Source: Lysobacterales bacterium
GTDB taxonomy: Bacteria > Pseudomonadota > Gammaproteobacteria > Xanthomonadales > BPKI01
DNA length: 64,000 bases
NCBI GenBank assembly: GCA_026005055.1
Contig: BPKI01000001.1
Location: 1,488,001 to 1,552,000, forward strand
Reading direction: 5' to 3'
Positions within the stretch are counted from its first letter, which is position 1, and each line of letters starts with the position of its first letter. Of the stretch, positions 1 through 64,000 are shown piece by piece. The notes below the pieces were generated by a model. The model saw only the letters and a list, made by a program, of their open reading frames with translations, did no database searches and was not told the DNA's origin. The position numbers were made by a program, and so were the translations under genes.

Positions 1-422
1 AGAAACAGCGTCAGCTCGAACGGGAACTCGAGCGGCTCAAGCTTCGCCTTGCCGCCGGTTCGCTCGAAGAGATGGCTCGTCGCGCGCTCGAGCTCGGCGG
101 TGTCAAGGTTCTCGCCGCCCGTCTCCCCGAGCTCGATGCGCGTGGCTTACGGGAGGCGGCGGATCGGCTGCGCGAGCGCTTGCGGCCGAACTTCGCGCTC
201 GCTCTGGTCTCGGCGCAGGACGGCCGCGCCTCGGTGGTGGTCGCGGCCGAGGGCGACCCGCGGCTCGATGCCGGCAGCCTGATCAGACAGCTGCTCGCGC
301 CGATTGGCGGCAAGGGCGGCGGACGGCGCGAACTGGCGCAAGGGGGCGGTAGTGACGGGCCGGCGCTCGACCGGGCTCTGGAAGGATTCCCGCAGCTGGT
401 CGAAATGATGCTCGCAGAGTGA
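1..422 (+). CDS. alaS: Alanyl-tRNA synthetase, C-terminal end (5' truncated)
   Basis: This is the last 139 codons of alanyl-tRNA synthetase, cut by the left edge of the window; reading starts in frame at base 3. AlaS charges tRNA-Ala in the cytoplasm. What remains is the end of the Leu/Glu/Arg-rich coiled coil followed by the C-terminal DHHA1-type C-Ala domain: an ELGGVKVLAARL strand, a stretch near LALVSAQDGRASVVVA, and a glycine-rich GGKGGGRRELAQGGG loop, which is characteristic of AlaS tails. csrA follows 190 bp downstream, the usual alaS-csrA order in gammaproteobacteria. The catalytic and editing domains lie outside the window, so only the family and the end of the gene can be judged. 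Confidence 0.93.
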   Translation, partial: KQRQLERELERLKLRLAAGSLEEMARRALELGGVKVLAARLPELDARGLREAADRLRERLRPNFALALVSAQDGRASVVVAAEGDPRLDAGSLIRQLLAPIGGKGGGRRELAQGGGSDGPALDRALEGFPQLVEMMLAE

Positions 423-434
423 ACGCGGCAAACA

Positions 435-463
435 TTGCAAGCATCCGATACGCGCCCTAATAT
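435..463 (+). promoter_or_regulatory. Sigma-70-type promoter for csrA
   Basis: TTGCAA (435-440) and TAATAT (458-463) are separated by 17 bp. This would start transcription near base 470 and give csrA an untranslated leader of about 140 nt. The element lies just after the alaS stop. Confidence 0.6.
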
Positions 464-612
464 GCCAACAATATGACATTTCGTAAGCGCGGAAATTCGC
501 GACCGCGCCTGTTTCGTTCGGTGGTGGCGGATGTCTGCCCTAGAGCCGGAGGGCGGGGCGCAGGGATCCGTTGGGGGAGCGGTCCATATCACAGGAAACC
601 GGAGCATTCAGA

Positions 613-828
613 ATGTTGATTCTTACCAGACGCGTTGGAGAGACCCTGATGATCGGCGATGAGGTCACCGTCACCGTCCTCGGGGTGAAGGGCAATCAAG
701 TGCGGATCGGCATCAATGCGCCGCGCGAGGTCGCGGTACACCGCGAGGAGATCTACCGAAGAATCAAGGCCGAGGCGAGCGCCGCGCAACGAAGCGAGCT
801 GAGCCTCGCTCCCCCCGGCGAGTCCTGA
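613..828 (+). CDS. csrA: Carbon storage regulator CsrA
   Basis: A 71-residue protein nearly identical to known CsrA over its first 55 residues ([16 protein letters not shown] at the start, [20 protein letters not shown] in the middle). CsrA is a homodimeric RNA-binding protein that binds GGA motifs in mRNA leaders, usually blocking the ribosome binding site. The RNA-contacting Leu4/Arg6/Arg7 and the Arg44-equivalent in the VHRE segment are present. The ATG at 613 was chosen because a GGAG lies 8 nt upstream and the conserved sequence starts there; an upstream in-frame TTG at 571 would add unconserved residues. Two GGA triplets in the last 20 nt of the leader (GGAAACCGGAG) fit the autoregulation known for csrA, but this is inference. 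The tail after residue 57 is longer and more variable than in E. coli. Confidence 0.97.
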
Positions 829-830
829 GG

Positions 831-859
831 TTTACGGCGTCGGCGCGGAACGCTAAGCT
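831..859 (+). promoter_or_regulatory. Probable promoter for tRNA-Ser
   Basis: TTTACG (831-836) and TAAGCT (854-859) with a 17-bp spacer lie 27 bp upstream of the tRNA, immediately after the csrA stop. Confidence 0.45.
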
Positions 860-885
860 TCCGGCTTCCGTCGCAAGCGGATTGC

Positions 886-978
886 GGAGAGATGGCCGAG
901 TGGTCGAAGGCGCTCCCCTGCTAAGGGAGTATGGGGCCAAAAGCCTCATCGAGGGTTCGAATCCCTCTCTCTCCGCCA
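886..978 (+). tRNA. tRNA-Ser(GCT)
   Basis: A 93-nt class II tRNA. The acceptor arm GGAGAGA pairs with TCTCTCC, followed by G and an encoded CCA. The anticodon stem CTCCC/GGGAG encloses the loop CTGCTAA, giving anticodon GCT. A long variable arm and a GGTTCGAAT T-loop are present, as expected for serine tRNAs. Confidence 0.97.
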
Positions 979-1018
979 GTATCACCATGTCGACGAGGAC
1001 GAGACACGGCGACCGCCC

Positions 1019-1047
1019 TTGACGCTGCGCTGAGGTCTGTTCAGAAT
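1019..1047 (+). promoter_or_regulatory. Promoter for tRNA-Arg(ACG)
   Basis: TTGACG (1019-1024), a 17-bp spacer and CAGAAT (1042-1047) end 13 bp before the tRNA. This is a close match to the sigma-70 consensus, so this tRNA is probably transcribed separately from tRNA-Ser as well as by read-through. Confidence 0.6.
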
Positions 1048-1060
1048 CTTCGGTCTGCGC

Positions 1061-1137
1061 GCGCCCGTAGCTCAGTTGGATAGAGTACCAGGCTACGAAC
1101 TTGGTGGTCGGAGGTTCGAATCCTTCCGGGCGCGCCA
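1061..1137 (+). tRNA. tRNA-Arg(ACG)
   Basis: A 77-nt tRNA. The acceptor GCGCCCG pairs with CGGGCGC, then G and an encoded CCA. The anticodon stem CCAGG/CTTGG encloses CTACGAA, so the anticodon is ACG. Arginine tRNAs with A34 are edited to inosine by TadA to read CGU, CGC and CGA. Confidence 0.97.
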
Positions 1138-1140
1138 ACA

Positions 1141-1175
1141 AAAAAACGCCGGCTGGGTTCCAGCCGGCGTTTTTC
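1141..1175 (+). terminator. Bidirectional Rho-independent terminator
   Basis: CGCCGGCTGG (1147-1156), loop GTT, then CCAGCCGGCG (1160-1169): a perfect 10-bp GC-rich stem. It is preceded by six A and followed by five T, so it can act on both strands. It separates tRNA-Arg from the convergent end of acnA. Confidence 0.92.
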
Positions 1176-1200
1176 CTTTGCGCGCTGCCGGCCTTCCCGC

Positions 1201-3885
<2,685 letters not shown>

Positions 3886-3926
3886 GTTGGCCTCCAGGCT
3901 GGCTTTTGAAAGCGAGCGAACGCGCC

Positions 3927-3932
3927 ATTATG
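3927..3932 (-). promoter_or_regulatory. Possible -10 element for acnA
   Basis: On the minus strand CATAAT (complement of 3927-3932) lies about 42 bp before the acnA ATG. I see no convincing -35 at the right distance, so this is only a candidate. Confidence 0.3.
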
Positions 3933-3960
3933 CCCCGGAGCGGCAATGGTCGTGCCGCGC

Positions 3961-3969
3961 TGCTAGAAT
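3961..3969 (+). promoter_or_regulatory. Extended -10 element for the iscA-like gene
   Basis: TGC followed by TAGAAT forms an extended -10. If used, transcription would start about 3 nt before the ATG at 3979, giving an almost leaderless mRNA. Confidence 0.35.
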
Positions 3970-3978
3970 CCGAGGATC

Positions 3979-4326
3979 ATGAACGAGATCGTGCGTCTGA
4001 CGCCCGCGGCCCTCGCGCGGGTGCAAAAGCTGCTCTCCGGGAAAGCGCAGACCGCCGCGCTGCGCTTCGGCGTTCGCAAGGCCGGATGCTCGGGCCACGC
4101 CTACCGCATGGAGCTTTGCGAGGGGCCCTCGCCTGGCGATGTCCTCGTCGAGCAAGAGGGAGTCCGCATCCTGATCGATGCCGAGAGCCTGCCGATGGTT
4201 CGCGGCACCGAAATCGACTTCGAGCGCCAGAACTTTGGCGAGCGTTTCGTCTTCCGCAACCCCAACGTCACCGCCGAGTGCGGCTGCGGCGAGAGCTTCA
4301 CGACCCGACCGGAGTTCGCACGGTGA
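3979..4326 (+). CDS. A-type iron-sulfur cluster carrier (IscA/ErpA/SufA family)
   Basis: A 115-residue HesB-domain protein. A-type carriers bind an Fe-S cluster and hand it to apo-enzymes. The three conserved cysteines are present: Cys37 in KAGCSGHAY, and Cys101 and Cys103 in ECGCGESF. It stands alone, without isc or suf genes nearby, and is divergent from acnA, so a role in supplying aconitase is plausible but inferred. The sequence does not decide between IscA, ErpA and SufA, so no symbol is given. Its stop overlaps the GTG of the next gene, so the two are probably co-translated. Confidence 0.9.
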   Translation: MNEIVRLTPAALARVQKLLSGKAQTAALRFGVRKAGCSGHAYRMELCEGPSPGDVLVEQEGVRILIDAESLPMVRGTEIDFERQNFGERFVFRNPNVTAECGCGESFTTRPEFAR

Positions 4327-6131
4327 GGGGGAGGGCGCTTTCGGTCCTCGCCTCGCTGGGCGTGCTGCTGCTCGTGGGCGCTTGCGCCGGCCCGGCGCGG
4401 GTCGGTGCCGATTCGGCTAAGGAGGAGGCGCGGGCGGCGCTCCATCGCCTCTTCGCCGAGGAGTGGGAGCGCAGCCTCGTCGAAAATCCGGTCGCGGCCT
4501 CGCTTCGAGGCGAGCGACGTTTCGATGATCGTTGGGGAGATCTCTCGCTTTCCGCTTACGCTGCCCGCGCCGAGGCCGATCAGCGGGCGCTCGAACGGTT
4601 GCGGGCGATTCCGACCGATCGACTCTCCGAGCGCGATCGGATCAGCGCCGAGCTTTTCGCTTGGATGCTCGAGGACCGCCTGGCAGCGTACCGTTTCGGT
4701 GCGCACCTCGTTCCGCTCAACCAGCGCGGCGGGATTCAGACCCTCGACACGCTGGGCGACAGTCTGCCGTTCTCCGACGAGACGGCCTATCGCGCCTGGA
4801 TCGCGCGTCTTTCGGCCTTCGATCGCCTGAGCGAGCAGACCATCGCCCTGATGCGCGAGGGCATGCGTCGCGGGGTGATGCCGCCGAAGATCGTGATGCA
4901 GCGCATCCCCGCTCAGCTTCAAGCACAGCTCGTCGCGAACCCCCGGGAGAGCCGCTTCTATCGGCCTTTCACGCGGATGCCTGCGAGCATTTCAGGCGAG
5001 CTCGCCGAGGCCTTGCGGGCGGAAGGCGAGCGGGCGATCGCCGAGGTGGTGCTTCCTGCGCTCCGGCGCTTCCACGATTTCTTCCTCGCCGAATATCTGC
5101 CGTCGTGTCGCGAGGGCATCGCGATCCGCGACATTCCCGATGGCGAGGCGTATTACCGCCATCTCGTCCGTCGCTACACGACCACCGAGCTCAGCCCCGA
5201 GGAGGTCCACGCGATCGGGTTGGCCGAGGTGCAGCGCATCCGCGCGGAGATGGAGCGGGTACGGGAACAGGTGGGTTTTCCTGGCGATCTCGCCGCCTTC
5301 ATCGAGTACCTGCGCAGCGATCCGCGCTTCTACCATCGCGATTCCGAGGAACTCTTCCAAGCCTACCTCGCGATCAGCAAGCGCATCGACGGAGAGCTGC
5401 TCAAGGTCTTTCGTCCGGACAGCCTGCCGCGCACGCCCTACGGGCTCAAGCCCATCCCCGAGCACGTCGCACCCGATACCACCACCGCGTATTACATGCC
5501 GCCTTCGGCCGATGGGCGTCGGCCCGGTCTTTACTACGTCAACCTCTATCGACCGGAAACGCGCCCGAAGTACGAGATGATGGCGCTCTCGATCCACGAG
5601 GCGGTTCCGGGCCATCATCTGCAAATCGCGCGCGCGCTCGAGCTCAAGGACCTCCCGCCTTTCCGCCGTCATCTGGACATGACCGCCTACGTGGAGGGCT
5701 GGGCGCTCTACAGCGAGAAACTGGGGCATGAAATGGGTCTTTATCAGGACCCCTTCGATCACTTCGGACAGCTCACCTACGACATGTGGCGGGCGGTGAG
5801 GCTGGTCGTGGATACGGGGATGCACCATCTCGGCTGGAGCCGCGAGCAAGCGATCGCCTTCTTCCGCGAGCATGCCGCCAAGAGCGAGGCCGACATCGTC
5901 AACGAGATCGATCGCTACATCGCTTGGCCGGGGCAGGCGCTCGCCTACAAGATCGGGGAGCTTGAGATTCTGAAGCTCCGCCGCGAGGCCGAGAAGGCGC
6001 TCGGACCCCGCTTCGATTTGCGCGATTTCCATGAAGTGGTGCTCGCCGAAGGGCCGCTGCCCCTGTCTCTCCTCGCGCAGCGGGTGCGACACTGGATCCG
6101 CGAGACCGAGCGCGCAGCGGCCGCCCCCTGA
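4323..6131 (+). CDS. DUF885-family putative metallopeptidase lipoprotein
   Basis: A 602-residue protein starting at GTG 4323, which overlaps the previous stop (GTGA). The N-terminus is a lipoprotein signal: Arg-rich start, hydrophobic run, then lipobox VGAC, so it should be anchored in the cell envelope. The rest matches the DUF885 family: a long helical body, an HEAVPGHH motif at residues 425-432 resembling the HExxH zinc site of zincins, and the downstream EGWALYSEKLG segment typical of the family. Members are annotated as putative M1-like or carboxypeptidase-like metallopeptidases; few are characterised. Longer in-frame extensions upstream run through the iscA-like gene and were rejected because the signal peptide begins here. 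Confidence 0.88.
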   Translation: MRGRALSVLASLGVLLLVGACAGPARVGADSAKEEARAALHRLFAEEWERSLVENPVAASLRGERRFDDRWGDLSLSAYAARAEADQRALERLRAIPTDRLSERDRISAELFAWMLEDRLAAYRFGAHLVPLNQRGGIQTLDTLGDSLPFSDETAYRAWIARLSAFDRLSEQTIALMREGMRRGVMPPKIVMQRIPAQLQAQLVANPRESRFYRPFTRMPASISGELAEALRAEGERAIAEVVLPALRRFHDFFLAEYLPSCREGIAIRDIPDGEAYYRHLVRRYTTTELSPEEVHAIGLAEVQRIRAEMERVREQVGFPGDLAAFIEYLRSDPRFYHRDSEELFQAYLAISKRIDGELLKVFRPDSLPRTPYGLKPIPEHVAPDTTTAYYMPPSADGRRPGLYYVNLYRPETRPKYEMMALSIHEAVPGHHLQIARALELKDLPPFRRHLDMTAYVEGWALYSEKLGHEMGLYQDPFDHFGQLTYDMWRAVRLVVDTGMHHLGWSREQAIAFFREHAAKSEADIVNEIDRYIAWPGQALAYKIGELEILKLRREAEKALGPRFDLRDFHEVVLAEGPLPLSLLAQRVRHWIRETERAAAAP

Positions 6132-6139
6132 AGGCGCTC

Positions 6140-6280
6140 TTGCTCGTCCGGCTTAGGGGCTGGCACAATATGGGGCTTTCCGCCCCATCGGGGCGGATCG
6201 ACTCGCCCCACCGGAGGGTTCCCGGGGGGCTGGCCCATGCCCGGCGCTGGTGCCGGGCGGTCTAACCAGGAGTCCTCGAA
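6140..6280 (+). promoter_or_regulatory. Promoter and structured leader of the rpsF operon
   Basis: TTGCTC (6140-6145), 18 bp and CACAAT (6164-6169) form a candidate promoter. The leader then holds two perfect hairpins: CGCCCC/GGGGCG (6181-6195, loop ATC) and GCCCGGC/GCCGGGC (6239-6258, loop GCTGGT), with a CCGGAGGG stretch between them. In many bacteria the S6:S18 complex binds a structured rpsF leader carrying a CCG box to repress its own operon. The position fits, but I could not match the published consensus. Confidence 0.45.
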
Positions 6281-6715
6281 GTGCGTCACTACGAAATCGT
6301 TTTCCTGGTCCACCCCGACCAGAGCGAGCAGGTGCCGGCGATGATCGAACGGTACCGCAACATCATCGAAAGCGACGGCGGCCGCATCCATCGCCTCGAG
6401 GATTGGGGGCGTCGTCAGCTCGCCTATCCGATCCAGCACCTTCACAAAGCGCATTACGTGTTGATGAACATCGAATGCAGTCAGAAGGTGCTCTCCGACC
6501 TGGTCGACGGCTTCCGCTTCAACGATGCGGTGCTGCGGCATCTGGTCATCCGCCGCGAGGGACCGATCACCGAGCAGTCGCCGATCGCGAAGGCCAAGGA
6601 AGAGAAGGACAGCCGCGAGGCGCGCGAGCGGGCGCGTTACGGCGAGGGCGACGAGACGGCGATGGAGGAACCCGAGCTCGAGACGTCCGAGCGCGGTGAA
6701 TCGGAAGCGCCTTGA
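6281..6715 (+). CDS. rpsF: 30S ribosomal protein S6
   Basis: A 144-residue S6 protein of the small-subunit platform, which pairs with S18. The first 100 residues carry the family hallmarks ([47 protein letters not shown]). The tail is Glu/Lys/Arg-rich and acidic; glutamate-rich tails occur in S6, where RimK can add further Glu, but RimK is not in the window. The start is GTG with AGGAG 8 nt upstream. It is the first gene of an rpsF-rpsR-rplI run; priB, present between them in enterobacteria, is absent. Confidence 0.97.
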
Positions 6716-6735
6716 TCGGATCCGGAGGTCGAACC

Positions 6736-6960
6736 ATGAACAGTTTTTTCCGCCGCCGTAAGCTCCCGGCGATCTCTCCCGAAGCCGCCGGGGAAATCGA
6801 TTACAAGGATCTCGCCACCCTCAAGCAGTTCCTGAGCGAGACGCACAAGATCATGCCCAGCCGACTGAGCGGGATTCGCGCCAAGCAGCAGCGGCAGCTC
6901 GCGCTCGCGGTCAAGCGGGCCCGCTTCCTCGCGCTGTTGCCGTACTGCGACAATCACTGA
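6736..6960 (+). CDS. rpsR: 30S ribosomal protein S18
   Basis: A 74-residue S18. The core [15 protein letters not shown], the [18 protein letters not shown] segment and the final [12 protein letters not shown] are diagnostic. The ATG at 6736 follows GGAGG by 6 nt; an upstream in-frame start at 6712 would add eight unconserved residues. It lies 20 bp after rpsF and 17 bp before rplI. Confidence 0.98.
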
Positions 6961-6977
6961 GGCGGAGGGCCGAACGC

Positions 6978-7430
6978 ATGGAACTCATCTTGCTCCAGAA
7001 GGTGCACAAGCTGGGCGATCTCGGCGACCGCGTTCGCGTGCGGCCGGGCTATGGGCGCAACTATCTCATCCCGAAGGGTTTGGCCGTGCCGGCCACGCCC
7101 GAGAACATCGCCTTTTTCGAGCAGAAGCGCGCCGAATACGAGCAGCGCGCGCGCGATTTGCTCGCCCTCGCCGAGGCGCGCAAGGCGGCGATCGAGGGTG
7201 TCGAGGTCACGATCGCGGCGAATGCGAGCACCGAGGGCAAGCTTTATGGCTCGGTCGGCCCGCGCGATGTGGCGCATGCGCTCGCCGAACTCGGCCATAG
7301 CGTCGACAAGTCGGAAATCCACTTCGAGGAAGGCGGAGTGGTTCGGCAGATCGGCGAGTACAAGGCCGTGATTCGGCTGCACGCCGACGTCCGAGCCGAG
7401 ATCCGCGTCCGCGTGGTGGCGGAGAGCTGA
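6978..7430 (+). CDS. rplI: 50S ribosomal protein L9
   Basis: A 150-residue L9 with both domains. The N-terminal rRNA-binding domain (MELILLQKVHKLGDLGDRVRVRPGYGRNYL) is joined by a long Ala/Glu/Arg helix to the C-terminal domain containing GKLYGSVGPRDVAHAL. It is the third gene of the S6-S18-L9 operon. A GC hairpin without a T-tract (GCCCCG/CGGGGC, 7433-7448) follows the stop. Confidence 0.98.
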   Translation: MELILLQKVHKLGDLGDRVRVRPGYGRNYLIPKGLAVPATPENIAFFEQKRAEYEQRARDLLALAEARKAAIEGVEVTIAANASTEGKLYGSVGPRDVAHALAELGHSVDKSEIHFEEGGVVRQIGEYKAVIRLHADVRAEIRVRVVAES

Positions 7431-7692
7431 GCGCCCCGGAGTCGGGGCCTCGAGCGCAAGAAGCAGACGGCGCGGGTCGCGAAAAGGCGCGAGCGGTCGC
7501 TCCGCGGGGCGCCGTTCGAGCGGTGCTCGCCAGTCTCAGGTTTTGAGACCCTCGGCGGGCAAGCTCTGAGTGGTGCGGTGCTCCGCTCGTCGCCGCACAG
7601 CTTCTCCCCAAGCTTATCCCCAATGCGAGCTCGGCAAGGGGCCTATGATCGAGCGCCCGTTCGGACCGAGGAGTGAGCGAGTGGAGCGTTTC
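7431..7692 (+). other. rplI-dnaB intergenic region with hairpins and a tandem repeat
   Basis: No gene is seen in these 262 bp. They hold a GC hairpin just after rplI (7433-7448), a second hairpin GTCTCA/TGAGAC with loop GGTTT (7533-7549), and two adjacent 12-mers, CTTCTCCCCAAG (7601-7612) and CTTATCCCCAAT (7613-7624). TTATCCCCA differs at one position from the DnaA-box consensus TTATCCACA. TATGAT at 7644-7649 could be the -10 of a dnaB promoter, but no good -35 is visible. Confidence 0.5.
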
Positions 7693-9069
7693 ATGAGCGC
7701 ACGCGCCGGCGGCAGCGTTCAAGCCTTGCGTGTGCCGCCGCATGCGATCGAAGCCGAGGAAGCCGTACTCGGCGGGCTCATGCTCACCGAGCGGGCTTGG
7801 GACGAAGTCGCCGATTTGCTCCGCGAGGAGGATTTCTACCGCCACGAGCACCGCCTGATCTTCCGCGCCGTGGCCGATTTGGCGAGGCAGCGGCGGCCTG
7901 CCGATGCGGTCACGGTCATCGATCATCTGCGCTCCCTCGAGCTGCTCGAGGAGGCGGGCGGCCGCGATTATGTGGTGGAACTCGCCGCCGGCGCGGTGAG
8001 CGCGGCCAACATCCGCGCCTACGCGGAAATCGTGCGCGAGAAAGCATTGCTGCGAAGGCTGATCGAGGTCGGCACTCGCACCCTCGACATGGCCTTCGGC
8101 CCCGACGGCCGCAGCGCGCGGGAGATCGTGGAGGCGGTCGAGCAGGAGATTTATGCGCTCTCCGAAGGCGGCGAGCGGCAGAAAGCCTATCTCGACATGC
8201 GCCAGGCGGTCACCGAGGCTTTCCGTCTGATCGAGGAGCGTGCCGCCTCCAATCGTCCGATCAGCGGGCTGCCCACTGGCTTCCACGACCTCGATCAGCG
8301 CACCTCCGGTCTGCACGGCGGCGATCTGATCATCGTGGCCGCCCGCCCGAGCATGGGCAAGACCGCGTTCGCCCTCAACATCGCCGAACACGCCGCGCTC
8401 TCCGAAAGCCGCACGCCGGTGGCTATCTTCAGCATGGAAATGTCGGCGGTGCAGATCACCATGCGTCTGCTCTCGTCGAATGGGAGGATCGATCAGTCAC
8501 GGCTTCGCAATGGGCGCCTCGAGAGCGAGGATTGGCCGCGGCTGACGGCGGCGGTTCGCTTGCTCAGCCGGGCGCCCATCTACATCGACGAAACGCCGAG
8601 CCTCTCGCCGCTCGAGTTGCGGGCGCGCGCACGCAGGCTCAAGGCCTCGCAGAAGATCGGCTTGATCGTGGTCGATTATCTGCAGCTCATGCAGGTGCCG
8701 GGCACACGCGAGAACCGGGCCACCGAGATTTCCGAGATCTCGCGCTCGCTGAAGGCGCTGGCCAAGGAGCTCGACGTTCCGGTGATCGCCCTCTCGCAGC
8801 TCAACCGTCAGCTCGAGACCCGTCAGGACAAACGTCCGGTGATGGCCGATCTGCGCGAGTCTGGAGCGATCGAGCAGGATGCCGATCTCATCCTGTTCAT
8901 CTACCGCGACGAGTACTATCACGAGGACAGCAGCGAGCGCGGCATCGCTGAGATCATCATCGGCAAACACCGCAATGGTCCCACCGGCACGGTGAAGCTG
9001 CTCTTCCGCAACGTTTTCACCCGCTTCGACAACCTCGCGCGCGAGGACGAGCCAGGAGGGCTTCGTTGA
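7693..9069 (+). CDS. dnaB: Replicative DNA helicase
   Basis: A 458-residue hexameric helicase that unwinds DNA ahead of the fork. The N-terminal domain begins LRVPPHAIEAEEAVLGGLML. The RecA-like motor carries the Walker A-type ARPSMGKTAF (Lys223), IGLIVVDYLQLM (motif H2), ISRSLKALAKEL and the RESGAIEQDADLI segment. The start is uncertain: ATG 7693 (GGAG 6 nt upstream), GTG 7681 (GAGGAG 7 nt upstream) and ATG 7645 are all in frame; 7693 was chosen because conserved sequence starts soon after. Its stop overlaps the TTG of alr, the classic dnaB-alr pair. Confidence 0.96.
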   Translation: MSARAGGSVQALRVPPHAIEAEEAVLGGLMLTERAWDEVADLLREEDFYRHEHRLIFRAVADLARQRRPADAVTVIDHLRSLELLEEAGGRDYVVELAAGAVSAANIRAYAEIVREKALLRRLIEVGTRTLDMAFGPDGRSAREIVEAVEQEIYALSEGGERQKAYLDMRQAVTEAFRLIEERAASNRPISGLPTGFHDLDQRTSGLHGGDLIIVAARPSMGKTAFALNIAEHAALSESRTPVAIFSMEMSAVQITMRLLSSNGRIDQSRLRNGRLESEDWPRLTAAVRLLSRAPIYIDETPSLSPLELRARARRLKASQKIGLIVVDYLQLMQVPGTRENRATEISEISRSLKALAKELDVPVIALSQLNRQLETRQDKRPVMADLRESGAIEQDADLILFIYRDEYYHEDSSERGIAEIIIGKHRNGPTGTVKLLFRNVFTRFDNLAREDEPGGLR

Positions 9070-10178
9070 GCCGCGGCGTGGAAGCACTGCTCGACCTCGA
9101 AGCGCTGCGCCACAACCTGGGCGTGGCGCGCAGGATGGCGCCGGCGGCCGAGCTGATGGCCGTGGTCAAGGCGGAAGCCTACGGACATGGTCTGGAACGG
9201 GTGGCGATGGAACTCGCCGGCCGGGTGGAGCTTTTCGGAGTCGCCTCGCTCGAAGATGCCAAGCGGCTGCGCGCAGCGGGGTTGCGCGAGCGCATCGTTC
9301 TGCTTTCCGGTGTCCAGGACGAGGCCGATGCCGAGCGCGCGCAGGCGCTGGCCGCCGAGCAGGTGGTGCACGACGCCTCGCAGCTCTCCTGGTTCCGCCG
9401 CGCGCGCGGCCCGCGACTGCCGGTCTGGCTCAAGATCGATACCGGGATGAATCGCCTGGGATTCCGCCCCGAGAGCGTCGAAGAGGCCTGGGACGTCCTG
9501 CGCCGCTCGCCGGCCGTGAGCGAGATCGTCTGGATGACCCATCTCGCGAGTTCGGACCTGGTCGAGGATCCGAGCACCCCTCGGCAACTCTCGCGCTTCG
9601 CGGCCTCGATCGGCGAGCGCTCGGGCGTGCGTTCGGTCGCCAACTCGGCGGCGGTGCTGGCCTGGCCAGAGACGCGCTCGGGGATCGTCCGCGTCGGTGG
9701 GATGCTCTACGGTCTGGTGGTGGTGCCCGGGCGCTGTGGGGCTGACTACGGCCTGAGGCCGGTGATGACCCTGCGCGCCCGGCTGATCGCCCGTCGCCTC
9801 GCTCGCCGCGGCGAGCGGGTGGGCTATGGAGGGCATTTCCTCTGCCCCGAGGACATGCCGCTTGGGATCGCCGCGGTCGGCTATGGGGATGGCTATCCCC
9901 GGCATTTGCCGAGCGGGGCGCCGGTGCTGGTGGGCGATCGCTTGTGCGCGCTCGCCGGCCGTGTCTCCATGGACCTCATCGCCATCGATCTGCGAGCCGC
10001 CCCCGAGGCGCGGGTCGGCGAGACGGTCACGCTCTGGGGGCCGGCGCTTCCGGCGGAGCGGGTGGCGGAGGCGGCGGGCACCATCGCCTACGAGCTCACC
10101 TGCGGCATCACGCGGCGGGTGCGTTTTGTCGCCGAGAGAGCCTCGCCCGCCGCCGAGCGCCGACATGTGCCGGCTTGA
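9066..10178 (+). CDS. alr: Alanine racemase
   Basis: A 370-residue PLP enzyme interconverting L- and D-alanine for peptidoglycan. The PLP lysine Lys35 is in VVKAEAYGHG. The catalytic tyrosine Tyr254 is in VGYGGHF, and the KIDTGMNRLGF and GYGDGYPRHL segments are typical. It starts at TTG 9066 inside the dnaB stop, with AGGAGG 6 nt upstream; a GTG at 9078 is the alternative. The 3' end overlaps the next gene by 14 nt, so the trio dnaB-alr-DUF455 is probably one transcript. Confidence 0.97.
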   Translation: MSRGVEALLDLEALRHNLGVARRMAPAAELMAVVKAEAYGHGLERVAMELAGRVELFGVASLEDAKRLRAAGLRERIVLLSGVQDEADAERAQALAAEQVVHDASQLSWFRRARGPRLPVWLKIDTGMNRLGFRPESVEEAWDVLRRSPAVSEIVWMTHLASSDLVEDPSTPRQLSRFAASIGERSGVRSVANSAAVLAWPETRSGIVRVGGMLYGLVVVPGRCGADYGLRPVMTLRARLIARRLARRGERVGYGGHFLCPEDMPLGIAAVGYGDGYPRHLPSGAPVLVGDRLCALAGRVSMDLIAIDLRAAPEARVGETVTLWGPALPAERVAEAAGTIAYELTCGITRRVRFVAERASPAAERRHVPA

Positions 10179-11046
10179 GCTGCGCACGGCGGCGGGGCAT
10201 CTGCTGCGTGAGTGCGATCCTGCGCGCAAATGCGAGGGTGTGCTCGCACTGGCGGAGGCCTGGCGAAGCGGGGAGGAGCTCTTCCTTGATGCGGAGGCGA
10301 TGGCCCCTGGGCCTGCGATCGACTCGCCGGGAAGGCCCGATCGCCCCCCGCTGGTGCCTCCCGAGCGGCTCGCGCGTCGCAGCGTGCGGACGCGCGAGGG
10401 CCGGATCGCTCTGCTTCATGCGCTCGGCCACATCGAGTTCAACGCGGTCCAACTCGCGCTCGATGCGGTGTGGCGCTTTCCGGGCTTGCCCGAGAACTAC
10501 TACGAGGATTGGCTCGGGGTCGCCGCGGACGAGGCTCGGCATTTTTCCTGGCTGTGTGAGCGCCTTCGTGCGCATGGTGCGAAATACGGCGACTTGCCGG
10601 CTCACGATGGCCTTTGGCAGGCGGCGCTCGCCACCGCCGGCGACCCGCTCGAGCGTATGGCCCTCGTGCCGCGGGTGCTCGAGGCGCGAGGCTTGGACGT
10701 GAGTCCGAGCCTCATCGCGGCGTTCGAGGCTGGCGGCGATCCCGAGAGCGCTGCGGTGCTTCGGGCGATCCTCGAGGAGGAGATCGGGCACGTCGCGATC
10801 GGCTCGCGCTGGTTCCGCTACCTGTGCGAGCAGCGGGGGCTTGATCCGGACGCGGCCTTCGCCGCGTTGATTCCTCGCGCCGCGCGCGGTGCGCTGAGAG
10901 GGCCGCTGAACCGGGCGGCGCGGCTCGCCGCCGGCTTCAGCGAATCGGAGCTCGCCGCGCTTGCAGCGATGGTTCAGTCGGAGCCCGGCGCGAGCCAGTC
11001 TTCGATCGCGGCGGCGAGCGCGGGTGCCGAGTCGTTGCGCTCGTAG
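10165..11046 (+). CDS. DUF455 ferritin-like protein
   Basis: A 293-residue protein of the DUF455 (ferritin-like) family, function unknown. The helical bundle carries the carboxylate/histidine pairs expected of a di-metal site: HIEFNAVQLALD (about residue 92), ADEARHFSWLCERL, and EEEIGHVAIGSRWF near residue 210. The ATG at 10165 lies within the end of alr, so translation is probably coupled. The 3' end runs 73 nt into the convergent glycosyltransferase gene, so the last 24 codons (Ala/Ser-rich) are encoded opposite that gene's end and may not be under strong constraint. Confidence 0.85.
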   Translation: MCRLELRTAAGHLLRECDPARKCEGVLALAEAWRSGEELFLDAEAMAPGPAIDSPGRPDRPPLVPPERLARRSVRTREGRIALLHALGHIEFNAVQLALDAVWRFPGLPENYYEDWLGVAADEARHFSWLCERLRAHGAKYGDLPAHDGLWQAALATAGDPLERMALVPRVLEARGLDVSPSLIAAFEAGGDPESAAVLRAILEEEIGHVAIGSRWFRYLCEQRGLDPDAAFAALIPRAARGALRGPLNRAARLAAGFSESELAALAAMVQSEPGASQSSIAAASAGAESLRS

Positions 11047-13085
11047 AGCGCATGGGCTGTCGAGGCGAGCCGGGCGCGCCAGCTCGACTTTCGCTCCGCC
11101 TCGCGGGCGAAGCGGCGAGCGAGCGCGAGCAGCGCTTCGCGGTCGGGCGCCACCAGCTCCTCCGCTCCGATGAGGGCGAGCATCGCGGCACTTTGCCGGG
11201 CGCGCATGAAACGCCCTGGGGCGGTCAGCACCGGCAGGGCGACGGAAAGCGCATCGAGGGTGGTATTGCCACCGGACCAGCGCAGGCAGTCGAGGAGGAA
11301 ATCGCAGCAGGCGGCGACGGCGAGATAGCGCTGGCGCGGCATCAGGGGTAGCCAGAGCAAGCGGCTTCGGGCATCCACGCCTTTGCGCGCGAAGGCGTCG
11401 AGCAATCTCTGCTCGAGCCGGGCGCGGAAGGAGGGTCGCTCGCCCTCGAAGAGCACGAAGCGAAGCGCGGGCTCGCTTGCCGCCAGATCGGCGAGCAGCT
11501 CGTCGTTCTCGGGATGGATCTTGAAAGGGCTGTGCGGGTAGAAGACCAGCACGGTCTCCTGGGGCAGGCCGAGCGCCGTCCGATCGAGCGGCTCCGGCGG
11601 AGGCGGGCGGGGATAGGCGGTGCCGATGCCCGGAAGCAGAATGAGCCGTTCGCGGTAGTGTTCCCTCGCGTCCGCTGGCTCCATGGCGGCCACCGAAAGG
11701 AACCCGTCGATGGTCGGCAAACCGCTGCTGATGGGATGCCCCCAGGCGCAGAGTTGCACCGGCGCCAGCCGCAGGGCGGCGAGGGCGAAGACGCGCGCAT
11801 CCATCCCGAGCTCCGGGTAGAGGATCAGGTCGAAGCCCGCCTCGGCGATCCATCGCGCCAGCGCATCGGGGCCTTCATCGTGGAAGCGAAAGCGATCGGC
11901 GCTGCGGGCCAGACGCTCGGTCATGGCATCGCGGCGCGGCCCGAGCTGGACCAGGGTGAGCTCGAATCCGGCCCGGCGCAGCGCCTCGGGCCAGCTCGCG
12001 AAATAGTGCCCGACCGTCGAGTCGCGGAAAAAGCTGCTGATCATCGCCACACGTCGACCGCCTCGCTTGCGGCGAGCGGCGATGCGAGGTCCCAGGGGAC
12101 GAGCGAGGGCGGCGAGCAAATCGCCGAGACGGGCGAGCAAATCCCGATCCGACTCCCCGTGATAGGCGAGGAGAAAGGGCGCGTGGCCGATGTCCTCGAG
12201 GGAGCTCGCGCGCAGCATCCCCGCGCGGTGCGCTTCCTCGAGGCGCTGAAGCCCGCGGACGAAATCTTCGCGCCAAGCGTCGAGCTCGGCACGATGGAGC
12301 GGCACCGCTCCGAGTGCGAGCTCCGCTTTCAAGCGGGCGGCGAGCCCCGACTCCCCTCGGGCCTCGCGACGCCGCGCCACGGTCCGAAGCAGCGCCCGCG
12401 CCGGCCCGATCTCCCCATCGAGCGCCAAGAGAGCGCCGAGCTCCTCGGCGAGGGCGGTCTGCGCATCGACCAGGCCTTCGATCGCTCCCCGGGATGCAGG
12501 GAGGTCCTGCCGCGCCATGAGCTCGGCGGCCACGCGCAGCGCATTGGCGGCGAGGGGCGGGGGGAGGGTCGGGGGCAAGGCCTCGAGCTGGGCGAGGGCG
12601 GAGGCCGGCTCATCCTCGAGTTCGGCCGCGAGCAACCTCGCCTCGGCATCTTCCGGCACGAGCCGCAGCGCCTCGCGGCAGGCGGCGAGCGCCTCGGTGC
12701 GCCGCCCTCTCGCCTGCTCGTAGAGCGCGAGATTGAACCACGCCTCGGGCAGCTCGGGCCAGATCGTGGTGGCACGACGAAGATCCTCCCCGGCACCGGA
12801 GAGGTCGCCGTTGCGCAGTCGGCGAGCCCCGCGGCGGTTGAGGGCCCGGGCGAGCACCCGTGCCAGGTCGGCTCGCCCCAGGGCGCTCAACAGATCGAGC
12901 GCGGAGATCGCCTCGTCGAGCTCTTCGAGGAGGAGATCGGCATTCGCGAGGAGCGCGAGCGCCTCGGGACGGTTCGGTTGCTCGGCGAGGATACGCTTGG
13001 CCAGCTCGCGGGCTCGATCGGCTCGACCCGCGGCGAGCGCACGCTGCCCGAGGAGCAGCCAATGTTCGGCAGGAGGCCGATTCAC
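10974..13085 (-). CDS. TPR-containing O-GlcNAc-transferase-like glycosyltransferase (SPINDLY/GT41)
   Basis: A 703-residue protein. Residues 1 to about 170 form TPR-like helical pairs (LGQRALAAGRADRARELAKRI; AWFNLALYEQARGRRTEAL). The C-terminal half from about residue 365 matches the glycosyltransferase 41 fold: HYFASWPEAL, DLILYPELGMD, LAPVQLCAWGHPISSG, REHYRERLILLPG and WSGGNTTLDAL. Enzymes of this family transfer GlcNAc, glucose or fucose to protein Ser/Thr; bacterial targets include adhesins and flagellins. GTG 13085 was chosen because further upstream the frame runs through the divergent DUF6165 gene. The neighbours DUF6165 and kdkA suggest an envelope role. The acceptor cannot be told from sequence. 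Confidence 0.85.
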   Translation of the reverse strand: MNRPPAEHWLLLGQRALAAGRADRARELAKRILAEQPNRPEALALLANADLLLEELDEAISALDLLSALGRADLARVLARALNRRGARRLRNGDLSGAGEDLRRATTIWPELPEAWFNLALYEQARGRRTEALAACREALRLVPEDAEARLLAAELEDEPASALAQLEALPPTLPPPLAANALRVAAELMARQDLPASRGAIEGLVDAQTALAEELGALLALDGEIGPARALLRTVARRREARGESGLAARLKAELALGAVPLHRAELDAWREDFVRGLQRLEEAHRAGMLRASSLEDIGHAPFLLAYHGESDRDLLARLGDLLAALARPLGPRIAARRKRGGRRVAMISSFFRDSTVGHYFASWPEALRRAGFELTLVQLGPRRDAMTERLARSADRFRFHDEGPDALARWIAEAGFDLILYPELGMDARVFALAALRLAPVQLCAWGHPISSGLPTIDGFLSVAAMEPADAREHYRERLILLPGIGTAYPRPPPPEPLDRTALGLPQETVLVFYPHSPFKIHPENDELLADLAASEPALRFVLFEGERPSFRARLEQRLLDAFARKGVDARSRLLWLPLMPRQRYLAVAACCDFLLDCLRWSGGNTTLDALSVALPVLTAPGRFMRARQSAAMLALIGAEELVAPDREALLALARRFAREAERKSSWRARLASTAHALYERNDSAPALAAAIEDWLAPGSD

Positions 13086-13190
13086 CGGCGTTTCGCACCT
13101 TGTTGCGGAAAAGCGACGATCGTTGCGCAGACGCCGCGAATCCCCTGATGATGCGCGGGTCCTCGGATCCAAACGTCCGTATTCGGCATC

Positions 13191-13607
13191 ATGGCGATGG
13201 TGGAGATTCGCGTCCCCGTGTCGGTCGGCGAACTGCTCGACAAGATCGCGATCCTCGAGATCAAGTCCGAACGCATCACGGAGCCCAACAAGAGGGAGAA
13301 TGTCTTGCGCGAGCTCGCGGCGCTGCGCATGGTCTGGGAGGAGTCTCCGCTCTCGCGCCTCGATCTCGAGGCGCTGCGCCGAGCCTTGCGCGAGGTGAAC
13401 GAGCGGCTCTGGGACATCGAGGACGCGATCCGGGACAAGGAGCGACAGGGCGATTTCGGCGCGGAGTTCATCGAACTCGCGCGCAGCGTTTATCTCCAGA
13501 ACGACGAGCGGGCGCGGATCAAGAGGGAGATCAACCTTCGCACCGGCTCGGCGCTGGTCGAGGAGAAATCGTACCGTGAGTACCGTCGCGACGGCGCTCC
13601 AGCTTGA
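13191..13607 (+). CDS. DUF6165 family protein
   Basis: A 138-residue, mostly helical and highly charged protein that I recognise as DUF6165, a family without known function often found beside LPS or glycosyltransferase genes. The start is well conserved (MVEIRVPVSVGELLDKIAIL), followed by KRENVLRELAALR and a REVNERLWDIEDAIR coiled-coil-like helix. No membrane segment or signal peptide is seen. Start ATG 13191 or 13197. It overlaps kdkA by 32 nt, so the two products are probably made together. Confidence 0.75.
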   Translation: MAMVEIRVPVSVGELLDKIAILEIKSERITEPNKRENVLRELAALRMVWEESPLSRLDLEALRRALREVNERLWDIEDAIRDKERQGDFGAEFIELARSVYLQNDERARIKREINLRTGSALVEEKSYREYRRDGAPA

Positions 13608-14337
13608 GAGCGGGACGATCCGGCGCATCCCGTTCTCGGGCGGCGCCATGCTCTCGGTGTCGCGGCTCGCCGAGACCGTCGAGGCATCATGGTTCGATCC
13701 GGCGCGTTGGCTCGGGCATGGCCGCCTCCACGATACGGCAGGCGGTCGCGGCGGCAGCCTGGTGGTCAGGACGCCGATTGGCCCGGTCCTGCTCCGCCGT
13801 TATCTCCGCGGCGGCATGGCGGCTCGCTTCAGCCGGGACCGTTATCTCTACCGCGGGGAGGAGGCGACCCGCAGTTTCCGCGAGTTCCGCCTGCTCCACG
13901 AGCTCTCCGAGCGCGGCCTGCCGGTGCCAAGCCCTCTCGCCGCGGCCTACTGGCGGCAGGGTCTGTTCTACCGGGCGGCGATCATGCTCCACTTCATCCC
14001 CGGCGCCCGGCCGCTGCCGCTGCTCTTCGAGGATCTGGCGGAGCCTGACTTTCTCGCCATCGGGCGGGCCGTGGGGCGTCTGCATGCGGTCGGCGTGCGC
14101 CACGCCGACCTCAACGCCTGGAACGTGCTGCTCGATACCGAACGCAGCATCTGGATCGTGGACTTCGACCGTGCGCGGATTCTCCGACGACCGACCCTCG
14201 GCGCGAGCCGGGCGGTGCTCGCCCGATTGCGGCGATCCTTCCACAAGCTCGCCGCCGACCGGCGGGTGAGGCGTTTCGAAAGCTGCTGGGCGGCCCTGCT
14301 CGACGGGCACGCGCAGGCGTTTCTCAAGCCCGCCTGA
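13576..14337 (+). CDS. kdkA: 3-deoxy-D-manno-octulosonic acid (Kdo) kinase
   Basis: A 253-residue kinase of the KdkA/WaaP fold, which phosphorylates the Kdo residue of the LPS inner core at the cytoplasmic face of the membrane. The kinase core is visible: RRYLRGGMAARFSRDRYL for nucleotide binding, the catalytic loop HADLNAWN at 176-183 (Asp178), and the metal-binding segment IVDFDRAR with Asp196. The length fits (about 240 in Haemophilus). It starts at GTG 13576 within the end of the DUF6165 gene; ATG 13648 is a shorter alternative. The GT41 gene is divergent next door. Organisms with KdkA typically carry a single phosphorylated Kdo. Confidence 0.88.
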   Translation: MSTVATALQLESGTIRRIPFSGGAMLSVSRLAETVEASWFDPARWLGHGRLHDTAGGRGGSLVVRTPIGPVLLRRYLRGGMAARFSRDRYLYRGEEATRSFREFRLLHELSERGLPVPSPLAAAYWRQGLFYRAAIMLHFIPGARPLPLLFEDLAEPDFLAIGRAVGRLHAVGVRHADLNAWNVLLDTERSIWIVDFDRARILRRPTLGASRAVLARLRRSFHKLAADRRVRRFESCWAALLDGHAQAFLKPA

Positions 14338-14353
14338 GCCGCATCTTTTTTTT
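14314..14353 (+). terminator. Possible Rho-independent terminator after kdkA
   Basis: CAGGCG (14314-14319) pairs with CGCCTG (14331-14336) around an 11-nt loop, at the kdkA stop. Nine nucleotides later comes a run of eight T (14346-14353). The gap between stem and T-tract makes it weak. Confidence 0.4.
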
Positions 14354-14455
14354 CTCGAGCGCGGATCGGCCCGGAGGGATGCTTTCTCCTCCCGGACCCC
14401 CTTGCGTCAAAAGCCCTCTGGTGCCATGGTGGAGTCGCTTCGGAGGGGCAGGGCC

Positions 14456-14695
14456 ATGCGGGTGACGATCCAGTATTTCGCGGCTCTGAGAGAGGCGGCG
14501 GGACGTTCGGAGGAAAGTCTCGACACGGCGGCCTCCGACCTCGATCGGCTGCTTCACGAGCTTCGCGCGCGTCATGGCTTTGCGCTGGCGCGCGAGGATC
14601 TCCGCGTGGGTCGGAACGGCCGGCTCGCCGACTGGCGGAGCGCGTTGTGCGAGGGCGATCGCATCGCGATCATGCCGCGGTTCTCCGGTCTATGA
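14456..14695 (+). CDS. MoaD-like ubiquitin-fold protein lacking the terminal Gly-Gly
   Basis: A 79-residue beta-grasp protein. The body follows MoaD, the small subunit of molybdopterin synthase: MRVTIQYFAALREAAGRSEE, a central helix DLDRLLHELRARHG, then VGRNGRLADW and EGDRIAIMPRFSG. Canonical MoaD ends in Gly-Gly, whose thiocarboxylate is the sulfur donor; this protein ends Phe-Ser-Gly-Leu, so the last glycine is replaced by leucine. As written, it should not be adenylated or thiocarboxylated normally. The stop is joined to the next start (ATG 14692 overlaps TGA). The ATG at 14456 follows GGGGCAGGG. It may be a diverged paralogue of MoaD; no other molybdenum cofactor gene is nearby. Confidence 0.75.
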   Translation: MRVTIQYFAALREAAGRSEESLDTAASDLDRLLHELRARHGFALAREDLRVGRNGRLADWRSALCEGDRIAIMPRFSGL

Positions 14696-15114
14696 AGCAT
14701 TTCGCGCTCAGCGATCAACCCATCGACCCGGATGTCATGCGGCCGGGCTTGCGCGCCGCCTATCCGGCCGCCTACCTCGAGTTTCAGGCCCTCGTACCTG
14801 CCGAATGGCAGGCACGCGCCGTCGCCGGCATGGACGTCGAGGCGGTGCCTGGGCTGAGCGAACGCGAAGCGGAAGCGCTGATCGAGGAGATCCTCGCGCG
14901 ACGGCCGGAGATCGAGATGGCCGGCGTTCACCGGGTGGGGAGTCTCGCGGTCGGGGACTGCGTGGCCTGGATCGGTCTCGCCGGCGTGCGCTTTGAGATT
15001 CTGCAGGCGGCGCTCGATGAGCTCATCGCGCTGTTCCGCGAGCGGGTGCCCATCTGGAAGCGGCTGGTATTCCAGGATGGCGAGCAGATGTGGTTGGAGC
15101 GCGGCGGACCATGA
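14692..15114 (+). CDS. MoaE-like protein with degenerate active site
   Basis: A 140-residue protein aligning with MoaE, the large subunit of molybdopterin synthase: MKHFALSDQPIDPD at the start, AGVHRVGSLAVGD in the middle and ERVPIWKRLVFQDGEQMW at the end. The HRxG and PxWKR segments are retained. The FxGxVR motif that supplies an active-site arginine reads FQALVPAEW, the family's HYExY reads MDVEAVPG, and the His-Arg/Phe-Ala segment after VGV is changed to LAGVRFEILQAAL. With its MoaD-like neighbour lacking Gly-Gly, this looks like a pair that has lost or changed molybdopterin synthase activity. The stop overlaps the M28 start (ATGA). Confidence 0.72.
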   Translation: MKHFALSDQPIDPDVMRPGLRAAYPAAYLEFQALVPAEWQARAVAGMDVEAVPGLSEREAEALIEEILARRPEIEMAGVHRVGSLAVGDCVAWIGLAGVRFEILQAALDELIALFRERVPIWKRLVFQDGEQMWLERGGP

Positions 15115-16448
15115 GCGTCATTCTCGCCGGGCTTCTGTTCGTCTGCGCGGCTGCGGACAGTCGGCCAGTGCCGACCGTCGTTCTGCCGGCACGCGAAGGA
15201 AACACCGCGGTGGCGCTGCGTGCCGACCCGCGGATCGCCTTCGTGCTCGAGCTGGGCGGGGAGGTGCTCGCCGGGGTCGCGGATCGCGAATTCTTCGCCC
15301 GGCTCGCGGCGGGCGAGGGAAACCGCATCGGGCCGATGCTTTCTCGAGACGAGCTCATGGTGCGCGAGCGGGTGTGCCCGGACCTCGATCCTCGGCCTCC
15401 GCTGCTGCGCGTGGGCGGATACGAGCTCCTGCGTGCGCCTCCCGCCCTGCGCCGTGCCGCCGAGCGTGCTGGGCGCGCCTTGGCGGTGCCGGGCGATGGC
15501 GTTCTCGCCCGACCCTACCGCGCCTGGCCTGAGGCCAAGCAAACGAGCGCGGCCGATCCCGCGGTCGCCGGCCTGGTGGCGCGAGTCGATGCCGAGCGCT
15601 GGTTCGCGACCATGGCCGAGCTCGCATCCTTCCCGCGCAACAGCTACGGCAGCGGCATCCACGCCGCCCACGATTGGATCCTCGCTCGCTTCGCCGAAGC
15701 AGGGCTCCAGACCTCTTCCCACGCCTTCTTGCTCTCGGTTCCGGGCTGCCCGGGAAGTCCGCTGCTCGGCAACCCGATCGGCATCAAACCAGGCGGCAGC
15801 CGCGCCGGGGAATGGATCGTCGTCGGCGCTCACTACGATTCGCGCAACCACTCGGCCTGCGACGGCGCGGTGCAGCCGCGTCCCGGAGCCAATGACAACG
15901 CCTCCGGCTGTGCGGGGGTAATCGAACTCGCGCGCGTGTTCCAAGGCGTGCGGACCGATCGCAGCCTCGTGTTCGCCTGCTTCTCGGGTGAGGAGCAGGG
16001 GCTGCGCGGCAGCAGTGCCTGGGTCCAGACGCTGATCGACAGCGAACAGCTCGGCCGGGTCCGGCACATGATCAATCTCGACATGATCGGGCACGCGATC
16101 GACGATCGCCTCGAGACCCGGGTCGAAACGAGCGCGGAGCATGCTGGCTGGCTTCCCGTGTACGGTGCCGCGGCGGCGCTCTATGCGCCCTCGCTCACCG
16201 TCTATCTCCAATCCAGCACCGCAGCCTACAGCGACCATTGGCCGTTCCTGCAGCGCGGGGTTCCTGCCGTCTTCACTTGGGAGAACGGCGCGAGCATCTA
16301 TCCGCACTGGCACCGCACCACCGACCTGCCCTCGAATATGCTCCGGGCGCGGGAACTCGCCGGTGGCATTCTGCGGATGGACACCGCCGTGCTCGCCGAA
16401 CTCGCGGGAATCTGGGGTCTGTTCGACGACGGTTTCGAGGGACCCTGA
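15111..16448 (+). CDS. Secreted M28-family zinc peptidase
   Basis: A 445-residue protein with a short signal peptide (MSVILAGLLFVCAAADS) and an M28 aminopeptidase domain. Metal and catalytic motifs appear in order: GAHYDSR (His241, Asp243), GANDNASGCAGV, FSGEEQGLRGS, INLDMIGH and HWHRTTD. M28 enzymes are di-zinc exopeptidases; here the protein is exported. An extra domain of about 150 residues precedes the catalytic part and is not recognised. The start overlaps the MoaE-like stop (ATGA), so the three genes share a transcript although molybdopterin biology and an exported peptidase have no obvious link. Confidence 0.87.
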   Translation: MSVILAGLLFVCAAADSRPVPTVVLPAREGNTAVALRADPRIAFVLELGGEVLAGVADREFFARLAAGEGNRIGPMLSRDELMVRERVCPDLDPRPPLLRVGGYELLRAPPALRRAAERAGRALAVPGDGVLARPYRAWPEAKQTSAADPAVAGLVARVDAERWFATMAELASFPRNSYGSGIHAAHDWILARFAEAGLQTSSHAFLLSVPGCPGSPLLGNPIGIKPGGSRAGEWIVVGAHYDSRNHSACDGAVQPRPGANDNASGCAGVIELARVFQGVRTDRSLVFACFSGEEQGLRGSSAWVQTLIDSEQLGRVRHMINLDMIGHAIDDRLETRVETSAEHAGWLPVYGAAAALYAPSLTVYLQSSTAAYSDHWPFLQRGVPAVFTWENGASIYPHWHRTTDLPSNMLRARELAGGILRMDTAVLAELAGIWGLFDDGFEGP

Positions 16449-16581
16449 GGCTCTCTGCGGGTCGCTTGGCAGCCGATCTGCGGCGGTCACGCCGAACGGG
16501 GATGCCCAGCTTGGCCGGCCGAGCTCGCAAGGGCGAGCCTGCACTCGCCTTCTGCTCGAATCGGCGCGCTTCGGGGGGGCT

Positions 16582-16668
16582 TGGTGCCGAAGGTGGGACT
16601 CGAACCCACACTCTGTCGCCAGAAACGGATTTTGAGTCCGCCGCGTCTACCAGTTCCGCCACTTCGGC
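16582..16668 (-). tRNA. tRNA-Leu(CAA)
   Basis: An 87-nt class II tRNA on the minus strand. The acceptor GCCGAAG pairs with CTTCGGC, then A and an encoded CCA. The anticodon loop CTCAAAA within CGGA/TCCG gives CAA. A long variable arm is present, as in leucine tRNAs. Confidence 0.97.
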
Positions 16669-16682
16669 TACCCTGACCCGCC

Positions 16683-16688
16683 AGTATA
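16683..16688 (-). promoter_or_regulatory. -10 element for tRNA-Leu(CAA)
   Basis: On the minus strand the complement reads TATACT, 14 bp upstream of the tRNA. A clear -35 is not seen at 17 bp. Confidence 0.45.
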
Positions 16689-16702
16689 GCGCTCCTCACC
16701 GT

Positions 16703-17281
16703 TCAGGGATCGAAGTGCAGTACTCGCTCGCGCGGGCGGTGCCACCCCTCGCCCAAGGGCTCGAATACCCGGCAGCGGTCCATCGGCGCCTCGTAGACGT
16801 GGAGCGAGACTGCTGTTTCCTCGCGAGCGGGATTGCGGATGAGATGGTACTCGTGCGGCGGGATCAGACTGCCGGCCGATCCGGCCACCGCATCGATCAC
16901 TCCCCTCGGCTCGAGCTGAACGTCCTCGCCTCTCCTCGCGGTGAGTTCGTATGGAACGATCTCCAGCGTCCCGCTCCAGACGCCTTCGACGCACCACAGG
17001 CCGGCGTGATCGTGGATCAGGGTGCCTTGCCCCGGTCCCCAGGTCATGGCGATCAGGGTGAAGCCCGTCTCCCCGTTTCGGAACAGCTCGCGGCGCGCGT
17101 AGCGTTCGGGATGCGTCCTGAAGACGCGCTCGGGCAGCGCATCCCGACCTTCGCGGATCGCCCGGCAGAGCGCGTGCCGTACCGCCTCCGTGACCCGCGT
17201 TGGGTCGCCGAGTGCGACCGCCGCTTGGATCGCAGCGATCAGGCGGAGGATGCGGGCATCGGTGAGTCGTTCGGCAGGCAT
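16703..17281 (-). CDS. Cysteine dioxygenase-like cupin
   Basis: A 192-residue cupin related to bacterial cysteine dioxygenase, an iron enzyme oxidising cysteine to cysteine sulfinate. The metal-binding His90 and His92 (IHDHAGLWC) are followed by Cys97, close to where the Cys-Tyr cofactor cysteine sits, and a second cupin motif PPHEYH has His143 and His146. The tail HVYEAPMDRCRVF supplies a tyrosine. Start ATG 17281 has an AGGA site; a longer start would overlap metX. It lies 38 bp after metX on the same strand, which points to sulfur amino acid metabolism. Other thiols (3-mercaptopropionate, cysteamine) are possible substrates for this fold. Confidence 0.72.
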   Translation of the reverse strand: MPAERLTDARILRLIAAIQAAVALGDPTRVTEAVRHALCRAIREGRDALPERVFRTHPERYARRELFRNGETGFTLIAMTWGPGQGTLIHDHAGLWCVEGVWSGTLEIVPYELTARRGEDVQLEPRGVIDAVAGSAGSLIPPHEYHLIRNPAREETAVSLHVYEAPMDRCRVFEPLGEGWHRPRERVLHFDP

Positions 17282-17319
17282 GATCCTGCCCGCCAAGTTT
17301 AAGGCAACGGTGCCGTGGC

Positions 17320-18438
17320 TCAGCGATCGATACTCCGCCACAGTCCGTTGAGGAACTCGGCGATGGGCGGTGCGAAGCGTTCATGATCGATGAGGAAGGC
17401 ATCGTGCCCCTGCAGCGAGGGAAGTGCATGGAAAACGACTTCACAGCCTGCGGCGCGGAGGTTTTCGGCCAGCTCGCGCTGCTGCTCCAAGGGGTAGAGG
17501 ATGTCCGTGCTCGTGCCCAGCACGAGCGCGCGTTCGAGGCGAGCGCGTGCGAGCGGACGCACCGGATCGCCGGCACCGTGTTCAGCGAGCTCGAACCAAT
17601 CGGAGGCGCGCGAGAGGTAGAGGTAGCAGCAGGGATCGAAGTGATTGGAGAAGGCCGCCGCGCGGTTTTCCAAGTAGGCTTCGACTTCGAATTCACCCAC
17701 CATGCGCGCATCGCCGGAAAGGGCCGACGCAGCGCGCCGCCGACCGAAGCGCTGCCGCCATTCTTCCGGCGATCGGTAGGTGAGCATGCCGAGTTTGCGG
17801 GCATAGAGCATTCCAGGCAGCGGCAGATCCTCGCTCCGGTAGCCGCCGTCGGCGAAGGCGGGATCGGCCAACACCGCCTGCCGTTGCAGCGAACGCAGGG
17901 CGATGGCGAAGGGTCGGGCAGCCGTCGCGGTGGAGATCAGGATCGCGCTTCGGGCCACCCCGGGATGCAGGGCGAGGAGCGCGAGGGCGCTCATTCCGCC
18001 CATCGAGGGTCCGACCAAGGCGGCCAGCCGCTCGATGCCGAGGGACCGCAAAACCTGGAAGCCCGCTTCGGCCACGTCCTCGAGGCTCAGGGGCGGGAAG
18101 CCGAGTCGGTAGGGACGGCCCGTGGCCGGATCGGGCGAGGCTGGGCCGGTCGAGCCGAAACACGAGCCGAGCGAATTCACGCAGAGCACGAACCACCGCT
18201 CGGTGTCGATCGCCTTTCCCGGTCCGATCATGGCTTCCCACCATCCGGGCGAGGGATCCTGCTCCGAACTGGCCGCATGGGCGCTCGGCGAGAGGCCGGT
18301 GAAGACGAGCACGGCGTTGTCCCGTCCGGGGCTGAGGCGGCCCCAGCACTCGAAAGCCACTCGGGCGCCCGAGAGGTACCCGCCGCGGTGAAGCGCGAAG
18401 GGGGAGGGCAGGGGCAGGAAATGGCGAGCGTCCGTCAT
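17320..18438 (-). CDS. metX: Homoserine/serine O-acyltransferase, MetX family
   Basis: A 372-residue alpha/beta hydrolase of the MetX family. The nucleophile Ser145 sits in VGPSMGGMS, Asp312 in TSTDILYP and His345 in QGHDAFL, a complete triad. MetX acetylates homoserine for methionine synthesis. In Xanthomonadales, some family members have been reported to act as succinyltransferases, including on L-serine for cysteine synthesis; which applies here cannot be told from this reading. The family's early NAVLVFTGLSPSAHA and CFGSTGPAS segments are present. The cysteine dioxygenase-like gene follows, so both may belong to a sulfur unit. Confidence 0.9.
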   Translation of the reverse strand: MTDARHFLPLPSPFALHRGGYLSGARVAFECWGRLSPGRDNAVLVFTGLSPSAHAASSEQDPSPGWWEAMIGPGKAIDTERWFVLCVNSLGSCFGSTGPASPDPATGRPYRLGFPPLSLEDVAEAGFQVLRSLGIERLAALVGPSMGGMSALALLALHPGVARSAILISTATAARPFAIALRSLQRQAVLADPAFADGGYRSEDLPLPGMLYARKLGMLTYRSPEEWRQRFGRRRAASALSGDARMVGEFEVEAYLENRAAAFSNHFDPCCYLYLSRASDWFELAEHGAGDPVRPLARARLERALVLGTSTDILYPLEQQRELAENLRAAGCEVVFHALPSLQGHDAFLIDHERFAPPIAEFLNGLWRSIDR

Positions 18439-18520
18439 CGAGCGGGCTTATACCCGAGCGGCCGGGCCGCGACCAGGAGCCGGCCAGGACGCTGCGGCAT
18501 GGCGAAAGAAGCGCTTCGCT

Positions 18521-18526
18521 TAGAAT
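18521..18526 (+). promoter_or_regulatory. Possible -10 element for the crystallin gene
   Basis: TAGAAT lies 28 bp before the chosen GTG start. No strong -35 is visible. Confidence 0.3.
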
Positions 18527-18554
18527 GACCTACGTCTTTTCGGGGAGAGCGACC

Positions 18555-19190
18555 GTGCGGAGAATCCACCTCATCGCCTTGGGCATGCTGCTCCTGAGCG
18601 CGCGCCAGGCGGTCCTCGCGCAGGAGCTCTCGGTCTGCGATCAGGCCCATTTCCAGGGCCGATGCGAGCGTTTTGCGTTCGGCGTGCGCAACCTCAAGGC
18701 CTACGGTTTCAACGATCGCATCGTCAGCGTCGAGATCCTGCGCGGACGCTGGCTGCTGTGCGAACACGCCGACTTTCGCGGCGACTGCATCGTCCTGCGC
18801 AACTCGGTTCCAGACCTCGCCGAGTTCGATCTCGACGCCGCCGTGAGCTCGCTCAGGCCGCTGAGCCGAGGCGAGCGCGGCGGGGAACCGGCCGCGGGCA
18901 TCGAACTCTTCGAGCATGCCGGTTACCGTGGCCGCCAGGCGATCTTCACCGGCGAGATCGCCAATCTCGGGCGCCACGGCTGGAACGACGTGGCCTCCTC
19001 GGTTCGCGTCTTGGGCGGCGCCTGGTTGCTCTGCCGCCATAGCCGTTTCCGCGAGTGCGTAGAGGTAGAGGCGGACCTGCCCAACCTCGGCGCACTCGGC
19101 CTCAACGACGAGATCTCGTCCCTGCGCCCCTTGGGTGTCGCCGACGGCGGCATGCTCCATCGCAAATGGCTCGGCGGGGAAGCGGACTGA
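18555..19190 (+). CDS. Secreted beta/gamma-crystallin protein
   Basis: A 211-residue protein with a signal peptide (cleavage likely after VLA at residue 22) and two beta/gamma-crystallin domains, about 27-103 and 115-193. Each has two Greek-key motifs. The calcium signature (N/D)(N/D)xx(S/T)S occurs as NDVASS (144-149) and NDEISS (184-189), with degenerate copies NDRIVS (53-58) and LDAAVSS (93-99). So it is probably an exported calcium-binding protein; the physiological role of bacterial members is largely unknown. GTG 18555 was preferred over ATG 18525 because GGGGAGAG lies just upstream and the signal peptide starts there. Six of the cysteines could form disulfides. Confidence 0.83.
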   Translation: MRRIHLIALGMLLLSARQAVLAQELSVCDQAHFQGRCERFAFGVRNLKAYGFNDRIVSVEILRGRWLLCEHADFRGDCIVLRNSVPDLAEFDLDAAVSSLRPLSRGERGGEPAAGIELFEHAGYRGRQAIFTGEIANLGRHGWNDVASSVRVLGGAWLLCRHSRFRECVEVEADLPNLGALGLNDEISSLRPLGVADGGMLHRKWLGGEAD

Positions 19191-19205
19191 GCGTCCCACG
19201 CTCAG
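19187..19205. repeat. Inverted repeat at a convergent gene junction
   Basis: CTGAGCGT, CCC, ACGCTCAG: a perfect 8-bp palindrome containing the crystallin stop TGA on one arm and the ccmI stop on the other. It may shield both mRNA ends; it has no T-tract. Confidence 0.6.
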
Positions 19206-20353
19206 GGAAGGACGCGGTCGATCTTGAGCCGGACTCTCTCCCCGGACCGGGTGGAGACCGGTCCGGTCAGGCCCTCGAGATCGCCGCTCTGTGGCTGAGC
19301 GAGCCCACTCCTTGAGACCCTTGCGCCGACCGCGACCCGATCGAAGCGGTCGAGGCTGAGCTCGGGCATCATCGCATCGCCGGCATCCAGCCGGACCTCG
19401 GCCGGAAGATCGGCGACCCGCAGGCGTCGGATCGCGAGAGGCATCCTGCCGCCCTCGGCGGGACGAGCGAAGACGAAGACCGTATCCTCGGGGCGCGCCC
19501 GATTCCGCAGCGAATCGTCGAGTTCGACGAGCACCGTCACCGAACCTGCTGCCACGGGCGCGGACGGGGCCTCGGTCTGGGGCTGCGCAGAAGAGCGTCC
19601 GCGCGCCTCGGCGATCAGCCTTTCGATTTCCGAGCGGACCCCCGGATCCAATGACTGCGAGGTGAGCAGCCGCTCCCAGTCGGCGACCGCCTGCTCGTTG
19701 CGTCCAGCCTGCCGGTGCGCGATGCCGCGCAGCCAGAGCGCGCGTGGATGATCAGGCGCGAGCAGAAGCGCGCGTTCGATCAAGGCCATGGCTTCTCCTT
19801 CGATCATGCGGCCTGGCGCGGCCAAGGCGAGCGCCTCGGCGTATTCGACCATCAAGTCGGGGTGCTCGGGAGCGAGCGCGTAGGCCCGCGCGAGGGCCTC
19901 GCGCGCCTCGGCGAAGCGTTCTAGCGCGCGGTAACTACGTCCGAGCAACACCCAGCCGGCGAGATCGCTCGGATCGCGCTCGAGGCGGGCAGCCAGCTGG
20001 GCCGTCGCGGCGAGCAGATCCGGCATCGTCCGGGCCGGACCGACGTCCTGTGCGCCGCGCATCGCGGATTCATCGGGCGGTCCGGGATAGATCAGCACAG
20101 CCGCGATCGAGAGCGTGGCGAACAGTGAGACGGCGAGCCAAGGTCGCGGCGGGTCGCCGTCGGTGCCGCGCTCCGCCGCGAGCGCCTGCGACTTGAGCTG
20201 ATATTCGGCCTCGTCGAGCACGCCTGCCGCGCGGGCGTGCTCGAGCGCGCGCCGCCGACGAGCCGTGTCGGGTGCCGCGCGTAAGAGCGGCATGAGGAGA
20301 AAGGCGGCGGCGATCAGGATCAGCGCCCCGAAAAGCCCGTATGCGAGACTCAC
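19202..20353 (-). CDS. ccmI: Cytochrome c maturation protein CcmI (TPR apocytochrome chaperone)
   Basis: A 383-residue membrane protein, the last gene of the ccm operon. Two membrane segments (about 3-24 and 73-90) flank a cytoplasmic Leu-zipper-like loop. A periplasmic TPR domain follows (WVLLGRSYRALERFAEAREALARAYAL; RALWLRGIAHRQAGRNEQAVADW). A C-terminal beta domain of about 110 residues ends the protein. CcmI binds apocytochrome c and delivers it to the CcmF/H ligation complex. GTG 20353 overlaps the ccmH stop (GTGA); a TTG two codons earlier is possible but sits too close to the ribosome binding site. Confidence 0.92.
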   Translation of the reverse strand: MSLAYGLFGALILIAAAFLLMPLLRAAPDTARRRRALEHARAAGVLDEAEYQLKSQALAAERGTDGDPPRPWLAVSLFATLSIAAVLIYPGPPDESAMRGAQDVGPARTMPDLLAATAQLAARLERDPSDLAGWVLLGRSYRALERFAEAREALARAYALAPEHPDLMVEYAEALALAAPGRMIEGEAMALIERALLLAPDHPRALWLRGIAHRQAGRNEQAVADWERLLTSQSLDPGVRSEIERLIAEARGRSSAQPQTEAPSAPVAAGSVTVLVELDDSLRNRARPEDTVFVFARPAEGGRMPLAIRRLRVADLPAEVRLDAGDAMMPELSLDRFDRVAVGARVSRSGLAQPQSGDLEGLTGPVSTRSGERVRLKIDRVLP

Positions 20354-20784
20354 CAATCCTCCCCGAGAGGCTGGGAAGCGTCCCTCCGCAACCGGCTTGC
20401 GTTGCGGCGCACCACGACGACGAGGACCGTGAGGCCAGCGAAGAGCACGATGAGGGGACCGAGCCAGAGCGCGAGCGTATCGGCGCGGAATGGGGGCCGG
20501 TAAAGGACGAAATCGGAGTAGCGCTGGACCAGGAACCGCTTGATGTCCTCATCGGCGAGCCCCTCCTGCATCAGCCGCAGCACCTCCCGGCGCAAGTCGG
20601 CGGCCAACGGCGCATCGGAATCGGCGAGGCTCTGATTCTGGCAAACCATGCAACGCAGTTCCGCCGTCAGGCGGCGGAATCGCGCTTCCTCCTCGGCGTC
20701 GCGGAAGGGCAGCGGCTGGATCGCGGCGAGCGCGGTTCCGGCAGCCATGAGCAAAGTCAGCCAAGACCAGGGCCCGGACCTCAC
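20350..20784 (-). CDS. ccmH: Cytochrome c maturation protein CcmH
   Basis: A 144-residue thiol-redox protein of the heme ligation complex. It has a signal-anchor (WSWLTLLMAAGTALAA), then the family motif LRCMVCQNQSLADS with the redox pair Cys45/Cys48, and one C-terminal membrane helix (LGPLIVLFAGLTVLVVVV). It reduces apocytochrome CxxCH cysteines before heme attachment. The start is GTG 20784, overlapping the ccmG stop; an upstream extension would run through ccmG. In this organism CcmH and CcmI are separate proteins. Confidence 0.95.
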   Translation of the reverse strand: MRSGPWSWLTLLMAAGTALAAIQPLPFRDAEEEARFRRLTAELRCMVCQNQSLADSDAPLAADLRREVLRLMQEGLADEDIKRFLVQRYSDFVLYRPPFRADTLALWLGPLIVLFAGLTVLVVVVRRNASRLRRDASQPLGEDW

Positions 20785-21317
20785 GGCGAACTCCCGGCGA
20801 GGAGGGGGAGGATCTCGCGTTCGACGATCTCCGGCGAGAGTGGACCCACCCGCTTGTAGCGCACGATGCCCGCCGCGTCGATGAGGAAGGTCTCCGGAGT
20901 CCCGTAGACGCCCCAATCGATGCCGACCCGGTTGTCGGGATCGAAGGCGATCGCGTGGTAGGGATCACCGAAGCGGTCGAGCCAAGCCAGGGCATCTTCG
21001 CGCCGATCCTTCCAGTTCAGGCCGATCACCGGCACGCCGGCGCGACGGGCGAGCGCGCTCAGGACCGGATGCTCGGCGCGGCAGCTCACGCACCAGCTCG
21101 CCCAGACGTTGAGGATCCAGGGGCGGCCACGGAGGGTTTCACTGTCCACCATCGGCTCGGTTTCGCGCAAAGCGGGCAGGACGAAGGACGGCGCCGGCCG
21201 GCCGAGCAGGGGCGAGGGGACGGTGCCGCGTTCGCGCCCGCGATTGAGCTCGACGCCGGCGAAGAGGATGAGGCCGAGCGAGGCGAAGATCGCAAGAGGC
21301 AGCCAACGTCCGATCAT
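20781..21317 (-). CDS. ccmG: Periplasmic thioredoxin-like CcmG/DsbE
   Basis: A 178-residue membrane-anchored thioredoxin. An N-terminal helix (WLPLAIFASLGLILFAGV) precedes the thioredoxin fold, with the redox motif WCVSC (Cys76, Cys79), then GVYGTPETFLID containing the cis-proline loop. CcmG passes reductant from DsbD/CcdA to the CcmH/apocytochrome cysteines. ATG 21317 overlaps the ccmF stop (ATGA). Confidence 0.96.
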   Translation of the reverse strand: MIGRWLPLAIFASLGLILFAGVELNRGRERGTVPSPLLGRPAPSFVLPALRETEPMVDSETLRGRPWILNVWASWCVSCRAEHPVLSALARRAGVPVIGLNWKDRREDALAWLDRFGDPYHAIAFDPDNRVGIDWGVYGTPETFLIDAAGIVRYKRVGPLSPEIVEREILPLLAGSSP

Positions 21318-23275
21318 GCCGTCGCCTCGGCTGCCCCTGCCGGAACCGTGCCGGGAACGCGAGCGCGCTGCCGGAGGGCGGAGGCGGCGAGAAAACCACC
21401 CACCGCCATCAGCGCCGCCCCGAGCCAGATGAAGCGAACCAGCGGCTTGACGTGGATACGAACCGACCATGCGCCTTCGCCGAGCGGCTCTCCGAGCGAG
21501 ACGTAGAGGTCGCGCCACAGCCCCGGCCGGATCGCCGCTTCCGTCATCACTTGACCGCCCGAGGCGTACGCTCGCTTCTCCGGAAAGAGTTCCGCGACCC
21601 GGCGTTCGCCGCGGAAGACGCTCAGATGCCCGCGATCGGCCTCGAAGTTCGGTCCCCGGCGATGGCCGACGCCATGGAACTGGAAACGCCAGTCGCCGAG
21701 GGTCGCGCTCTCTCCCGGCGCCAGGCGCAGATCCCGTTCGAGGCTCATCGACTCGGTGCCGAAGACCCCGAGCACGAAGAGACCGACGCCAGCGTGAGCG
21801 AGCAGCATCCCGGCCGCCGAGCGATCGAGGCGCGCTCCCGGCGGACGCTCCCGCCAGCGGCGGCGCAATTCGATGCCGATGCCGATCATCACCCAGGCGC
21901 AGGCGAGAAAACCGATCGCCGCACGAAGGGGCCAGCCGAAGGCGCCGACCAGAAAGACGGCGGTCACCAGGGCGAGGATCAGCGCCGGCCAGGCGGGGTG
22001 CAGGCGCGTGAGCAACTCCCGACCATCTTGGCGGCGCCAGCGCACGAGCGGGCCGATGGCGAGGAGGATCACCACCGGTGTCATCAGCGGAACGAAGAGT
22101 GCGGCGAAGTAGGGCGGCCCCACCGAGATGCTGCCCCGCCCGAGGGCCTCATAAGCGAGCGGGTAGAGGGTGCCGATGAGCACCATCGCCGCCGAGGCCG
22201 TGAACAGCAGGTTGTTGGCCAGCAGCAAACTCTCGCGTGACAGCGCCGCGAAACCGCCTCCTGTGGGCACGTGGTGCGCACGAAGGCCGTAGAGCGCCAG
22301 AGAGCCTCCGACCACGATGCCGAGGAAAATGAGTAGGAACAGCCCTCGGCCGGGATCGGAGGCGAAGGCATGGACGCTCGTGAGTACACCGGAGCGCACC
22401 AGGAACGTACCGAGGAGCGAGAGCGAGAAGGCGGCGATGGCGAGAAGCAGGGTCCAGTTGCGGAAGGCGCCTCGCCTTTCGGTCACGATCTGCGAGTGGA
22501 TGAGCGCGGTTCCGACCAGCCAGGGCATAAAGCTCGCGTTTTCGACCGGGTCCCAGAACCACCAGCCGCCCCAGCCGAGCTCGTAGTAGGCCCACCAGCT
22601 TCCGAGGGCGATGCCGATGGTCAGGAAAGACCAGGCGGCGAGTGTCCACGGTCGCGACCAGCGGACCCAGGCGAGATCGGCCCGTCGGTCGAGCAGCGTC
22701 GCGATGGCGAAGGCGAAGGCCACCGAGAAGCCGACGTAGCCCATGTAGAGCATCGGCGGATGGATGATGAGCCCGAAATCCTGAAGGAGCGGGTTGAGAT
22801 CGCGGCCATCGGGTGGCGGTGGCAAGTGCCGCTCGAAGGGATTGGAGGTGAACAGCGTGAAGGCGAGGAAACCCGCGGCGACCATGCCGAGGACCGCGAG
22901 CAGGCGCGCGCGGAAGCCATCCGGTAGCGAGCGACTTCCGAGGGCGACGGCGGCCTGCCATCCGGCCAGCATCAAGGCCCACAGCAGAAGCGAGCCTTCG
23001 TGGGCTCCCCAAACCGCCGAGATGCGGTAATACCAAGGCAGAAGGGAGTTCGAATGGTTGGCGACGTAGAGGACGGAGAAATCTCGCCCCAGAAAGGCGG
23101 CGGTCAGGACGAGATAGGCGAAAGCCACGAAGACCAGCTGCCCAGCAGCGGCGCTCGGGGCCACCGCCATCAGGCGCCGGTCGCCGCGGGCCGCGCCGAT
23201 CAGCGGCAGCGTCGCCTGCGCGCAGGCGAGCAGGAAAGCGAGGATCAGGGCGACATGGCCGAGTTCGGGCAGCAT
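21314..23275 (-). CDS. ccmF: Heme lyase CcmF
   Basis: A 653-residue polytopic inner-membrane protein that ligates heme to apocytochrome c. The WWD heme-handling motif is clear at about residues 234-246 (GGWWFWDPVENAS), with conserved histidines around it (HEGSLLLW; ALIHSQ). About fifteen hydrophobic helices are visible, and a periplasmic domain lies near residues 500-620. The length matches the family (about 650). Start ATG 23275, 21 bp after ccmE. Confidence 0.97.
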   Translation of the reverse strand: MLPELGHVALILAFLLACAQATLPLIGAARGDRRLMAVAPSAAAGQLVFVAFAYLVLTAAFLGRDFSVLYVANHSNSLLPWYYRISAVWGAHEGSLLLWALMLAGWQAAVALGSRSLPDGFRARLLAVLGMVAAGFLAFTLFTSNPFERHLPPPPDGRDLNPLLQDFGLIIHPPMLYMGYVGFSVAFAFAIATLLDRRADLAWVRWSRPWTLAAWSFLTIGIALGSWWAYYELGWGGWWFWDPVENASFMPWLVGTALIHSQIVTERRGAFRNWTLLLAIAAFSLSLLGTFLVRSGVLTSVHAFASDPGRGLFLLIFLGIVVGGSLALYGLRAHHVPTGGGFAALSRESLLLANNLLFTASAAMVLIGTLYPLAYEALGRGSISVGPPYFAALFVPLMTPVVILLAIGPLVRWRRQDGRELLTRLHPAWPALILALVTAVFLVGAFGWPLRAAIGFLACAWVMIGIGIELRRRWRERPPGARLDRSAAGMLLAHAGVGLFVLGVFGTESMSLERDLRLAPGESATLGDWRFQFHGVGHRRGPNFEADRGHLSVFRGERRVAELFPEKRAYASGGQVMTEAAIRPGLWRDLYVSLGEPLGEGAWSVRIHVKPLVRFIWLGAALMAVGGFLAASALRQRARVPGTVPAGAAEATA

Positions 23276-23296
23276 GGCGATCAGGCGAGCCTATGC

Positions 23297-23749
23297 TCAG
23301 GGTGTTGCATCTTCGGCCTCCTTGAGTTGGCGCGCGCGGGCGATCGCCTCGGCGACCTCCTTGGGCACGTAGTTTTCGTCGTGTTTCGCCAGCACTTGAT
23401 CGGCGCGGAATCGCTCGCCTTCGAGCCGGCCGACTGCGATCACGCTCTGCCCCTCGCGGAAGAGGTCGGGGAGGATGCCCTGGTAGTGCACCTCGATCGT
23501 TCGGAAGCGATCCGTGACCGCGAAGCGGACGCCGAGACCCTCGGGCGCACGGGCGAGGCTTCCTTCCGCGACCACGCCTCCCAAGCGGAAGCGCCGATCG
23601 CTCGGCGCCTTGCCACTCTCGACGTCGGTGGGGCTGTAGAAGTGCTGGAGATTTTCTTCGAGCGCGACCAGGATCAGACCGGTCGCGAGGCCGAGCGCGG
23701 TGAGCACGGCGATCAGGAAGGCGAGGCGGCGGCGGCGAAGGGGGTGCAT
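23297..23749 (-). CDS. ccmE: Heme chaperone CcmE
   Basis: A 150-residue membrane-anchored periplasmic OB-fold protein. One N-terminal helix (LAFLIAVLTALGLATGLILVAL) is followed by a beta barrel and the heme-binding motif LAKHDENYVP, in which His123 binds heme covalently and Tyr127 is an axial ligand. CcmE takes heme from CcmC and gives it to CcmF. ATG 23749 has AAGGA upstream and starts one base after the ccmD stop; longer frames overlap ccmD. Confidence 0.96.
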   Translation of the reverse strand: MHPLRRRRLAFLIAVLTALGLATGLILVALEENLQHFYSPTDVESGKAPSDRRFRLGGVVAEGSLARAPEGLGVRFAVTDRFRTIEVHYQGILPDLFREGQSVIAVGRLEGERFRADQVLAKHDENYVPKEVAEAIARARQLKEAEDATP

Positions 23750-23750
23750 G

Positions 23751-23942
23751 TCAATCCTTCGGGGCGGCAGCGCGCCGGGCTTCGCGGGTGAGCCGCGCCG
23801 CGAGCTCCCGTCGCAGACGGCGAGCGGCGAGGTAGGGCTGAACCGCGTCGAAGAGCAGGAGCAGGAAGAAGGCGGCGTAGGCACCGGCCACGAAAGGCCA
23901 GTGCGGCAAGCGCTCCATCAGGATGTCCTCGAGTCCGCTCAC
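23751..23942 (-). CDS. ccmD: Heme exporter protein CcmD
   Basis: A 63-residue single-span membrane protein: PHWPFVAGAYAAFFLLLLFD is the membrane helix, followed by a basic Arg/Ala tail. CcmD holds CcmE to the CcmABC complex and helps release holo-CcmE. It starts at GTG 23942, overlapping the ccmC stop (GTGA). Identification rests on position, size and topology, as CcmD is poorly conserved. Confidence 0.9.
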   Translation of the reverse strand: MSGLEDILMERLPHWPFVAGAYAAFFLLLLFDAVQPYLAARRLRRELAARLTREARRAAAPKD

Positions 23943-24688
23943 AGCCGCCCCTCTCGCCAGAGATCGCGCACCCACTGCTTGTTACTCTCGTTCTCGGCGA
24001 GCATCATCCGAGCACGGGCAAGCACCGCCCAGAGGAAATAGAACTTGGTCGCCAGCGCCATGACGAGCAAAGGCCAGAGCATCTGCGGATGGATGCTCGA
24101 TCCGCTGAGGCGGATGCTCGCCGGCTGGTGAAGGGTGCTCCACCATTCGACCGAGTAACGGATGATCGGAAGATTGACCAAGCCGACCAGGATCAAGACC
24201 GAGGCGGCTCGCGCCGCCCGCCGCGGGTCTTCGATCGTGCGGTAAAGGCCGATCACGCCGAGGTAGAGGAACAGGAGGATCAGCTCGCTGGTCAGCCGCG
24301 CATCCCATACCCAATACGTCCCCCAAGTCGGCCTCCCCCAGAGCGAGCCAGTGAGGAGCGTGATCGCGGTGAAGCACGCGCCGATCGGGGCCGCGGCCAT
24401 CGCGAGCGTCTCGGCCACCTTGGTCCGCCAAACCAGGGCGGCGATCGCCGCGAAAGCCATGAACGCCCAGATCGCGAGGCTCATCCAGGCGGCGGGCACG
24501 TGGATGTAGAGGATGCGGACACTCTCGCCTTGGAGATAGTCGGCCGGCGCATAGACGAGCCCCCAGACCAAGCCGATCCCCCCGCTCAGGATCGCAAGCG
24601 CGAGGGACCACGGCATGATCCTGCCCGCGAGGCGGAAGAAGATCGGCGGCGATGCCAGGCGATGGAATGAGGCGAGCCAGTGCTTCAC
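23939..24688 (-). CDS. ccmC: Heme-handling protein CcmC
   Basis: A 249-residue protein with six membrane helices. The WWD-family motif TWGTYWVWDARLTSE lies near residues 120-134, with flanking histidines in YIHVPAAW and SVEWWSTLHQ. CcmC attaches heme to CcmE. The GTG at 24688, 2 nt after the ccmB stop, was chosen because the sequence from there (HWLASFHRLASPP) aligns with the N-terminus of known CcmC; a longer frame upstream lies over ccmB. Confidence 0.96.
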   Translation of the reverse strand: MKHWLASFHRLASPPIFFRLAGRIMPWSLALAILSGGIGLVWGLVYAPADYLQGESVRILYIHVPAAWMSLAIWAFMAFAAIAALVWRTKVAETLAMAAAPIGACFTAITLLTGSLWGRPTWGTYWVWDARLTSELILLFLYLGVIGLYRTIEDPRRAARAASVLILVGLVNLPIIRYSVEWWSTLHQPASIRLSGSSIHPQMLWPLLVMALATKFYFLWAVLARARMMLAENESNKQWVRDLWREGRL

Positions 24689-24690
24689 GT

Positions 24691-25365
24691 TCAACTCAAG
24701 GCCGCACGGAGCGCTTTCGCGGCGAGCCAGGGGGCGAGCGCGAGCGAAAGGAAGACGCCGGCCGCCAGGAACAAGAGCGGCTGGCGCGGCGAGAGCCCGC
24801 TCGCACCCGCCTCCACGGCCCCCGCCCCGAAGATCAGGACGGGCACGTAGAGCGGCGCCACCAAGAGCACGAGCAGGATACCAGAGCCGCGAAGTCCAAC
24901 GGTCAGCGCGGCGGCGATTCCGCCGATGGCGCTGAGCAAAGGGGTTCCGAGGAGCAGGCCGAGCGCGAGCGTGGGTAAAAGCGCCGGCGGAAGCCCGAGC
25001 CAGAGCGCGAGCAGCGGCAACAGCAGGGCGAGGGGCAAGCCGTGGACGAGCCAGTGCGCGAGGAACTTGCCGGCGACGATGAGGGAGAGCGGGACCGGAG
25101 CGAGCAGGAGCTGATCGAGAACCCCCTCTTCGGCATCGCGGCGGAAGATGTGGTCCAATCCGAGCAAGCCCGCGAGCAGCGCGGCGATCCAAGAAAACCC
25201 GCCGGCGACGATGGCGAGGCGTTCCGACTCCGGGCCCAGCGCGAGCGGCAGCAGAGTCGAGACCAGGGCCGCGAACCAAAGGGGCTGCAGCAGCTCGCCC
25301 GGACGCCGCCAGTAAGCGGCAAGATCGCGTCCGAGGGTCGCGAGGAAAGCCCGAGAGGCGCTCAT
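24691..25365 (-). CDS. ccmB: Heme ABC transporter permease CcmB
   Basis: A 224-residue permease with six hydrophobic helices. The conserved cytoplasmic stretch FRRDAEEGVLDQLLLAPVP is present. With CcmA and CcmC it forms the ABC complex whose ATP hydrolysis releases heme-loaded CcmE. ATG 25365 overlaps the ccmA stop (ATGA). Confidence 0.96.
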   Translation of the reverse strand: MSASRAFLATLGRDLAAYWRRPGELLQPLWFAALVSTLLPLALGPESERLAIVAGGFSWIAALLAGLLGLDHIFRRDAEEGVLDQLLLAPVPLSLIVAGKFLAHWLVHGLPLALLLPLLALWLGLPPALLPTLALGLLLGTPLLSAIGGIAAALTVGLRGSGILLVLLVAPLYVPVLIFGAGAVEAGASGLSPRQPLLFLAAGVFLSLALAPWLAAKALRAALS

Positions 25366-26435
25366 AGCCTGAGCCTCCGTGCCGTTCCGCGCCAGGGCAC
25401 GGCGCCGTGACTGGTGAGGATGATTCCGCCTCCGCGCGCGAGCTGGGCCTCCAGCATGCGGTTGAGCAGTTCGCAGCCCTCGCGGTCGAGGTTGGCGTAG
25501 GGTTCGTCGAGCAGCCAGAGCGCAGCCGGGGCCACGAGGAGCCTCGCCAGCGCCACGCGCTTGCGCTGTCCTGCGCTCAGCGTCGCCAACGGTCGGTCCT
25601 CCCAGCCGGCGAGTTCCACGGCGGCGAGCGCCATCGCCGGCGTCAGGCCCGGGGCGCTCGCCAGAGCGCGCGCATAGGCGAGATTGACCATGGCCGAGAG
25701 CTCGCCGCGCAGGCCGAGCTGGTGACCGAGGTAGGCCACGGCGCCGAAGCGTTCGATCCGGGCGGCTTCCTCGCCCTCCTCGTCGCTGGCGGCGCCGAGG
25801 CCGGCGAGTGCGCGCAGCAGGGTGGTCTTGCCGCTGCCGTTCGGTCCTTCGACCAAACAGAGCTCTCCGGGCCGAAGGCAGAGGTCGATCGGACCGAAGA
25901 TTCTCTCACCGCCCCGCTCGCCGCAGAGCTTCTCGACCCGAAGCAGCGGACGCTCTTCCCCGAGGGCGGGCGCGTCGGCGAGACTTCGCAGCTCGCCCTG
26001 CTCCAGATCCGGGGCGGGCTCGAACGAGCCGTAGCAGCGAAGCTTGGTCGGTTGTTCCGGGCGGAGCAGAAGCACGGCCGCCTGTCCGAAGGCGTTGGCA
26101 AGCTCATCGAGCTGGGCGAGATCGCTGAAGCGCACGAGCCGACTCTCCTCGTTCCAGGCGGTATCCTCGGCGCGATGAGTGGCCGGCCAGCGTCTCCAGC
26201 CGAGGGCTTCGAGGCGTTCGTCGAGCGCCGCCATGCGCCGCGCGTTGGCAGCCGGGGGCAGGCGCCTTCCCCCGGGATTGCAGGCGGTGAGAAAGGCCGC
26301 TTCGCCTCCGACCGTTGCCTCGAACTCGCGGGGCGGTACTTCGCCCACCCGCAACACGTGGCGACGACCGTCGATCTCGACCTCGTAGCGGGTGCGACGA
26401 AAGGCGGAGAGGAGCTGCGGATCGAGCACCATCAT
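25362..26435 (-). CDS. ccmA: DUF3293-CcmA fusion: heme exporter ATPase with N-terminal extra domain
   Basis: A 357-residue protein; ordinary CcmA is about 205. Residues from about 163 are a complete ABC ATPase: Walker A GPNGSGKTT (Lys203), signature LSAGQRKRVALARLL, Walker B LWLLDEPYANLD and the switch histidine in LTSHG. Residues 1 to about 150 match DUF3293 (PF11697), a small domain of unknown function (AAFLTACNPGGRRLPPAANARR, then ESRLVRFS and NAFGQAAVLL). No ATG, GTG or TTG lies in frame between about residue 130 and the ABC domain, so the fusion looks real. It is the first gene of the ccm operon, divergent from the subtilase with only 51 bp between starts. Confidence 0.9.
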   Translation of the reverse strand: MMVLDPQLLSAFRRTRYEVEIDGRRHVLRVGEVPPREFEATVGGEAAFLTACNPGGRRLPPAANARRMAALDERLEALGWRRWPATHRAEDTAWNEESRLVRFSDLAQLDELANAFGQAAVLLLRPEQPTKLRCYGSFEPAPDLEQGELRSLADAPALGEERPLLRVEKLCGERGGERIFGPIDLCLRPGELCLVEGPNGSGKTTLLRALAGLGAASDEEGEEAARIERFGAVAYLGHQLGLRGELSAMVNLAYARALASAPGLTPAMALAAVELAGWEDRPLATLSAGQRKRVALARLLVAPAALWLLDEPYANLDREGCELLNRMLEAQLARGGGIILTSHGAVPWRGTARRLRL

Positions 26436-26438
26436 GGC

Positions 26439-26467
26439 CTGCCAGAGCGTCGCAAGCCGGTTATCAT
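26439..26467 (+). promoter_or_regulatory. Promoter for the subtilase gene
   Basis: CTGCCA (26439-26444), 17 bp and TATCAT (26462-26467); the predicted leader is only about 12 nt. It lies in the 51-bp space shared with the divergent ccmA start. Confidence 0.45.
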
Positions 26468-26486
26468 CAACGAAGGGAGCCAGAGC

Positions 26487-29400
26487 ATGCCAGTCCGGAT
26501 CGCGCTCATCCTGCTTCTCTCGCTCGACTGCCTCGCCGCCGAGCGTTATCTGGTGGAGTTTTCCGAGCCGCCGGCGGTGCGTTTTCAGGGATCAGGCATC
26601 CTCAAGGCCCTCGATCCCGAGGCGAGCGGCCGGCCCTACGATGCGGGAAGCCCCGAGGCCAAAGCCTATCTCGCCGAGCTCGCGCGCCTTCAGGATCGCC
26701 GCCTCGAGGCACTCTCGGCGCGGCTCGGGCGGCCGCTCGAACCGGTCTTGCGTCTGCGTCACGCGCTGAATGCAGTGTCCCTCGAACTCGCGCCCGAGGA
26801 AGTGCCGCACGTCGCTGCAGCCGAAGGCGTTCGCGCCGTAATCCCCGTGGGCGTGGACTTCCCGCAAAGCGATGCCGGACCGGCTTGGACCGGGGCGGAG
26901 GCCCTGTGGCAGTCGGCCCTGCCGCGCAGCCGCGGCGAGGGTGTGGTCGTCGGGGTGATCGACACGGGTATTCACGAGACCCACCCCAGTTTTGCCGCGA
27001 CCGACGGCGAGGGCTACACCCACCAGAACCCGCGCGGCCGTTTCTTCGGTCTCTGCGTGGCGAACCCCGGGCGCTGCAATGCCAAGCTGATCGGCATCCA
27101 CGATTTCACCCAGGAGGGCGATCGCCAGGGGCGCGATCTCGACGGGCACGGCAGCCACGTCGCCGGCACCGCCGTCGGCAACGTGCTCAACAGCCGCATC
27201 GCCGGCCGCACCGTCGAACTCCCCATCCGCGTGGCCGGCGTCGCACCGCGCGCCAGCCTCATCAGTTACAAGGCCTGCCGCCGCGATCCCCCGGGCTGTC
27301 CCTGGGATGCGTTGAGCGCGGCCCTCGATCAGGCGATCGCCGACGGCGTGGACGTCATCAACTATTCCATCGGCGGCCCGGCGCGCGACCCTTGGGCGAG
27401 CCTGCGCCCCGGAGGTCAGGGCAGCCCGGATGCGCGGATCATGCTGGAAGCGCGCCGGCTCGGAATCGTCGTTGCGGTCTCGGCGGGGAACGACGGGCCG
27501 GGGCCGCAGACCATGCTCTCCCCCGCGAATGCGCCTTGGGTGGTGGCGGTCGCCAATGCCTCCCATCCGCGGCGCTTCGTCAATCCGGTGCTCGGCTTGA
27601 GCGGTGGAGGGGCCCCTCCGCCCGGCGACTTGGTCGGCGTCGGGATCAGCGCCGGCACCGACTCGCGGCGCATCGTCCTCGCGAGCGCCTATGGCTTTCC
27701 GCTCTGCAGTCAGGGAACGGGTCTCGACTTTCCGCCCACCGGTGCGAGCAACCCCTGGCCGCCGGGGACTTTCAACGGCGAGATCGTGGTCTGCGAGCGC
27801 GGGGTCACGGCCCGCGTGACCAAGGGCTACAACCTGATGCTCGCCGGCGCCGGGGGGATGATTCTGGTCAATACCGCCGCCGAGGGCGAGAGCATCGTCG
27901 CCGATGATCATTACCTGCCGGCCACGCACCTCGGCTTCCGCGACGGCGAGCGATTGAAGGCATGGCTTCTGCAGGGAAGCGGCCACGTGGGGCGTCTGGG
28001 CGGACTGACCCGCCTGCTCGATCCCGGGCGGGCCGACGTGCTCGCCGGATCGAGCTCGCGCGGGCCGGTGTGGCCGCATTGGGATTACCTCAAGCCCGAC
28101 CTCACCGCGCCCGGCTCGAGCATCCTCGCGGCCGCGCACGAGGGGTCGGGCCTGACCACCAAGAGCGGCACCTCCATGGCGGCGCCTCACGTGGCCGGTG
28201 CGGCCGCGCTGCTCAAGGCACTCCGCCCGGATTGGGGTCCCGATGCGATCGAATCGGCGCTGCTGAGCTCGCTCCGCCCGAGCGTTCGCCTTCAAGATGG
28301 GCAGACGGCGGCGCTCTTCTCCGATCAGGGCGGTGGAGCGCTCGACGTCTCGGCGGCGAGTCGTGCGGGGCTTGCGTTCCCGATCTCGGATGCCGAGTTC
28401 CGGAATGCCGATCCGCTCCGGGGCGGCGATGCGGCGATGCTCAATCGCCCCTCGCTCTACCGAAAGGATTGCTTCCGCGCCTGCAGCTGGCAGCGGCGGG
28501 CGCGAAGCCTGCTCTCGCAGCCGATGCGCTGGCAGGCGCGCTTCGTGGGCGATGCTCGCGCGCGCGTGACGGTCGAGCCTGCCGTGTTCATCCTGTCCCC
28601 CGGAGGGGAGCAGGTTTTGAACATTTCCCTCGATATCTCCGACCCCGCCCTGCCGGGCGCATGGGTCGAGGGGAGGATCGAGCTCGTCCCTGACGATGCG
28701 GCGGTGACAACGGCAACGCTGCCGCTTCGCGCTTTCGCCTCGCCAGGCGCCCTGCCGGAGCGCATCGAGCTCGTTTCTGTGGGCGATGTGGGGGCGATCG
28801 AGATCGCGCTCGCGCCGCTCGTGGACCTGCCGCAAGCGAGCTTTGCCGGAACGGCGCTCGTGCCCGCACGGCTGGAGAACCAGACCCTTCGTGAGGACGA
28901 CAAACCCTCCGATCCCTTCGATGGCACCCGGGGGATGCTCACCGTGCCCTTCACGGTACCCCCGCCGACGCCGGAAGGCGGGCAAGTGCTGATCGTTGCC
29001 GAGCTTCAATCCGGGGCGCGGGTCGCGCATCTTTACCTCGGCGAGGACCTCAATGGCGACGGGCGAGCGAGCCGCGACGAGTTGCGCGCCTCGGGGATCG
29101 AGCCTGAGGGCGTGCAGCGGGTACGGCTGGCCCTCGACTTTGCCCCCGGATCGGGGCCGCGGCGAGCGTGGATCCACGCCCAGAACCGCTCAGCCGTCAA
29201 CAGCAGCGACGGGGACCCCTTCACCCTCGAATGGGCGGTGATCCCGCTTGCCGGGGGCGAGCGCGCCTTGTTCCCGAGCGGACCGGGGCGAAGCGCGCAT
29301 GGAGGATCGGGGCGACTGGAGCTGGCGTGGAACGCGCCGCTGATGCAGCAGCCAGGCTCGGTCTGGTATGGCGCGCTGCTCGTGGGGACCCGTCCTGATC

Positions 29401-30542
29401 GGCTCGGGCAGACGGCGGTGGTGCCCGTGCGCCTGAGCCGTGGTGCATTCCTGCCGGCCGCCCGTGCGCTCGCTCAGGATGGGCGCGGGCGGCGGGTGGC
29501 GGTACCGATCGGCGGCGTCCATCTCGGGCTCTTCAGCGATGTGCCGGCGGGTGCCGAGAGGATCATCCTCGAGGCGCGGCAGGCCGAGCGCGCCGCGCTG
29601 CACTTGCTGCGCGCGCCATTACCCGCCCCAGGCAGCGGCCCGATCCATGATGGTCCTCCGGCGCTTTCCGAGGCCTTGGCGCGCGATGATCAACCCGGTC
29701 GCGGCGAGCGGCGCATCGAGTTTTTGAATCCCCCGCCGGGTCGCTATTTCTTCGGCTTGAGCCATCTCGGCGGGGATCCTGCCGAGGTGGAGGTCGCCCT
29801 GCGAGTGGAGTATGCGAGCGCTGCGCCGACCGCGCCGGTCGGCCCTTGGCACAATCCCGCCCGCGATGGCCATGGCATTTTCCTCAGTCGCGGAAGCGGC
29901 CAATGGGTGGTGCTCTGGTATAGCTACGACCGCCGCGACCAACCGGAATGGTTCATCGCCCAAGGCCCCGAGCCGACGGCAAACCAGCGCGTGTGGCAAG
30001 CGCCGCTTTATCGCTTCACCGATGATGGCCAGTCCCCGCCCCGCGGTGCGGAAGTGGGCATGCTCACGCTTTCCCGCATCGCCGAGCGCGAGCTCTTGAT
30101 GAGCTATGAGCTCTCGGGTTTTTCGGGGAGCGAGCGCTTGCGTTGGCTCGATCCCGGCGCGTGCCGAGTGAGCGGCGGCGGGCCGCTCGCGTTGAGCGGG
30201 CTTTGGTATCCCCCGGCGGCAAGCGGCCGCGGGTTCGACCGGCTCTCGACGGCGTCGATCGAGGATGCCGCGGTGTATCTCTACGACGGCGAGGGCTGGC
30301 CGCGCTGGCTCTGGGCCAATGGCAGCCCCGGCGGATCCGCCTACCGCCTGCTCCAATACCGAGGGTTCTGCCGCGATTGCCTGTGGCGGCGGGCCGAGGC
30401 CCGCGAGGTCGGCACGATGAGCCTGAGCGGCGGCAGCAGCGCGAGCTGGCAGCTCTCGGCGAGCTTCGCCGCGCCGCTCATGGGCAACGTCTCGATTGCC
30501 GAGACCGTGGTCTTCCTCAGCGATCCCGCACCTTGCCCATGA
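26487..30542 (+). CDS. Large secreted subtilisin-like serine protease with PA domain and C-terminal repeats
   Basis: A 1351-residue exported S8 protease. Order: signal peptide (1-18), an inhibitor-type propeptide (about 20-120), and the subtilase domain with Asp159 (GVIDTGIH), His221 (DGHGSHVAG) and Ser563 (GTSMAAPHVAG). A protease-associated (PA) domain is inserted between His and Ser (near 430-490; GEIVVCERG, AGAGGMILVN). Then come beta-rich domains, one with a calcium-like loop DLNGDGRASRDE. Two copies of a C-terminal module follow, beginning GPWHNPARDGHGIF and GLWYPPAASGRGFD; modules of this kind occur in exported Xanthomonadales proteins. ATG 26487 follows AGGGAG. It probably degrades external protein. 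Confidence 0.9.
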   Translation: MPVRIALILLLSLDCLAAERYLVEFSEPPAVRFQGSGILKALDPEASGRPYDAGSPEAKAYLAELARLQDRRLEALSARLGRPLEPVLRLRHALNAVSLELAPEEVPHVAAAEGVRAVIPVGVDFPQSDAGPAWTGAEALWQSALPRSRGEGVVVGVIDTGIHETHPSFAATDGEGYTHQNPRGRFFGLCVANPGRCNAKLIGIHDFTQEGDRQGRDLDGHGSHVAGTAVGNVLNSRIAGRTVELPIRVAGVAPRASLISYKACRRDPPGCPWDALSAALDQAIADGVDVINYSIGGPARDPWASLRPGGQGSPDARIMLEARRLGIVVAVSAGNDGPGPQTMLSPANAPWVVAVANASHPRRFVNPVLGLSGGGAPPPGDLVGVGISAGTDSRRIVLASAYGFPLCSQGTGLDFPPTGASNPWPPGTFNGEIVVCERGVTARVTKGYNLMLAGAGGMILVNTAAEGESIVADDHYLPATHLGFRDGERLKAWLLQGSGHVGRLGGLTRLLDPGRADVLAGSSSRGPVWPHWDYLKPDLTAPGSSILAAAHEGSGLTTKSGTSMAAPHVAGAAALLKALRPDWGPDAIESALLSSLRPSVRLQDGQTAALFSDQGGGALDVSAASRAGLAFPISDAEFRNADPLRGGDAAMLNRPSLYRKDCFRACSWQRRARSLLSQPMRWQARFVGDARARVTVEPAVFILSPGGEQVLNISLDISDPALPGAWVEGRIELVPDDAAVTTATLPLRAFASPGALPERIELVSVGDVGAIEIALAPLVDLPQASFAGTALVPARLENQTLREDDKPSDPFDGTRGMLTVPFTVPPPTPEGGQVLIVAELQSGARVAHLYLGEDLNGDGRASRDELRASGIEPEGVQRVRLALDFAPGSGPRRAWIHAQNRSAVNSSDGDPFTLEWAVIPLAGGERALFPSGPGRSAHGGSGRLELAWNAPLMQQPGSVWYGALLVGTRPDRLGQTAVVPVRLSRGAFLPAARALAQDGRGRRVAVPIGGVHLGLFSDVPAGAERIILEARQAERAALHLLRAPLPAPGSGPIHDGPPALSEALARDDQPGRGERRIEFLNPPPGRYFFGLSHLGGDPAEVEVALRVEYASAAPTAPVGPWHNPARDGHGIFLSRGSGQWVVLWYSYDRRDQPEWFIAQGPEPTANQRVWQAPLYRFTDDGQSPPRGAEVGMLTLSRIAERELLMSYELSGFSGSERLRWLDPGACRVSGGGPLALSGLWYPPAASGRGFDRLSTASIEDAAVYLYDGEGWPRWLWANGSPGGSAYRLLQYRGFCRDCLWRRAEAREVGTMSLSGGSSASWQLSASFAAPLMGNVSIAETVVFLSDPAPCP

Positions 30543-30590
30543 ATGCACGCGCTTGCAGGTAACATCGCCACCTCGGCTTTGGAGGTCGCG

Positions 30591-31742
30591 ATGAATCCGC
30601 TTGCAAGCAAGCTGCCTTCGGTGGGCACTACCATCTTCACGATCATGTCGAGGCTCGCCCAGGAGCATGGGGCGATCAACCTCGGCCAAGGCTTTCCCGA
30701 TTTCGACCCGCCTTCCTTCCTGCGGGAGGCGCTCGCCCGCCATGTCGAGGCAGGGCGCAATCAATACGCGCCGATGGCGGGACTGCCCCGGCTGCGCGAG
30801 GCGATCGCCCAGATGATCGCCGAGCGCGATGGCATCGCGCTCGATCCGGAAAGCGAGATCACGGTGACGAGCGGAGGCAGCGAGGCGCTTGCGGATGCGA
30901 TTTTGGCCCTGGTGCATCGCGGCGACCGGGTGATCCTCTTCGATCCGGCCTACGATCTTTACGACCCGATGATCCGCCTCGCCGGCGGCGAGCCGGTGCA
31001 TATCCCGCTCGAGGCACCGCGTTTTCTCCCCGATTGGGAGCGCGTGGCGGAGGAGATCGATGGAAGAACCCGCGGCATCCTCATCAACACCCCGCACAAT
31101 CCCTGCGGCTCCGTGTTCGGTGCCAAGGACTTGGAAGCCCTTGCGGCGCTCGCCGAGCGACACGGCTTGTGGGTGATCTCCGATGAGGTCTATGAGCACA
31201 TCGTCTTCGATGCGCATCGCCATCGGAGCGTGCTCAGCCACCCGCTCCTGCGCGATCGCAGCGTTGCCGTATCCTCTTTTGGCAAGACCTACCACTGCAC
31301 CGGCTGGAAACTGGGCTATGCGGTCGCCGCCGCTCCTCTTTCCGCGGAGCTGCGCAAGGTGCACCAGTACAACACCTTCTGTAGCTTCACCCCGGCGCAG
31401 GAGGCGGTGGCCGATATGCTCACGGCTCACCCCGAGCACCATCGCGAGCTCGGGGGCTTCTATCAGCGGCTGCGCGACCGCTTCGTGGCGTTGCTGCGCA
31501 CAACCCGCCTCGAGCCCTTGCCGGTGGCAGGGTCCTATTTCGTGCTCGCCGATTACTCGGCGGTCGCCGAGGAGGAAGACCGGCGCTTTTGCGAACAACT
31601 GGTGCGCGAGCACGGCGTGGCGGCGGTGCCGCTCTCGCCTTTTTACCAGGATCCTCCGCCCGAACTGAGGCTGATTCGCCTCTGTTTCGCCAAGAATCCG
31701 GAAACGTTGATGGCCGCCGCCGAGCGCCTGGCGACACTTTGA
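30591..31742 (+). CDS. PLP-dependent methionine/glutamine aminotransferase (YbdL type)
   Basis: A 383-residue fold-type I aminotransferase. The PLP lysine Lys232 sits in SSFGKTYHCTGWKLGY, and NTPHNPCGS and SDEVYEHI are the usual cofactor-binding segments. The GQGFPDFDPP and FCSFTPAQEAVADML segments resemble E. coli YbdL, which prefers methionine, and glutamine transaminase K. ATG 30591 has GGAGG 6 nt upstream. The omega-amidase gene starts 7 bp after the stop, so together they form the transaminase/omega-amidase route that removes alpha-ketoglutaramate or its methionine analogue during methionine salvage. Confidence 0.87.
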   Translation: MNPLASKLPSVGTTIFTIMSRLAQEHGAINLGQGFPDFDPPSFLREALARHVEAGRNQYAPMAGLPRLREAIAQMIAERDGIALDPESEITVTSGGSEALADAILALVHRGDRVILFDPAYDLYDPMIRLAGGEPVHIPLEAPRFLPDWERVAEEIDGRTRGILINTPHNPCGSVFGAKDLEALAALAERHGLWVISDEVYEHIVFDAHRHRSVLSHPLLRDRSVAVSSFGKTYHCTGWKLGYAVAAAPLSAELRKVHQYNTFCSFTPAQEAVADMLTAHPEHHRELGGFYQRLRDRFVALLRTTRLEPLPVAGSYFVLADYSAVAEEEDRRFCEQLVREHGVAAVPLSPFYQDPPPELRLIRLCFAKNPETLMAAAERLATL

Positions 31743-31749
31743 GGGGACG

Positions 31750-32538
31750 ATGGAGACCTTGCGCGTCAGTCTGCTGCAGCTCGCCACGCTCTGGCACGAT
31801 CCGCCGGGCAACCGCAAGCTCTATGGGCAAGCCATGGCCACGCTGGCGGGAGCAAGCGATCTGATCGTGCTTCCCGAGACCTTCACCAGCGGCTTCTCGA
31901 ATGAAGCGGCCGACTCGGCCGAGCGCATGGAAGGGGAAACCGTGGCCTGGATGCGGGCCCAGGCGGCTGCCACCGGCGCGGCGGTGGTAGGCAGCCTGCC
32001 GATCCGCGCCGAGGGGGGCGTCTATAACCGCCTCCTCTTCGCCACGCCGGAGGGGGAGCTCCACGCGTACGACAAACGGCATCTCTTCCGCATGGCCGGC
32101 GAGCATGAGCGCTATGCCCAGGGCCGTAGACGGGTGCTCATCCCCTACCGAGGCTGGCGGATCCTGCCGCAGATCTGTTACGACCTGCGCTTTCCGGTCT
32201 TCATGCGCAATCGCGGCGATTACGATCTGATCCTGCTCGTCGCCAACTGGCCGGCCGCGCGTCATGCCCATTGGAGGACGCTGCTTCGCGCACGGGCGAT
32301 CGAGAATCTCGCCTTCGTGGTGGCGGTCAACCGCGTCGGCCGCGATGGCAACGGCCTGGACTACGCCGGCGGCAGCGCGGTGATCGACCCTGAGGGTCGG
32401 CGGCTCGTGGAGCTCGGCCCTGAGCCGCAGGTGGTGACCGTCCGCCTCGATGGAGAATCCTTGCGCGCCTGGCGCGCGCGCTTTCCCGCCGATCGGGACG
32501 CGGATCGCTTCATCCTCGAGGAGGATTCGCCGTCCTGA
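31750..32538 (+). CDS. Omega-amidase, nitrilase superfamily (YafV type)
   Basis: A 262-residue C-N hydrolase. The Glu-Lys-Cys triad is complete: Glu43 (LPETFTSGF), Lys109 (AYDKRHLF), Cys143 (QICYDLRFP). Omega-amidases hydrolyse alpha-ketoglutaramate and alpha-ketosuccinamate, drawing the neighbouring transaminase reaction forward. The SGFSNEA segment and the length match the YafV/Nit2 branch. Start ATG 31750. Confidence 0.88.
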   Translation: METLRVSLLQLATLWHDPPGNRKLYGQAMATLAGASDLIVLPETFTSGFSNEAADSAERMEGETVAWMRAQAAATGAAVVGSLPIRAEGGVYNRLLFATPEGELHAYDKRHLFRMAGEHERYAQGRRRVLIPYRGWRILPQICYDLRFPVFMRNRGDYDLILLVANWPAARHAHWRTLLRARAIENLAFVVAVNRVGRDGNGLDYAGGSAVIDPEGRRLVELGPEPQVVTVRLDGESLRAWRARFPADRDADRFILEEDSPS

Positions 32539-32667
32539 TCGCTGGCTGAAGAGCCTGCGCGGCCAGCGCTCGGAACACGGGGCGCAGGCGTATGATCCCG
32601 CGCAGGTGTCCATCTCGGCGCCTTTTTCCGTAGAGCAATAGGCAGCACCGTCCTTCGGGATCAAGAC

Positions 32668-33378
32668 ATGAGAATCATCCGGTTCATTCATTTGTTCGTG
32701 GCGACTTGGCTCGCCGCCGGCAGCAGCGTCGCCTCCGATGGGCGTCCGGTGGTGGCCGTCATCGATTTTGAGAACCGCGCCACCGTGCGGTGGTGGGGAA
32801 GTGGCGTCGGCGAGGAGCTCGCCGGCATGTTGTCCAATGAGCTGGCCGCGCTCGGATCCTTCCGCCTGGTCGAGCGCGACAAGCTGCGCGCGGTTCTCGA
32901 GGAGCAAAACCTGGCGGCCTCGGGCCGGGTCGCCGCGGGCACGGGCCCGGGGATCGGCCGCCTGACCGGCGCTCAGTATCTGATCACGGGTACGGTCACC
33001 GCCTACGACGAGTATTCCGGGGGCACGGGCGGAGGCATCAGTTTCAAGGGCATTTCTCTCGGCGGCAAGCAGAGCCGCGCCTACATCGCCATCGATCTCA
33101 GGGTGATCGAGGCGAATACTGGCGAGGTCGCCTATGCGCGGACCGTCGAGGGCACCGCCACCAGCGGCGGCGTCGCGGTGGGCATCTCGCGCGGGGGCTT
33201 CGGAGGCAGCTTGGCCAACGAGGAGCGCACGCCAGCCGGTCAAGCGATCCGCGCCGCGCTCATGGAGGCGGCGGAGTACCTCGAGTGCGTGATGGTGGTG
33301 AAGGACCGCTGCATCCAGGAATATCGGGCCAAGGAACAGCGTCGGCGGGATCGCACCCGCAGCAAGCTCAGGCTCTGA
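32668..33378 (+). CDS. CsgG-like secreted protein
   Basis: A 236-residue protein with a signal peptide (FIHLFVATWLAAGSSVAS) and a CsgG-type domain: VVAVIDFENRA, GEELAGMLSNELAALGSFRLVERDKLRAVLEEQ, GAQYLITGTVT. CsgG itself is a lipoprotein pore for curli. Here no lipobox cysteine follows the signal peptide and no other csg gene is present, so curli export is unlikely; the family also includes periplasmic proteins of unknown role. The C-terminus is strongly basic (RRRDRTRSKLRL). The 130 bp upstream hold TATGAT (32591-32596) as a possible -10 and no gene. Confidence 0.78.
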   Translation: MRIIRFIHLFVATWLAAGSSVASDGRPVVAVIDFENRATVRWWGSGVGEELAGMLSNELAALGSFRLVERDKLRAVLEEQNLAASGRVAAGTGPGIGRLTGAQYLITGTVTAYDEYSGGTGGGISFKGISLGGKQSRAYIAIDLRVIEANTGEVAYARTVEGTATSGGVAVGISRGGFGGSLANEERTPAGQAIRAALMEAAEYLECVMVVKDRCIQEYRAKEQRRRDRTRSKLRL

Positions 33379-33385
33379 ACCGGCC

Positions 33386-34666
33386 TCAGTCTTGGTCGCC
33401 GCCGTGATCGTTCGGCGCCGGCCCCCGATCCGAGCGGCGGCGGACGCCGGGCCGACGGCGCGGCTTCCGGGGGTGGACGCGGCGCGATGGCCCGCCCTCG
33501 GCGAACGGCGAGGTGGCACCGCCCTCGGGCACGTACCAGCTGCGGAAATCCTCCGGTATCGGCTGTCCGGGAGCGAGTCGGGCGGCGCGTCGGCGCTCCC
33601 TTTTCTCCTTCGCCCCGGAGGCGTTGCGCGGTCCCTCGGTCTTCCTCGGTTTCTTGTACGTCGGGCGCCGCTTGGACGGGCTGCGCGATCGTGCGGGACG
33701 GGCATGGGCGGTGGGCGAGGAGGATGCCAGGCGGTCGAAGGCGGCGAACTCCTGCGCCTCCGCGAGCCGCTCTCCCACCCAGGCGTCGGCCCCGGGAGCC
33801 TCGATCAATCGGCTGCGCGTCGCGCGCTGATGCAGCACCGGACGCAATGAGAGCAGCGGTGCCTGGCGCTCGTCGCGGCTGATGGCGGCGAGGACCTCCG
33901 CCACGGCTTCGGGTGGGAGCTCGAGCCAATGGCCGCGCCTGAGTTGCCGCGGCAGGGTGATCGGTCCGTACCGAACGCGTTTGAGTCGGCTGACGGTGAG
34001 CCCCTGGCTTTCCCAGAGCCTGCGGACCTCCCGGTTGCGGCCCTCGCGGATGACCACCCGGTACCAGGCATGGCTGCCGCCGCCGGCGTCGATGCGCTGG
34101 ATGTGTTCGAAACGCGCCCGGCCGTCCTCGAGCTCGACACCGGAGAGCAGCCGCTCGAGGGCACTGCGATCGGCCGCCCCGCGGATCCGGCAGACGTACT
34201 CGCGCTCGACACCGTGCGAGGGATGCATGAGCCGATTCGCGAGCTCGCCGTCGGTGGTGAAGATCATGAGACCCGTGGTGTTGGCATCGAGCCTTCCGAC
34301 CGCGATCCAGCGACCCTCACCCGCCGGCGGCAAGCGCTCGAAGACGGTGCTGCGTCCCTCCGGATCCTCGCTCGTGCTGATCTCCCCCTCGGGCTTGTGG
34401 TAGAGCAGGATTCTCGGCCGTTGCGCTTCGGCGGTCACGACGAAGAAGCGGCCGTCGATCTCCACCCGGTCGCCGCGTCCGACCGTGTCGCCGATCAGCG
34501 CGACCTTGCCATTGACTTTGACCTCGCCGCGCACGATGCGCTGTTCGATCGCCCGCCGCGAGCCGAGACCCGCATAGGCGAGGACCTTCTGAAGCCTTTC
34601 GCGCGGCAAGGGATCCTCGCTGCGGCTCCGGCGCAGGCTGAGGATGGGACGACGGTTCTCGCTCAT
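33386..34666 (-). CDS. rluB: 23S rRNA pseudouridine synthase RluB
   Basis: A 426-residue pseudouridine synthase. An S4 RNA-binding domain ([20 protein letters not shown]) precedes the catalytic domain, with Asp127 in [11 protein letters not shown] and [21 protein letters not shown] further on. RluB modifies U2605 of 23S rRNA (E. coli numbering). Residues from about 300 form a long, disordered-looking tail rich in Arg, Lys, Pro and Ser, about 120 residues beyond the catalytic domain; such tails vary in the family and may aid RNA binding. ATG 34666 overlaps the scpB stop (ATGA). Confidence 0.93.
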
Positions 34667-35277
34667 GCGGTGGTGGTCTCCGGGGGTGGGGATTCGGCTC
34701 CCGATGCTGGGGTCGTGCCGCTTTCCAGCCGAAGCTCGGGTTCGATTTCGGGAATCTCCGGCAGCGCCGAAAGCGGCGGCAGCTCATCGAGGCTCTTGAG
34801 ATTGAAGTAGTCGAGGAAAGCCTTGGTGGTGCCATAGAGCGAGGGCTTTCCCGGAACGTCGCGGTGACCGAGGACCCGAATCCACCCGCGCTCTTCGAGG
34901 GTGCGCATGATCTGGGTGGAAACCGCCACTCCTCGAATCTGCTCAATTTCACCGCGGGTGATGGGTTGACGGTAAGCGATCAGGGCCAGGGTTTCGAGCA
35001 GGGCGCGCGAATAGCGGGCGCTTCGCTCGGTCCACAGGCGCGAGACCCAGGGATAGAGCTCGCGCCGAACCTGGAATCGGAAGCCCGATGCCACCTCGCG
35101 CAGCTCGATTCCGCGTCGCGCACAGTCTTCGGCCAGCTCGGCCAAGGCGCGGTCCACGTTTTCGGCACCGACCTCGTCGGCCTCCTCGAACAGCGAGAGC
35201 AGCTGATCCCTGGAGAGTGGCTGGGAGGCAGCCAGAAGCGCGGCCTCGACGATCTGTCGAATGCGATCGGTGTCCAT
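34663..35277 (-). CDS. scpB: Condensin subunit ScpB
   Basis: A 204-residue kleisin-associated protein with two winged-helix domains ([46 protein letters not shown], a highly conserved stretch). ScpB binds ScpA and SMC in the chromosome-condensing complex; smc lies 2 kb away. The tail after residue 180 is low-complexity Glu/Pro/Ser/Thr. It follows scpA by 15 bp. Confidence 0.96.
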
Positions 35278-35292
35278 CGTGTCAGAGGTCCC

Positions 35293-36126
35293 TCAGAGGG
35301 CGAGCGAGCGCAGATAGATCGGGGCGAGCGGTCGCTCCTGCATCAGCTCGACGAGCTGCTCGCGCGCAAGCTCGAGGATGGCGAGGAAGGTGGCGACCAC
35401 GCCGCGACGGCCTTCTTCGGCCGGGAAGAGTTCCTCGAAACGTCGAAACCGGCCGTCGCTGAGCGCCTTCAGGACTTCCCCCATGCGCTGGCGCACCGAG
35501 AGCGGTTCGCGTTCGATTCGATGATGCCCCGCGAGCTGGGCACGCCGCAAGACCCCGGCCAGCGCCACGAGGAGCTCGCGCAGCTCGACCGCGGGCGGGA
35601 TCCGGATCACCCGGCGATCCTCGACCGCCGCGGATGCGATCGCGGTATCGCGCTCCAGACGCGGCAGGGCGTCGAGATCCTCCGCCGCCTTCTTGAAGCG
35701 TTCATATTCGAGGAGGCGACGGACCAGTTCCGCTCGCGGGTCGGGCTCGCTCTCGCTATGGACTTCGGCAGGGCGGGGCAGCAGGAGACGGGATTTGATC
35801 TCGGCCAGCACTGCGGCCATGACCAGATATTCCGCCGCCAGGCTCAGGCGGAATTCCCGCATCAGCTCGATGTACTCGACGTACTGGCGGGTGATTTCGG
35901 CCACCGGAATGTCGAGGATGTCGAGGTTCTGACGGCGAATGAGGTAGAGCAGCAGGTCGAGCGGCCCCTCGAAAGCATCCAGGATGACTTCCAGCGCATC
36001 CGGCGGAATGTAGAGATCCTGGGGAATCTCCAGGATCGGCTGGCCGCGCACGAAGGCAAGCGGCATCTCCTGCTGAACGGGGCGATGGGCGCGCGCCGGG
36101 CTCGTCGCGGTCTCTTGCACGTTCAC
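35293..36126 (-). CDS. scpA: Condensin kleisin subunit ScpA
   Basis: A 277-residue kleisin. The N-terminal SMC-neck-binding helices (FEGPLDLLLYLIRRQNLDILDIPVAEITRQY) are diagnostic, and a C-terminal winged helix (RRGVVATFLAILELAREQLVELMQ) would bind the SMC head. ScpA bridges the SMC dimer. The start is GTG 36126; ATG 36066 (MPLAF) is an alternative, but its AGGAG abuts the ATG. The 258-bp space upstream to bolA has no other gene. Confidence 0.95.
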   Translation of the reverse strand: MNVQETATSPARAHRPVQQEMPLAFVRGQPILEIPQDLYIPPDALEVILDAFEGPLDLLLYLIRRQNLDILDIPVAEITRQYVEYIELMREFRLSLAAEYLVMAAVLAEIKSRLLLPRPAEVHSESEPDPRAELVRRLLEYERFKKAAEDLDALPRLERDTAIASAAVEDRRVIRIPPAVELRELLVALAGVLRRAQLAGHHRIEREPLSVRQRMGEVLKALSDGRFRRFEELFPAEEGRRGVVATFLAILELAREQLVELMQERPLAPIYLRSLAL

Positions 36127-36327
36127 GGACCTCGCCCGAAAGGGCTCATGAGCTGCGAGAGGGCCTCGGAGCCGAGGAAGGCCGCAGCGAACGAATGGAC
36201 GACGATCGGCATGTTGATGCGAATGGGAACCGGCGACGGGGTCGCGGCTGGCGGCTCAGGGAGAATTGAGCGGAGGCGATTTCGGCGAGGGAGAACCGGA
36301 TTCGCGCGACTCCCTGAGCCGCGCATC

Positions 36328-36357
36328 TTACGACATCGCTGGGTTCTGCGGCACAAT
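36328..36357 (+). promoter_or_regulatory. Promoter for bolA
   Basis: TTACGA (36328-36333), 18 bp, CACAAT (36352-36357). The -10 and its GGC prefix resemble that of the rpsF promoter. Confidence 0.4.
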
Positions 36358-36384
36358 CCAACCGGTTTCCCACCGGCCCCGTCC

Positions 36385-36687
36385 GTGCCACAGGATACGG
36401 AGTCCCTGATCGCCGCGATCGCAAGCCGTTTGCGCGAGGCCTTCGCGCCCGAACGCTTGCGCCTCGAGGACGAGTCCCTGCGCCATCGTCACCATCCGGG
36501 TCGCGGCTCCGGGTTGCATCTTCGCCTCGAGATCGTGAGTGCCCGCTTCCGCGGGCGAAGCGCGCTCGAGCGCCATCGCGAGATCTACGCCGTGCTCTCC
36601 GAATACCTTCCCGGGGCCATCCACGCACTGGCGATCCAGGCCCGAGCGCCGGAGGAGATTCCTTCGGAGACGGGACGCAACGGGTGA
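36385..36687 (+). CDS. bolA: BolA family protein
   Basis: A 100-residue BolA protein. The core RLEDESLRHRHHPG, HLRLEIVSARFRGRSALERHREIY and GAIHALAIQARAPEE matches BolA well, with conserved His residues for binding a [2Fe-2S] cluster together with a monothiol glutaredoxin. BolA proteins link iron homeostasis and morphology. GTG 36385 was chosen from the start of homology; no good ribosome binding site is seen. Upstream in-frame sequence crosses the promoter and scpA. Confidence 0.88.
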   Translation: MPQDTESLIAAIASRLREAFAPERLRLEDESLRHRHHPGRGSGLHLRLEIVSARFRGRSALERHREIYAVLSEYLPGAIHALAIQARAPEEIPSETGRNG

Positions 36688-36693
36688 TATACT
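36685..36693 (+). promoter_or_regulatory. Extended -10 promoter for smc
   Basis: TGA followed by TATACT (36688-36693), an extended -10, located exactly at the bolA stop. The leader to the smc ATG would be about 90 nt. Confidence 0.45.
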
Positions 36694-36790
36694 CGTTCGC
36701 TTGTTGCCGCACAGCGGTCGCGGACGGCGGGCGGGAAGTCGCGACTGCGCTGGCCACGGCGCCTCCCTCGCGCGAAGCGGCGAGCCCTCC

Positions 36791-40294
<3,504 letters not shown>

Positions 40295-40310
40295 GCAGAG
40301 GGGCGGCATC

Positions 40311-41036
40311 GTGAGCGCGAACGAACTCAGGCTCGTTTTGCTGGCGGTCGGGATCCTGCTCTTGCTGCTCATCTACTGGTTCGGGCGGCCGCGCCAGGGA
40401 GGCGCCGAGCGCCGGGGGCGTCGCGGCGGCTCGCGCCGTGAACCGCGCTTGCAGGAAGCGCGGACGGAGGAGGGGGCGAGTTCGGCGGCCGCGACGAGCC
40501 CAGCGGCGGAGGGAACCGCGACGGAAAACGGGATTGCGGGGCGCGAGCGTCCTCGCGTCGTCTTGAGCGCGCTGCGCGATTTCGAACGGGTCGTGGTGCT
40601 TTACGTGGTCGCCGAGACCGAGGAGGGCTTCGCCGGTTCGGATGTGGTCGTCGCCTGTGAGAAGCTCGGTCTTGTCTATGGCGAGGGTGAAATCTTCCAC
40701 CGCCTCCCCGAAGGCCAGCGCGAGAGTGCGCCGCTGTTCAGCGTTGCGAGCATGGTCGAGCCGGGCAGCTTCGATCTCGCCAACCTGGAGACGCTGCGTG
40801 TCCCGGGGCTTTGCGTCTTCATGGCGATCCCGGGCCCACGGCCGGCGCTCGATCAGTGGGAGGCGATGTTGCCCGCGGCCGGACGCCTCGCGGGCCTCCT
40901 CGGCGGGCGATTGCTCGACGAGCGGATGAACGCGCTCGGTCGGCAAGGCATCGCCCACGTGCGCGAGGAGCTTCGCGCCTTCGATCGTCGGATGGCCCGG
41001 CGACGCTTTCACCCGCGGATCGGAGGCACGCCGTGA
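40311..41036 (+). CDS. zipA: Cell division protein ZipA
   Basis: A 241-residue bitopic protein. An N-terminal membrane helix ([18 protein letters not shown]) is followed by a basic then Ala/Glu-rich linker (about 27-95) and the C-terminal ZipA domain ([38 protein letters not shown]), which binds the FtsZ tail and tethers the Z-ring to the membrane. The start is GTG 40311. In many relatives ligA follows zipA; here folD follows with a GTGA overlap. Confidence 0.92.
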
Positions 41037-41962
41037 GCGCCGAGGGCGGGGCTCGCATCCTCGATGGGCGCGCGATCGCGGAACACTGGTTGCTGCGGAT
41101 CGCTGCCCGCGTCGAAGAGCGGCGCCGCCGCGGCTTACGCCCTCCTGGCCTGGCCGTGCTGATGGTGGGCGAGGACCCGGCCTCGCTGGTGTACGTGCGC
41201 AACAAGCGGCGGGCGCTTGAGCGGGTCGGGATGGTCGGGCACGACTTCGACCTGCCGGCGAGCATCACCCAGCAGGCGCTTTTGGCCAAGGTGCGCGAAC
41301 TCAACGCGGCGCCGGAAGTGGACGGGATCCTGGTCCAGCTTCCGCTTCCGCCGCACCTCGATGCCGCGGCCATCATCCGCTCGATCGCTCCGGAGAAGGA
41401 TGTCGATGGTTTTCACCCGGAGAACGTGGGGCGTTTGGCCTTGCGGCAGCCAGGCATCCGCCCTTGCACCGCGCGCGGCGTGATGCAGCTTCTGTCCCAT
41501 ACGGACCGCCCCCTTCGCGGTGCGAACGTCCTGGTGGTCGGTGCTTCCAATCACGTCGGCCGTCCGATGGTCCTCGAGTTGCTGCTCGCCGGTTCGACCG
41601 TGACCTGTGCCCATCGCTACACCCGCGATCTTCGCGAGCACGTGGCGCGTGCCGAGATCTTGGTGGTGGCGGTCGGCCGGCCCGGATTGATTCCGGGCGA
41701 ATGGATCCGGCCCGGCGCGGTGGTGGTGGACGTCGGAATCAGCCGCGACCCGGAGGGGCGTCTGCGCGGCGATGTCGATTTCGAGGGTGCGCTCGCGCGC
41801 GCCTCGTGGATCACCCCGGTGCCCGGAGGGGTCGGTCCGATGACCGTGGCCATGCTGTTGCTCAACACCCTCGAGGCGGCCGAGGCACGCGATGGCGGCG
41901 AAGCGCGGGGCGAGAAGGGATCATCGGCCGCGGCGATTGACGCACCGAAGTCCGAAAACTAA
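41033..41962 (+). CDS. folD: Bifunctional methylenetetrahydrofolate dehydrogenase/cyclohydrolase
   Basis: A 309-residue FolD, converting 5,10-methylene-THF to 10-formyl-THF using NADP. Catalytic Tyr54 and Lys58 lie in [13 protein letters not shown], with [26 protein letters not shown] and the final [13 protein letters not shown]. The Rossmann loop reads [11 protein letters not shown], where most FolD have VGRSNIVGRPM; this is conservative. The tail after residue 285 is Ala/Glu/Gly-rich and longer than usual. GTG 41033 overlaps the zipA stop. A tRNA promoter lies in its last codons. Confidence 0.96.
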
Positions 41963-41965
41963 GAT
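41937..41965 (+). promoter_or_regulatory. Strong promoter for the five-tRNA cluster
   Basis: TTGACG (41937-41942), 17 bp and TAAGAT (41960-41965), within the end of folD and 52 bp before tRNA-Pro. Confidence 0.65.
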
Positions 41966-42017
41966 TCGTGGGCTTGGAATCCTGGTTCCCGCGCAGGACG
42001 AGAGCATGGCACTCGAG

Positions 42018-42094
42018 CGGGGTATAGCTCAGCCTGGTAGAGCGCCAGCTTTGGGAGCTGGACGTCGGGGGTTCGAATCCCTCTACCCCGACCA
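42018..42094 (+). tRNA. tRNA-Pro(TGG)
   Basis: 77 nt. The acceptor CGGGGTA pairs with TACCCCG, then A and CCA. The anticodon stem CCAGC/GCTGG encloses TTTGGGA, giving anticodon TGG. First of five tRNAs. Confidence 0.97.
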
Positions 42095-42114
42095 CCATGC
42101 GGATCCCCGGATGA

Positions 42115-42191
42115 GCGCCCGTAGCTCAACCGGATAGAGCACCGGCCTTCTAAGCCGGTGGTTGCAGGTTCGAGTCCTGCCGGGCGCGCCA
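42115..42191 (+). tRNA. tRNA-Arg(TCT)
   Basis: 77 nt. The acceptor GCGCCCG pairs with CGGGCGC, then G and CCA. CCGGC/GCCGG encloses CTTCTAA, anticodon TCT. The acceptor arm is identical to that of tRNA-Arg(ACG) at 1061. Confidence 0.97.
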
Positions 42192-42207
42192 GGATCGAAG
42201 GGCGTTG

Positions 42208-42283
42208 GTGGACGTAGCTCAGTTGGTAGAGCGCAGGATTGTGATTCCTGTGGTCGTGGGTTCGAATCCCATCGTCCACCCCA
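42208..42283 (+). tRNA. tRNA-His(GTG)
   Basis: 76 nt. GTGGACG pairs with CGTCCAC, discriminator C, then CCA. CAGGA/TCCTG encloses TTGTGAT, anticodon GTG. The G at 42207 would be the -1 guanosine required by HisRS, facing discriminator C. Confidence 0.97.
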
Positions 42284-42293
42284 TTCGTCGGTC

Positions 42294-42369
<76 letters not shown>

Positions 42370-42401
42370 TCCTTGCGCGAGGTAGCCTGCTTCCGATGCA
42401 C

Positions 42402-42486
42402 GCGAAAGTGGCGGAACTGGTAGACGCGCTGGATTTAGGTTCCAGTGGGGAAACCCGTGAGAGTTCGAGTCTCTCCTTTCGCACCA
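42402..42486 (+). tRNA. tRNA-Leu(TAG)
   Basis: 85-nt class II tRNA. GCGAAAG pairs with CTTTCGC, then A and CCA. CTGGA/TCCAG encloses TTTAGGT, anticodon TAG. A long variable arm is present. Confidence 0.97.
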
Positions 42487-42559
42487 TCCTTTGGGCGGGA
42501 CGCGCGGACCGCGAGCGCGTCCGCATTCCGACGTCTCGCGGCGCTTTGAAGAGGGTAGC

Positions 42560-43852
42560 ATGCAGGTATCACTGGAAAAGACCGGAACGCTCGGACGTCG
42601 GCTGACGGTGAGCGTCCCCGCCGAGCGGGTCGAGGCCGGCCTCAAGGCGCGGCTGCGCGAGATGCAGCGGACCGTGCGGATCAATGGCTTCCGTCCTGGA
42701 AAGGTTCCGACTGCCGTCATCGAGCGTCGCTTCGGCGCCGAGATCGAACGCGACGTCCTCGGCGAGCTGCTGCGCGAGAGCCTGCTCGAGGCTCTCCGTG
42801 AGCATTCGCTTTCCCCCGCGCGGCCGCCGCGGGTGGAGAAGGCCGATCGGGAGAACGATGGTCGCTTCACCTACGTCGTTCGCTTCGAAGAGTTCCCCGA
42901 AGTCCCGGACTTCGATCTGAGTTCCCTGGAGGTCGAGCGGGTGAGCGCCTCGGTGAGCGAGAGCGATGTCGATGCGATGATCGAGACGCTCAGACGCCAG
43001 CGCGCGCGTTGGCAGCCGGTCGATCGGCCGGCCCGTTCGGGTGACATGGTGCTCTTCGAGTTCGTCGCCGAGACCGATGAGGGCCGTCATCCGAGCGAAG
43101 GCCGGGAGCGGGCGGGAACGATCCTCGGCAGCCTCGCGCTCGGCGCGGAACTCGAGGAGCGCCTGCAGGGCCGGGCGGCGGGTGCCAGCGAGGAGGCCGA
43201 GTTGAGTTTCCCGCCGGATTTCAGGATCGAAGCCTTGGCCGGCCGTCGTGCCCGCCTCAGCCTCGAGGTGCTCAAGGTGCAGGAGCAGGTCCTGCCGGCG
43301 GTGGATTCCGATTTCGTCAAAGGTTTCGGGATCGCGAACGGGGACCTCGATCGCTTCCGCGCCGAGGTTCGCGCCAACCTCGAGCGGGAGCTCGAGGAGG
43401 CGACGCTCGCCCTTCTTCGGCGGGAGATCCTCGAGCAGCTGCTCGCGCGGGTGCCCGATTTCGAATTGCCGGAGACGATGGTGGCCGAGGTCGCCGAGGA
43501 GATGGCGCGAAGCCTGGGTGCCGAGCCGACGCCGGATCGGCTGCGCGAGCTCGATCCGGTCGCGAGGCGGCGGGTGCGCGGTTCCTTGATCTTTCGCGCC
43601 ATCGCCATGCGTGCCGGTCTCACGGTGGATCCCGCGCGCCTGCGCCGGCTCTTGGCGCGCATCGCTTCCACTTACGAGGACCCCAAGGCCGTCGCCGAGC
43701 TCTATCTGCGCGATCCTGCCTTGCGCGCGGATCTGGAGGCGCGCACCCTCGACGAACAGGTGATCGATGTCGTGCTCGGCCAGGCGCAGGTTCGAGCGCT
43801 CGAGCTCAGTTTCGATGAAGTCGTCCGCCGTGCGCGCGGGAGCGCGGCATGA
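42560..43852 (+). CDS. tig: Trigger factor
   Basis: A 430-residue ribosome-associated chaperone. The ribosome-binding signature reads GFRPGKVP in the N-terminal domain. The middle PPIase (FKBP-like) domain (about 155-245) is diverged, lacking several aromatic residues of active FKBPs, and the C-terminal helical arms complete the protein. ATG 42560 has GAGGG upstream. It is first in tig-clpP-clpX-lon, the standard gammaproteobacterial order. Confidence 0.96.
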
Positions 43853-43875
43853 TCGGAGACGGAGGGGTGAACGCG

Positions 43876-44496
43876 ATGCGTCCCAAGGCGCTCAATCTGG
43901 TCCCGATCGTGGTCGAGCAGACGGCGCGCGGCGAGCGGGCCTACGACATCTTCTCGCGCCTGCTCAAGGAGCGCGTGGTCTTCTGCGTCGGGCCGATCGA
44001 CGACTACATGGCCAATCTGATCGTCGCCCAGCTGCTCTTCCTCGAGGCCGAGAATCCGGAGAAGGACATCAGCCTGTACATCAACTCTCCGGGCGGGCTG
44101 GTGACGGCGGGGCTCGCGATCTACGACACCATGCGCTTCATCAAACCGGACGTGAGCACGATCTGCGTCGGTCAGGCGGCGAGCATGGGCGCGGTGTTGC
44201 TCGCGGCGGGCACGAAGGGCAAGCGCTACTGCTTGCCTCACTCCCGGGTGATGATCCATCAGCCGCTTGGGGGGTTCCAGGGCCAGGCTTCGGACGTGGA
44301 GATCCATGCCCGGGAGATCCTGTTCCTGCGGGATCGGCTCAACGAGATCCTGGCCCGGCACACGGGGCAGGACATCGCCACCATCGCCCGCGACACCGAC
44401 CGAGATTTCTTCATGAGCGCCGAGGCCGCCCGCGACTACGGTCTGATCGATCACGTGCTCGATCGTCGCAGCGAGTCCAGCGTGCGTTCCGGCTGA
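43876..44496 (+). CDS. clpP: ATP-dependent Clp protease proteolytic subunit
   Basis: A 206-residue serine protease forming two heptameric rings. The triad is Ser103 (GQAASMGA), His128 (HSRVMIHQP) and Asp177 (DTDRDFFMS). ATG 43876 follows GGAGG by 10 nt and gives the usual length. An ATG at 43849 overlapping the tig stop (ATGA) is an alternative that adds nine residues; a short propeptide is normal for ClpP either way. ClpX is encoded downstream after a long gap. Confidence 0.97.
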
Positions 44497-45020
44497 GCCT
44501 GCTTGCTGGGGCTCGACCGCGGAAGCGCTCCGCGGCGGGCGGCCGCGTCGGCGCGAAGCGTCTCCACCGATAGGGCCTTAAGCTCCGAGAGGGCGCTCGG
44601 CGAATCGCCGAGAACAGCCTGGCCTCCGGCGCAAGCGAGGATGATCTCAAGCTCGGGAGGATGATGCTCCCCCCGATTCGCGCCGCAGCGCGAGGGCCCC
44701 GCATGGGGGGCAAGCCATCCCGCCCGGTCCAGGGACCGAAGTGGGCTGCAAAACCGGAGCAGGCGCTCTGCGCTCACCCCGTCGTTGAGCGAGGGGCAGT
44801 CCGCCTGATGCGACACCCGGATCTCCCGGGGCGCCATGGGGACGGCGGAGCGGCCATCGCGGGAGACCGCGATGTCTTGGGTCTGCATCCTCACTCTCTC
44901 GTGGGGGCGCGAACTCTCCAATATCCGCGGAATATTCGCCGCCGTGCGCGAGGGCGGAAGCGGCCGTTGTGTTATCCTGCCGCATGAATCTCTTGAGTCT
45001 CTGGGTTCCGCGAGGCGTCG
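44497..45020 (+). other. 524-bp clpP-clpX intergenic region with many hairpins, no convincing gene
   Basis: No recognised gene. Inverted repeats are dense: CCGCGGA/TCCGCGG (44517-44535), CTCGGCG/CGCCGAG (44596-44612), GGGAG/CTCCC (44655-44671), CGGTCC/GGACCG (about 44725-44738), CGCTCA/TGAGCG (44771-44791), and a perfect 8-bp stem CATCGCGG/CCGCGATG closed by a GAGA (GNRA) tetraloop (44855-44874). TATCCT at 44973-44978 could be the clpX -10. A minus-strand frame from ATG 44888 to 44451 encodes an unrecognised Cys-containing peptide overlapping clpP; it is not supported. A structured RNA or clpX leader is possible. Confidence 0.45.
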
Positions 45021-46301
45021 ATGGCCGAAGAACGTTACGGACGTCACACTGACGGCGGTAAGGTGCATTACTGCTCCTTCTGCGGAAAGAGTCAGCACGA
45101 CGTACGCAAGCTCATCGCCGGGCCAAGCGTCTTCATTTGCGATGAGTGCGTCGGCCTCTGCAACGACATCCTGCGCGAGGAGCTGGAGGAACGCAGCACC
45201 CATCCTCGCGCCCATCTGCCCAAGCCGCGCGAGATCCAGGCGGTCCTCGATCAGTACGTCATCGGCCAGGAGCGGGCGAAGAAAATCCTCTCGGTCGCGG
45301 TGTACAACCACTACAAGCGCCTGGAGTCCCGCAAGCGCGATGATGATGTCGAGCTTGCCAAGTCCAACATCTTGCTGATCGGGCCGACGGGATCGGGCAA
45401 GACGCTGCTCGCCGAAACGCTCGCGCGGATGCTGAACGTGCCCTTCACCATCGCCGATGCGACGACCCTGACGGAAGCGGGCTACGTCGGCGAAGACGTC
45501 GAGAACATCATCCAGAAGCTCTTGCAGAAGTGCGATTACGACGTCGAGAAGGCGCAGACCGGCATCGTTTACATCGACGAGATCGACAAGATTTCGCGCA
45601 AGGGCGAAAACCCTTCCATCACCCGCGACGTCTCGGGGGAGGGCGTGCAGCAGGCCCTCCTCAAGCTGATCGAGGGAACGATGGCCTCGGTGCCGCCGCA
45701 GGGCGGCCGCAAGCACCCGCAGCAAGAGTTCTTGCAGGTGGACACCCGGAACATCCTGTTCATCTGCGGCGGCGCTTTCGCCGGCTTGGAAAAGATCATC
45801 CAGGCGCGCTCCGAGGCCACCGGCATCGGCTTCAGCGCCGACATCCGCTCCACCAAACCGAAGGTCAACGTCGGTCAGACCCTGCGCGAGGTCGAGCCGG
45901 AGGATCTGATCAAATTCGGCCTGATCCCGGAGTTCGTGGGTCGGCTTCCGGTGATCGCGACCCTCGACGAACTCGACGAGGAGGCGCTGGTGCGCATCCT
46001 CACCGAGCCGAAGAACGCGATCACCAAGCAGTTCCGCAAGCTGTTCGAGATGGAAGGAGTCGAGCTCGAGTTTCGGCCCGAGGCGCTGCGGGCGGTGGCG
46101 CGCAAGGCCCTCAAGCGGCGCACCGGGGCGCGGGGGCTGCGCACGATCCTCGAGAACGTGCTGCTCGATACCATGTTCGAGCTGCCCTCGCTCGAGAATG
46201 TGCAGAAAGTGGTGGTCGACGAGGCCGTGGTCGAGGGCGCGGCCAAGCCCTATGTGATCTACCGCGGGCACGGGCAGCAGGCGCGCGCGGCCTCCGAGTA
46301 G
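45021..46301 (+). CDS. clpX: Clp protease ATP-binding subunit ClpX
   Basis: A 426-residue AAA+ unfoldase. The N-terminal zinc-binding domain has Cys18, Cys21, Cys40 and Cys43 ([17 protein letters not shown]). Walker A is GPTGSGKT (121-128), Walker B is VYIDEIDKI, and the pore loop GYVGEDVE and sensor segments follow. It feeds ssrA-tagged and specific substrates to ClpP. Length and start (ATG 45021) are as in the family. Confidence 0.98.
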
Positions 46302-46336
46302 CCCGACATCCGGCTGAAGGCGATCGCCCGGCGGCG

Positions 46337-46365
46337 CTTGCAGGCGCCGCCCTCGGCCCACATAT
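46337..46365 (+). promoter_or_regulatory. Sigma-32-like heat-shock promoter for lon
   Basis: CTTGCA (46337-46342), 14 bp, then CCCACATAT (46357-46365), close to the heat-shock consensus CTTGAA / CCCCATnT. It lies 64 bp before the lon start; lon is sigma-32 dependent in E. coli. Confidence 0.5.
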
Positions 46366-46428
46366 TGGCCTCAGACTCGGCTTTTGCCCTCGCGGGCGGA
46401 AGCCGACCTGAACGCGAGGATTCGGACG

Positions 46429-48879
46429 ATGAGTGAAATGCAAACCCCTAGGACCGACGAGCGTCTCCCCGTGCTGCCGCTCCGAGACGTGGTCGTATTC
46501 CCGCACATGGTCATCCCCCTCTTCGTCGGGCGGGAGAAGTCGGTGAAGGCGCTGGACCGGGCGATGAGCGAGCAGCGCCGGATCCTCCTGGTCGCGCAGC
46601 GCAGTCCCGAGACCGACGATCCTGGGGCGGCGGATCTCTATGAGGTGGGGACCACCGCGACCATCCTGCAGATGCTCAGGTTGCCCGATGGCACGATCAA
46701 GGTGTTGGTCGAGGGCGTCGAGCGCGCTCGCATCAAGGGTCTGGCTGAAGAGGGCGGCGCTCTGGTCGCGCAAGTCGAGGTCCAGGAGAACCTGCTCACC
46801 CGCTCGCCGCGGGAGTTCGAAGTGCTCTCGCGTTCACTGCTCAACACCTTCGAGCAGTTCGTGCAGATGAGCCAGAAACTTCCCGCCGAGCTGCTCACCA
46901 CCCTCGCAGCGATCGAAGATCCGGCGCGCCTTGCGGATACGATCGCCGCGCATCTGGGCGTGCGCATTCCCGACAAGCAGCGCGTGCTCGAGGCCCGCGA
47001 CGTTGGCGAGCGCATCGAGCTCTTGATCGGGCTCGTGGAGGCGGAAATCGACGTCCAACAGCTCGAGCGGCGCATCCGGGGCCGGGTCAAGTCGCAGATG
47101 GAGAAGAGCCAGCGCGAGTACTACCTCAACGAGCAGATGAAGGCGATCCAGAAGGAGCTCGGCGATCTCGACGAGAGCCACAATGAACTCGCCGAACTCG
47201 AGAAGAAGATCGCCGCCGCGGGGATGCCGAAAGACGTTGAGGCCAAGGCGCGGGCGGAGCTCAACAAGCTCAGGATGATGTCGCCGATGTCGGCGGAGGC
47301 CACGGTGGTGCGCAACTACCTCGACTGGCTGATCGCCGTGCCCTGGAACAAGCGCAGCCGCATCCGCAAGGACATCGCCGCCGCGCAGCGCGTGCTCGAC
47401 GCCGATCACTTCGGCCTGGAGAAGGTCAAGGAGCGGATCCTCGAGTACCTGGCCGTGCAGCAGCGGGTGAGGAAGTTGAAAGGTCCCATCCTCTGCCTCG
47501 TCGGCCCGCCCGGTGTGGGCAAGACCTCGCTCGGCCGTTCGATCGCCAAAGCGACCAACCGAAAGTTCGTGCGCGTGAGCCTGGGTGGGGTTCGCGACGA
47601 GGCGGAGATCCGGGGTCACCGCCGCACCTACATCGGCTCGCTGCCAGGGCGCATCATCCAGAATCTCGCCAAGGCCGGCACGAAGAATCCGCTGTTCGTG
47701 CTCGACGAGATCGACAAGATGAGCATGGACTTCCGCGGCGATCCCTCGGCGGCGCTGCTCGAAGTGCTCGACCCCGAGCAGAACCATGCCTTCAGCGATC
47801 ATTACCTGGAGGTGGACGTGGACCTCTCCGAGGTGATGTTCATCGCCACCGCCAACACCCTCAACATCCCTCCGGCGCTGCTCGACCGCATGGAGGTCAT
47901 TCGTATCCCTGGCTACACCGAGGAAGAGAAGCTCGCCATCGCCGAGCGCTACCTGGTGCCGAAGCAGCTCAAGGCCAACGGGCTCGGGCCCTCCGATCTC
48001 GTGATCACGCGCGATGCCTTGATCGGGATGATTCGCTACTACACCCGCGAGGCCGGTGTCCGCAACCTCGAACGCGAGATTGCCAAGGTCTGCCGCAAGG
48101 TGGTCAAGGAGCTGGCGCTCTCGGGAGCCTCGAGCAAACGCGGCGGCCGCCACAAGCCTCAGAGTCCGGTCACCATCGACGCGGATCGCCTCGAGCATTA
48201 CCTCGGGGTTCGGCAGTACGACTACGGCCGCGCCGAAACGCGCCACGAAGTCGGCCTGGTCACCGGGCTCGCCTGGACTCAGGTCGGTGGGGATCTGCTC
48301 AGCATCGAGGCCACGGTGGTGCCGGGTAAGGGCAAGCTGCTCTTGACCGGTCAGCTCGGCGAAGTCATGCGCGAGTCGGTGCAGGCCGCGCTCAGCGTCG
48401 TGCGGGCGCGCACCGACGCTTTGGGCATCGATCCGGAGTTCCACGCGAAGAACGACATCCACGTGCACGTGCCGGAGGGCGCGACGCCCAAGGACGGACC
48501 GAGCGCGGGGATCGGGATGTGCACGGCGCTGGTCTCGGCGCTAACCCGCATCCCGGTGCGGGCCGACGTCGCGATGACGGGCGAGATCACCTTGCGCGGT
48601 CGGGTTTTGCCCATCGGCGGTCTGAAGGAGAAGCTGCTCGCCGCGCAGCGAGGCGGCATTCGCACCGTGATCATTCCCGAGGAGAATCGCAAGGATCTCG
48701 CCGAGATCCCGGACAACGTGAAGTCGGGTCTCGAGATTCGCTGCGTGCGCTGGATCGATGAGGTGCTCGACATCGCCCTGAGCGAGCCGCTGCGTCCGGC
48801 GAAAGCCGCCGCCTGTACGATCCCGAGCGAAACCGTGGAAGGCTCAGCGGAAGGAGAGGGCGCTGTCCGTCCGCACTGA
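46429..48879 (+). CDS. lon: ATP-dependent protease Lon
   Basis: An 816-residue Lon protease degrading misfolded and regulatory proteins. In order: N-terminal substrate domain ([22 protein letters not shown]), coiled coil, AAA+ module with Walker [10 protein letters not shown], and C-terminal protease domain. The catalytic dyad is Ser692 ([10 protein letters not shown]) and Lys735 ([10 protein letters not shown]), with the same 43-residue spacing as in E. coli. A short insertion ([13 protein letters not shown]) precedes the protease domain. ATG 46429 follows GAGG by about 9 nt. Confidence 0.98.
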
Positions 48880-48922
48880 CCGAGAGAGGCTCGGCAGCCG
48901 GCCAGCGAGGCGAGTCGCTTCC

Positions 48923-48951
48923 TTGCGTGCATTCGGGCAGGCTGGTATAAA
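48923..48951 (+). promoter_or_regulatory. Sigma-70 promoter for hupB
   Basis: TTGCGT (48923-48928), 17 bp and TATAAA (48946-48951). The leader to hupB would be about 130 nt; that leader shows no ORF. Confidence 0.65.
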
Positions 48952-49088
48952 ACCGCGACGCCGCATTCGATCGGGTCGAGGCGGCGGAGCCACGCGGGTC
49001 GTTCGCGTCCGAGGGGGTTGAGCGCGGCGGCCCACCCATCCCCAATCCACCGAGCCTAGGGCCCGAGAGGGCCATGAGGGAGTGATCG

Positions 49089-49361
49089 ATGAACAAAGCA
49101 GAATTCGTCGGCGCGGTCGCCGAGAAATGCAAGATGAGCAAGTCCCAGGCCGCAGAGGCGGTCGATGCCATGGTGGAGGTCCTGAAGAAGGCCCTCAAGA
49201 AGGGAGAGAGCGTGACGCTCGTCGGATTCGGCACCTTCTCGGTGCGAAAGCGCGCCGCTCGCGAGGGCCGTAATCCGCGCACCGGCCAGACGATCAAGAT
49301 CAAGGCCAGCAAGACGCCCGTCTTCAAGGCTGGAAAGGCCTTCAAGGATGCCGTAAACTGA
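49089..49361 (+). CDS. hupB: DNA-binding protein HU-beta
   Basis: A 90-residue HU protein that bends DNA as a dimer. The sequence is standard: [48 protein letters not shown] (DNA-binding beta arm with the intercalating RNPxTG proline), and a final [11 protein letters not shown]. It sits between lon and the tRNA-Val/Asp pair, as in Xanthomonadales. Confidence 0.98.
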
Positions 49362-49374
49362 GGCGCTCGCCCTC

Positions 49375-49450
49375 GGGTGCTTAGCTCAGCGGGTAGAGCA
49401 TCGCCTTTACACGGCGAGGGTCGGGGGTTCGAACCCCTCAGCACCCACCA
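49375..49450 (+). tRNA. tRNA-Val(TAC)
   Basis: 76 nt. GGGTGCT pairs with AGCACCC, then A and CCA. CGCC/GGCG encloses TTTACAC, anticodon TAC. It starts 13 bp after the hupB stop and may share its transcript. Confidence 0.97.
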
Positions 49451-49483
49451 GGGAACGTCAGTTCAGGAAGTTCATACGTCTCG

Positions 49484-49560
49484 GGAGTGGTAGTTCAGCT
49501 GGTCAGAATACCGGCCTGTCACGCCGGGGGTCGCGGGTTCGAGTCCCGTCCACTCCGCCA
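49484..49560 (+). tRNA. tRNA-Asp(GTC)
   Basis: 77 nt. GGAGTGG pairs with CCACTCC, then G and CCA. CCGGC/GCCGG encloses CTGTCAC, anticodon GTC. Confidence 0.97.
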
Positions 49561-49567
49561 CTGATTC

Positions 49568-49591
49568 GAAAGGCGCCGCTCGGCGCCTTTC
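49568..49591 (+). terminator. Hairpin terminator after tRNA-Asp
   Basis: GAAAGGCGCC, loop GCTC, GGCGCCTTTC: a perfect 10-bp stem followed by a short T-rich GTCTTT. It would close the hupB-tRNA transcript. Confidence 0.7.
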
Positions 49592-49681
49592 GTCTTTCAT
49601 GCCTGCCCTCATCGCGGCTTGCCGCGGAGCGGGTTTTGCCGCTACTGTTTCAGGTTTGCACGTCCCTTCAGAGACGCTCTC

Positions 49682-51592
49682 ATGCTGCAGGCGCTGCGCG
49701 AGAAGATGACCGGTTGGATGGCCCTCCTGGTCATCGGTCTGCTCATCATCCCCTTCGCCTTCTTCGGCATCGATCAGTATTTCACCGGCCTGCGCGACAC
49801 TTGGGTGGCCAAGGTCGAGGATCGCGAGATCACGCCGGAAGCGCTGCGTCGGCGCCTCGAGGAAACGAGGCAACAGATGCGACGTTTCCTCGGTCAGGCC
49901 TATGACGCTCGACTGTTCGAGACGCCGCAGTGGCGCCGGCAGGTGCTCGACCAGATGATCCTCGAGGAAGCCATCGCGCTCATGGCCGATCGTCTCGGCG
50001 TCGTGATCCCTGCCGAACGCTTGCGCCGCGAGATCCTCGGGATCGAGGTCCTGCAGAGAGATGGGGTCTTCGATGCGGAACTCTACCAGCGCCTGCTTCG
50101 GGCGCAGGGACTGACGGCCCAGAGCTTTGAGGAGCGTCTGCGCCGCGAGCTCTTGCTCCGAGAGTGGCCACAGCAGGTCGCGGTCTCGGCCTTGGTGACC
50201 GATGCCGAAGTCGACCGTTTCCTCGCTTTGGAGGGACAGGAGCGGGATCTCGCCTTCCTCGAACTCCCCGCGCCGGAGCTCGCGGCGGAGCCGGCCGAGG
50301 AGGCGCTTCGCACGTGGTACGAGCAGCATCTCGACCGTTTCCGCGAACCCGAGAAGGTCGTCATCGAGTATGTGGAGCTGCGCGAGTCCGAACTCGCGCC
50401 GGAGGTGAGCGTCGATGAGGCCGAGCTGAGGCGCCGTTACGAGGAACAGCGCCACCGTTTCGTGCGACCCGAGCAGCGGCATGTCGCGCATATCCTCGTG
50501 ACACCCAAGGGCGCGGACGCGGACTCGGAAAAGGCCGCGCTGGCGACGGCGCAGGAGCTGCGTCGCCAGCTCGATGAGGGTGCCGACTTCGCCGCGCTCG
50601 CCCGCGAGCACTCCGACGATCCCGGCTCGAAGGCTTCAGGCGGAGACCTCGGCTGGATCGAAAAAGGAATGACCGATCCGGCTTTTGAGGAAGCGGTGTT
50701 CGCCGCAGAGCCCGGTCAGTTGATCGGGCCTCTGCGCGGTGCGAGCGGTTATCACCTGATCCGTGTGCTCGAGGTTCGACGCGAGGAAGGCCGTACCTTC
50801 GATGAGGTACGCGAGGAATTGCTCGCCGAGATGATCGCGGGCGAGCGCGAGCGGCGTTACCTCGAACTCACGGGGCGCCTCCAGGATCTCGTATATCGGG
50901 ATCCGACCTCGCTCGCGCCGGTCGCGGAGGCCCTCGGCGTCGAAATCAAGAGCGAGGGGCCTTTCGACCGCAACGGAGGTCCCGGCATCGCCGCCCATCC
51001 GGAAGTGATCGCTCAGGCCTTTTCCGATCTGGTGCTGGTCGATGGGCAGACCAGCGAACCGATCGAAATCGACCGTGGTCACACGGTGGTGCTGAGGGTG
51101 CGGGAGCATCTGCCGGCGCGAGTAAAGCCCTTCGAGGACGTTCGCGCCGGGGTGCTGGAGGCTTATCGCGCCGACTCGCGCGAGCAACTGGGTCGGGAGC
51201 GCGCCGAGGCGCTGCTCGCGCGGCTCCGCGAGGGTTCGGCGACGCTCGACTCGATCGCGCAGGAGCTCGGAATCCAACCGCGGCGAGAAAACGGCGTGCG
51301 CCGTCAGGCCGCAGCGCTGGATTCGCGTTTGCTCGCCGAGGCGTTCAAGCTGCCGACGCCCCAAGGCGCTCCGGAACGCGCCTTGGTCGCGCTCGGCGAT
51401 GGTCGTTACGCGATCCTCGAGGTGAGCGGTGTGCGCGATGCCGATCCGCAAAACGCCTCTGCGGAAGCTCGCCGGGCGGCGCGGGAGAGGCTGCGGGCGG
51501 ATCGGGAGACGCGGGAACGGCAGGCTTTCCTCGAGGCGCTTCGAGCGCAGCTCAACGTCCGCATCGCCGAGGACCGGCTCGCCCAGATCTGA
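49682..51592 (+). CDS. ppiD: Periplasmic folding chaperone PpiD (parvulin domain)
   Basis: A 636-residue inner-membrane-anchored chaperone. One N-terminal helix (MALLVIGLLIIPFAFFGI) is followed by a SurA-like N-terminal domain, a parvulin PPIC domain from about 264 to 360 (HVAHILVTPKG, GADFAALAREHSDDPGSKASGGDLGWIEKG, GYHLIRVLEVR) and a second helical/PPIase-like domain. PpiD assists newly exported proteins near the Sec translocon. ATG 49682 was chosen just before the membrane helix. It converges with fabI, the stops being 9 bp apart. Confidence 0.93.
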   Translation: MLQALREKMTGWMALLVIGLLIIPFAFFGIDQYFTGLRDTWVAKVEDREITPEALRRRLEETRQQMRRFLGQAYDARLFETPQWRRQVLDQMILEEAIALMADRLGVVIPAERLRREILGIEVLQRDGVFDAELYQRLLRAQGLTAQSFEERLRRELLLREWPQQVAVSALVTDAEVDRFLALEGQERDLAFLELPAPELAAEPAEEALRTWYEQHLDRFREPEKVVIEYVELRESELAPEVSVDEAELRRRYEEQRHRFVRPEQRHVAHILVTPKGADADSEKAALATAQELRRQLDEGADFAALAREHSDDPGSKASGGDLGWIEKGMTDPAFEEAVFAAEPGQLIGPLRGASGYHLIRVLEVRREEGRTFDEVREELLAEMIAGERERRYLELTGRLQDLVYRDPTSLAPVAEALGVEIKSEGPFDRNGGPGIAAHPEVIAQAFSDLVLVDGQTSEPIEIDRGHTVVLRVREHLPARVKPFEDVRAGVLEAYRADSREQLGRERAEALLARLREGSATLDSIAQELGIQPRRENGVRRQAAALDSRLLAEAFKLPTPQGAPERALVALGDGRYAILEVSGVRDADPQNASAEARRAARERLRADRETRERQAFLEALRAQLNVRIAEDRLAQI

Positions 51593-51601
51593 GCCGCGGA
51601 C

Positions 51602-52396
51602 TCAGGACTCGTCCAGGCCGGTCATCCCGATGATGTGGTAGCCGGCATCCACGTAAATCGTCTCGCCGGTGATGCCGGCGGCAAGGGGCGAGGCGAGGAA
51701 AGCCGCCGCGTTGCCCACGTCCTCGATGCTCACGCTCCGGCGAAGGGGCGCGTGGCGTTCCACATGCGAGAGCATCTTGCGGAAGCCCGCGATGCCCGCT
51801 GCCGCCAGCGTCTTGATCGGACCGGCGGAGATCGCATTGACCCGGATGCCCTGGGCGCCGAGTTCGAGCGCGAGGTATCGAACGCAGGATTCGAGACTCG
51901 CCTTGGCCGGGCCCATCACGTTGTAGTGGGCCAGCGCGCGCTCGGCGCCGAGGTAGCTCAGGGTGAGGACCGAGCCTCGGCGCGAGGCGAGCGAGGCGCG
52001 TAGCGTCTTGCACAGCGCGACGAGGCTGTAGGCGGAGACTTCGTGGGCGATGCGGAAGGCTTCTCGATCGAGTCCATCGAGGAACCCGCCCTGCAGGGCC
52101 TCGCGCGGCGCATAGGCGACCGAATGAACGAGGCAGTCCAAACCCTCCGGCCAGGTGGCCGCGACCCGAGCGGCGAGCGCCTCGATCTCGCGGTCCTCGG
52201 CCACGTCGAGCGGCGCCACGAAAGCCGCGCCGAAGGTCTCCGCGGCCTCTTCGACGCGGGGGCGCAGCTTGTCGTTTTGGTAAGTGAATGCGAGTTCGGC
52301 GCCTTCACGGCGCATGGCCGCGGCGATGCCCCAAGCGATCGAGCGGTTGCTCGCCACGCCGATGATGAGTGCGCGCTGGCCGTGGAGGAAGCCCAT
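51602..52396 (-). CDS. fabI: Enoyl-ACP reductase FabI
   Basis: A 264-residue NADH-dependent enoyl-[acyl-carrier-protein] reductase that completes each cycle of fatty acid elongation. The catalytic set Tyr148, Tyr158 and Lys165 is present ([19 protein letters not shown]), with the FabI glycine motif [15 protein letters not shown]. It is the target of triclosan. ATG 52396 lacks a ribosome binding site: the bases before it read TTCCTCCTC on the coding strand, the reverse of a Shine-Dalgarno, so initiation may be weak or depend on another feature. gloB lies 34 bp upstream on the same strand, so the two may share a transcript. Confidence 0.96.
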
Positions 52397-52430
52397 GAGG
52401 AGGAATACTGCCGCGAAAGGGGCGCTTAGT

Positions 52431-53243
52431 CTAAGGCATCCTCGGCGGGGATCGCAGCGCGCTCGGGAAACGATCCTTCGCGGCTCGCAGCGCCGCGAAA
52501 ACCGCGACCGGATCGCCATCGGCGAGGCCGACCGCGCGCTTGACGGCGGGCTCCCGGCAGCGCAGGAAGGGATTGGTCTGCCGTTCGCGAGCGATGGTGC
52601 TCGGCAAAGTGGGGAGTCCGGCCTCGCGCAGCCGTTCGGCTTCGGCAGCGCGGCTGCGCAGCCCTGGGTTGTCGGGCTCGATGGTGAGGGCGAATGCGGC
52701 ATTGGCCAGCGTGTACTCGTGCGCGGGGCAGACGAGGGTCTCGCCGGGCAGCTTCGCAAGCCGTTCGAGGGAGGCGTGGAGCGCTTCGGCCGAGCCCTCG
52801 AAGATGCGCCCGCAACCCAAGCTGAAGAGGGTATCGCCGCAGAAGAGCACGCCTGAACCGAAGTAACCGACGTGCGTTCGGGTATGTCCAGGAAGCGCGA
52901 GCACCTCCAAATCGAGCTCGAGGGCGGGAAGGCGAATGCGGTCGCCCCCCGTGACCTCATGCTGCACGCAGGCGATGCGGGGATCCCGAGGACCGTACAC
53001 GGCGGCCCCAGTCGCTTTGCGGATGTCCTCCGCTCCCGCGATGTGATCGGCGTGGTGGTGGGTCAGGAGGATGGCGACGGCCTCGAGCCCTTCGGCATCG
53101 AGTCGGGCGAGGACGGGCGCGGCCTCGCCTGGATCGACGATCAGGCAGTGGCCTCCCCTTGCCCACAGCCACACATAGTTGTCGGCGAGGATCGGGACGG
53201 GGAACAGCCTTCGTCGGTTCGAGCTTGAGCGCGTGGAGCTCAT
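52431..53243 (-). CDS. gloB: Hydroxyacylglutathione hydrolase (glyoxalase II)
   Basis: A 270-residue metallo-beta-lactamase-fold enzyme that hydrolyses S-D-lactoylglutathione in methylglyoxal detoxification. The dinuclear metal site THHHADH (61-67) is complete, with later ligands in [24 protein letters not shown] and CPAHEY, and the substrate-binding NPFLRC near the end. It is divergent from rnhA, a very common gloB-rnhA-dnaQ neighbourhood. Confidence 0.95.
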
Positions 53244-53332
53244 CGTTGGACAATCTCCGACATGATTCCGATCGGCACAAGTGGCGGCGATCAGGACTTC
53301 GCGAGACGGGCATCCGAAAGGGGCCGCCGGTA

Positions 53333-53800
53333 ATGGATGCGGAATCGCATCGTGACCTGGTGGAGATCGTGACCGATGGGGCCTGTATCGGAAATCCCGG
53401 TCCGGGTGGCTGGGCGGCGCTGCTTCGCTACCGCGGACGAGAGCGGATCCTGGTGGGCGGCGCGCCGGAGACGACCAACAATCGCATGGAGCTGACTGCG
53501 GCGCTTCAGGCCCTGCGTGCGCTCAAGCGCGCTTGCCGGGTCCGGCTCCACACCGATTCGCGCTATTTGCGAGACGGCATCGAGCGTTGGCTCGCGACTT
53601 GGCAAGCGAAGGGCTGGCGCACGGCCGATGGCAAGACGGTGCGCAACCGCGATCTTTGGGAAGATCTCGATCGAGAGCGCGGCCGTCACGAGATCGAGTG
53701 GGTGTGGGTGAAGGCTCATGCCGGCCATCCCGACAACGAGCGCGTCGATCGGCTGGCGCGGGAGGAGGCACGGCGGCAGGCGAGGGGTCGGGAATCGTGA
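53333..53800 (+). CDS. rnhA: Ribonuclease HI
   Basis: A 155-residue RNase H that removes RNA from RNA-DNA hybrids. The four carboxylates are Asp15 ([11 protein letters not shown]), Glu53 (NNRMELTA), Asp75 (HTDSRYL) and Asp139, with the catalytic His129 in [16 protein letters not shown] 53333 gives the family length; earlier frames run through gloB. dnaQ overlaps its stop (GTGA). Confidence 0.97.
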
Positions 53801-54516
53801 GGGCGCGCCAGGTTTTCTTGGACACCGAGACCACGGGCTTGCGGGTCGAAGAGGGTCACCGGATCATCGAGATCGCCTGCCTGGAGATGATCGGCCGCCG
53901 CCTGAGCGGTCGGCGGTTCCACACCTTTCTCAATCCGGAGCGGGACATCGAGGAGGGCGCTCAGAAAGTCCACGGCATCGAACTCGCCTCGCTGCGCGAC
54001 AAGCCGCGTTTCGCCGAGATCGCGGATCCCTTGCTCGATTTCCTCGAAGACTCGGAGATCCTCGCGCACAACGCGGCCTTCGACGTCGGCTTCGTCGAAG
54101 CCGAGCTCGAGCGCTGCGGTGCGCGGGTGCGCCGCCTGCGGGATATCGCCTCGGTGACCGATACCCTGGCGCTGGCGCGGCGCCTCTTTCCGGGGCAGCC
54201 GGCCAGTCTCGACCGACTTTGCCGGCGCTTCGGCATCGATCTCAGCCGACGGATCCATCACGGCGCTCTGCTCGATGCGGAGCTGCTCGCCGAGCTCTAT
54301 CTGCGCATGACCCAGGGTCAGACCAGCCTCGAATTGCCCTCTGCCGAAGCCGATCCGGGGGTCGTAAGTCCGCTGAGCGATGGCGGCGGGTCGGGCGCTC
54401 TGGTGATTCGGCGAGCGGAGGCAAGCGAGCGCGAACGCCATCAGAGGCGGTTGGAGGCGATTCAGAAGCGTGCGGGCGCCTGTCTGTGGAACCTGCTCGA
54501 GGGCGGCTCGAGCTGA
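53797..54516 (+). CDS. dnaQ: DNA polymerase III epsilon subunit (proofreading exonuclease)
   Basis: A 239-residue DEDDh 3'-5' exonuclease. The catalytic residues are Asp9 and Glu11 (LDTETTG), Asp96 ([10 protein letters not shown]), His155 and Asp160 ([16 protein letters not shown]). The C-terminal tail, Glu/Arg-rich with a final LWNLLEGG, would bind the polymerase alpha subunit. It starts at GTG 53797 in the rnhA stop. Length matches E. coli DnaQ (243). Confidence 0.96.
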
Positions 54517-54551
54517 GCGAGGGACGGTCATGGCTGGCGCCGCTTCGGTGG

Positions 54552-54557
54552 CATAAT
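54552..54557 (+). promoter_or_regulatory. Possible -10 element for the multiheme cytochrome
   Basis: CATAAT lies 30 bp before the ATG at 54588; the -35 is weak. Confidence 0.35.
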
Positions 54558-54587
54558 GCGTTCGTTGGTCCGTGGGGAGCGCAGGCG

Positions 54588-55901
54588 ATGAACCGTGCGA
54601 TCGGTTGGGGGGCGGTGCTCGTCTTCGCCACGGCGGAGACATCCGCAGTCGGCGTCGTCGAGCGGATTGCGGCGCACGCCCATCAGGGGGTGGCGAGCTG
54701 CGCGAGCAGCGTCTGCCATGGCGCGGCGGAGTCACCCGGCTCGAGCCGCGTCCGTCAAGACGAGGTGGCGATCTGGCAGGATCGCGATCCCCATGCGCGC
54801 GCCTATCGAACCCTGCTCAGTGAGGCCTCGCGACGGATCGCGGCGAACCTGGGCCTGCGCGCCGCCCACGAGGCGCCAGAGTGCCTGGTCTGCCACACGG
54901 ATTTCGTGCCGCCGGAGAAGCGCGGCGAACGTTTCCAGATCAGCGAAGGGGTGGGCTGCGAGGCTTGCCATGGCGGCGCGGAACGATGGCTTTCCTCGCA
55001 CGCGCAGGCTGGCGTCCCGCACGCGGAGAACATCGCCCTCGGAATGTACCCCACGTCCGATCCGCAGGCGCGCGCGGCGCTTTGCCTGTCCTGCCACATG
55101 GGCACGGTGGATCGTCCGATCACGCACCGGATCATGGGTGCGGGCCATCCGCGCCTCTCGTTCGAGCTCGACACCTTCACCTGGATGTACCCGCATTACG
55201 ATTTCGACGAGGATTACCGGGCGCGCAAGGGTGAGGTCAACGGACTTCGCGACTGGGCCATCGGTCAAGGGGTTGCCGCACGGGTGCTTTTGCAGCGGCT
55301 TGCTGATGAACAGGCGGGGCGCGACGGGCTGTTTCCTGAGCTTGCGCTCTTCGATTGCCACGCCTGCCATCGCTCGCTGAAAGAACGCCGCTGGCAGCCG
55401 CGGTCGGGGACGGGCTTGCCGCCGGGCGTGGTCCGGCTCAACGACAGCCACCTCGTCATGTTCCGCCACGTGCTCGCGATCGTGGCACCGGAAAGGCGTG
55501 CGCGTCTGCTCGAGCTCACGCGCGAGCTCCATGCCGCTAGCCAGCGCGACTTCGCGAGCACGCGGGCCGTCGCCCGACGGCTTTCCGAGCTCATCACCGA
55601 GTCGTTGCCGCGCGTGGCCTCGCATCCGTTCGGGAAAGACGATGCGGGCCGATTGCTCGATTCGGTGCTCGCCGAGGCCGAGCGGGGCGAGTACGCCGAT
55701 TTCGCCGCGGCGGAGCAGGCGGCGATGGCGGTCTCATCCCTGGTCGCTGCTTTCGAGAGCCTCGGCCTCATCGATTCGTCCCGGGTTGAGCGCGCCCGAT
55801 CCCGTCTCGACGCCCTCTATGCGACGCTCGACGATGAGGATCGCTATCAACCCGCCCGCCTGCTTGCGGCCTTGCGCGAGCTGCGCACCGAGGTCCGATG
55901 A
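54588..55901 (+). CDS. Periplasmic five-heme cytochrome c (cytochrome c-554-like)
   Basis: A 437-residue exported protein with a signal peptide ending near residue 20. Five heme-attachment motifs are seen: an unusual CASSVCH (Cys38-Cys43, CX4CH), then CLVCH (99), CEACH (124), CLSCH (166) and CHACH (257). Spacing and the GHPRLSFELDTFTWMYPHY stretch resemble the cytochrome c-554 family of electron carriers. After about residue 280 there is a heme-free helical domain of about 150 residues. No partner reductase is nearby, so electron donor and acceptor are unknown. Maturation would use the Ccm system at 19202-26435. Confidence 0.83.
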   Translation: MNRAIGWGAVLVFATAETSAVGVVERIAAHAHQGVASCASSVCHGAAESPGSSRVRQDEVAIWQDRDPHARAYRTLLSEASRRIAANLGLRAAHEAPECLVCHTDFVPPEKRGERFQISEGVGCEACHGGAERWLSSHAQAGVPHAENIALGMYPTSDPQARAALCLSCHMGTVDRPITHRIMGAGHPRLSFELDTFTWMYPHYDFDEDYRARKGEVNGLRDWAIGQGVAARVLLQRLADEQAGRDGLFPELALFDCHACHRSLKERRWQPRSGTGLPPGVVRLNDSHLVMFRHVLAIVAPERRARLLELTRELHAASQRDFASTRAVARRLSELITESLPRVASHPFGKDDAGRLLDSVLAEAERGEYADFAAAEQAAMAVSSLVAAFESLGLIDSSRVERARSRLDALYATLDDEDRYQPARLLAALRELRTEVR

Positions 55902-55971
55902 TGCGCTCTCGACGATGACACGGCCGCCCTGCCCCTGTGCGTGGGTGTGTGGCCGTTGCTCCTGATCGGCG

Positions 55972-57390
55972 ATGGCCACCGTCCCCGTCGAGATTCCAGG
56001 CTACCGGGTCGTGCGTCTGCTGGGGCAGGGCGGCATGGCCGCCGTCTATCTCGCGATCCAGGAATCGCTCGATCGCGAGGTGGCGCTGAAAGTCCTGGTT
56101 CCCGGGCTCGCCGCCGATCAGTCCTTCTGCGAGCGGTTCCTCAAGGAAGGGAAGATCACGGCCAAGCTCCAGCACCCGAATTTGGTGACGGTGCATGACA
56201 TCGGGCACTACGGCCCCACCTACTATCTGGCGGCGGAATACATCCCCGGCGGTAGCCTCAGGGAACGGCTCGCCGCCGGTCCCTTGCCGGTCGCGGAAGC
56301 GTTGAGGATCGCGATCGAGATCGCGCGCGGACTCGACTACGCGCATTCCAAACAGTTCGTGCATCGTGACGTCAAGCCGGCAAACATTCTCTTCCGCGCC
56401 GACGGGAGCGCGGTCCTGGCCGATTTCGGAATCGCCAAAGCGCTGGATTCCACGACGCAATCGACCCTGGTGGGCACTGCGATCGGAACACCGCATTACA
56501 TGAGCCCCGAGCAGGCACGCGGAGAACCGGTCGATGGACGCTCCGACCTCTATTCGCTCGGCGTGGTGCTTTTCGAGATGCTCACCGGGCGCGTGCCTTA
56601 CGATGCGAGCGACGCCTTCACCGTCGCCTTGATGCACGTCAGTCAGCCGGTGCCTCGGCTCCCCGGTCGGATCGGCTGGCTGAACCCCCTGATCGAGGGT
56701 CTGATGGCGAAGGAGCGCGATCGGCGCTTCGCTACTGCGAGCGATTTCGTGGCGGCGGTGGAGTCCCTGCTCGAGAGCGCGCCCGAGGCGATCGCGGTGC
56801 GCGAGGCCTGGCGCAGCGGCAGTCGTGGAGCGGCCTCGCGTCCGCTTCCGCCCGCAGCGACCTCTTCCGTCGGCTGGAGCGGAAGGCATCGCTGGGCTTG
56901 GGCGCTGGTGGCCCTGGCTGGCCTCGCACTGCTCGCCGCTTGGATCTTCGTCTTCGAGCGGAGGCCGAGCAAGGAGCTCCGATACGCGGAGCTCGAGATC
57001 GCCGAGACGGCCGCGCCCGATCCCGCAGCCGGAGGGACCGAGAGGGTACCGGCCGACGTGCCCGCCTTGCTCGCTCGGGCGCGTGCCCTGGCGCAGGTGG
57101 GCCTCGGCTCCGATCAACCGGGACGCGGCCTCACCATGCCTCCGGGCGAATCGGCGGTCGATCTCTATCGGGCCGTGCTGCGGCTTGAGCCGAACCATGC
57201 CGAGGCTCGCGAGGGCCTCGCGGCGATCGCCGATTTCTACCGGCGGCGGGCGATGATCGCGCTCGAGCGCGGCCTCTACCCCTTCGCCCGCGAGCTGGCG
57301 GAGGAGGGTCTCAAGGCCGAACCGGAAAATCGCGAACTGCTGCAGATCAGGAGTCGAGCGGAGGACATGCTCAGCCGTCAGGGTGGATGA
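55972..57390 (+). CDS. Membrane-anchored Ser/Thr protein kinase
   Basis: A 472-residue Hanks-type kinase. Residues 10-270 form the kinase: GQGGMAAVY loop, Lys40 (ALKVL), HRDVKPANI with Asp133, DFGIAK with Asp151, and a GTPHYMSPEQA activation segment. A single membrane helix lies at about 308-327, so the kinase is cytoplasmic and the C-terminal 145 residues are periplasmic. That tail contains TPR-like helices (LYRAVLRLEPNHAEAREGLAAIADFYRRRAMIALERGLYPFARELAEEGL) rather than PASTA repeats. A PP2C phosphatase is encoded convergently 13 bp away, its likely antagonist. Substrates are unknown. Confidence 0.92.
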   Translation: MATVPVEIPGYRVVRLLGQGGMAAVYLAIQESLDREVALKVLVPGLAADQSFCERFLKEGKITAKLQHPNLVTVHDIGHYGPTYYLAAEYIPGGSLRERLAAGPLPVAEALRIAIEIARGLDYAHSKQFVHRDVKPANILFRADGSAVLADFGIAKALDSTTQSTLVGTAIGTPHYMSPEQARGEPVDGRSDLYSLGVVLFEMLTGRVPYDASDAFTVALMHVSQPVPRLPGRIGWLNPLIEGLMAKERDRRFATASDFVAAVESLLESAPEAIAVREAWRSGSRGAASRPLPPAATSSVGWSGRHRWAWALVALAGLALLAAWIFVFERRPSKELRYAELEIAETAAPDPAAGGTERVPADVPALLARARALAQVGLGSDQPGRGLTMPPGESAVDLYRAVLRLEPNHAEAREGLAAIADFYRRRAMIALERGLYPFARELAEEGLKAEPENRELLQIRSRAEDMLSRQGG

Positions 57391-57403
57391 GCGCTCGCTC
57401 GTC

Positions 57404-58105
57404 TCACCGCCTGCGGATGAGGATCACCGTGATGTTGTCCGAGCCGCCTGCGTCCAGGGCCGCGACCAGCAGGTGGTCCACGCATTCCTGGGGGCTCAGG
57501 TCGGTGCGCGCCAGGATGCGCTCGATGGTGAGATCGTCGACCTCCTCGGTGAGACCGTCGCTGCAAAGGAGGAGCTGCATGCCCGGCTTGAGCTCGCCGC
57601 GTACGGTTTCCACCCGCAAGTGCTCCGGATCGGTGACGCCCAGCGCCTGGGTCACGACGTTGCGATGGGGGTGGGTCCTCGCTTGCTCCGGACTGATCGC
57701 GCCCTGCTCGATGAGCTCGCGGACATAGGAATGATCCTGCGAGATCTGTTTCAGGGTGCCGTTCCAGAGGTAAACCCGGCTGTCTCCGACCCAGGCCGCC
57801 TCGAACTGATCATCCCGCACCCGAGCCGCAGCCACCGTCGTGCCCATCGGCAGGCCGCCGCTCCGACCCCGGGAATGGCGGATGATGACTTCGTCGGCCT
57901 TGCGAATCGCCTCGGTCAGCGAGCGCCCGGCGGCCACCTCGGAGAGGATCGCGTCACGGGCGAGCGCGCTCGCCACCTCGCCATGCTCGTGCCCGCCCAT
58001 GCCGTCGGCCACCAGCCAAAGACCGAGGTCCGCATCCGCCAGGTACGTGTCTTCGTTGTGGTCGCGACGCAGTCCGACGTGTGAGCCGTGTCCGAACTCA
58101 ATCAT
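57404..58105 (-). CDS. PP2C-family protein phosphatase
   Basis: A 233-residue PPM/Stp1-type Ser/Thr phosphatase. Metal-binding aspartates are visible in RRDHNEDTYL, VADGMGGHEHGE, LCSDGLTEEV and GGSDNITVILI; WVGDSRVYLW is the usual core strand. It probably reverses phosphorylation by the kinase encoded head-on. ATG 58105 was chosen from the start of homology (IEFGHGSHVGLRRDHNEDT). It lies downstream of the autotransporter gene on the same strand, 115 bp after its stop, so read-through from there is possible. Confidence 0.93.
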   Translation of the reverse strand: MIEFGHGSHVGLRRDHNEDTYLADADLGLWLVADGMGGHEHGEVASALARDAILSEVAAGRSLTEAIRKADEVIIRHSRGRSGGLPMGTTVAAARVRDDQFEAAWVGDSRVYLWNGTLKQISQDHSYVRELIEQGAISPEQARTHPHRNVVTQALGVTDPEHLRVETVRGELKPGMQLLLCSDGLTEEVDDLTIERILARTDLSPQECVDHLLVAALDAGGSDNITVILIRRR

Positions 58106-58220
58106 TGATCCCAAGACTCCGATCACGGATCTAGGCAGATGCGCCAACTCAGCATGGCCGGTTTCTGGGGCTTCCGGCAAGCGGTTCGCAGCGAGTCGTC
58201 GTGGAGCATCCGAATGCCCA

Positions 58221-61200
58221 TCAGAACTCGAACCGAAGGCCGAGCGAGAGCTGTTCTCGGCGCTCGCGTTCGAGCCCCACGGTCCGTTCGTAGAACATAT
58301 AACCACTGCGACCGCCGCTCAAAACCGCGGAGACCCCGAGGCCGAGATTGGCGAAGCTGCGATCGAAGCGGTCGCCACGGAGAACGAAGGACGCCGCCGA
58401 GGGATCGTGGAGGAAGCGGATGACGAGGCCATGCGCATCGTCCTCGTACTCCCGGGTCCACTCGATCTGGGCGGTGGGAATCAATACGCCGGCTCCGAAG
58501 GGCACGATGTATTGTGCTCTCGCCCCGGCCGTCAGCTGCCGAGACTCGATCCGTTGCGCGGCGACGGCGACGGCGAGCGCCGCGCCCGGACGATCCTGGC
58601 GCAGCGCCCGTTCGCGATGGGCATCGATGCGTTGCCGCAGCCAGGTGGCGCGGAGATAGGGGCCGAAGCTCAGCGCCCCGCGGTTGAAGTCGTACCCGCC
58701 GGTGATGAAGAGGCCGGTTTGGCGGCCCTCGGCCTCGCTCGCGAAGCGCTGATCGATCGCCAACACGTTCGCGCCCTGGCCGAGATTGAGCTGCAGTTGC
58801 CGCTCCTGATCGAGGCGGTTGGTGGCGCGCGTGAGGACACCCTCGAGGTAGCTCGTCTCGCCGTTCCACGAGAGATAAACGGCGAGCGAGCGGGTTGTCG
58901 CATCGATCCGCCCGGTGGCTCGGCCGAGGCGGGTTTCGGTGGCGTTGTAGCCGAGGGCGCCGCCGATGAACAGCTGGTCCGTGAGCCTATAGTCGACGCC
59001 GCCGGTGAGACTCCATTCGTCGAAGCGGAAGCCCGTTTCCTGCGCACTGGGGTCACGTCGGCCTCGCCCCACCGTGCCGGTGAGAAAGAGGCCCCAGCGC
59101 GAGAAGGCATCGCTTTCTTCGCTCGTCGCCGCTGGCCAGAGGATCGCTTGCACGAGCGATAGCGGCAGGGCATTTCCCCCATCGACCAGACTCAACCCGT
59201 TGACGCTCACGCCGCGCTCGCCGCCGCGCAGGGCCATCAGTCGCTGCTTGAGATTCTCAAGTTGCGCCGATGCCGCTTGCAGCGCGAGCCGCCCTCCCGC
59301 CAATGGGGCAGGAGTGATTAGGGTTGCCAGGGCGCTGCGCAGGCGTTGGGGGTCGGCTCCCGCCTCCTCCGAGAGTCGGCGACAAAGCTCGCGCAGCTCC
59401 GCTTGCCTCGGGTCGGGGCTGGGAAGATTGGCGACACCCTGACAGAGACGGTCGAAACCGCGCGCCTGGTCGCGTTCGGGAGGATTAAGACCAGGCGTTT
59501 GGGCGAGAGCAGCGGAGAGCGAGAAATTGACGGATGCGCTTGCGCCAGGTGGATCGAACACCTCGACTCGGACCGTGACGCTGATCGGTTCAAGCACCCG
59601 CACCACATTGCTCGACGTCCCTTCGCTCCCGGTTCGGGTTTCGGTGGACTCGAACCGCACCGCTTCGGCCGGCGTCGCCGACCAGCGCAGGCCAACGCCC
59701 GGCAAGGGCCGGCCCTGGCGATCCACGGCGCGCACGACAAGCGGTTGCGAGGGGCTATTGGGGGTTAGGCTCTGCCCATTGCCAGAAACGATTTCCAAGC
59801 GGAGATCGTCGGGCAGGAAGGAGCGCGCCTCGGCCCGGAAAACGACCGATCCGGCCGTTGGCGCGCTGGCCTCCACCAGCACGGTACCGGGCTGACTCGG
59901 GAGGGTGAGGCGATTTTCCGCTCGGCCATCGCTGGCGGTCGGGGTCGAGCTCGCCGCCAGGTTGCCGCCTCCCTGAAGAATACGCCAAGAAATGGCTTCT
60001 CCTGCGATCGGTCGGGTACCGCTGCCGCTGTCGGCAACGAGCCGCACCACCAGCGGCTGGGATAGGGTCTCGCCCACTCGCCCGACCTGGCCGTCACCAC
60101 CAACCAGGATCAATCGCGGACCCAGCGACTCAGCCCGGAAGAGCACACTGCGCGGGGATCCGGCGAGGCGGGCGCGGATCGCGATCGGGCCGGGAGTTCC
60201 GAAGACGAAACGCACATCGGCGAGGCCGCTTCCGTCGGTGAACGAAACGGGCGTACTCAAGGTTGCGCTTCCCTGCTCGACTGTCCACTCCACCCGGCGG
60301 TCAGGGAGGGCAGCGCCGCTAGGGAGCGCGTACACGCGTACGACAAGTCTTTCGGAGAGCGAGCCGATCGGCGCGACTTGCCCATCGCCGGAGACGATCT
60401 CGATTTGTTCGTCTGGTGCGATCACCACCGCCTCGAACTCCACGGAAGCGAAGCCGGCGGCGCTGGCGCGGATACGGGCTCGCCCGGCGGTGGCACCGGC
60501 GCGTAGATCGATGCGGGCGATGCCGTCACTGTTGGTGAAAGAGACCGCATTCGTTCCGCCGGAAGCGAAAACCACCGGCCCAGACACGACGTCCCATTCG
60601 ACCGGCAGATTGCTGACAGGTTGACCGCCGCTGAGAGCGCGCACGACGAGGGGTTGCGCGAAGGGCGAGTTGATGAGCGCGGATTGCTGGTCGCCCGAGA
60701 TACGAATGAGCTGGGCCGAGGCAGGAGCCGAGACCTGGAGCTGAAACTCGACTGCCGAAGCCAGGGGGAAAGCCGGCAGCGAGGCGCGAATCCGCACCGA
60801 ACTCGGGCCGGCTCCCGCCAGCGCGCTGGCGGAAGCCGTTCCCCCCAACGGCAGCGGAGTGACCACGCTTTGCGCGCCCCCTGGGAAGCTCGTCTGGCCG
60901 GCCACGACCTCCCATAACACGGAAGTCGTCGTGGCGGGGAGCGGCTGGTCCTCATCGAGACCGACGATCAGCGGCGCGAAGGGACTGAACGGAGGAACGT
61001 TCTGGCCATTGCCCGCGACGATCTTGAGTTTCGGCCACGCGGCCGTGGCTATGAAGCAAACCGGCGCTGGCGGAGTGGTCACCACGAGCTGTGCGCAGAC
61101 CCTGACTGTCCCCGCTTGCGGGCCGAGGGTGAGCGAGGCGGAAGCGCGCCCCAATGAGTTGGTGTTCACGGAGGGCAATGGGATGCTTGCGCCGCCGGTC

Positions 61201-61457
61201 TCGTCTTGGGTGATGGTGAAGAGGACGGGAACGCTGACCAGCGGATTACCCAACAGAAGTGCCTGCACCACAAGGGGCTGCGCGAGGGCAGACCCGGGAA
61301 GCCCCTTTTGTCCGTCGCCGCTGACAAGAACAAGCGTGGGCTGAGGAGCCTGCGCGCGGACCGGGTCTGGCTTGGCAAGCAGCGAAAGGGCAGCACAGAG
61401 AACGAGCAGGAGGTAGCCGCGCGCCGGAGGCCGTGAAAGCTTCGCCCTTCTGCCCAT
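58221..61457 (-). CDS. Autotransporter with six Ig-like (invasin/Big-type) repeats
   Basis: A 1078-residue outer-membrane protein. A long signal peptide (to about residue 35, VRAQ) is followed by six repeats of about 100 residues, each opening with (I/V)xSGDGQ-like motifs at residues 46, 148, 254, 356, 453 and 558, then a PLVVRA strand and a W(E/R)V strand, like bacterial Ig-like domain 1. A proline-rich/helical linker (about 650-800) precedes a beta-barrel of about 250 residues, ending in Phe (LGLRFEF), as in type V autotransporters. The repeats should be displayed on the surface as an adhesin-like rod. ATG 61457 follows GGGAGG; an in-frame ATG at 61481 lies across a G9 tract. Confidence 0.85.
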   Translation of the reverse strand: MGRRAKLSRPPARGYLLLVLCAALSLLAKPDPVRAQAPQPTLVLVSGDGQKGLPGSALAQPLVVQALLLGNPLVSVPVLFTITQDETGGASIPLPSVNTNSLGRASASLTLGPQAGTVRVCAQLVVTTPPAPVCFIATAAWPKLKIVAGNGQNVPPFSPFAPLIVGLDEDQPLPATTTSVLWEVVAGQTSFPGGAQSVVTPLPLGGTASASALAGAGPSSVRIRASLPAFPLASAVEFQLQVSAPASAQLIRISGDQQSALINSPFAQPLVVRALSGGQPVSNLPVEWDVVSGPVVFASGGTNAVSFTNSDGIARIDLRAGATAGRARIRASAAGFASVEFEAVVIAPDEQIEIVSGDGQVAPIGSLSERLVVRVYALPSGAALPDRRVEWTVEQGSATLSTPVSFTDGSGLADVRFVFGTPGPIAIRARLAGSPRSVLFRAESLGPRLILVGGDGQVGRVGETLSQPLVVRLVADSGSGTRPIAGEAISWRILQGGGNLAASSTPTASDGRAENRLTLPSQPGTVLVEASAPTAGSVVFRAEARSFLPDDLRLEIVSGNGQSLTPNSPSQPLVVRAVDRQGRPLPGVGLRWSATPAEAVRFESTETRTGSEGTSSNVVRVLEPISVTVRVEVFDPPGASASVNFSLSAALAQTPGLNPPERDQARGFDRLCQGVANLPSPDPRQAELRELCRRLSEEAGADPQRLRSALATLITPAPLAGGRLALQAASAQLENLKQRLMALRGGERGVSVNGLSLVDGGNALPLSLVQAILWPAATSEESDAFSRWGLFLTGTVGRGRRDPSAQETGFRFDEWSLTGGVDYRLTDQLFIGGALGYNATETRLGRATGRIDATTRSLAVYLSWNGETSYLEGVLTRATNRLDQERQLQLNLGQGANVLAIDQRFASEAEGRQTGLFITGGYDFNRGALSFGPYLRATWLRQRIDAHRERALRQDRPGAALAVAVAAQRIESRQLTAGARAQYIVPFGAGVLIPTAQIEWTREYEDDAHGLVIRFLHDPSAASFVLRGDRFDRSFANLGLGVSAVLSGGRSGYMFYERTVGLERERREQLSLGLRFEF

Positions 61458-61468
61458 CGCGGAAGCCT

Positions 61469-61477
61469 CCCCCCCCC
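61469..61477. repeat. Homopolymeric C9/G9 tract in the autotransporter start region
   Basis: Nine C on the plus strand (nine G on the coding strand of the autotransporter). It lies between two in-frame ATGs (61481 and 61457) and supplies part of the ribosome binding site. Such tracts slip during replication. Confidence 0.9.
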
Positions 61478-61554
61478 TCATCTTGAACCTGGTACCGGTG
61501 CGTTCTATCGTACAGGAAGTCGTCTTCCGCGCAGCGGGCGGTGAGGGTGGTGAC

Positions 61555-63981
61555 ATGGGAATCCGCTCTCGAAGAAAGGGGCGCAGGAGCTGTCTGGTAT
61601 TCGCCGCCGCGCTCGTCCTACCCCTGATCGGCGGGGAGAATGGTTCGGTCCGCGCATCGTCGGGGGTGCGTCAGGCGGAGGATCTGCTCATCGTCGATTG
61701 CTTGCTGCCGGGTCAGGTGCGCAAGCTCGGCAGGATGAGCACCTATCTGACAGCGCGGCGCCCGGTTCGGACTACCCAGGCCGATTGCGAGATCCGCGGC
61801 GGGGAGTACGTCGCCTACGATCGCGCGAACTATCAGACGGCGCTGCGTTTCTGGATGGAACGAGCGGAGGCAGGGGACGCGGAGGCTCAGAACTACGTCG
61901 GCGAGATCTATCAAAAGGGGCTCGGCACCTCGCCGGATTTCGCCCGCGCCGCGGAGTGGTATGCGCGCGCGGTCGAACAGGGGTTCAAGCGGGCGATGGT
62001 CAATCTCGGTTTCCTCTACGAGAACGGCCTCGGGGTGGAGCGCGATCTGGCCAAGGCGCTCAATCTGTATCGCCAAGCCTCCGGCCTGCCCGCGGATCGC
62101 GACGATCTGGTCTTTGCATCGAGCGTGCAGGTCAGCGCCGCAGTCCAGGCGGAGCTGTCTTCGCTGCGCGCATCGCTGGAGCGGGAACGGGAGGAGAGCG
62201 CGGCGCTGCGCGAAGAGGTCGAGCGTCTGCGCCGGGCGTTGGAGGCGCAGCGACGCGCGGTCGAGGATGCCGAACGCGAGCGCCGGGAGCTGGAGCGCAG
62301 GCTCCAGCGTCAGCGTGAGTCGCTGGCGGCGGCCACACCGGAGCTCATCCAGCTGCAGGCGTCGCTCGAGCGCGAGCAGAGGAACCTGGCCGCCGCTCGA
62401 GCCGCGCTCGAGGCGGAGCGCCGCCAGACCGCTGCGCGCGATGCCGAATTGCGCGCGCGTCTCGCGGCCCTGGAGGAACGGGAGCGCGCGCTGGCCGCGG
62501 CCGACGCGGGCGCTGAGGAGGAACGCCGGGCGGTTGCAGAGGAACTACTGGCGCTGCGCGACGAGCTCGCTCGAGTGGCCCGCGCCGCGGAGGCGTTGGG
62601 CGCGCGGCTCGAGGAAAGCGAGCGCCGGCTGGCCGAGGAGCGTCGCCGTTACGAAGAAGAGCTGGCGCGGCTTCAGCGCGAGGCCGCGGAGCGACGCGAG
62701 GACTGGGAACTCATGCGCTTGCTCGAGACGCAGCTGATGGCGAAAGATCATCAGTTGCGACAGCAGAAGCAGGAGCTCGCCGAGCTCGAGCGGCGCTTGG
62801 CCTCGGCAAGGCCCGCACCGCCTGCGATGGCCCAGGTGGTCCATACCCGACCGATGGGGCCGGTGGTCGAGGTCATCGAGCCGGCCCTCACCCTGACCCG
62901 CGGACGAATGGCGGCGGTGTTGCGCGGGGTCGGTGGCGAGGTCGAGATCGTCGGTCGCGTGAGCTCCGACGCCGAGGTCGCGAAAGTCGAGCTCAATGGC
63001 GAGACATTGCATCTCTCCCCGCAAGGTGGCTTCCGGCATCGCGTGAAACTCAGCGGGCGCGAGACGCCCGTTTCGATCGCCGCAAGCGACGTAGAGGGCC
63101 GCAGCGCGCGGCTGGAGTTCGTGTTGTTTCCGGCGGCCTCGGGTACCCTCGAGGTTGCATCCCCGCAGACCGAACCGGCCGCCGGCGGTCGGACGCTGCC
63201 GCGGGGCGTGAGCTTGGGGCGTTTCCACGCCCTTATCATCGGCAACGATGAGTACCAGCGCTACCCGCGCTTGCGAAGCGCTCGCAACGATGCGCGCGCA
63301 CTCGCCGAGCTCTTGCGCAATCGTTACGGCTACGAGGTGCGGCTGCTGCTCGATGCCGATCGTTTCACCATGCTCTCGGCGATGAACGAGTTGCGAGAGA
63401 AGCTCGGCAAGGACGACAACCTCCTCATCTACTTCGCCGGTCATGGCGAACTCGATCCGATCGGACGCCAGGGCTACTGGCTCCCGGTCGATGCGCGTCC
63501 CGAGCTGCCGCTGACGTGGATCTCGAACACCGCCGTGAGCGACTTCCTCAACACGATGAACGCCCGGCATGTCCTGGTCGTGGCCGATAGCTGCTACTCC
63601 GGCGCCATGACGCGCTCGGCGGTGCCTTCCTTCGCCGGACAGCCGCGCGGGTCGGCGTGGTCGGACTGGGTGCGCGCGATGGTGGCCGGCCGTTCGCGCT
63701 TGGCGCTGACCTCGGGCGGACTCCAGCCGGTACCCGACACCGGGCGCGGGGATCACTCCTATTTCGCCCGCGCCTTGCTCGCCGCGTTGGAGGACAACAA
63801 CGGCTTGCTGGATGCGCAGACGCTCTTCAGGCAGGTCTCGGTCTCGCTCGGCCTCCTCGTGGCCGAGACACCCCTCGTCCAGGTTCCGGAGTTCGCGCCG
63901 ATCCAGTTCGCCGGGCACGAATCGGGCATGTTCTTCTTCCTGCCGCGGGCGCGAAGTGGGGCATCGGCATCGGGCTTGTAG
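61555..63981 (+). CDS. Exported Sel1-repeat/coiled-coil/caspase-like protease
   Basis: An 808-residue protein. In order: basic N-terminus with a hydrophobic signal sequence (CLVFAAALVLPLIGG), two Sel1-like repeats (about 93-177; AEAQNYVGEIYQKGLG and AMVNLGFLYENGLG), a very long Glu/Arg/Ala coiled coil (about 195-455), a beta domain (about 485-560), and a C14 caspase-like domain from about 570. The catalytic dyad is His630 (YFAGHGE) and Cys680 (VADSCYSGA). Bacterial caspase homologues usually cut after basic residues. It is divergent from the autotransporter, with 97 bp between starts. ATG 61555 follows GAGGGTGG. The function is unknown; sensing or processing of an envelope protein is plausible. 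Confidence 0.85.
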   Translation: MGIRSRRKGRRSCLVFAAALVLPLIGGENGSVRASSGVRQAEDLLIVDCLLPGQVRKLGRMSTYLTARRPVRTTQADCEIRGGEYVAYDRANYQTALRFWMERAEAGDAEAQNYVGEIYQKGLGTSPDFARAAEWYARAVEQGFKRAMVNLGFLYENGLGVERDLAKALNLYRQASGLPADRDDLVFASSVQVSAAVQAELSSLRASLEREREESAALREEVERLRRALEAQRRAVEDAERERRELERRLQRQRESLAAATPELIQLQASLEREQRNLAAARAALEAERRQTAARDAELRARLAALEERERALAAADAGAEEERRAVAEELLALRDELARVARAAEALGARLEESERRLAEERRRYEEELARLQREAAERREDWELMRLLETQLMAKDHQLRQQKQELAELERRLASARPAPPAMAQVVHTRPMGPVVEVIEPALTLTRGRMAAVLRGVGGEVEIVGRVSSDAEVAKVELNGETLHLSPQGGFRHRVKLSGRETPVSIAASDVEGRSARLEFVLFPAASGTLEVASPQTEPAAGGRTLPRGVSLGRFHALIIGNDEYQRYPRLRSARNDARALAELLRNRYGYEVRLLLDADRFTMLSAMNELREKLGKDDNLLIYFAGHGELDPIGRQGYWLPVDARPELPLTWISNTAVSDFLNTMNARHVLVVADSCYSGAMTRSAVPSFAGQPRGSAWSDWVRAMVAGRSRLALTSGGLQPVPDTGRGDHSYFARALLAALEDNNGLLDAQTLFRQVSVSLGLLVAETPLVQVPEFAPIQFAGHESGMFFFLPRARSGASASGL

Positions 63982-64000
63982 CCCCGGGCGGGCTCGCGTA

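What the first reader, a model, noticed from the sequence alone, without database searches (positions are those of the whole stretch)
14456..15114. MoaD/MoaE-like pair without the molybdopterin synthase active site
The MoaD-like protein ends Phe-Ser-Gly-Leu, not Gly-Gly, so it cannot form the normal C-terminal thiocarboxylate. The coupled MoaE-like protein keeps its HRxG and PxWKR segments but has lost the FxGxVR arginine and the HYExY region. Both changes together, in intact coupled genes, suggest a maintained pair with a new job rather than a decayed one.
Basis: partly seen in the sequence, partly recalled or inferred. Interest (0 to 1): 0.7.

Follow-up and report, generated by a model that had tools for sequence, protein, structure and literature searches.

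The report
Orphan MoaDE pair, active site lost
A bacterium that appears to have lost the whole molybdenum-cofactor pathway still keeps an intact, overlapping gene pair descended from molybdopterin synthase in which most known catalytic residues are gone, so the pair is either a non-enzymatic complex with a new job or an unusually long-lived remnant.

Summary
MoaD-like 14456-14695 ends PRFSGL, whereas 137 of 137 relatives end in GG.

The genome (2.44 Mb, one contig, 99.96% complete) has no other MoaE and no match to MoaA, MoaC, MogA/MoeA-type or two molybdoenzyme family models. Its single Molybdopterin-domain hit is NuoG. So the guessed second canonical moaDE is absent, but so, it seems, is molybdenum-cofactor metabolism. 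Among 398 genomes of the order it is the only clear MoaE-positive, MoaC-negative one.

In 74 of 80 relatives kdkA lies 1.6-3.4 kb upstream of moaD (moaA-moaC between, where examined); here the gap is 118 bp. The pair is thus the in-situ remnant of a moa operon.

It does not look like plain decay: frames, codon bias and fold predictions are intact, and substitution patterns reject uniform neutral drift. Best reading: a maintained, non-catalytic pseudo-molybdopterin synthase (0.55). A slow relic or a translational-coupling passenger is not excluded. No ortholog of the variant was found.

The parts
14456..14695 (+). MoaD-like protein, 79 aa, beta-grasp fold, C-terminus PRFSGL instead of PPVSGG
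   Evidence: ThiS E 3.6e-13; AF2 pLDDT 92.7
14675..14692 (+). codons of the altered C-terminal tail P-R-F-S-G-L (functional MoaD: P-P-V-S-G-G)
   Evidence: 137/137 other MoaD end GG; other frames do not give GG
14692..15114 (+). MoaE-like protein, 140 aa, start overlaps the moaD stop (ATGA)
   Evidence: MoaE E 1.9e-8; AF2 pLDDT 93.3, pTM 0.85; Foldseek: MPT synthase large subunits
14797..14799 (+). codon of P36 where all relatives have Arg (E. coli R39, cPMP anion pocket)
   Evidence: pocket residues from PMC9916421
14989..14994 (+). codons of R100-F101 where all relatives have His-Arg (E. coli H103-R104, cPMP anion pocket; the D. radiodurans equivalent of R104 is needed for dimerisation)
   Evidence: PMC9916421
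15037..15039 (+). codon of R116 where all relatives have Lys (E. coli K119)
   Evidence: catalytic role of K119 from general knowledge
15058..15060 (+). codon of K123, retained (E. coli K126), in R-V-P-I-W-K
15064..15066 (+). codon of L125 where all relatives have Glu (E. coli E128)
14338..14455 (.). 118-bp gap between kdkA and moaD; in relatives 1.6-3.4 kb lie here, with moaA and moaC in the locus read in full. Site of the in-situ loss
13576..14337 (+). kdkA (Kdo kinase), ancestral upstream neighbour of the moa operon
   Evidence: NF002475 E 8.5e-65, over cut-off; upstream of moaD on the same strand in 74/80 relative loci
13191..13607 (+). DUF6165 protein, also an ancestral neighbour of the locus
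   Evidence: found in 51/80 relative loci
15111..16448 (+). M28-family peptidase, probably secreted; ATG overlaps the moaE stop (ATGA). A new neighbour, absent near moaE in the 80 relative loci
   Evidence: signal peptide judged by eye

Best explanation
The pair is a maintained pseudo-molybdopterin-synthase. Shown: it descends in place from the moaD-moaE end of an ordinary Lysobacterales/Xanthomonadales moa operon; moaA and moaC are gone, and the genome has no detectable Moco pathway or Moco enzyme of the families searched; the C-terminal Gly needed for thiocarboxylation and all three cPMP-pocket residues are replaced; both frames, coding signature and overlap are intact; the pattern of change is not uniform, as if the retained residues were selectively kept. 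Inferred: the two proteins still form a MoaD-MoaE complex, because Gly substitutions in MoaD do not stop complex formation (PMC4326299, citing E. coli work). The MoaD tail, now ending Phe-Ser-Gly-Leu, would sit permanently in a remodelled pocket that keeps basic residues (R100, R116, K123), and the complex would act by binding a protein or ligand rather than by sulfur transfer. The partner is unknown.
For: Only one MoaE in the genome; the other ThiS-family hit is a true ThiS next to thiG. No MoaC, MoCF_biosynth, MoaA C-terminal domain, MoCoBD_1 or Oxidored_molyb; the PF00384 hit is NuoG between nuoF and nuoH. Active-site losses at columns invariant in 139 relatives and the FSGL tail against 137 GG tails. 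GC1/2/3 of moaE 0.77/0.44/0.82 and moaD 0.72/0.53/0.76, in the range of neighbouring genes (GC3 0.76-0.86), against 0.64 in the flanking spacer. Uniform neutral decay to 37/72 conserved sites lost would leave no stop with probability 0.01-0.2 and no frameshift with about 0.02 or less. Changed conserved sites need 1.59 nucleotide steps against 1.21 (sd 0.08) under uniform neutrality, like functional relatives (1.45). Fold predictions are confident and the MoaE-like model matches MPT synthase large subunits.
Against: No ortholog of the variant among 84,980 species genomes by the pattern scan or among 398 genomes of the order, so conservation of the new state and dN/dS cannot be measured. The BLOSUM test of conservative replacement is only borderline (P 0.02-0.25). 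The equivalent of R104, needed for MoaE dimerisation in D. radiodurans, is lost. The position as leftover of a partly deleted operon fits a relic too. The AF2 models were built on canonical homologues, so they say little about present stability. The neutrality tests use a consensus as stand-in for the ancestor and indel rates I chose.
Confidence: 0.55

Rival explanations
1. Slow relic: the pair is what is left after moaA and moaC were deleted. It had no function afterwards and is drifting, but has by luck kept its frames so far.
For: In-situ remnant of the moa operon; no Moco pathway left; most catalytic residues lost; singleton; very long branch. If only part of the losses came after release (10-15 sites), survival of both frames is not improbable.
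Against:: full neutral decay to the observed state would very rarely leave both frames open; excess multi-step changes at lost sites show that the retained sites are not a random half. Coding signature intact. In the other MoaC-negative genomes of the order no clear MoaE survives.
Confidence: 0.27
2. Translational-coupling passenger: the two ORFs are kept open only because ribosomes reading moaD-moaE deliver translation to the overlapping M28 peptidase gene; their amino-acid sequence is free to drift.
For: ATGA overlaps at moaD/moaE and moaE/M28; M28 is a new neighbour; frames are open although the active site is lost.
Against: Predicts uniform drift at amino-acid sites, which rejects; fold-determining residues (HRxG, PIWK, several glycines and tryptophans) are kept.
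Confidence: 0.1
3. Still a sulfur-transfer enzyme with changed chemistry or substrate, using a MoaD-like carrier that ends in Leu or is trimmed, activated by the genome's rhodanese-MoeB fusion.
For: A MoeB/ThiF-rhodanese protein is present; K126 is kept and the replacements at H103 and K119 are still basic.
Against: Both terminal glycines are required for MPT synthase activity (PMC4326299); trimming Leu would leave only one Gly; the MoeB is explained by the true ThiS; no pterin precursor enzymes.
Confidence: 0.06
4. Ordinary active molybdopterin synthase of an unusual sequence.
For: Homology and gene order.
Against: Terminal Gly and pocket residues lost; no upstream or downstream Moco genes and no Moco enzymes of the families searched.
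Confidence: 0.02

Closest known systems
Molybdopterin synthase MoaD-MoaE of Lysobacterales/Xanthomonadales (e.g. Arenimonas, Xanthomonas, Luteimonas)
   Same: Gene order moaD-moaE, place downstream of kdkA, protein lengths, predicted fold, 35-39% identity of the best MoaE matches
   Different: GG tail, R39, H103, R104, K119 and E128 lost; moaA and moaC absent; genome without a detectable Moco pathway
Drosophila Mocs2B/dMoaE in the ATAC complex (moonlighting MoaE, PMC9228816)
   Same: Precedent for a MoaE domain with a non-Moco, protein-binding role
   Different: There MoaE carries an MBIP domain and resembles MPT synthase; here a standalone bacterial pair without the active site
M. tuberculosis MoaX / MoaD2-MoaE2 (PMC4326299)
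   Same: MoaD-MoaE family; Gly mutants show what loss of the terminal Gly does
   Different: MoaX is active after cleavage that frees its Gly-Gly; this MoaD has no Gly-Gly to free
Prokaryotic beta-grasp (Ub-like) families without a C-terminal Gly (PMC1779556)
   Same: A ThiS/MoaD-like fold without the terminal Gly occurs in other families
   Different: Those are separate families; this one is a recognisable MoaD still paired with MoaE
Organisms with only part of the Mo utilisation trait (PMC6147048)
   Same: Partial retention of Moco-related genes
   Different: The majority there keep orphan molybdoproteins without the full pathway; here the kept genes are the synthase pair itself, catalytically altered

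Membership tests
MoaD (molybdopterin synthase small subunit) | ThiS/MoaD beta-grasp family match | tested here: met
   Pfam ThiS E 3.6e-13; AF2 model with the strands and helices of that fold, not searched against structures
MoaD (molybdopterin synthase small subunit) | C-terminal Gly-Gly for thiocarboxylate formation | tested here: not met
   Ends FSGL; 137/137 others end GG; both Gly required for activity (PMC4326299)
MoaD (molybdopterin synthase small subunit) | Passes the curated moaD equivalog model TIGR01682 | tested here: not met
   37.6 bits against cut-off 66.15
MoaE (molybdopterin synthase large subunit) | MoaE family and fold | tested here: met
   Pfam MoaE E 1.9e-8 over cut-off; Foldseek top hits are MPT synthase large subunits
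MoaE (molybdopterin synthase large subunit) | cPMP anion pocket R39/H103/R104 | tested here: not met
   P36, R100, F101; invariant in 139 relatives; role from PMC9916421
MoaE (molybdopterin synthase large subunit) | Catalytic lysines K119 and K126 | tested here: not met
   K119 is Arg, K126 kept
Moco biosynthesis pathway | MoaA, MoaC, MogA/MoeA and Moco enzymes in the genome | tested here: not met
   No match in own genome; PF00384 hit is NuoG
MoaD-MoaE heterotetramer | Physical MoaD-MoaE complex and MoaE dimer | not testable with these tools
   No complex prediction on hand; the R104 equivalent, needed for dimerisation in D. radiodurans, is lost
Pseudogene | Stops, frameshifts, loss of coding signature, uniform substitution | tested here: not met
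   Frames intact; GC3 periodicity; non-uniform substitution
Gene under purifying selection in its present form | dN/dS below 1 among close relatives | not testable with these tools
   No ortholog of the variant found

The most novel reading that the evidence does not exclude
After losing moaA, moaC and, as far as can be seen, all other molybdenum-cofactor genes, a Lysobacterales lineage kept moaD-moaE in place and turned the enzyme into a non-catalytic MoaD-MoaE complex with a new binding or regulatory function, possibly together with the newly overlapping, probably secreted peptidase gene.
Probability: 0.5. Interest if true: 0.62.

Novelty: new variant of a known kind. Interest (0 to 1): 0.5.

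Why it matters
Moonlighting roles of MoaE are discussed in animals, but there Moco synthesis continues, so the second role cannot be separated from the first. A Moco-free bacterium with an intact, catalytically altered moaDE pair would separate them and give a simple system for asking what a MoaD-MoaE complex can do without sulfur transfer. It is also a clear case of a pathway lost in place with only two of its genes kept, and a caution for annotators who infer molybdenum use from moaE alone.

Tried and rejected
Second canonical moaDE in the genome: searched, absent. Frameshift or sequencing error at the MoaD end: other frames give no GG. MAFFT's 4-residue gap after GVR was rejected: own and canonical segments have the same length, and the larger alignment is ungapped there, so H103/R104 correspond to R100/F101. 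Orthologs of the variant: viral contigs and genome contigs gave none; an alignment with E. coli MoaE was too divergent to search with. Tree: the own branch is about 10 changes per column and its place is unsupported, so no position is claimed. BLOSUM conservativeness test: borderline, not used as evidence. Promoter/terminator scan: nothing. Two genomes (G021, G397) have marginal MoaE matches (E 0.003-0.004) without MoaC; G021 has no Pfam MoaE match, G397 was not checked. Papers on pseudo-MoaE or MoaE without MoaC: none found.

Full report
Observation. MoaD-like 14456-14695 (79 aa) matches Pfam ThiS (3.6e-13) and MoaE-like 14692-15114 (140 aa) matches Pfam MoaE (1.9e-8). They overlap by ATGA. 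A GGAGG-type ribosome-binding site lies before moaD (read by eye). Neither reaches the NCBIfam cut-offs for functional MoaD or MoaE.

Active site. I compared the pair with 139 MoaE and 137 MoaD proteins from the same order and from named genomes. Some of these loci are the same record fetched twice, so the numbers of independent sequences are a little lower. Every other MoaD ends in GG, 114 of them PPVSGG; this one ends PRFSGL. Residues that never vary in the other MoaE proteins are replaced here: R39 to P, H103 to R, R104 to F, K119 to R, E128 to L (E. coli numbering). R39, H103 and R104 form the cPMP anion pocket, and the D. radiodurans equivalent of R104 is needed for dimerisation (PMC9916421). 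The roles of K119, K126 and E128 are from general knowledge of E. coli MoaE. Both terminal glycines of MoaD are essential for activity, yet their substitution does not stop MoaD-MoaE complex formation (PMC4326299). F34, K126, the HRxG motif, R-V-P-I-W-K and several glycines and tryptophans are kept. Of 55 conserved MoaE columns own keeps 24; the next lowest relative keeps 38. In MoaD 11 of 17 are kept, and 4 of the 6 losses lie in the last eight residues.

Genome. The genome is one contig of 2.44 Mb, 99.96% complete. It has one MoaE; the other ThiS-family hit is a true ThiS, ending GGG, beside thiG. There is no match to MoaC, MoCF_biosynth, which covers MogA, MoaB and MoeA, the MoaA C-terminal domain, MoCoBD_1 of the xanthine dehydrogenase family or Oxidored_molyb. 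The single Molybdopterin-domain hit is NuoG between nuoF and nuoH (named from sequence and neighbours). A rhodanese-MoeB fusion and TcdA are present; the former is explained by ThiS. So the genome appears to be Moco-free; molybdate transporters and other Moco-binding families were not searched.

Rarity. In a sample of 101 genomes of the order, MoaE and MoaC occur together; G000 is the only MoaE-positive, MoaC-negative genome. In 398 genomes the same holds apart from two marginal MoaE matches at E 0.003-0.004. Two scans of genomes of 84,980 species found no ortholog of the variant. The second kept the best 80 of 236 and began at 39% identity with canonical MoaE. These scans need short matching motifs, so a diverged ortholog could be missed.

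Origin. In 74 of 80 relative loci kdkA lies upstream of moaD on the same strand, 1.6-3.4 kb away, and DUF6165 is nearby in 51. In the locus read in full, L071 of Arenimonas fontis, the order is DUF6165, kdkA, a metallo-beta-lactamase-fold protein, moaA, moaC, moaD, moaE (the middle genes named from their sequence). Here DUF6165 and kdkA are followed after 118 bp by moaD. The pair is therefore the in-place remnant of the ancestral moa operon. Downstream an M28 peptidase gene, not seen near moaE in the 80 relatives, overlaps the moaE stop by ATGA.

Decay or maintenance. Codon-position GC is that of an ordinary gene of this genome (moaE 0.77/0.44/0.82; neighbours' GC3 0.76-0.86; spacer 0.64). If all conserved-site losses had come by uniform neutral drift, simulations give a 0.01-0.2 chance of no stop and about 0.02 or less of no frameshift, depending on assumed base composition and indel rate; for only 10-15 losses the chances are much better, so a shorter relic phase is not excluded. 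Changed conserved sites need on average 1.59 nucleotide steps, against 1.21 (sd 0.08) under uniform drift to the same number of changes: 0 of 2000 simulations reach this at the 90% threshold and 0.7-1.4% at 98%. Functional relatives show 1.45. This says that the changed sites moved far while the others were held. Positive selection at the changed sites, or earlier changes in the ancestor, could contribute. A test of conservative replacement was borderline and is not counted. AlphaFold models of both proteins are confident (93.3 and 92.7) and the MoaE-like model matches MPT synthase large subunits, but they were built with canonical homologues.

Mechanism. Shown: loss of the thiocarboxylate-bearing residue and of the substrate pocket, loss of pathway and users, retained open frames and fold-determining residues. 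Inferred: the proteins still pair; the Leu-ending tail occupies a pocket that is still basic; the complex works by binding. The partner is unknown. The rivals, slow relic and translational-coupling passenger for the M28 gene, are weaker but alive, because without orthologs selection on the present form cannot be measured directly.

Known context. Moonlighting of MoaE is described for Drosophila and human MPT synthase (PMC9228816), in organisms that still make Moco. A survey of partial Mo-utilisation traits reports mainly orphan molybdoproteins (PMC6147048). I found no paper on a MoaDE pair without active site in a Moco-free organism in the library on hand.

Noticed in passing
window 10974-13649 (-) and 13191-13607 (+): A long ORF, judged by eye as TPR plus SPINDLY/O-GlcNAc-transferase-like, overlaps on the opposite strand the DUF6165 gene; DUF6165 is near kdkA in many relatives too.
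   Followed up: partly
window 15111-16448: M28 peptidase gene with apparent signal peptide, start codon overlapping the moaE stop; not found near moaE in 80 relatives.
   Followed up: partly
G000:C1:294580-295287 (L069): Rhodanese-MoeB fusion kept in a genome without a MoaD ending in GG; probably activates ThiS.
   Followed up: partly
G021 and G397 of the order: Marginal matches to the own MoaE protein in genomes without MoaC; could be chance or further diverged relics.
   Followed up: no
window 16582-16668 (-): tRNA-Leu (caa) downstream of the M28 gene.
   Followed up: no
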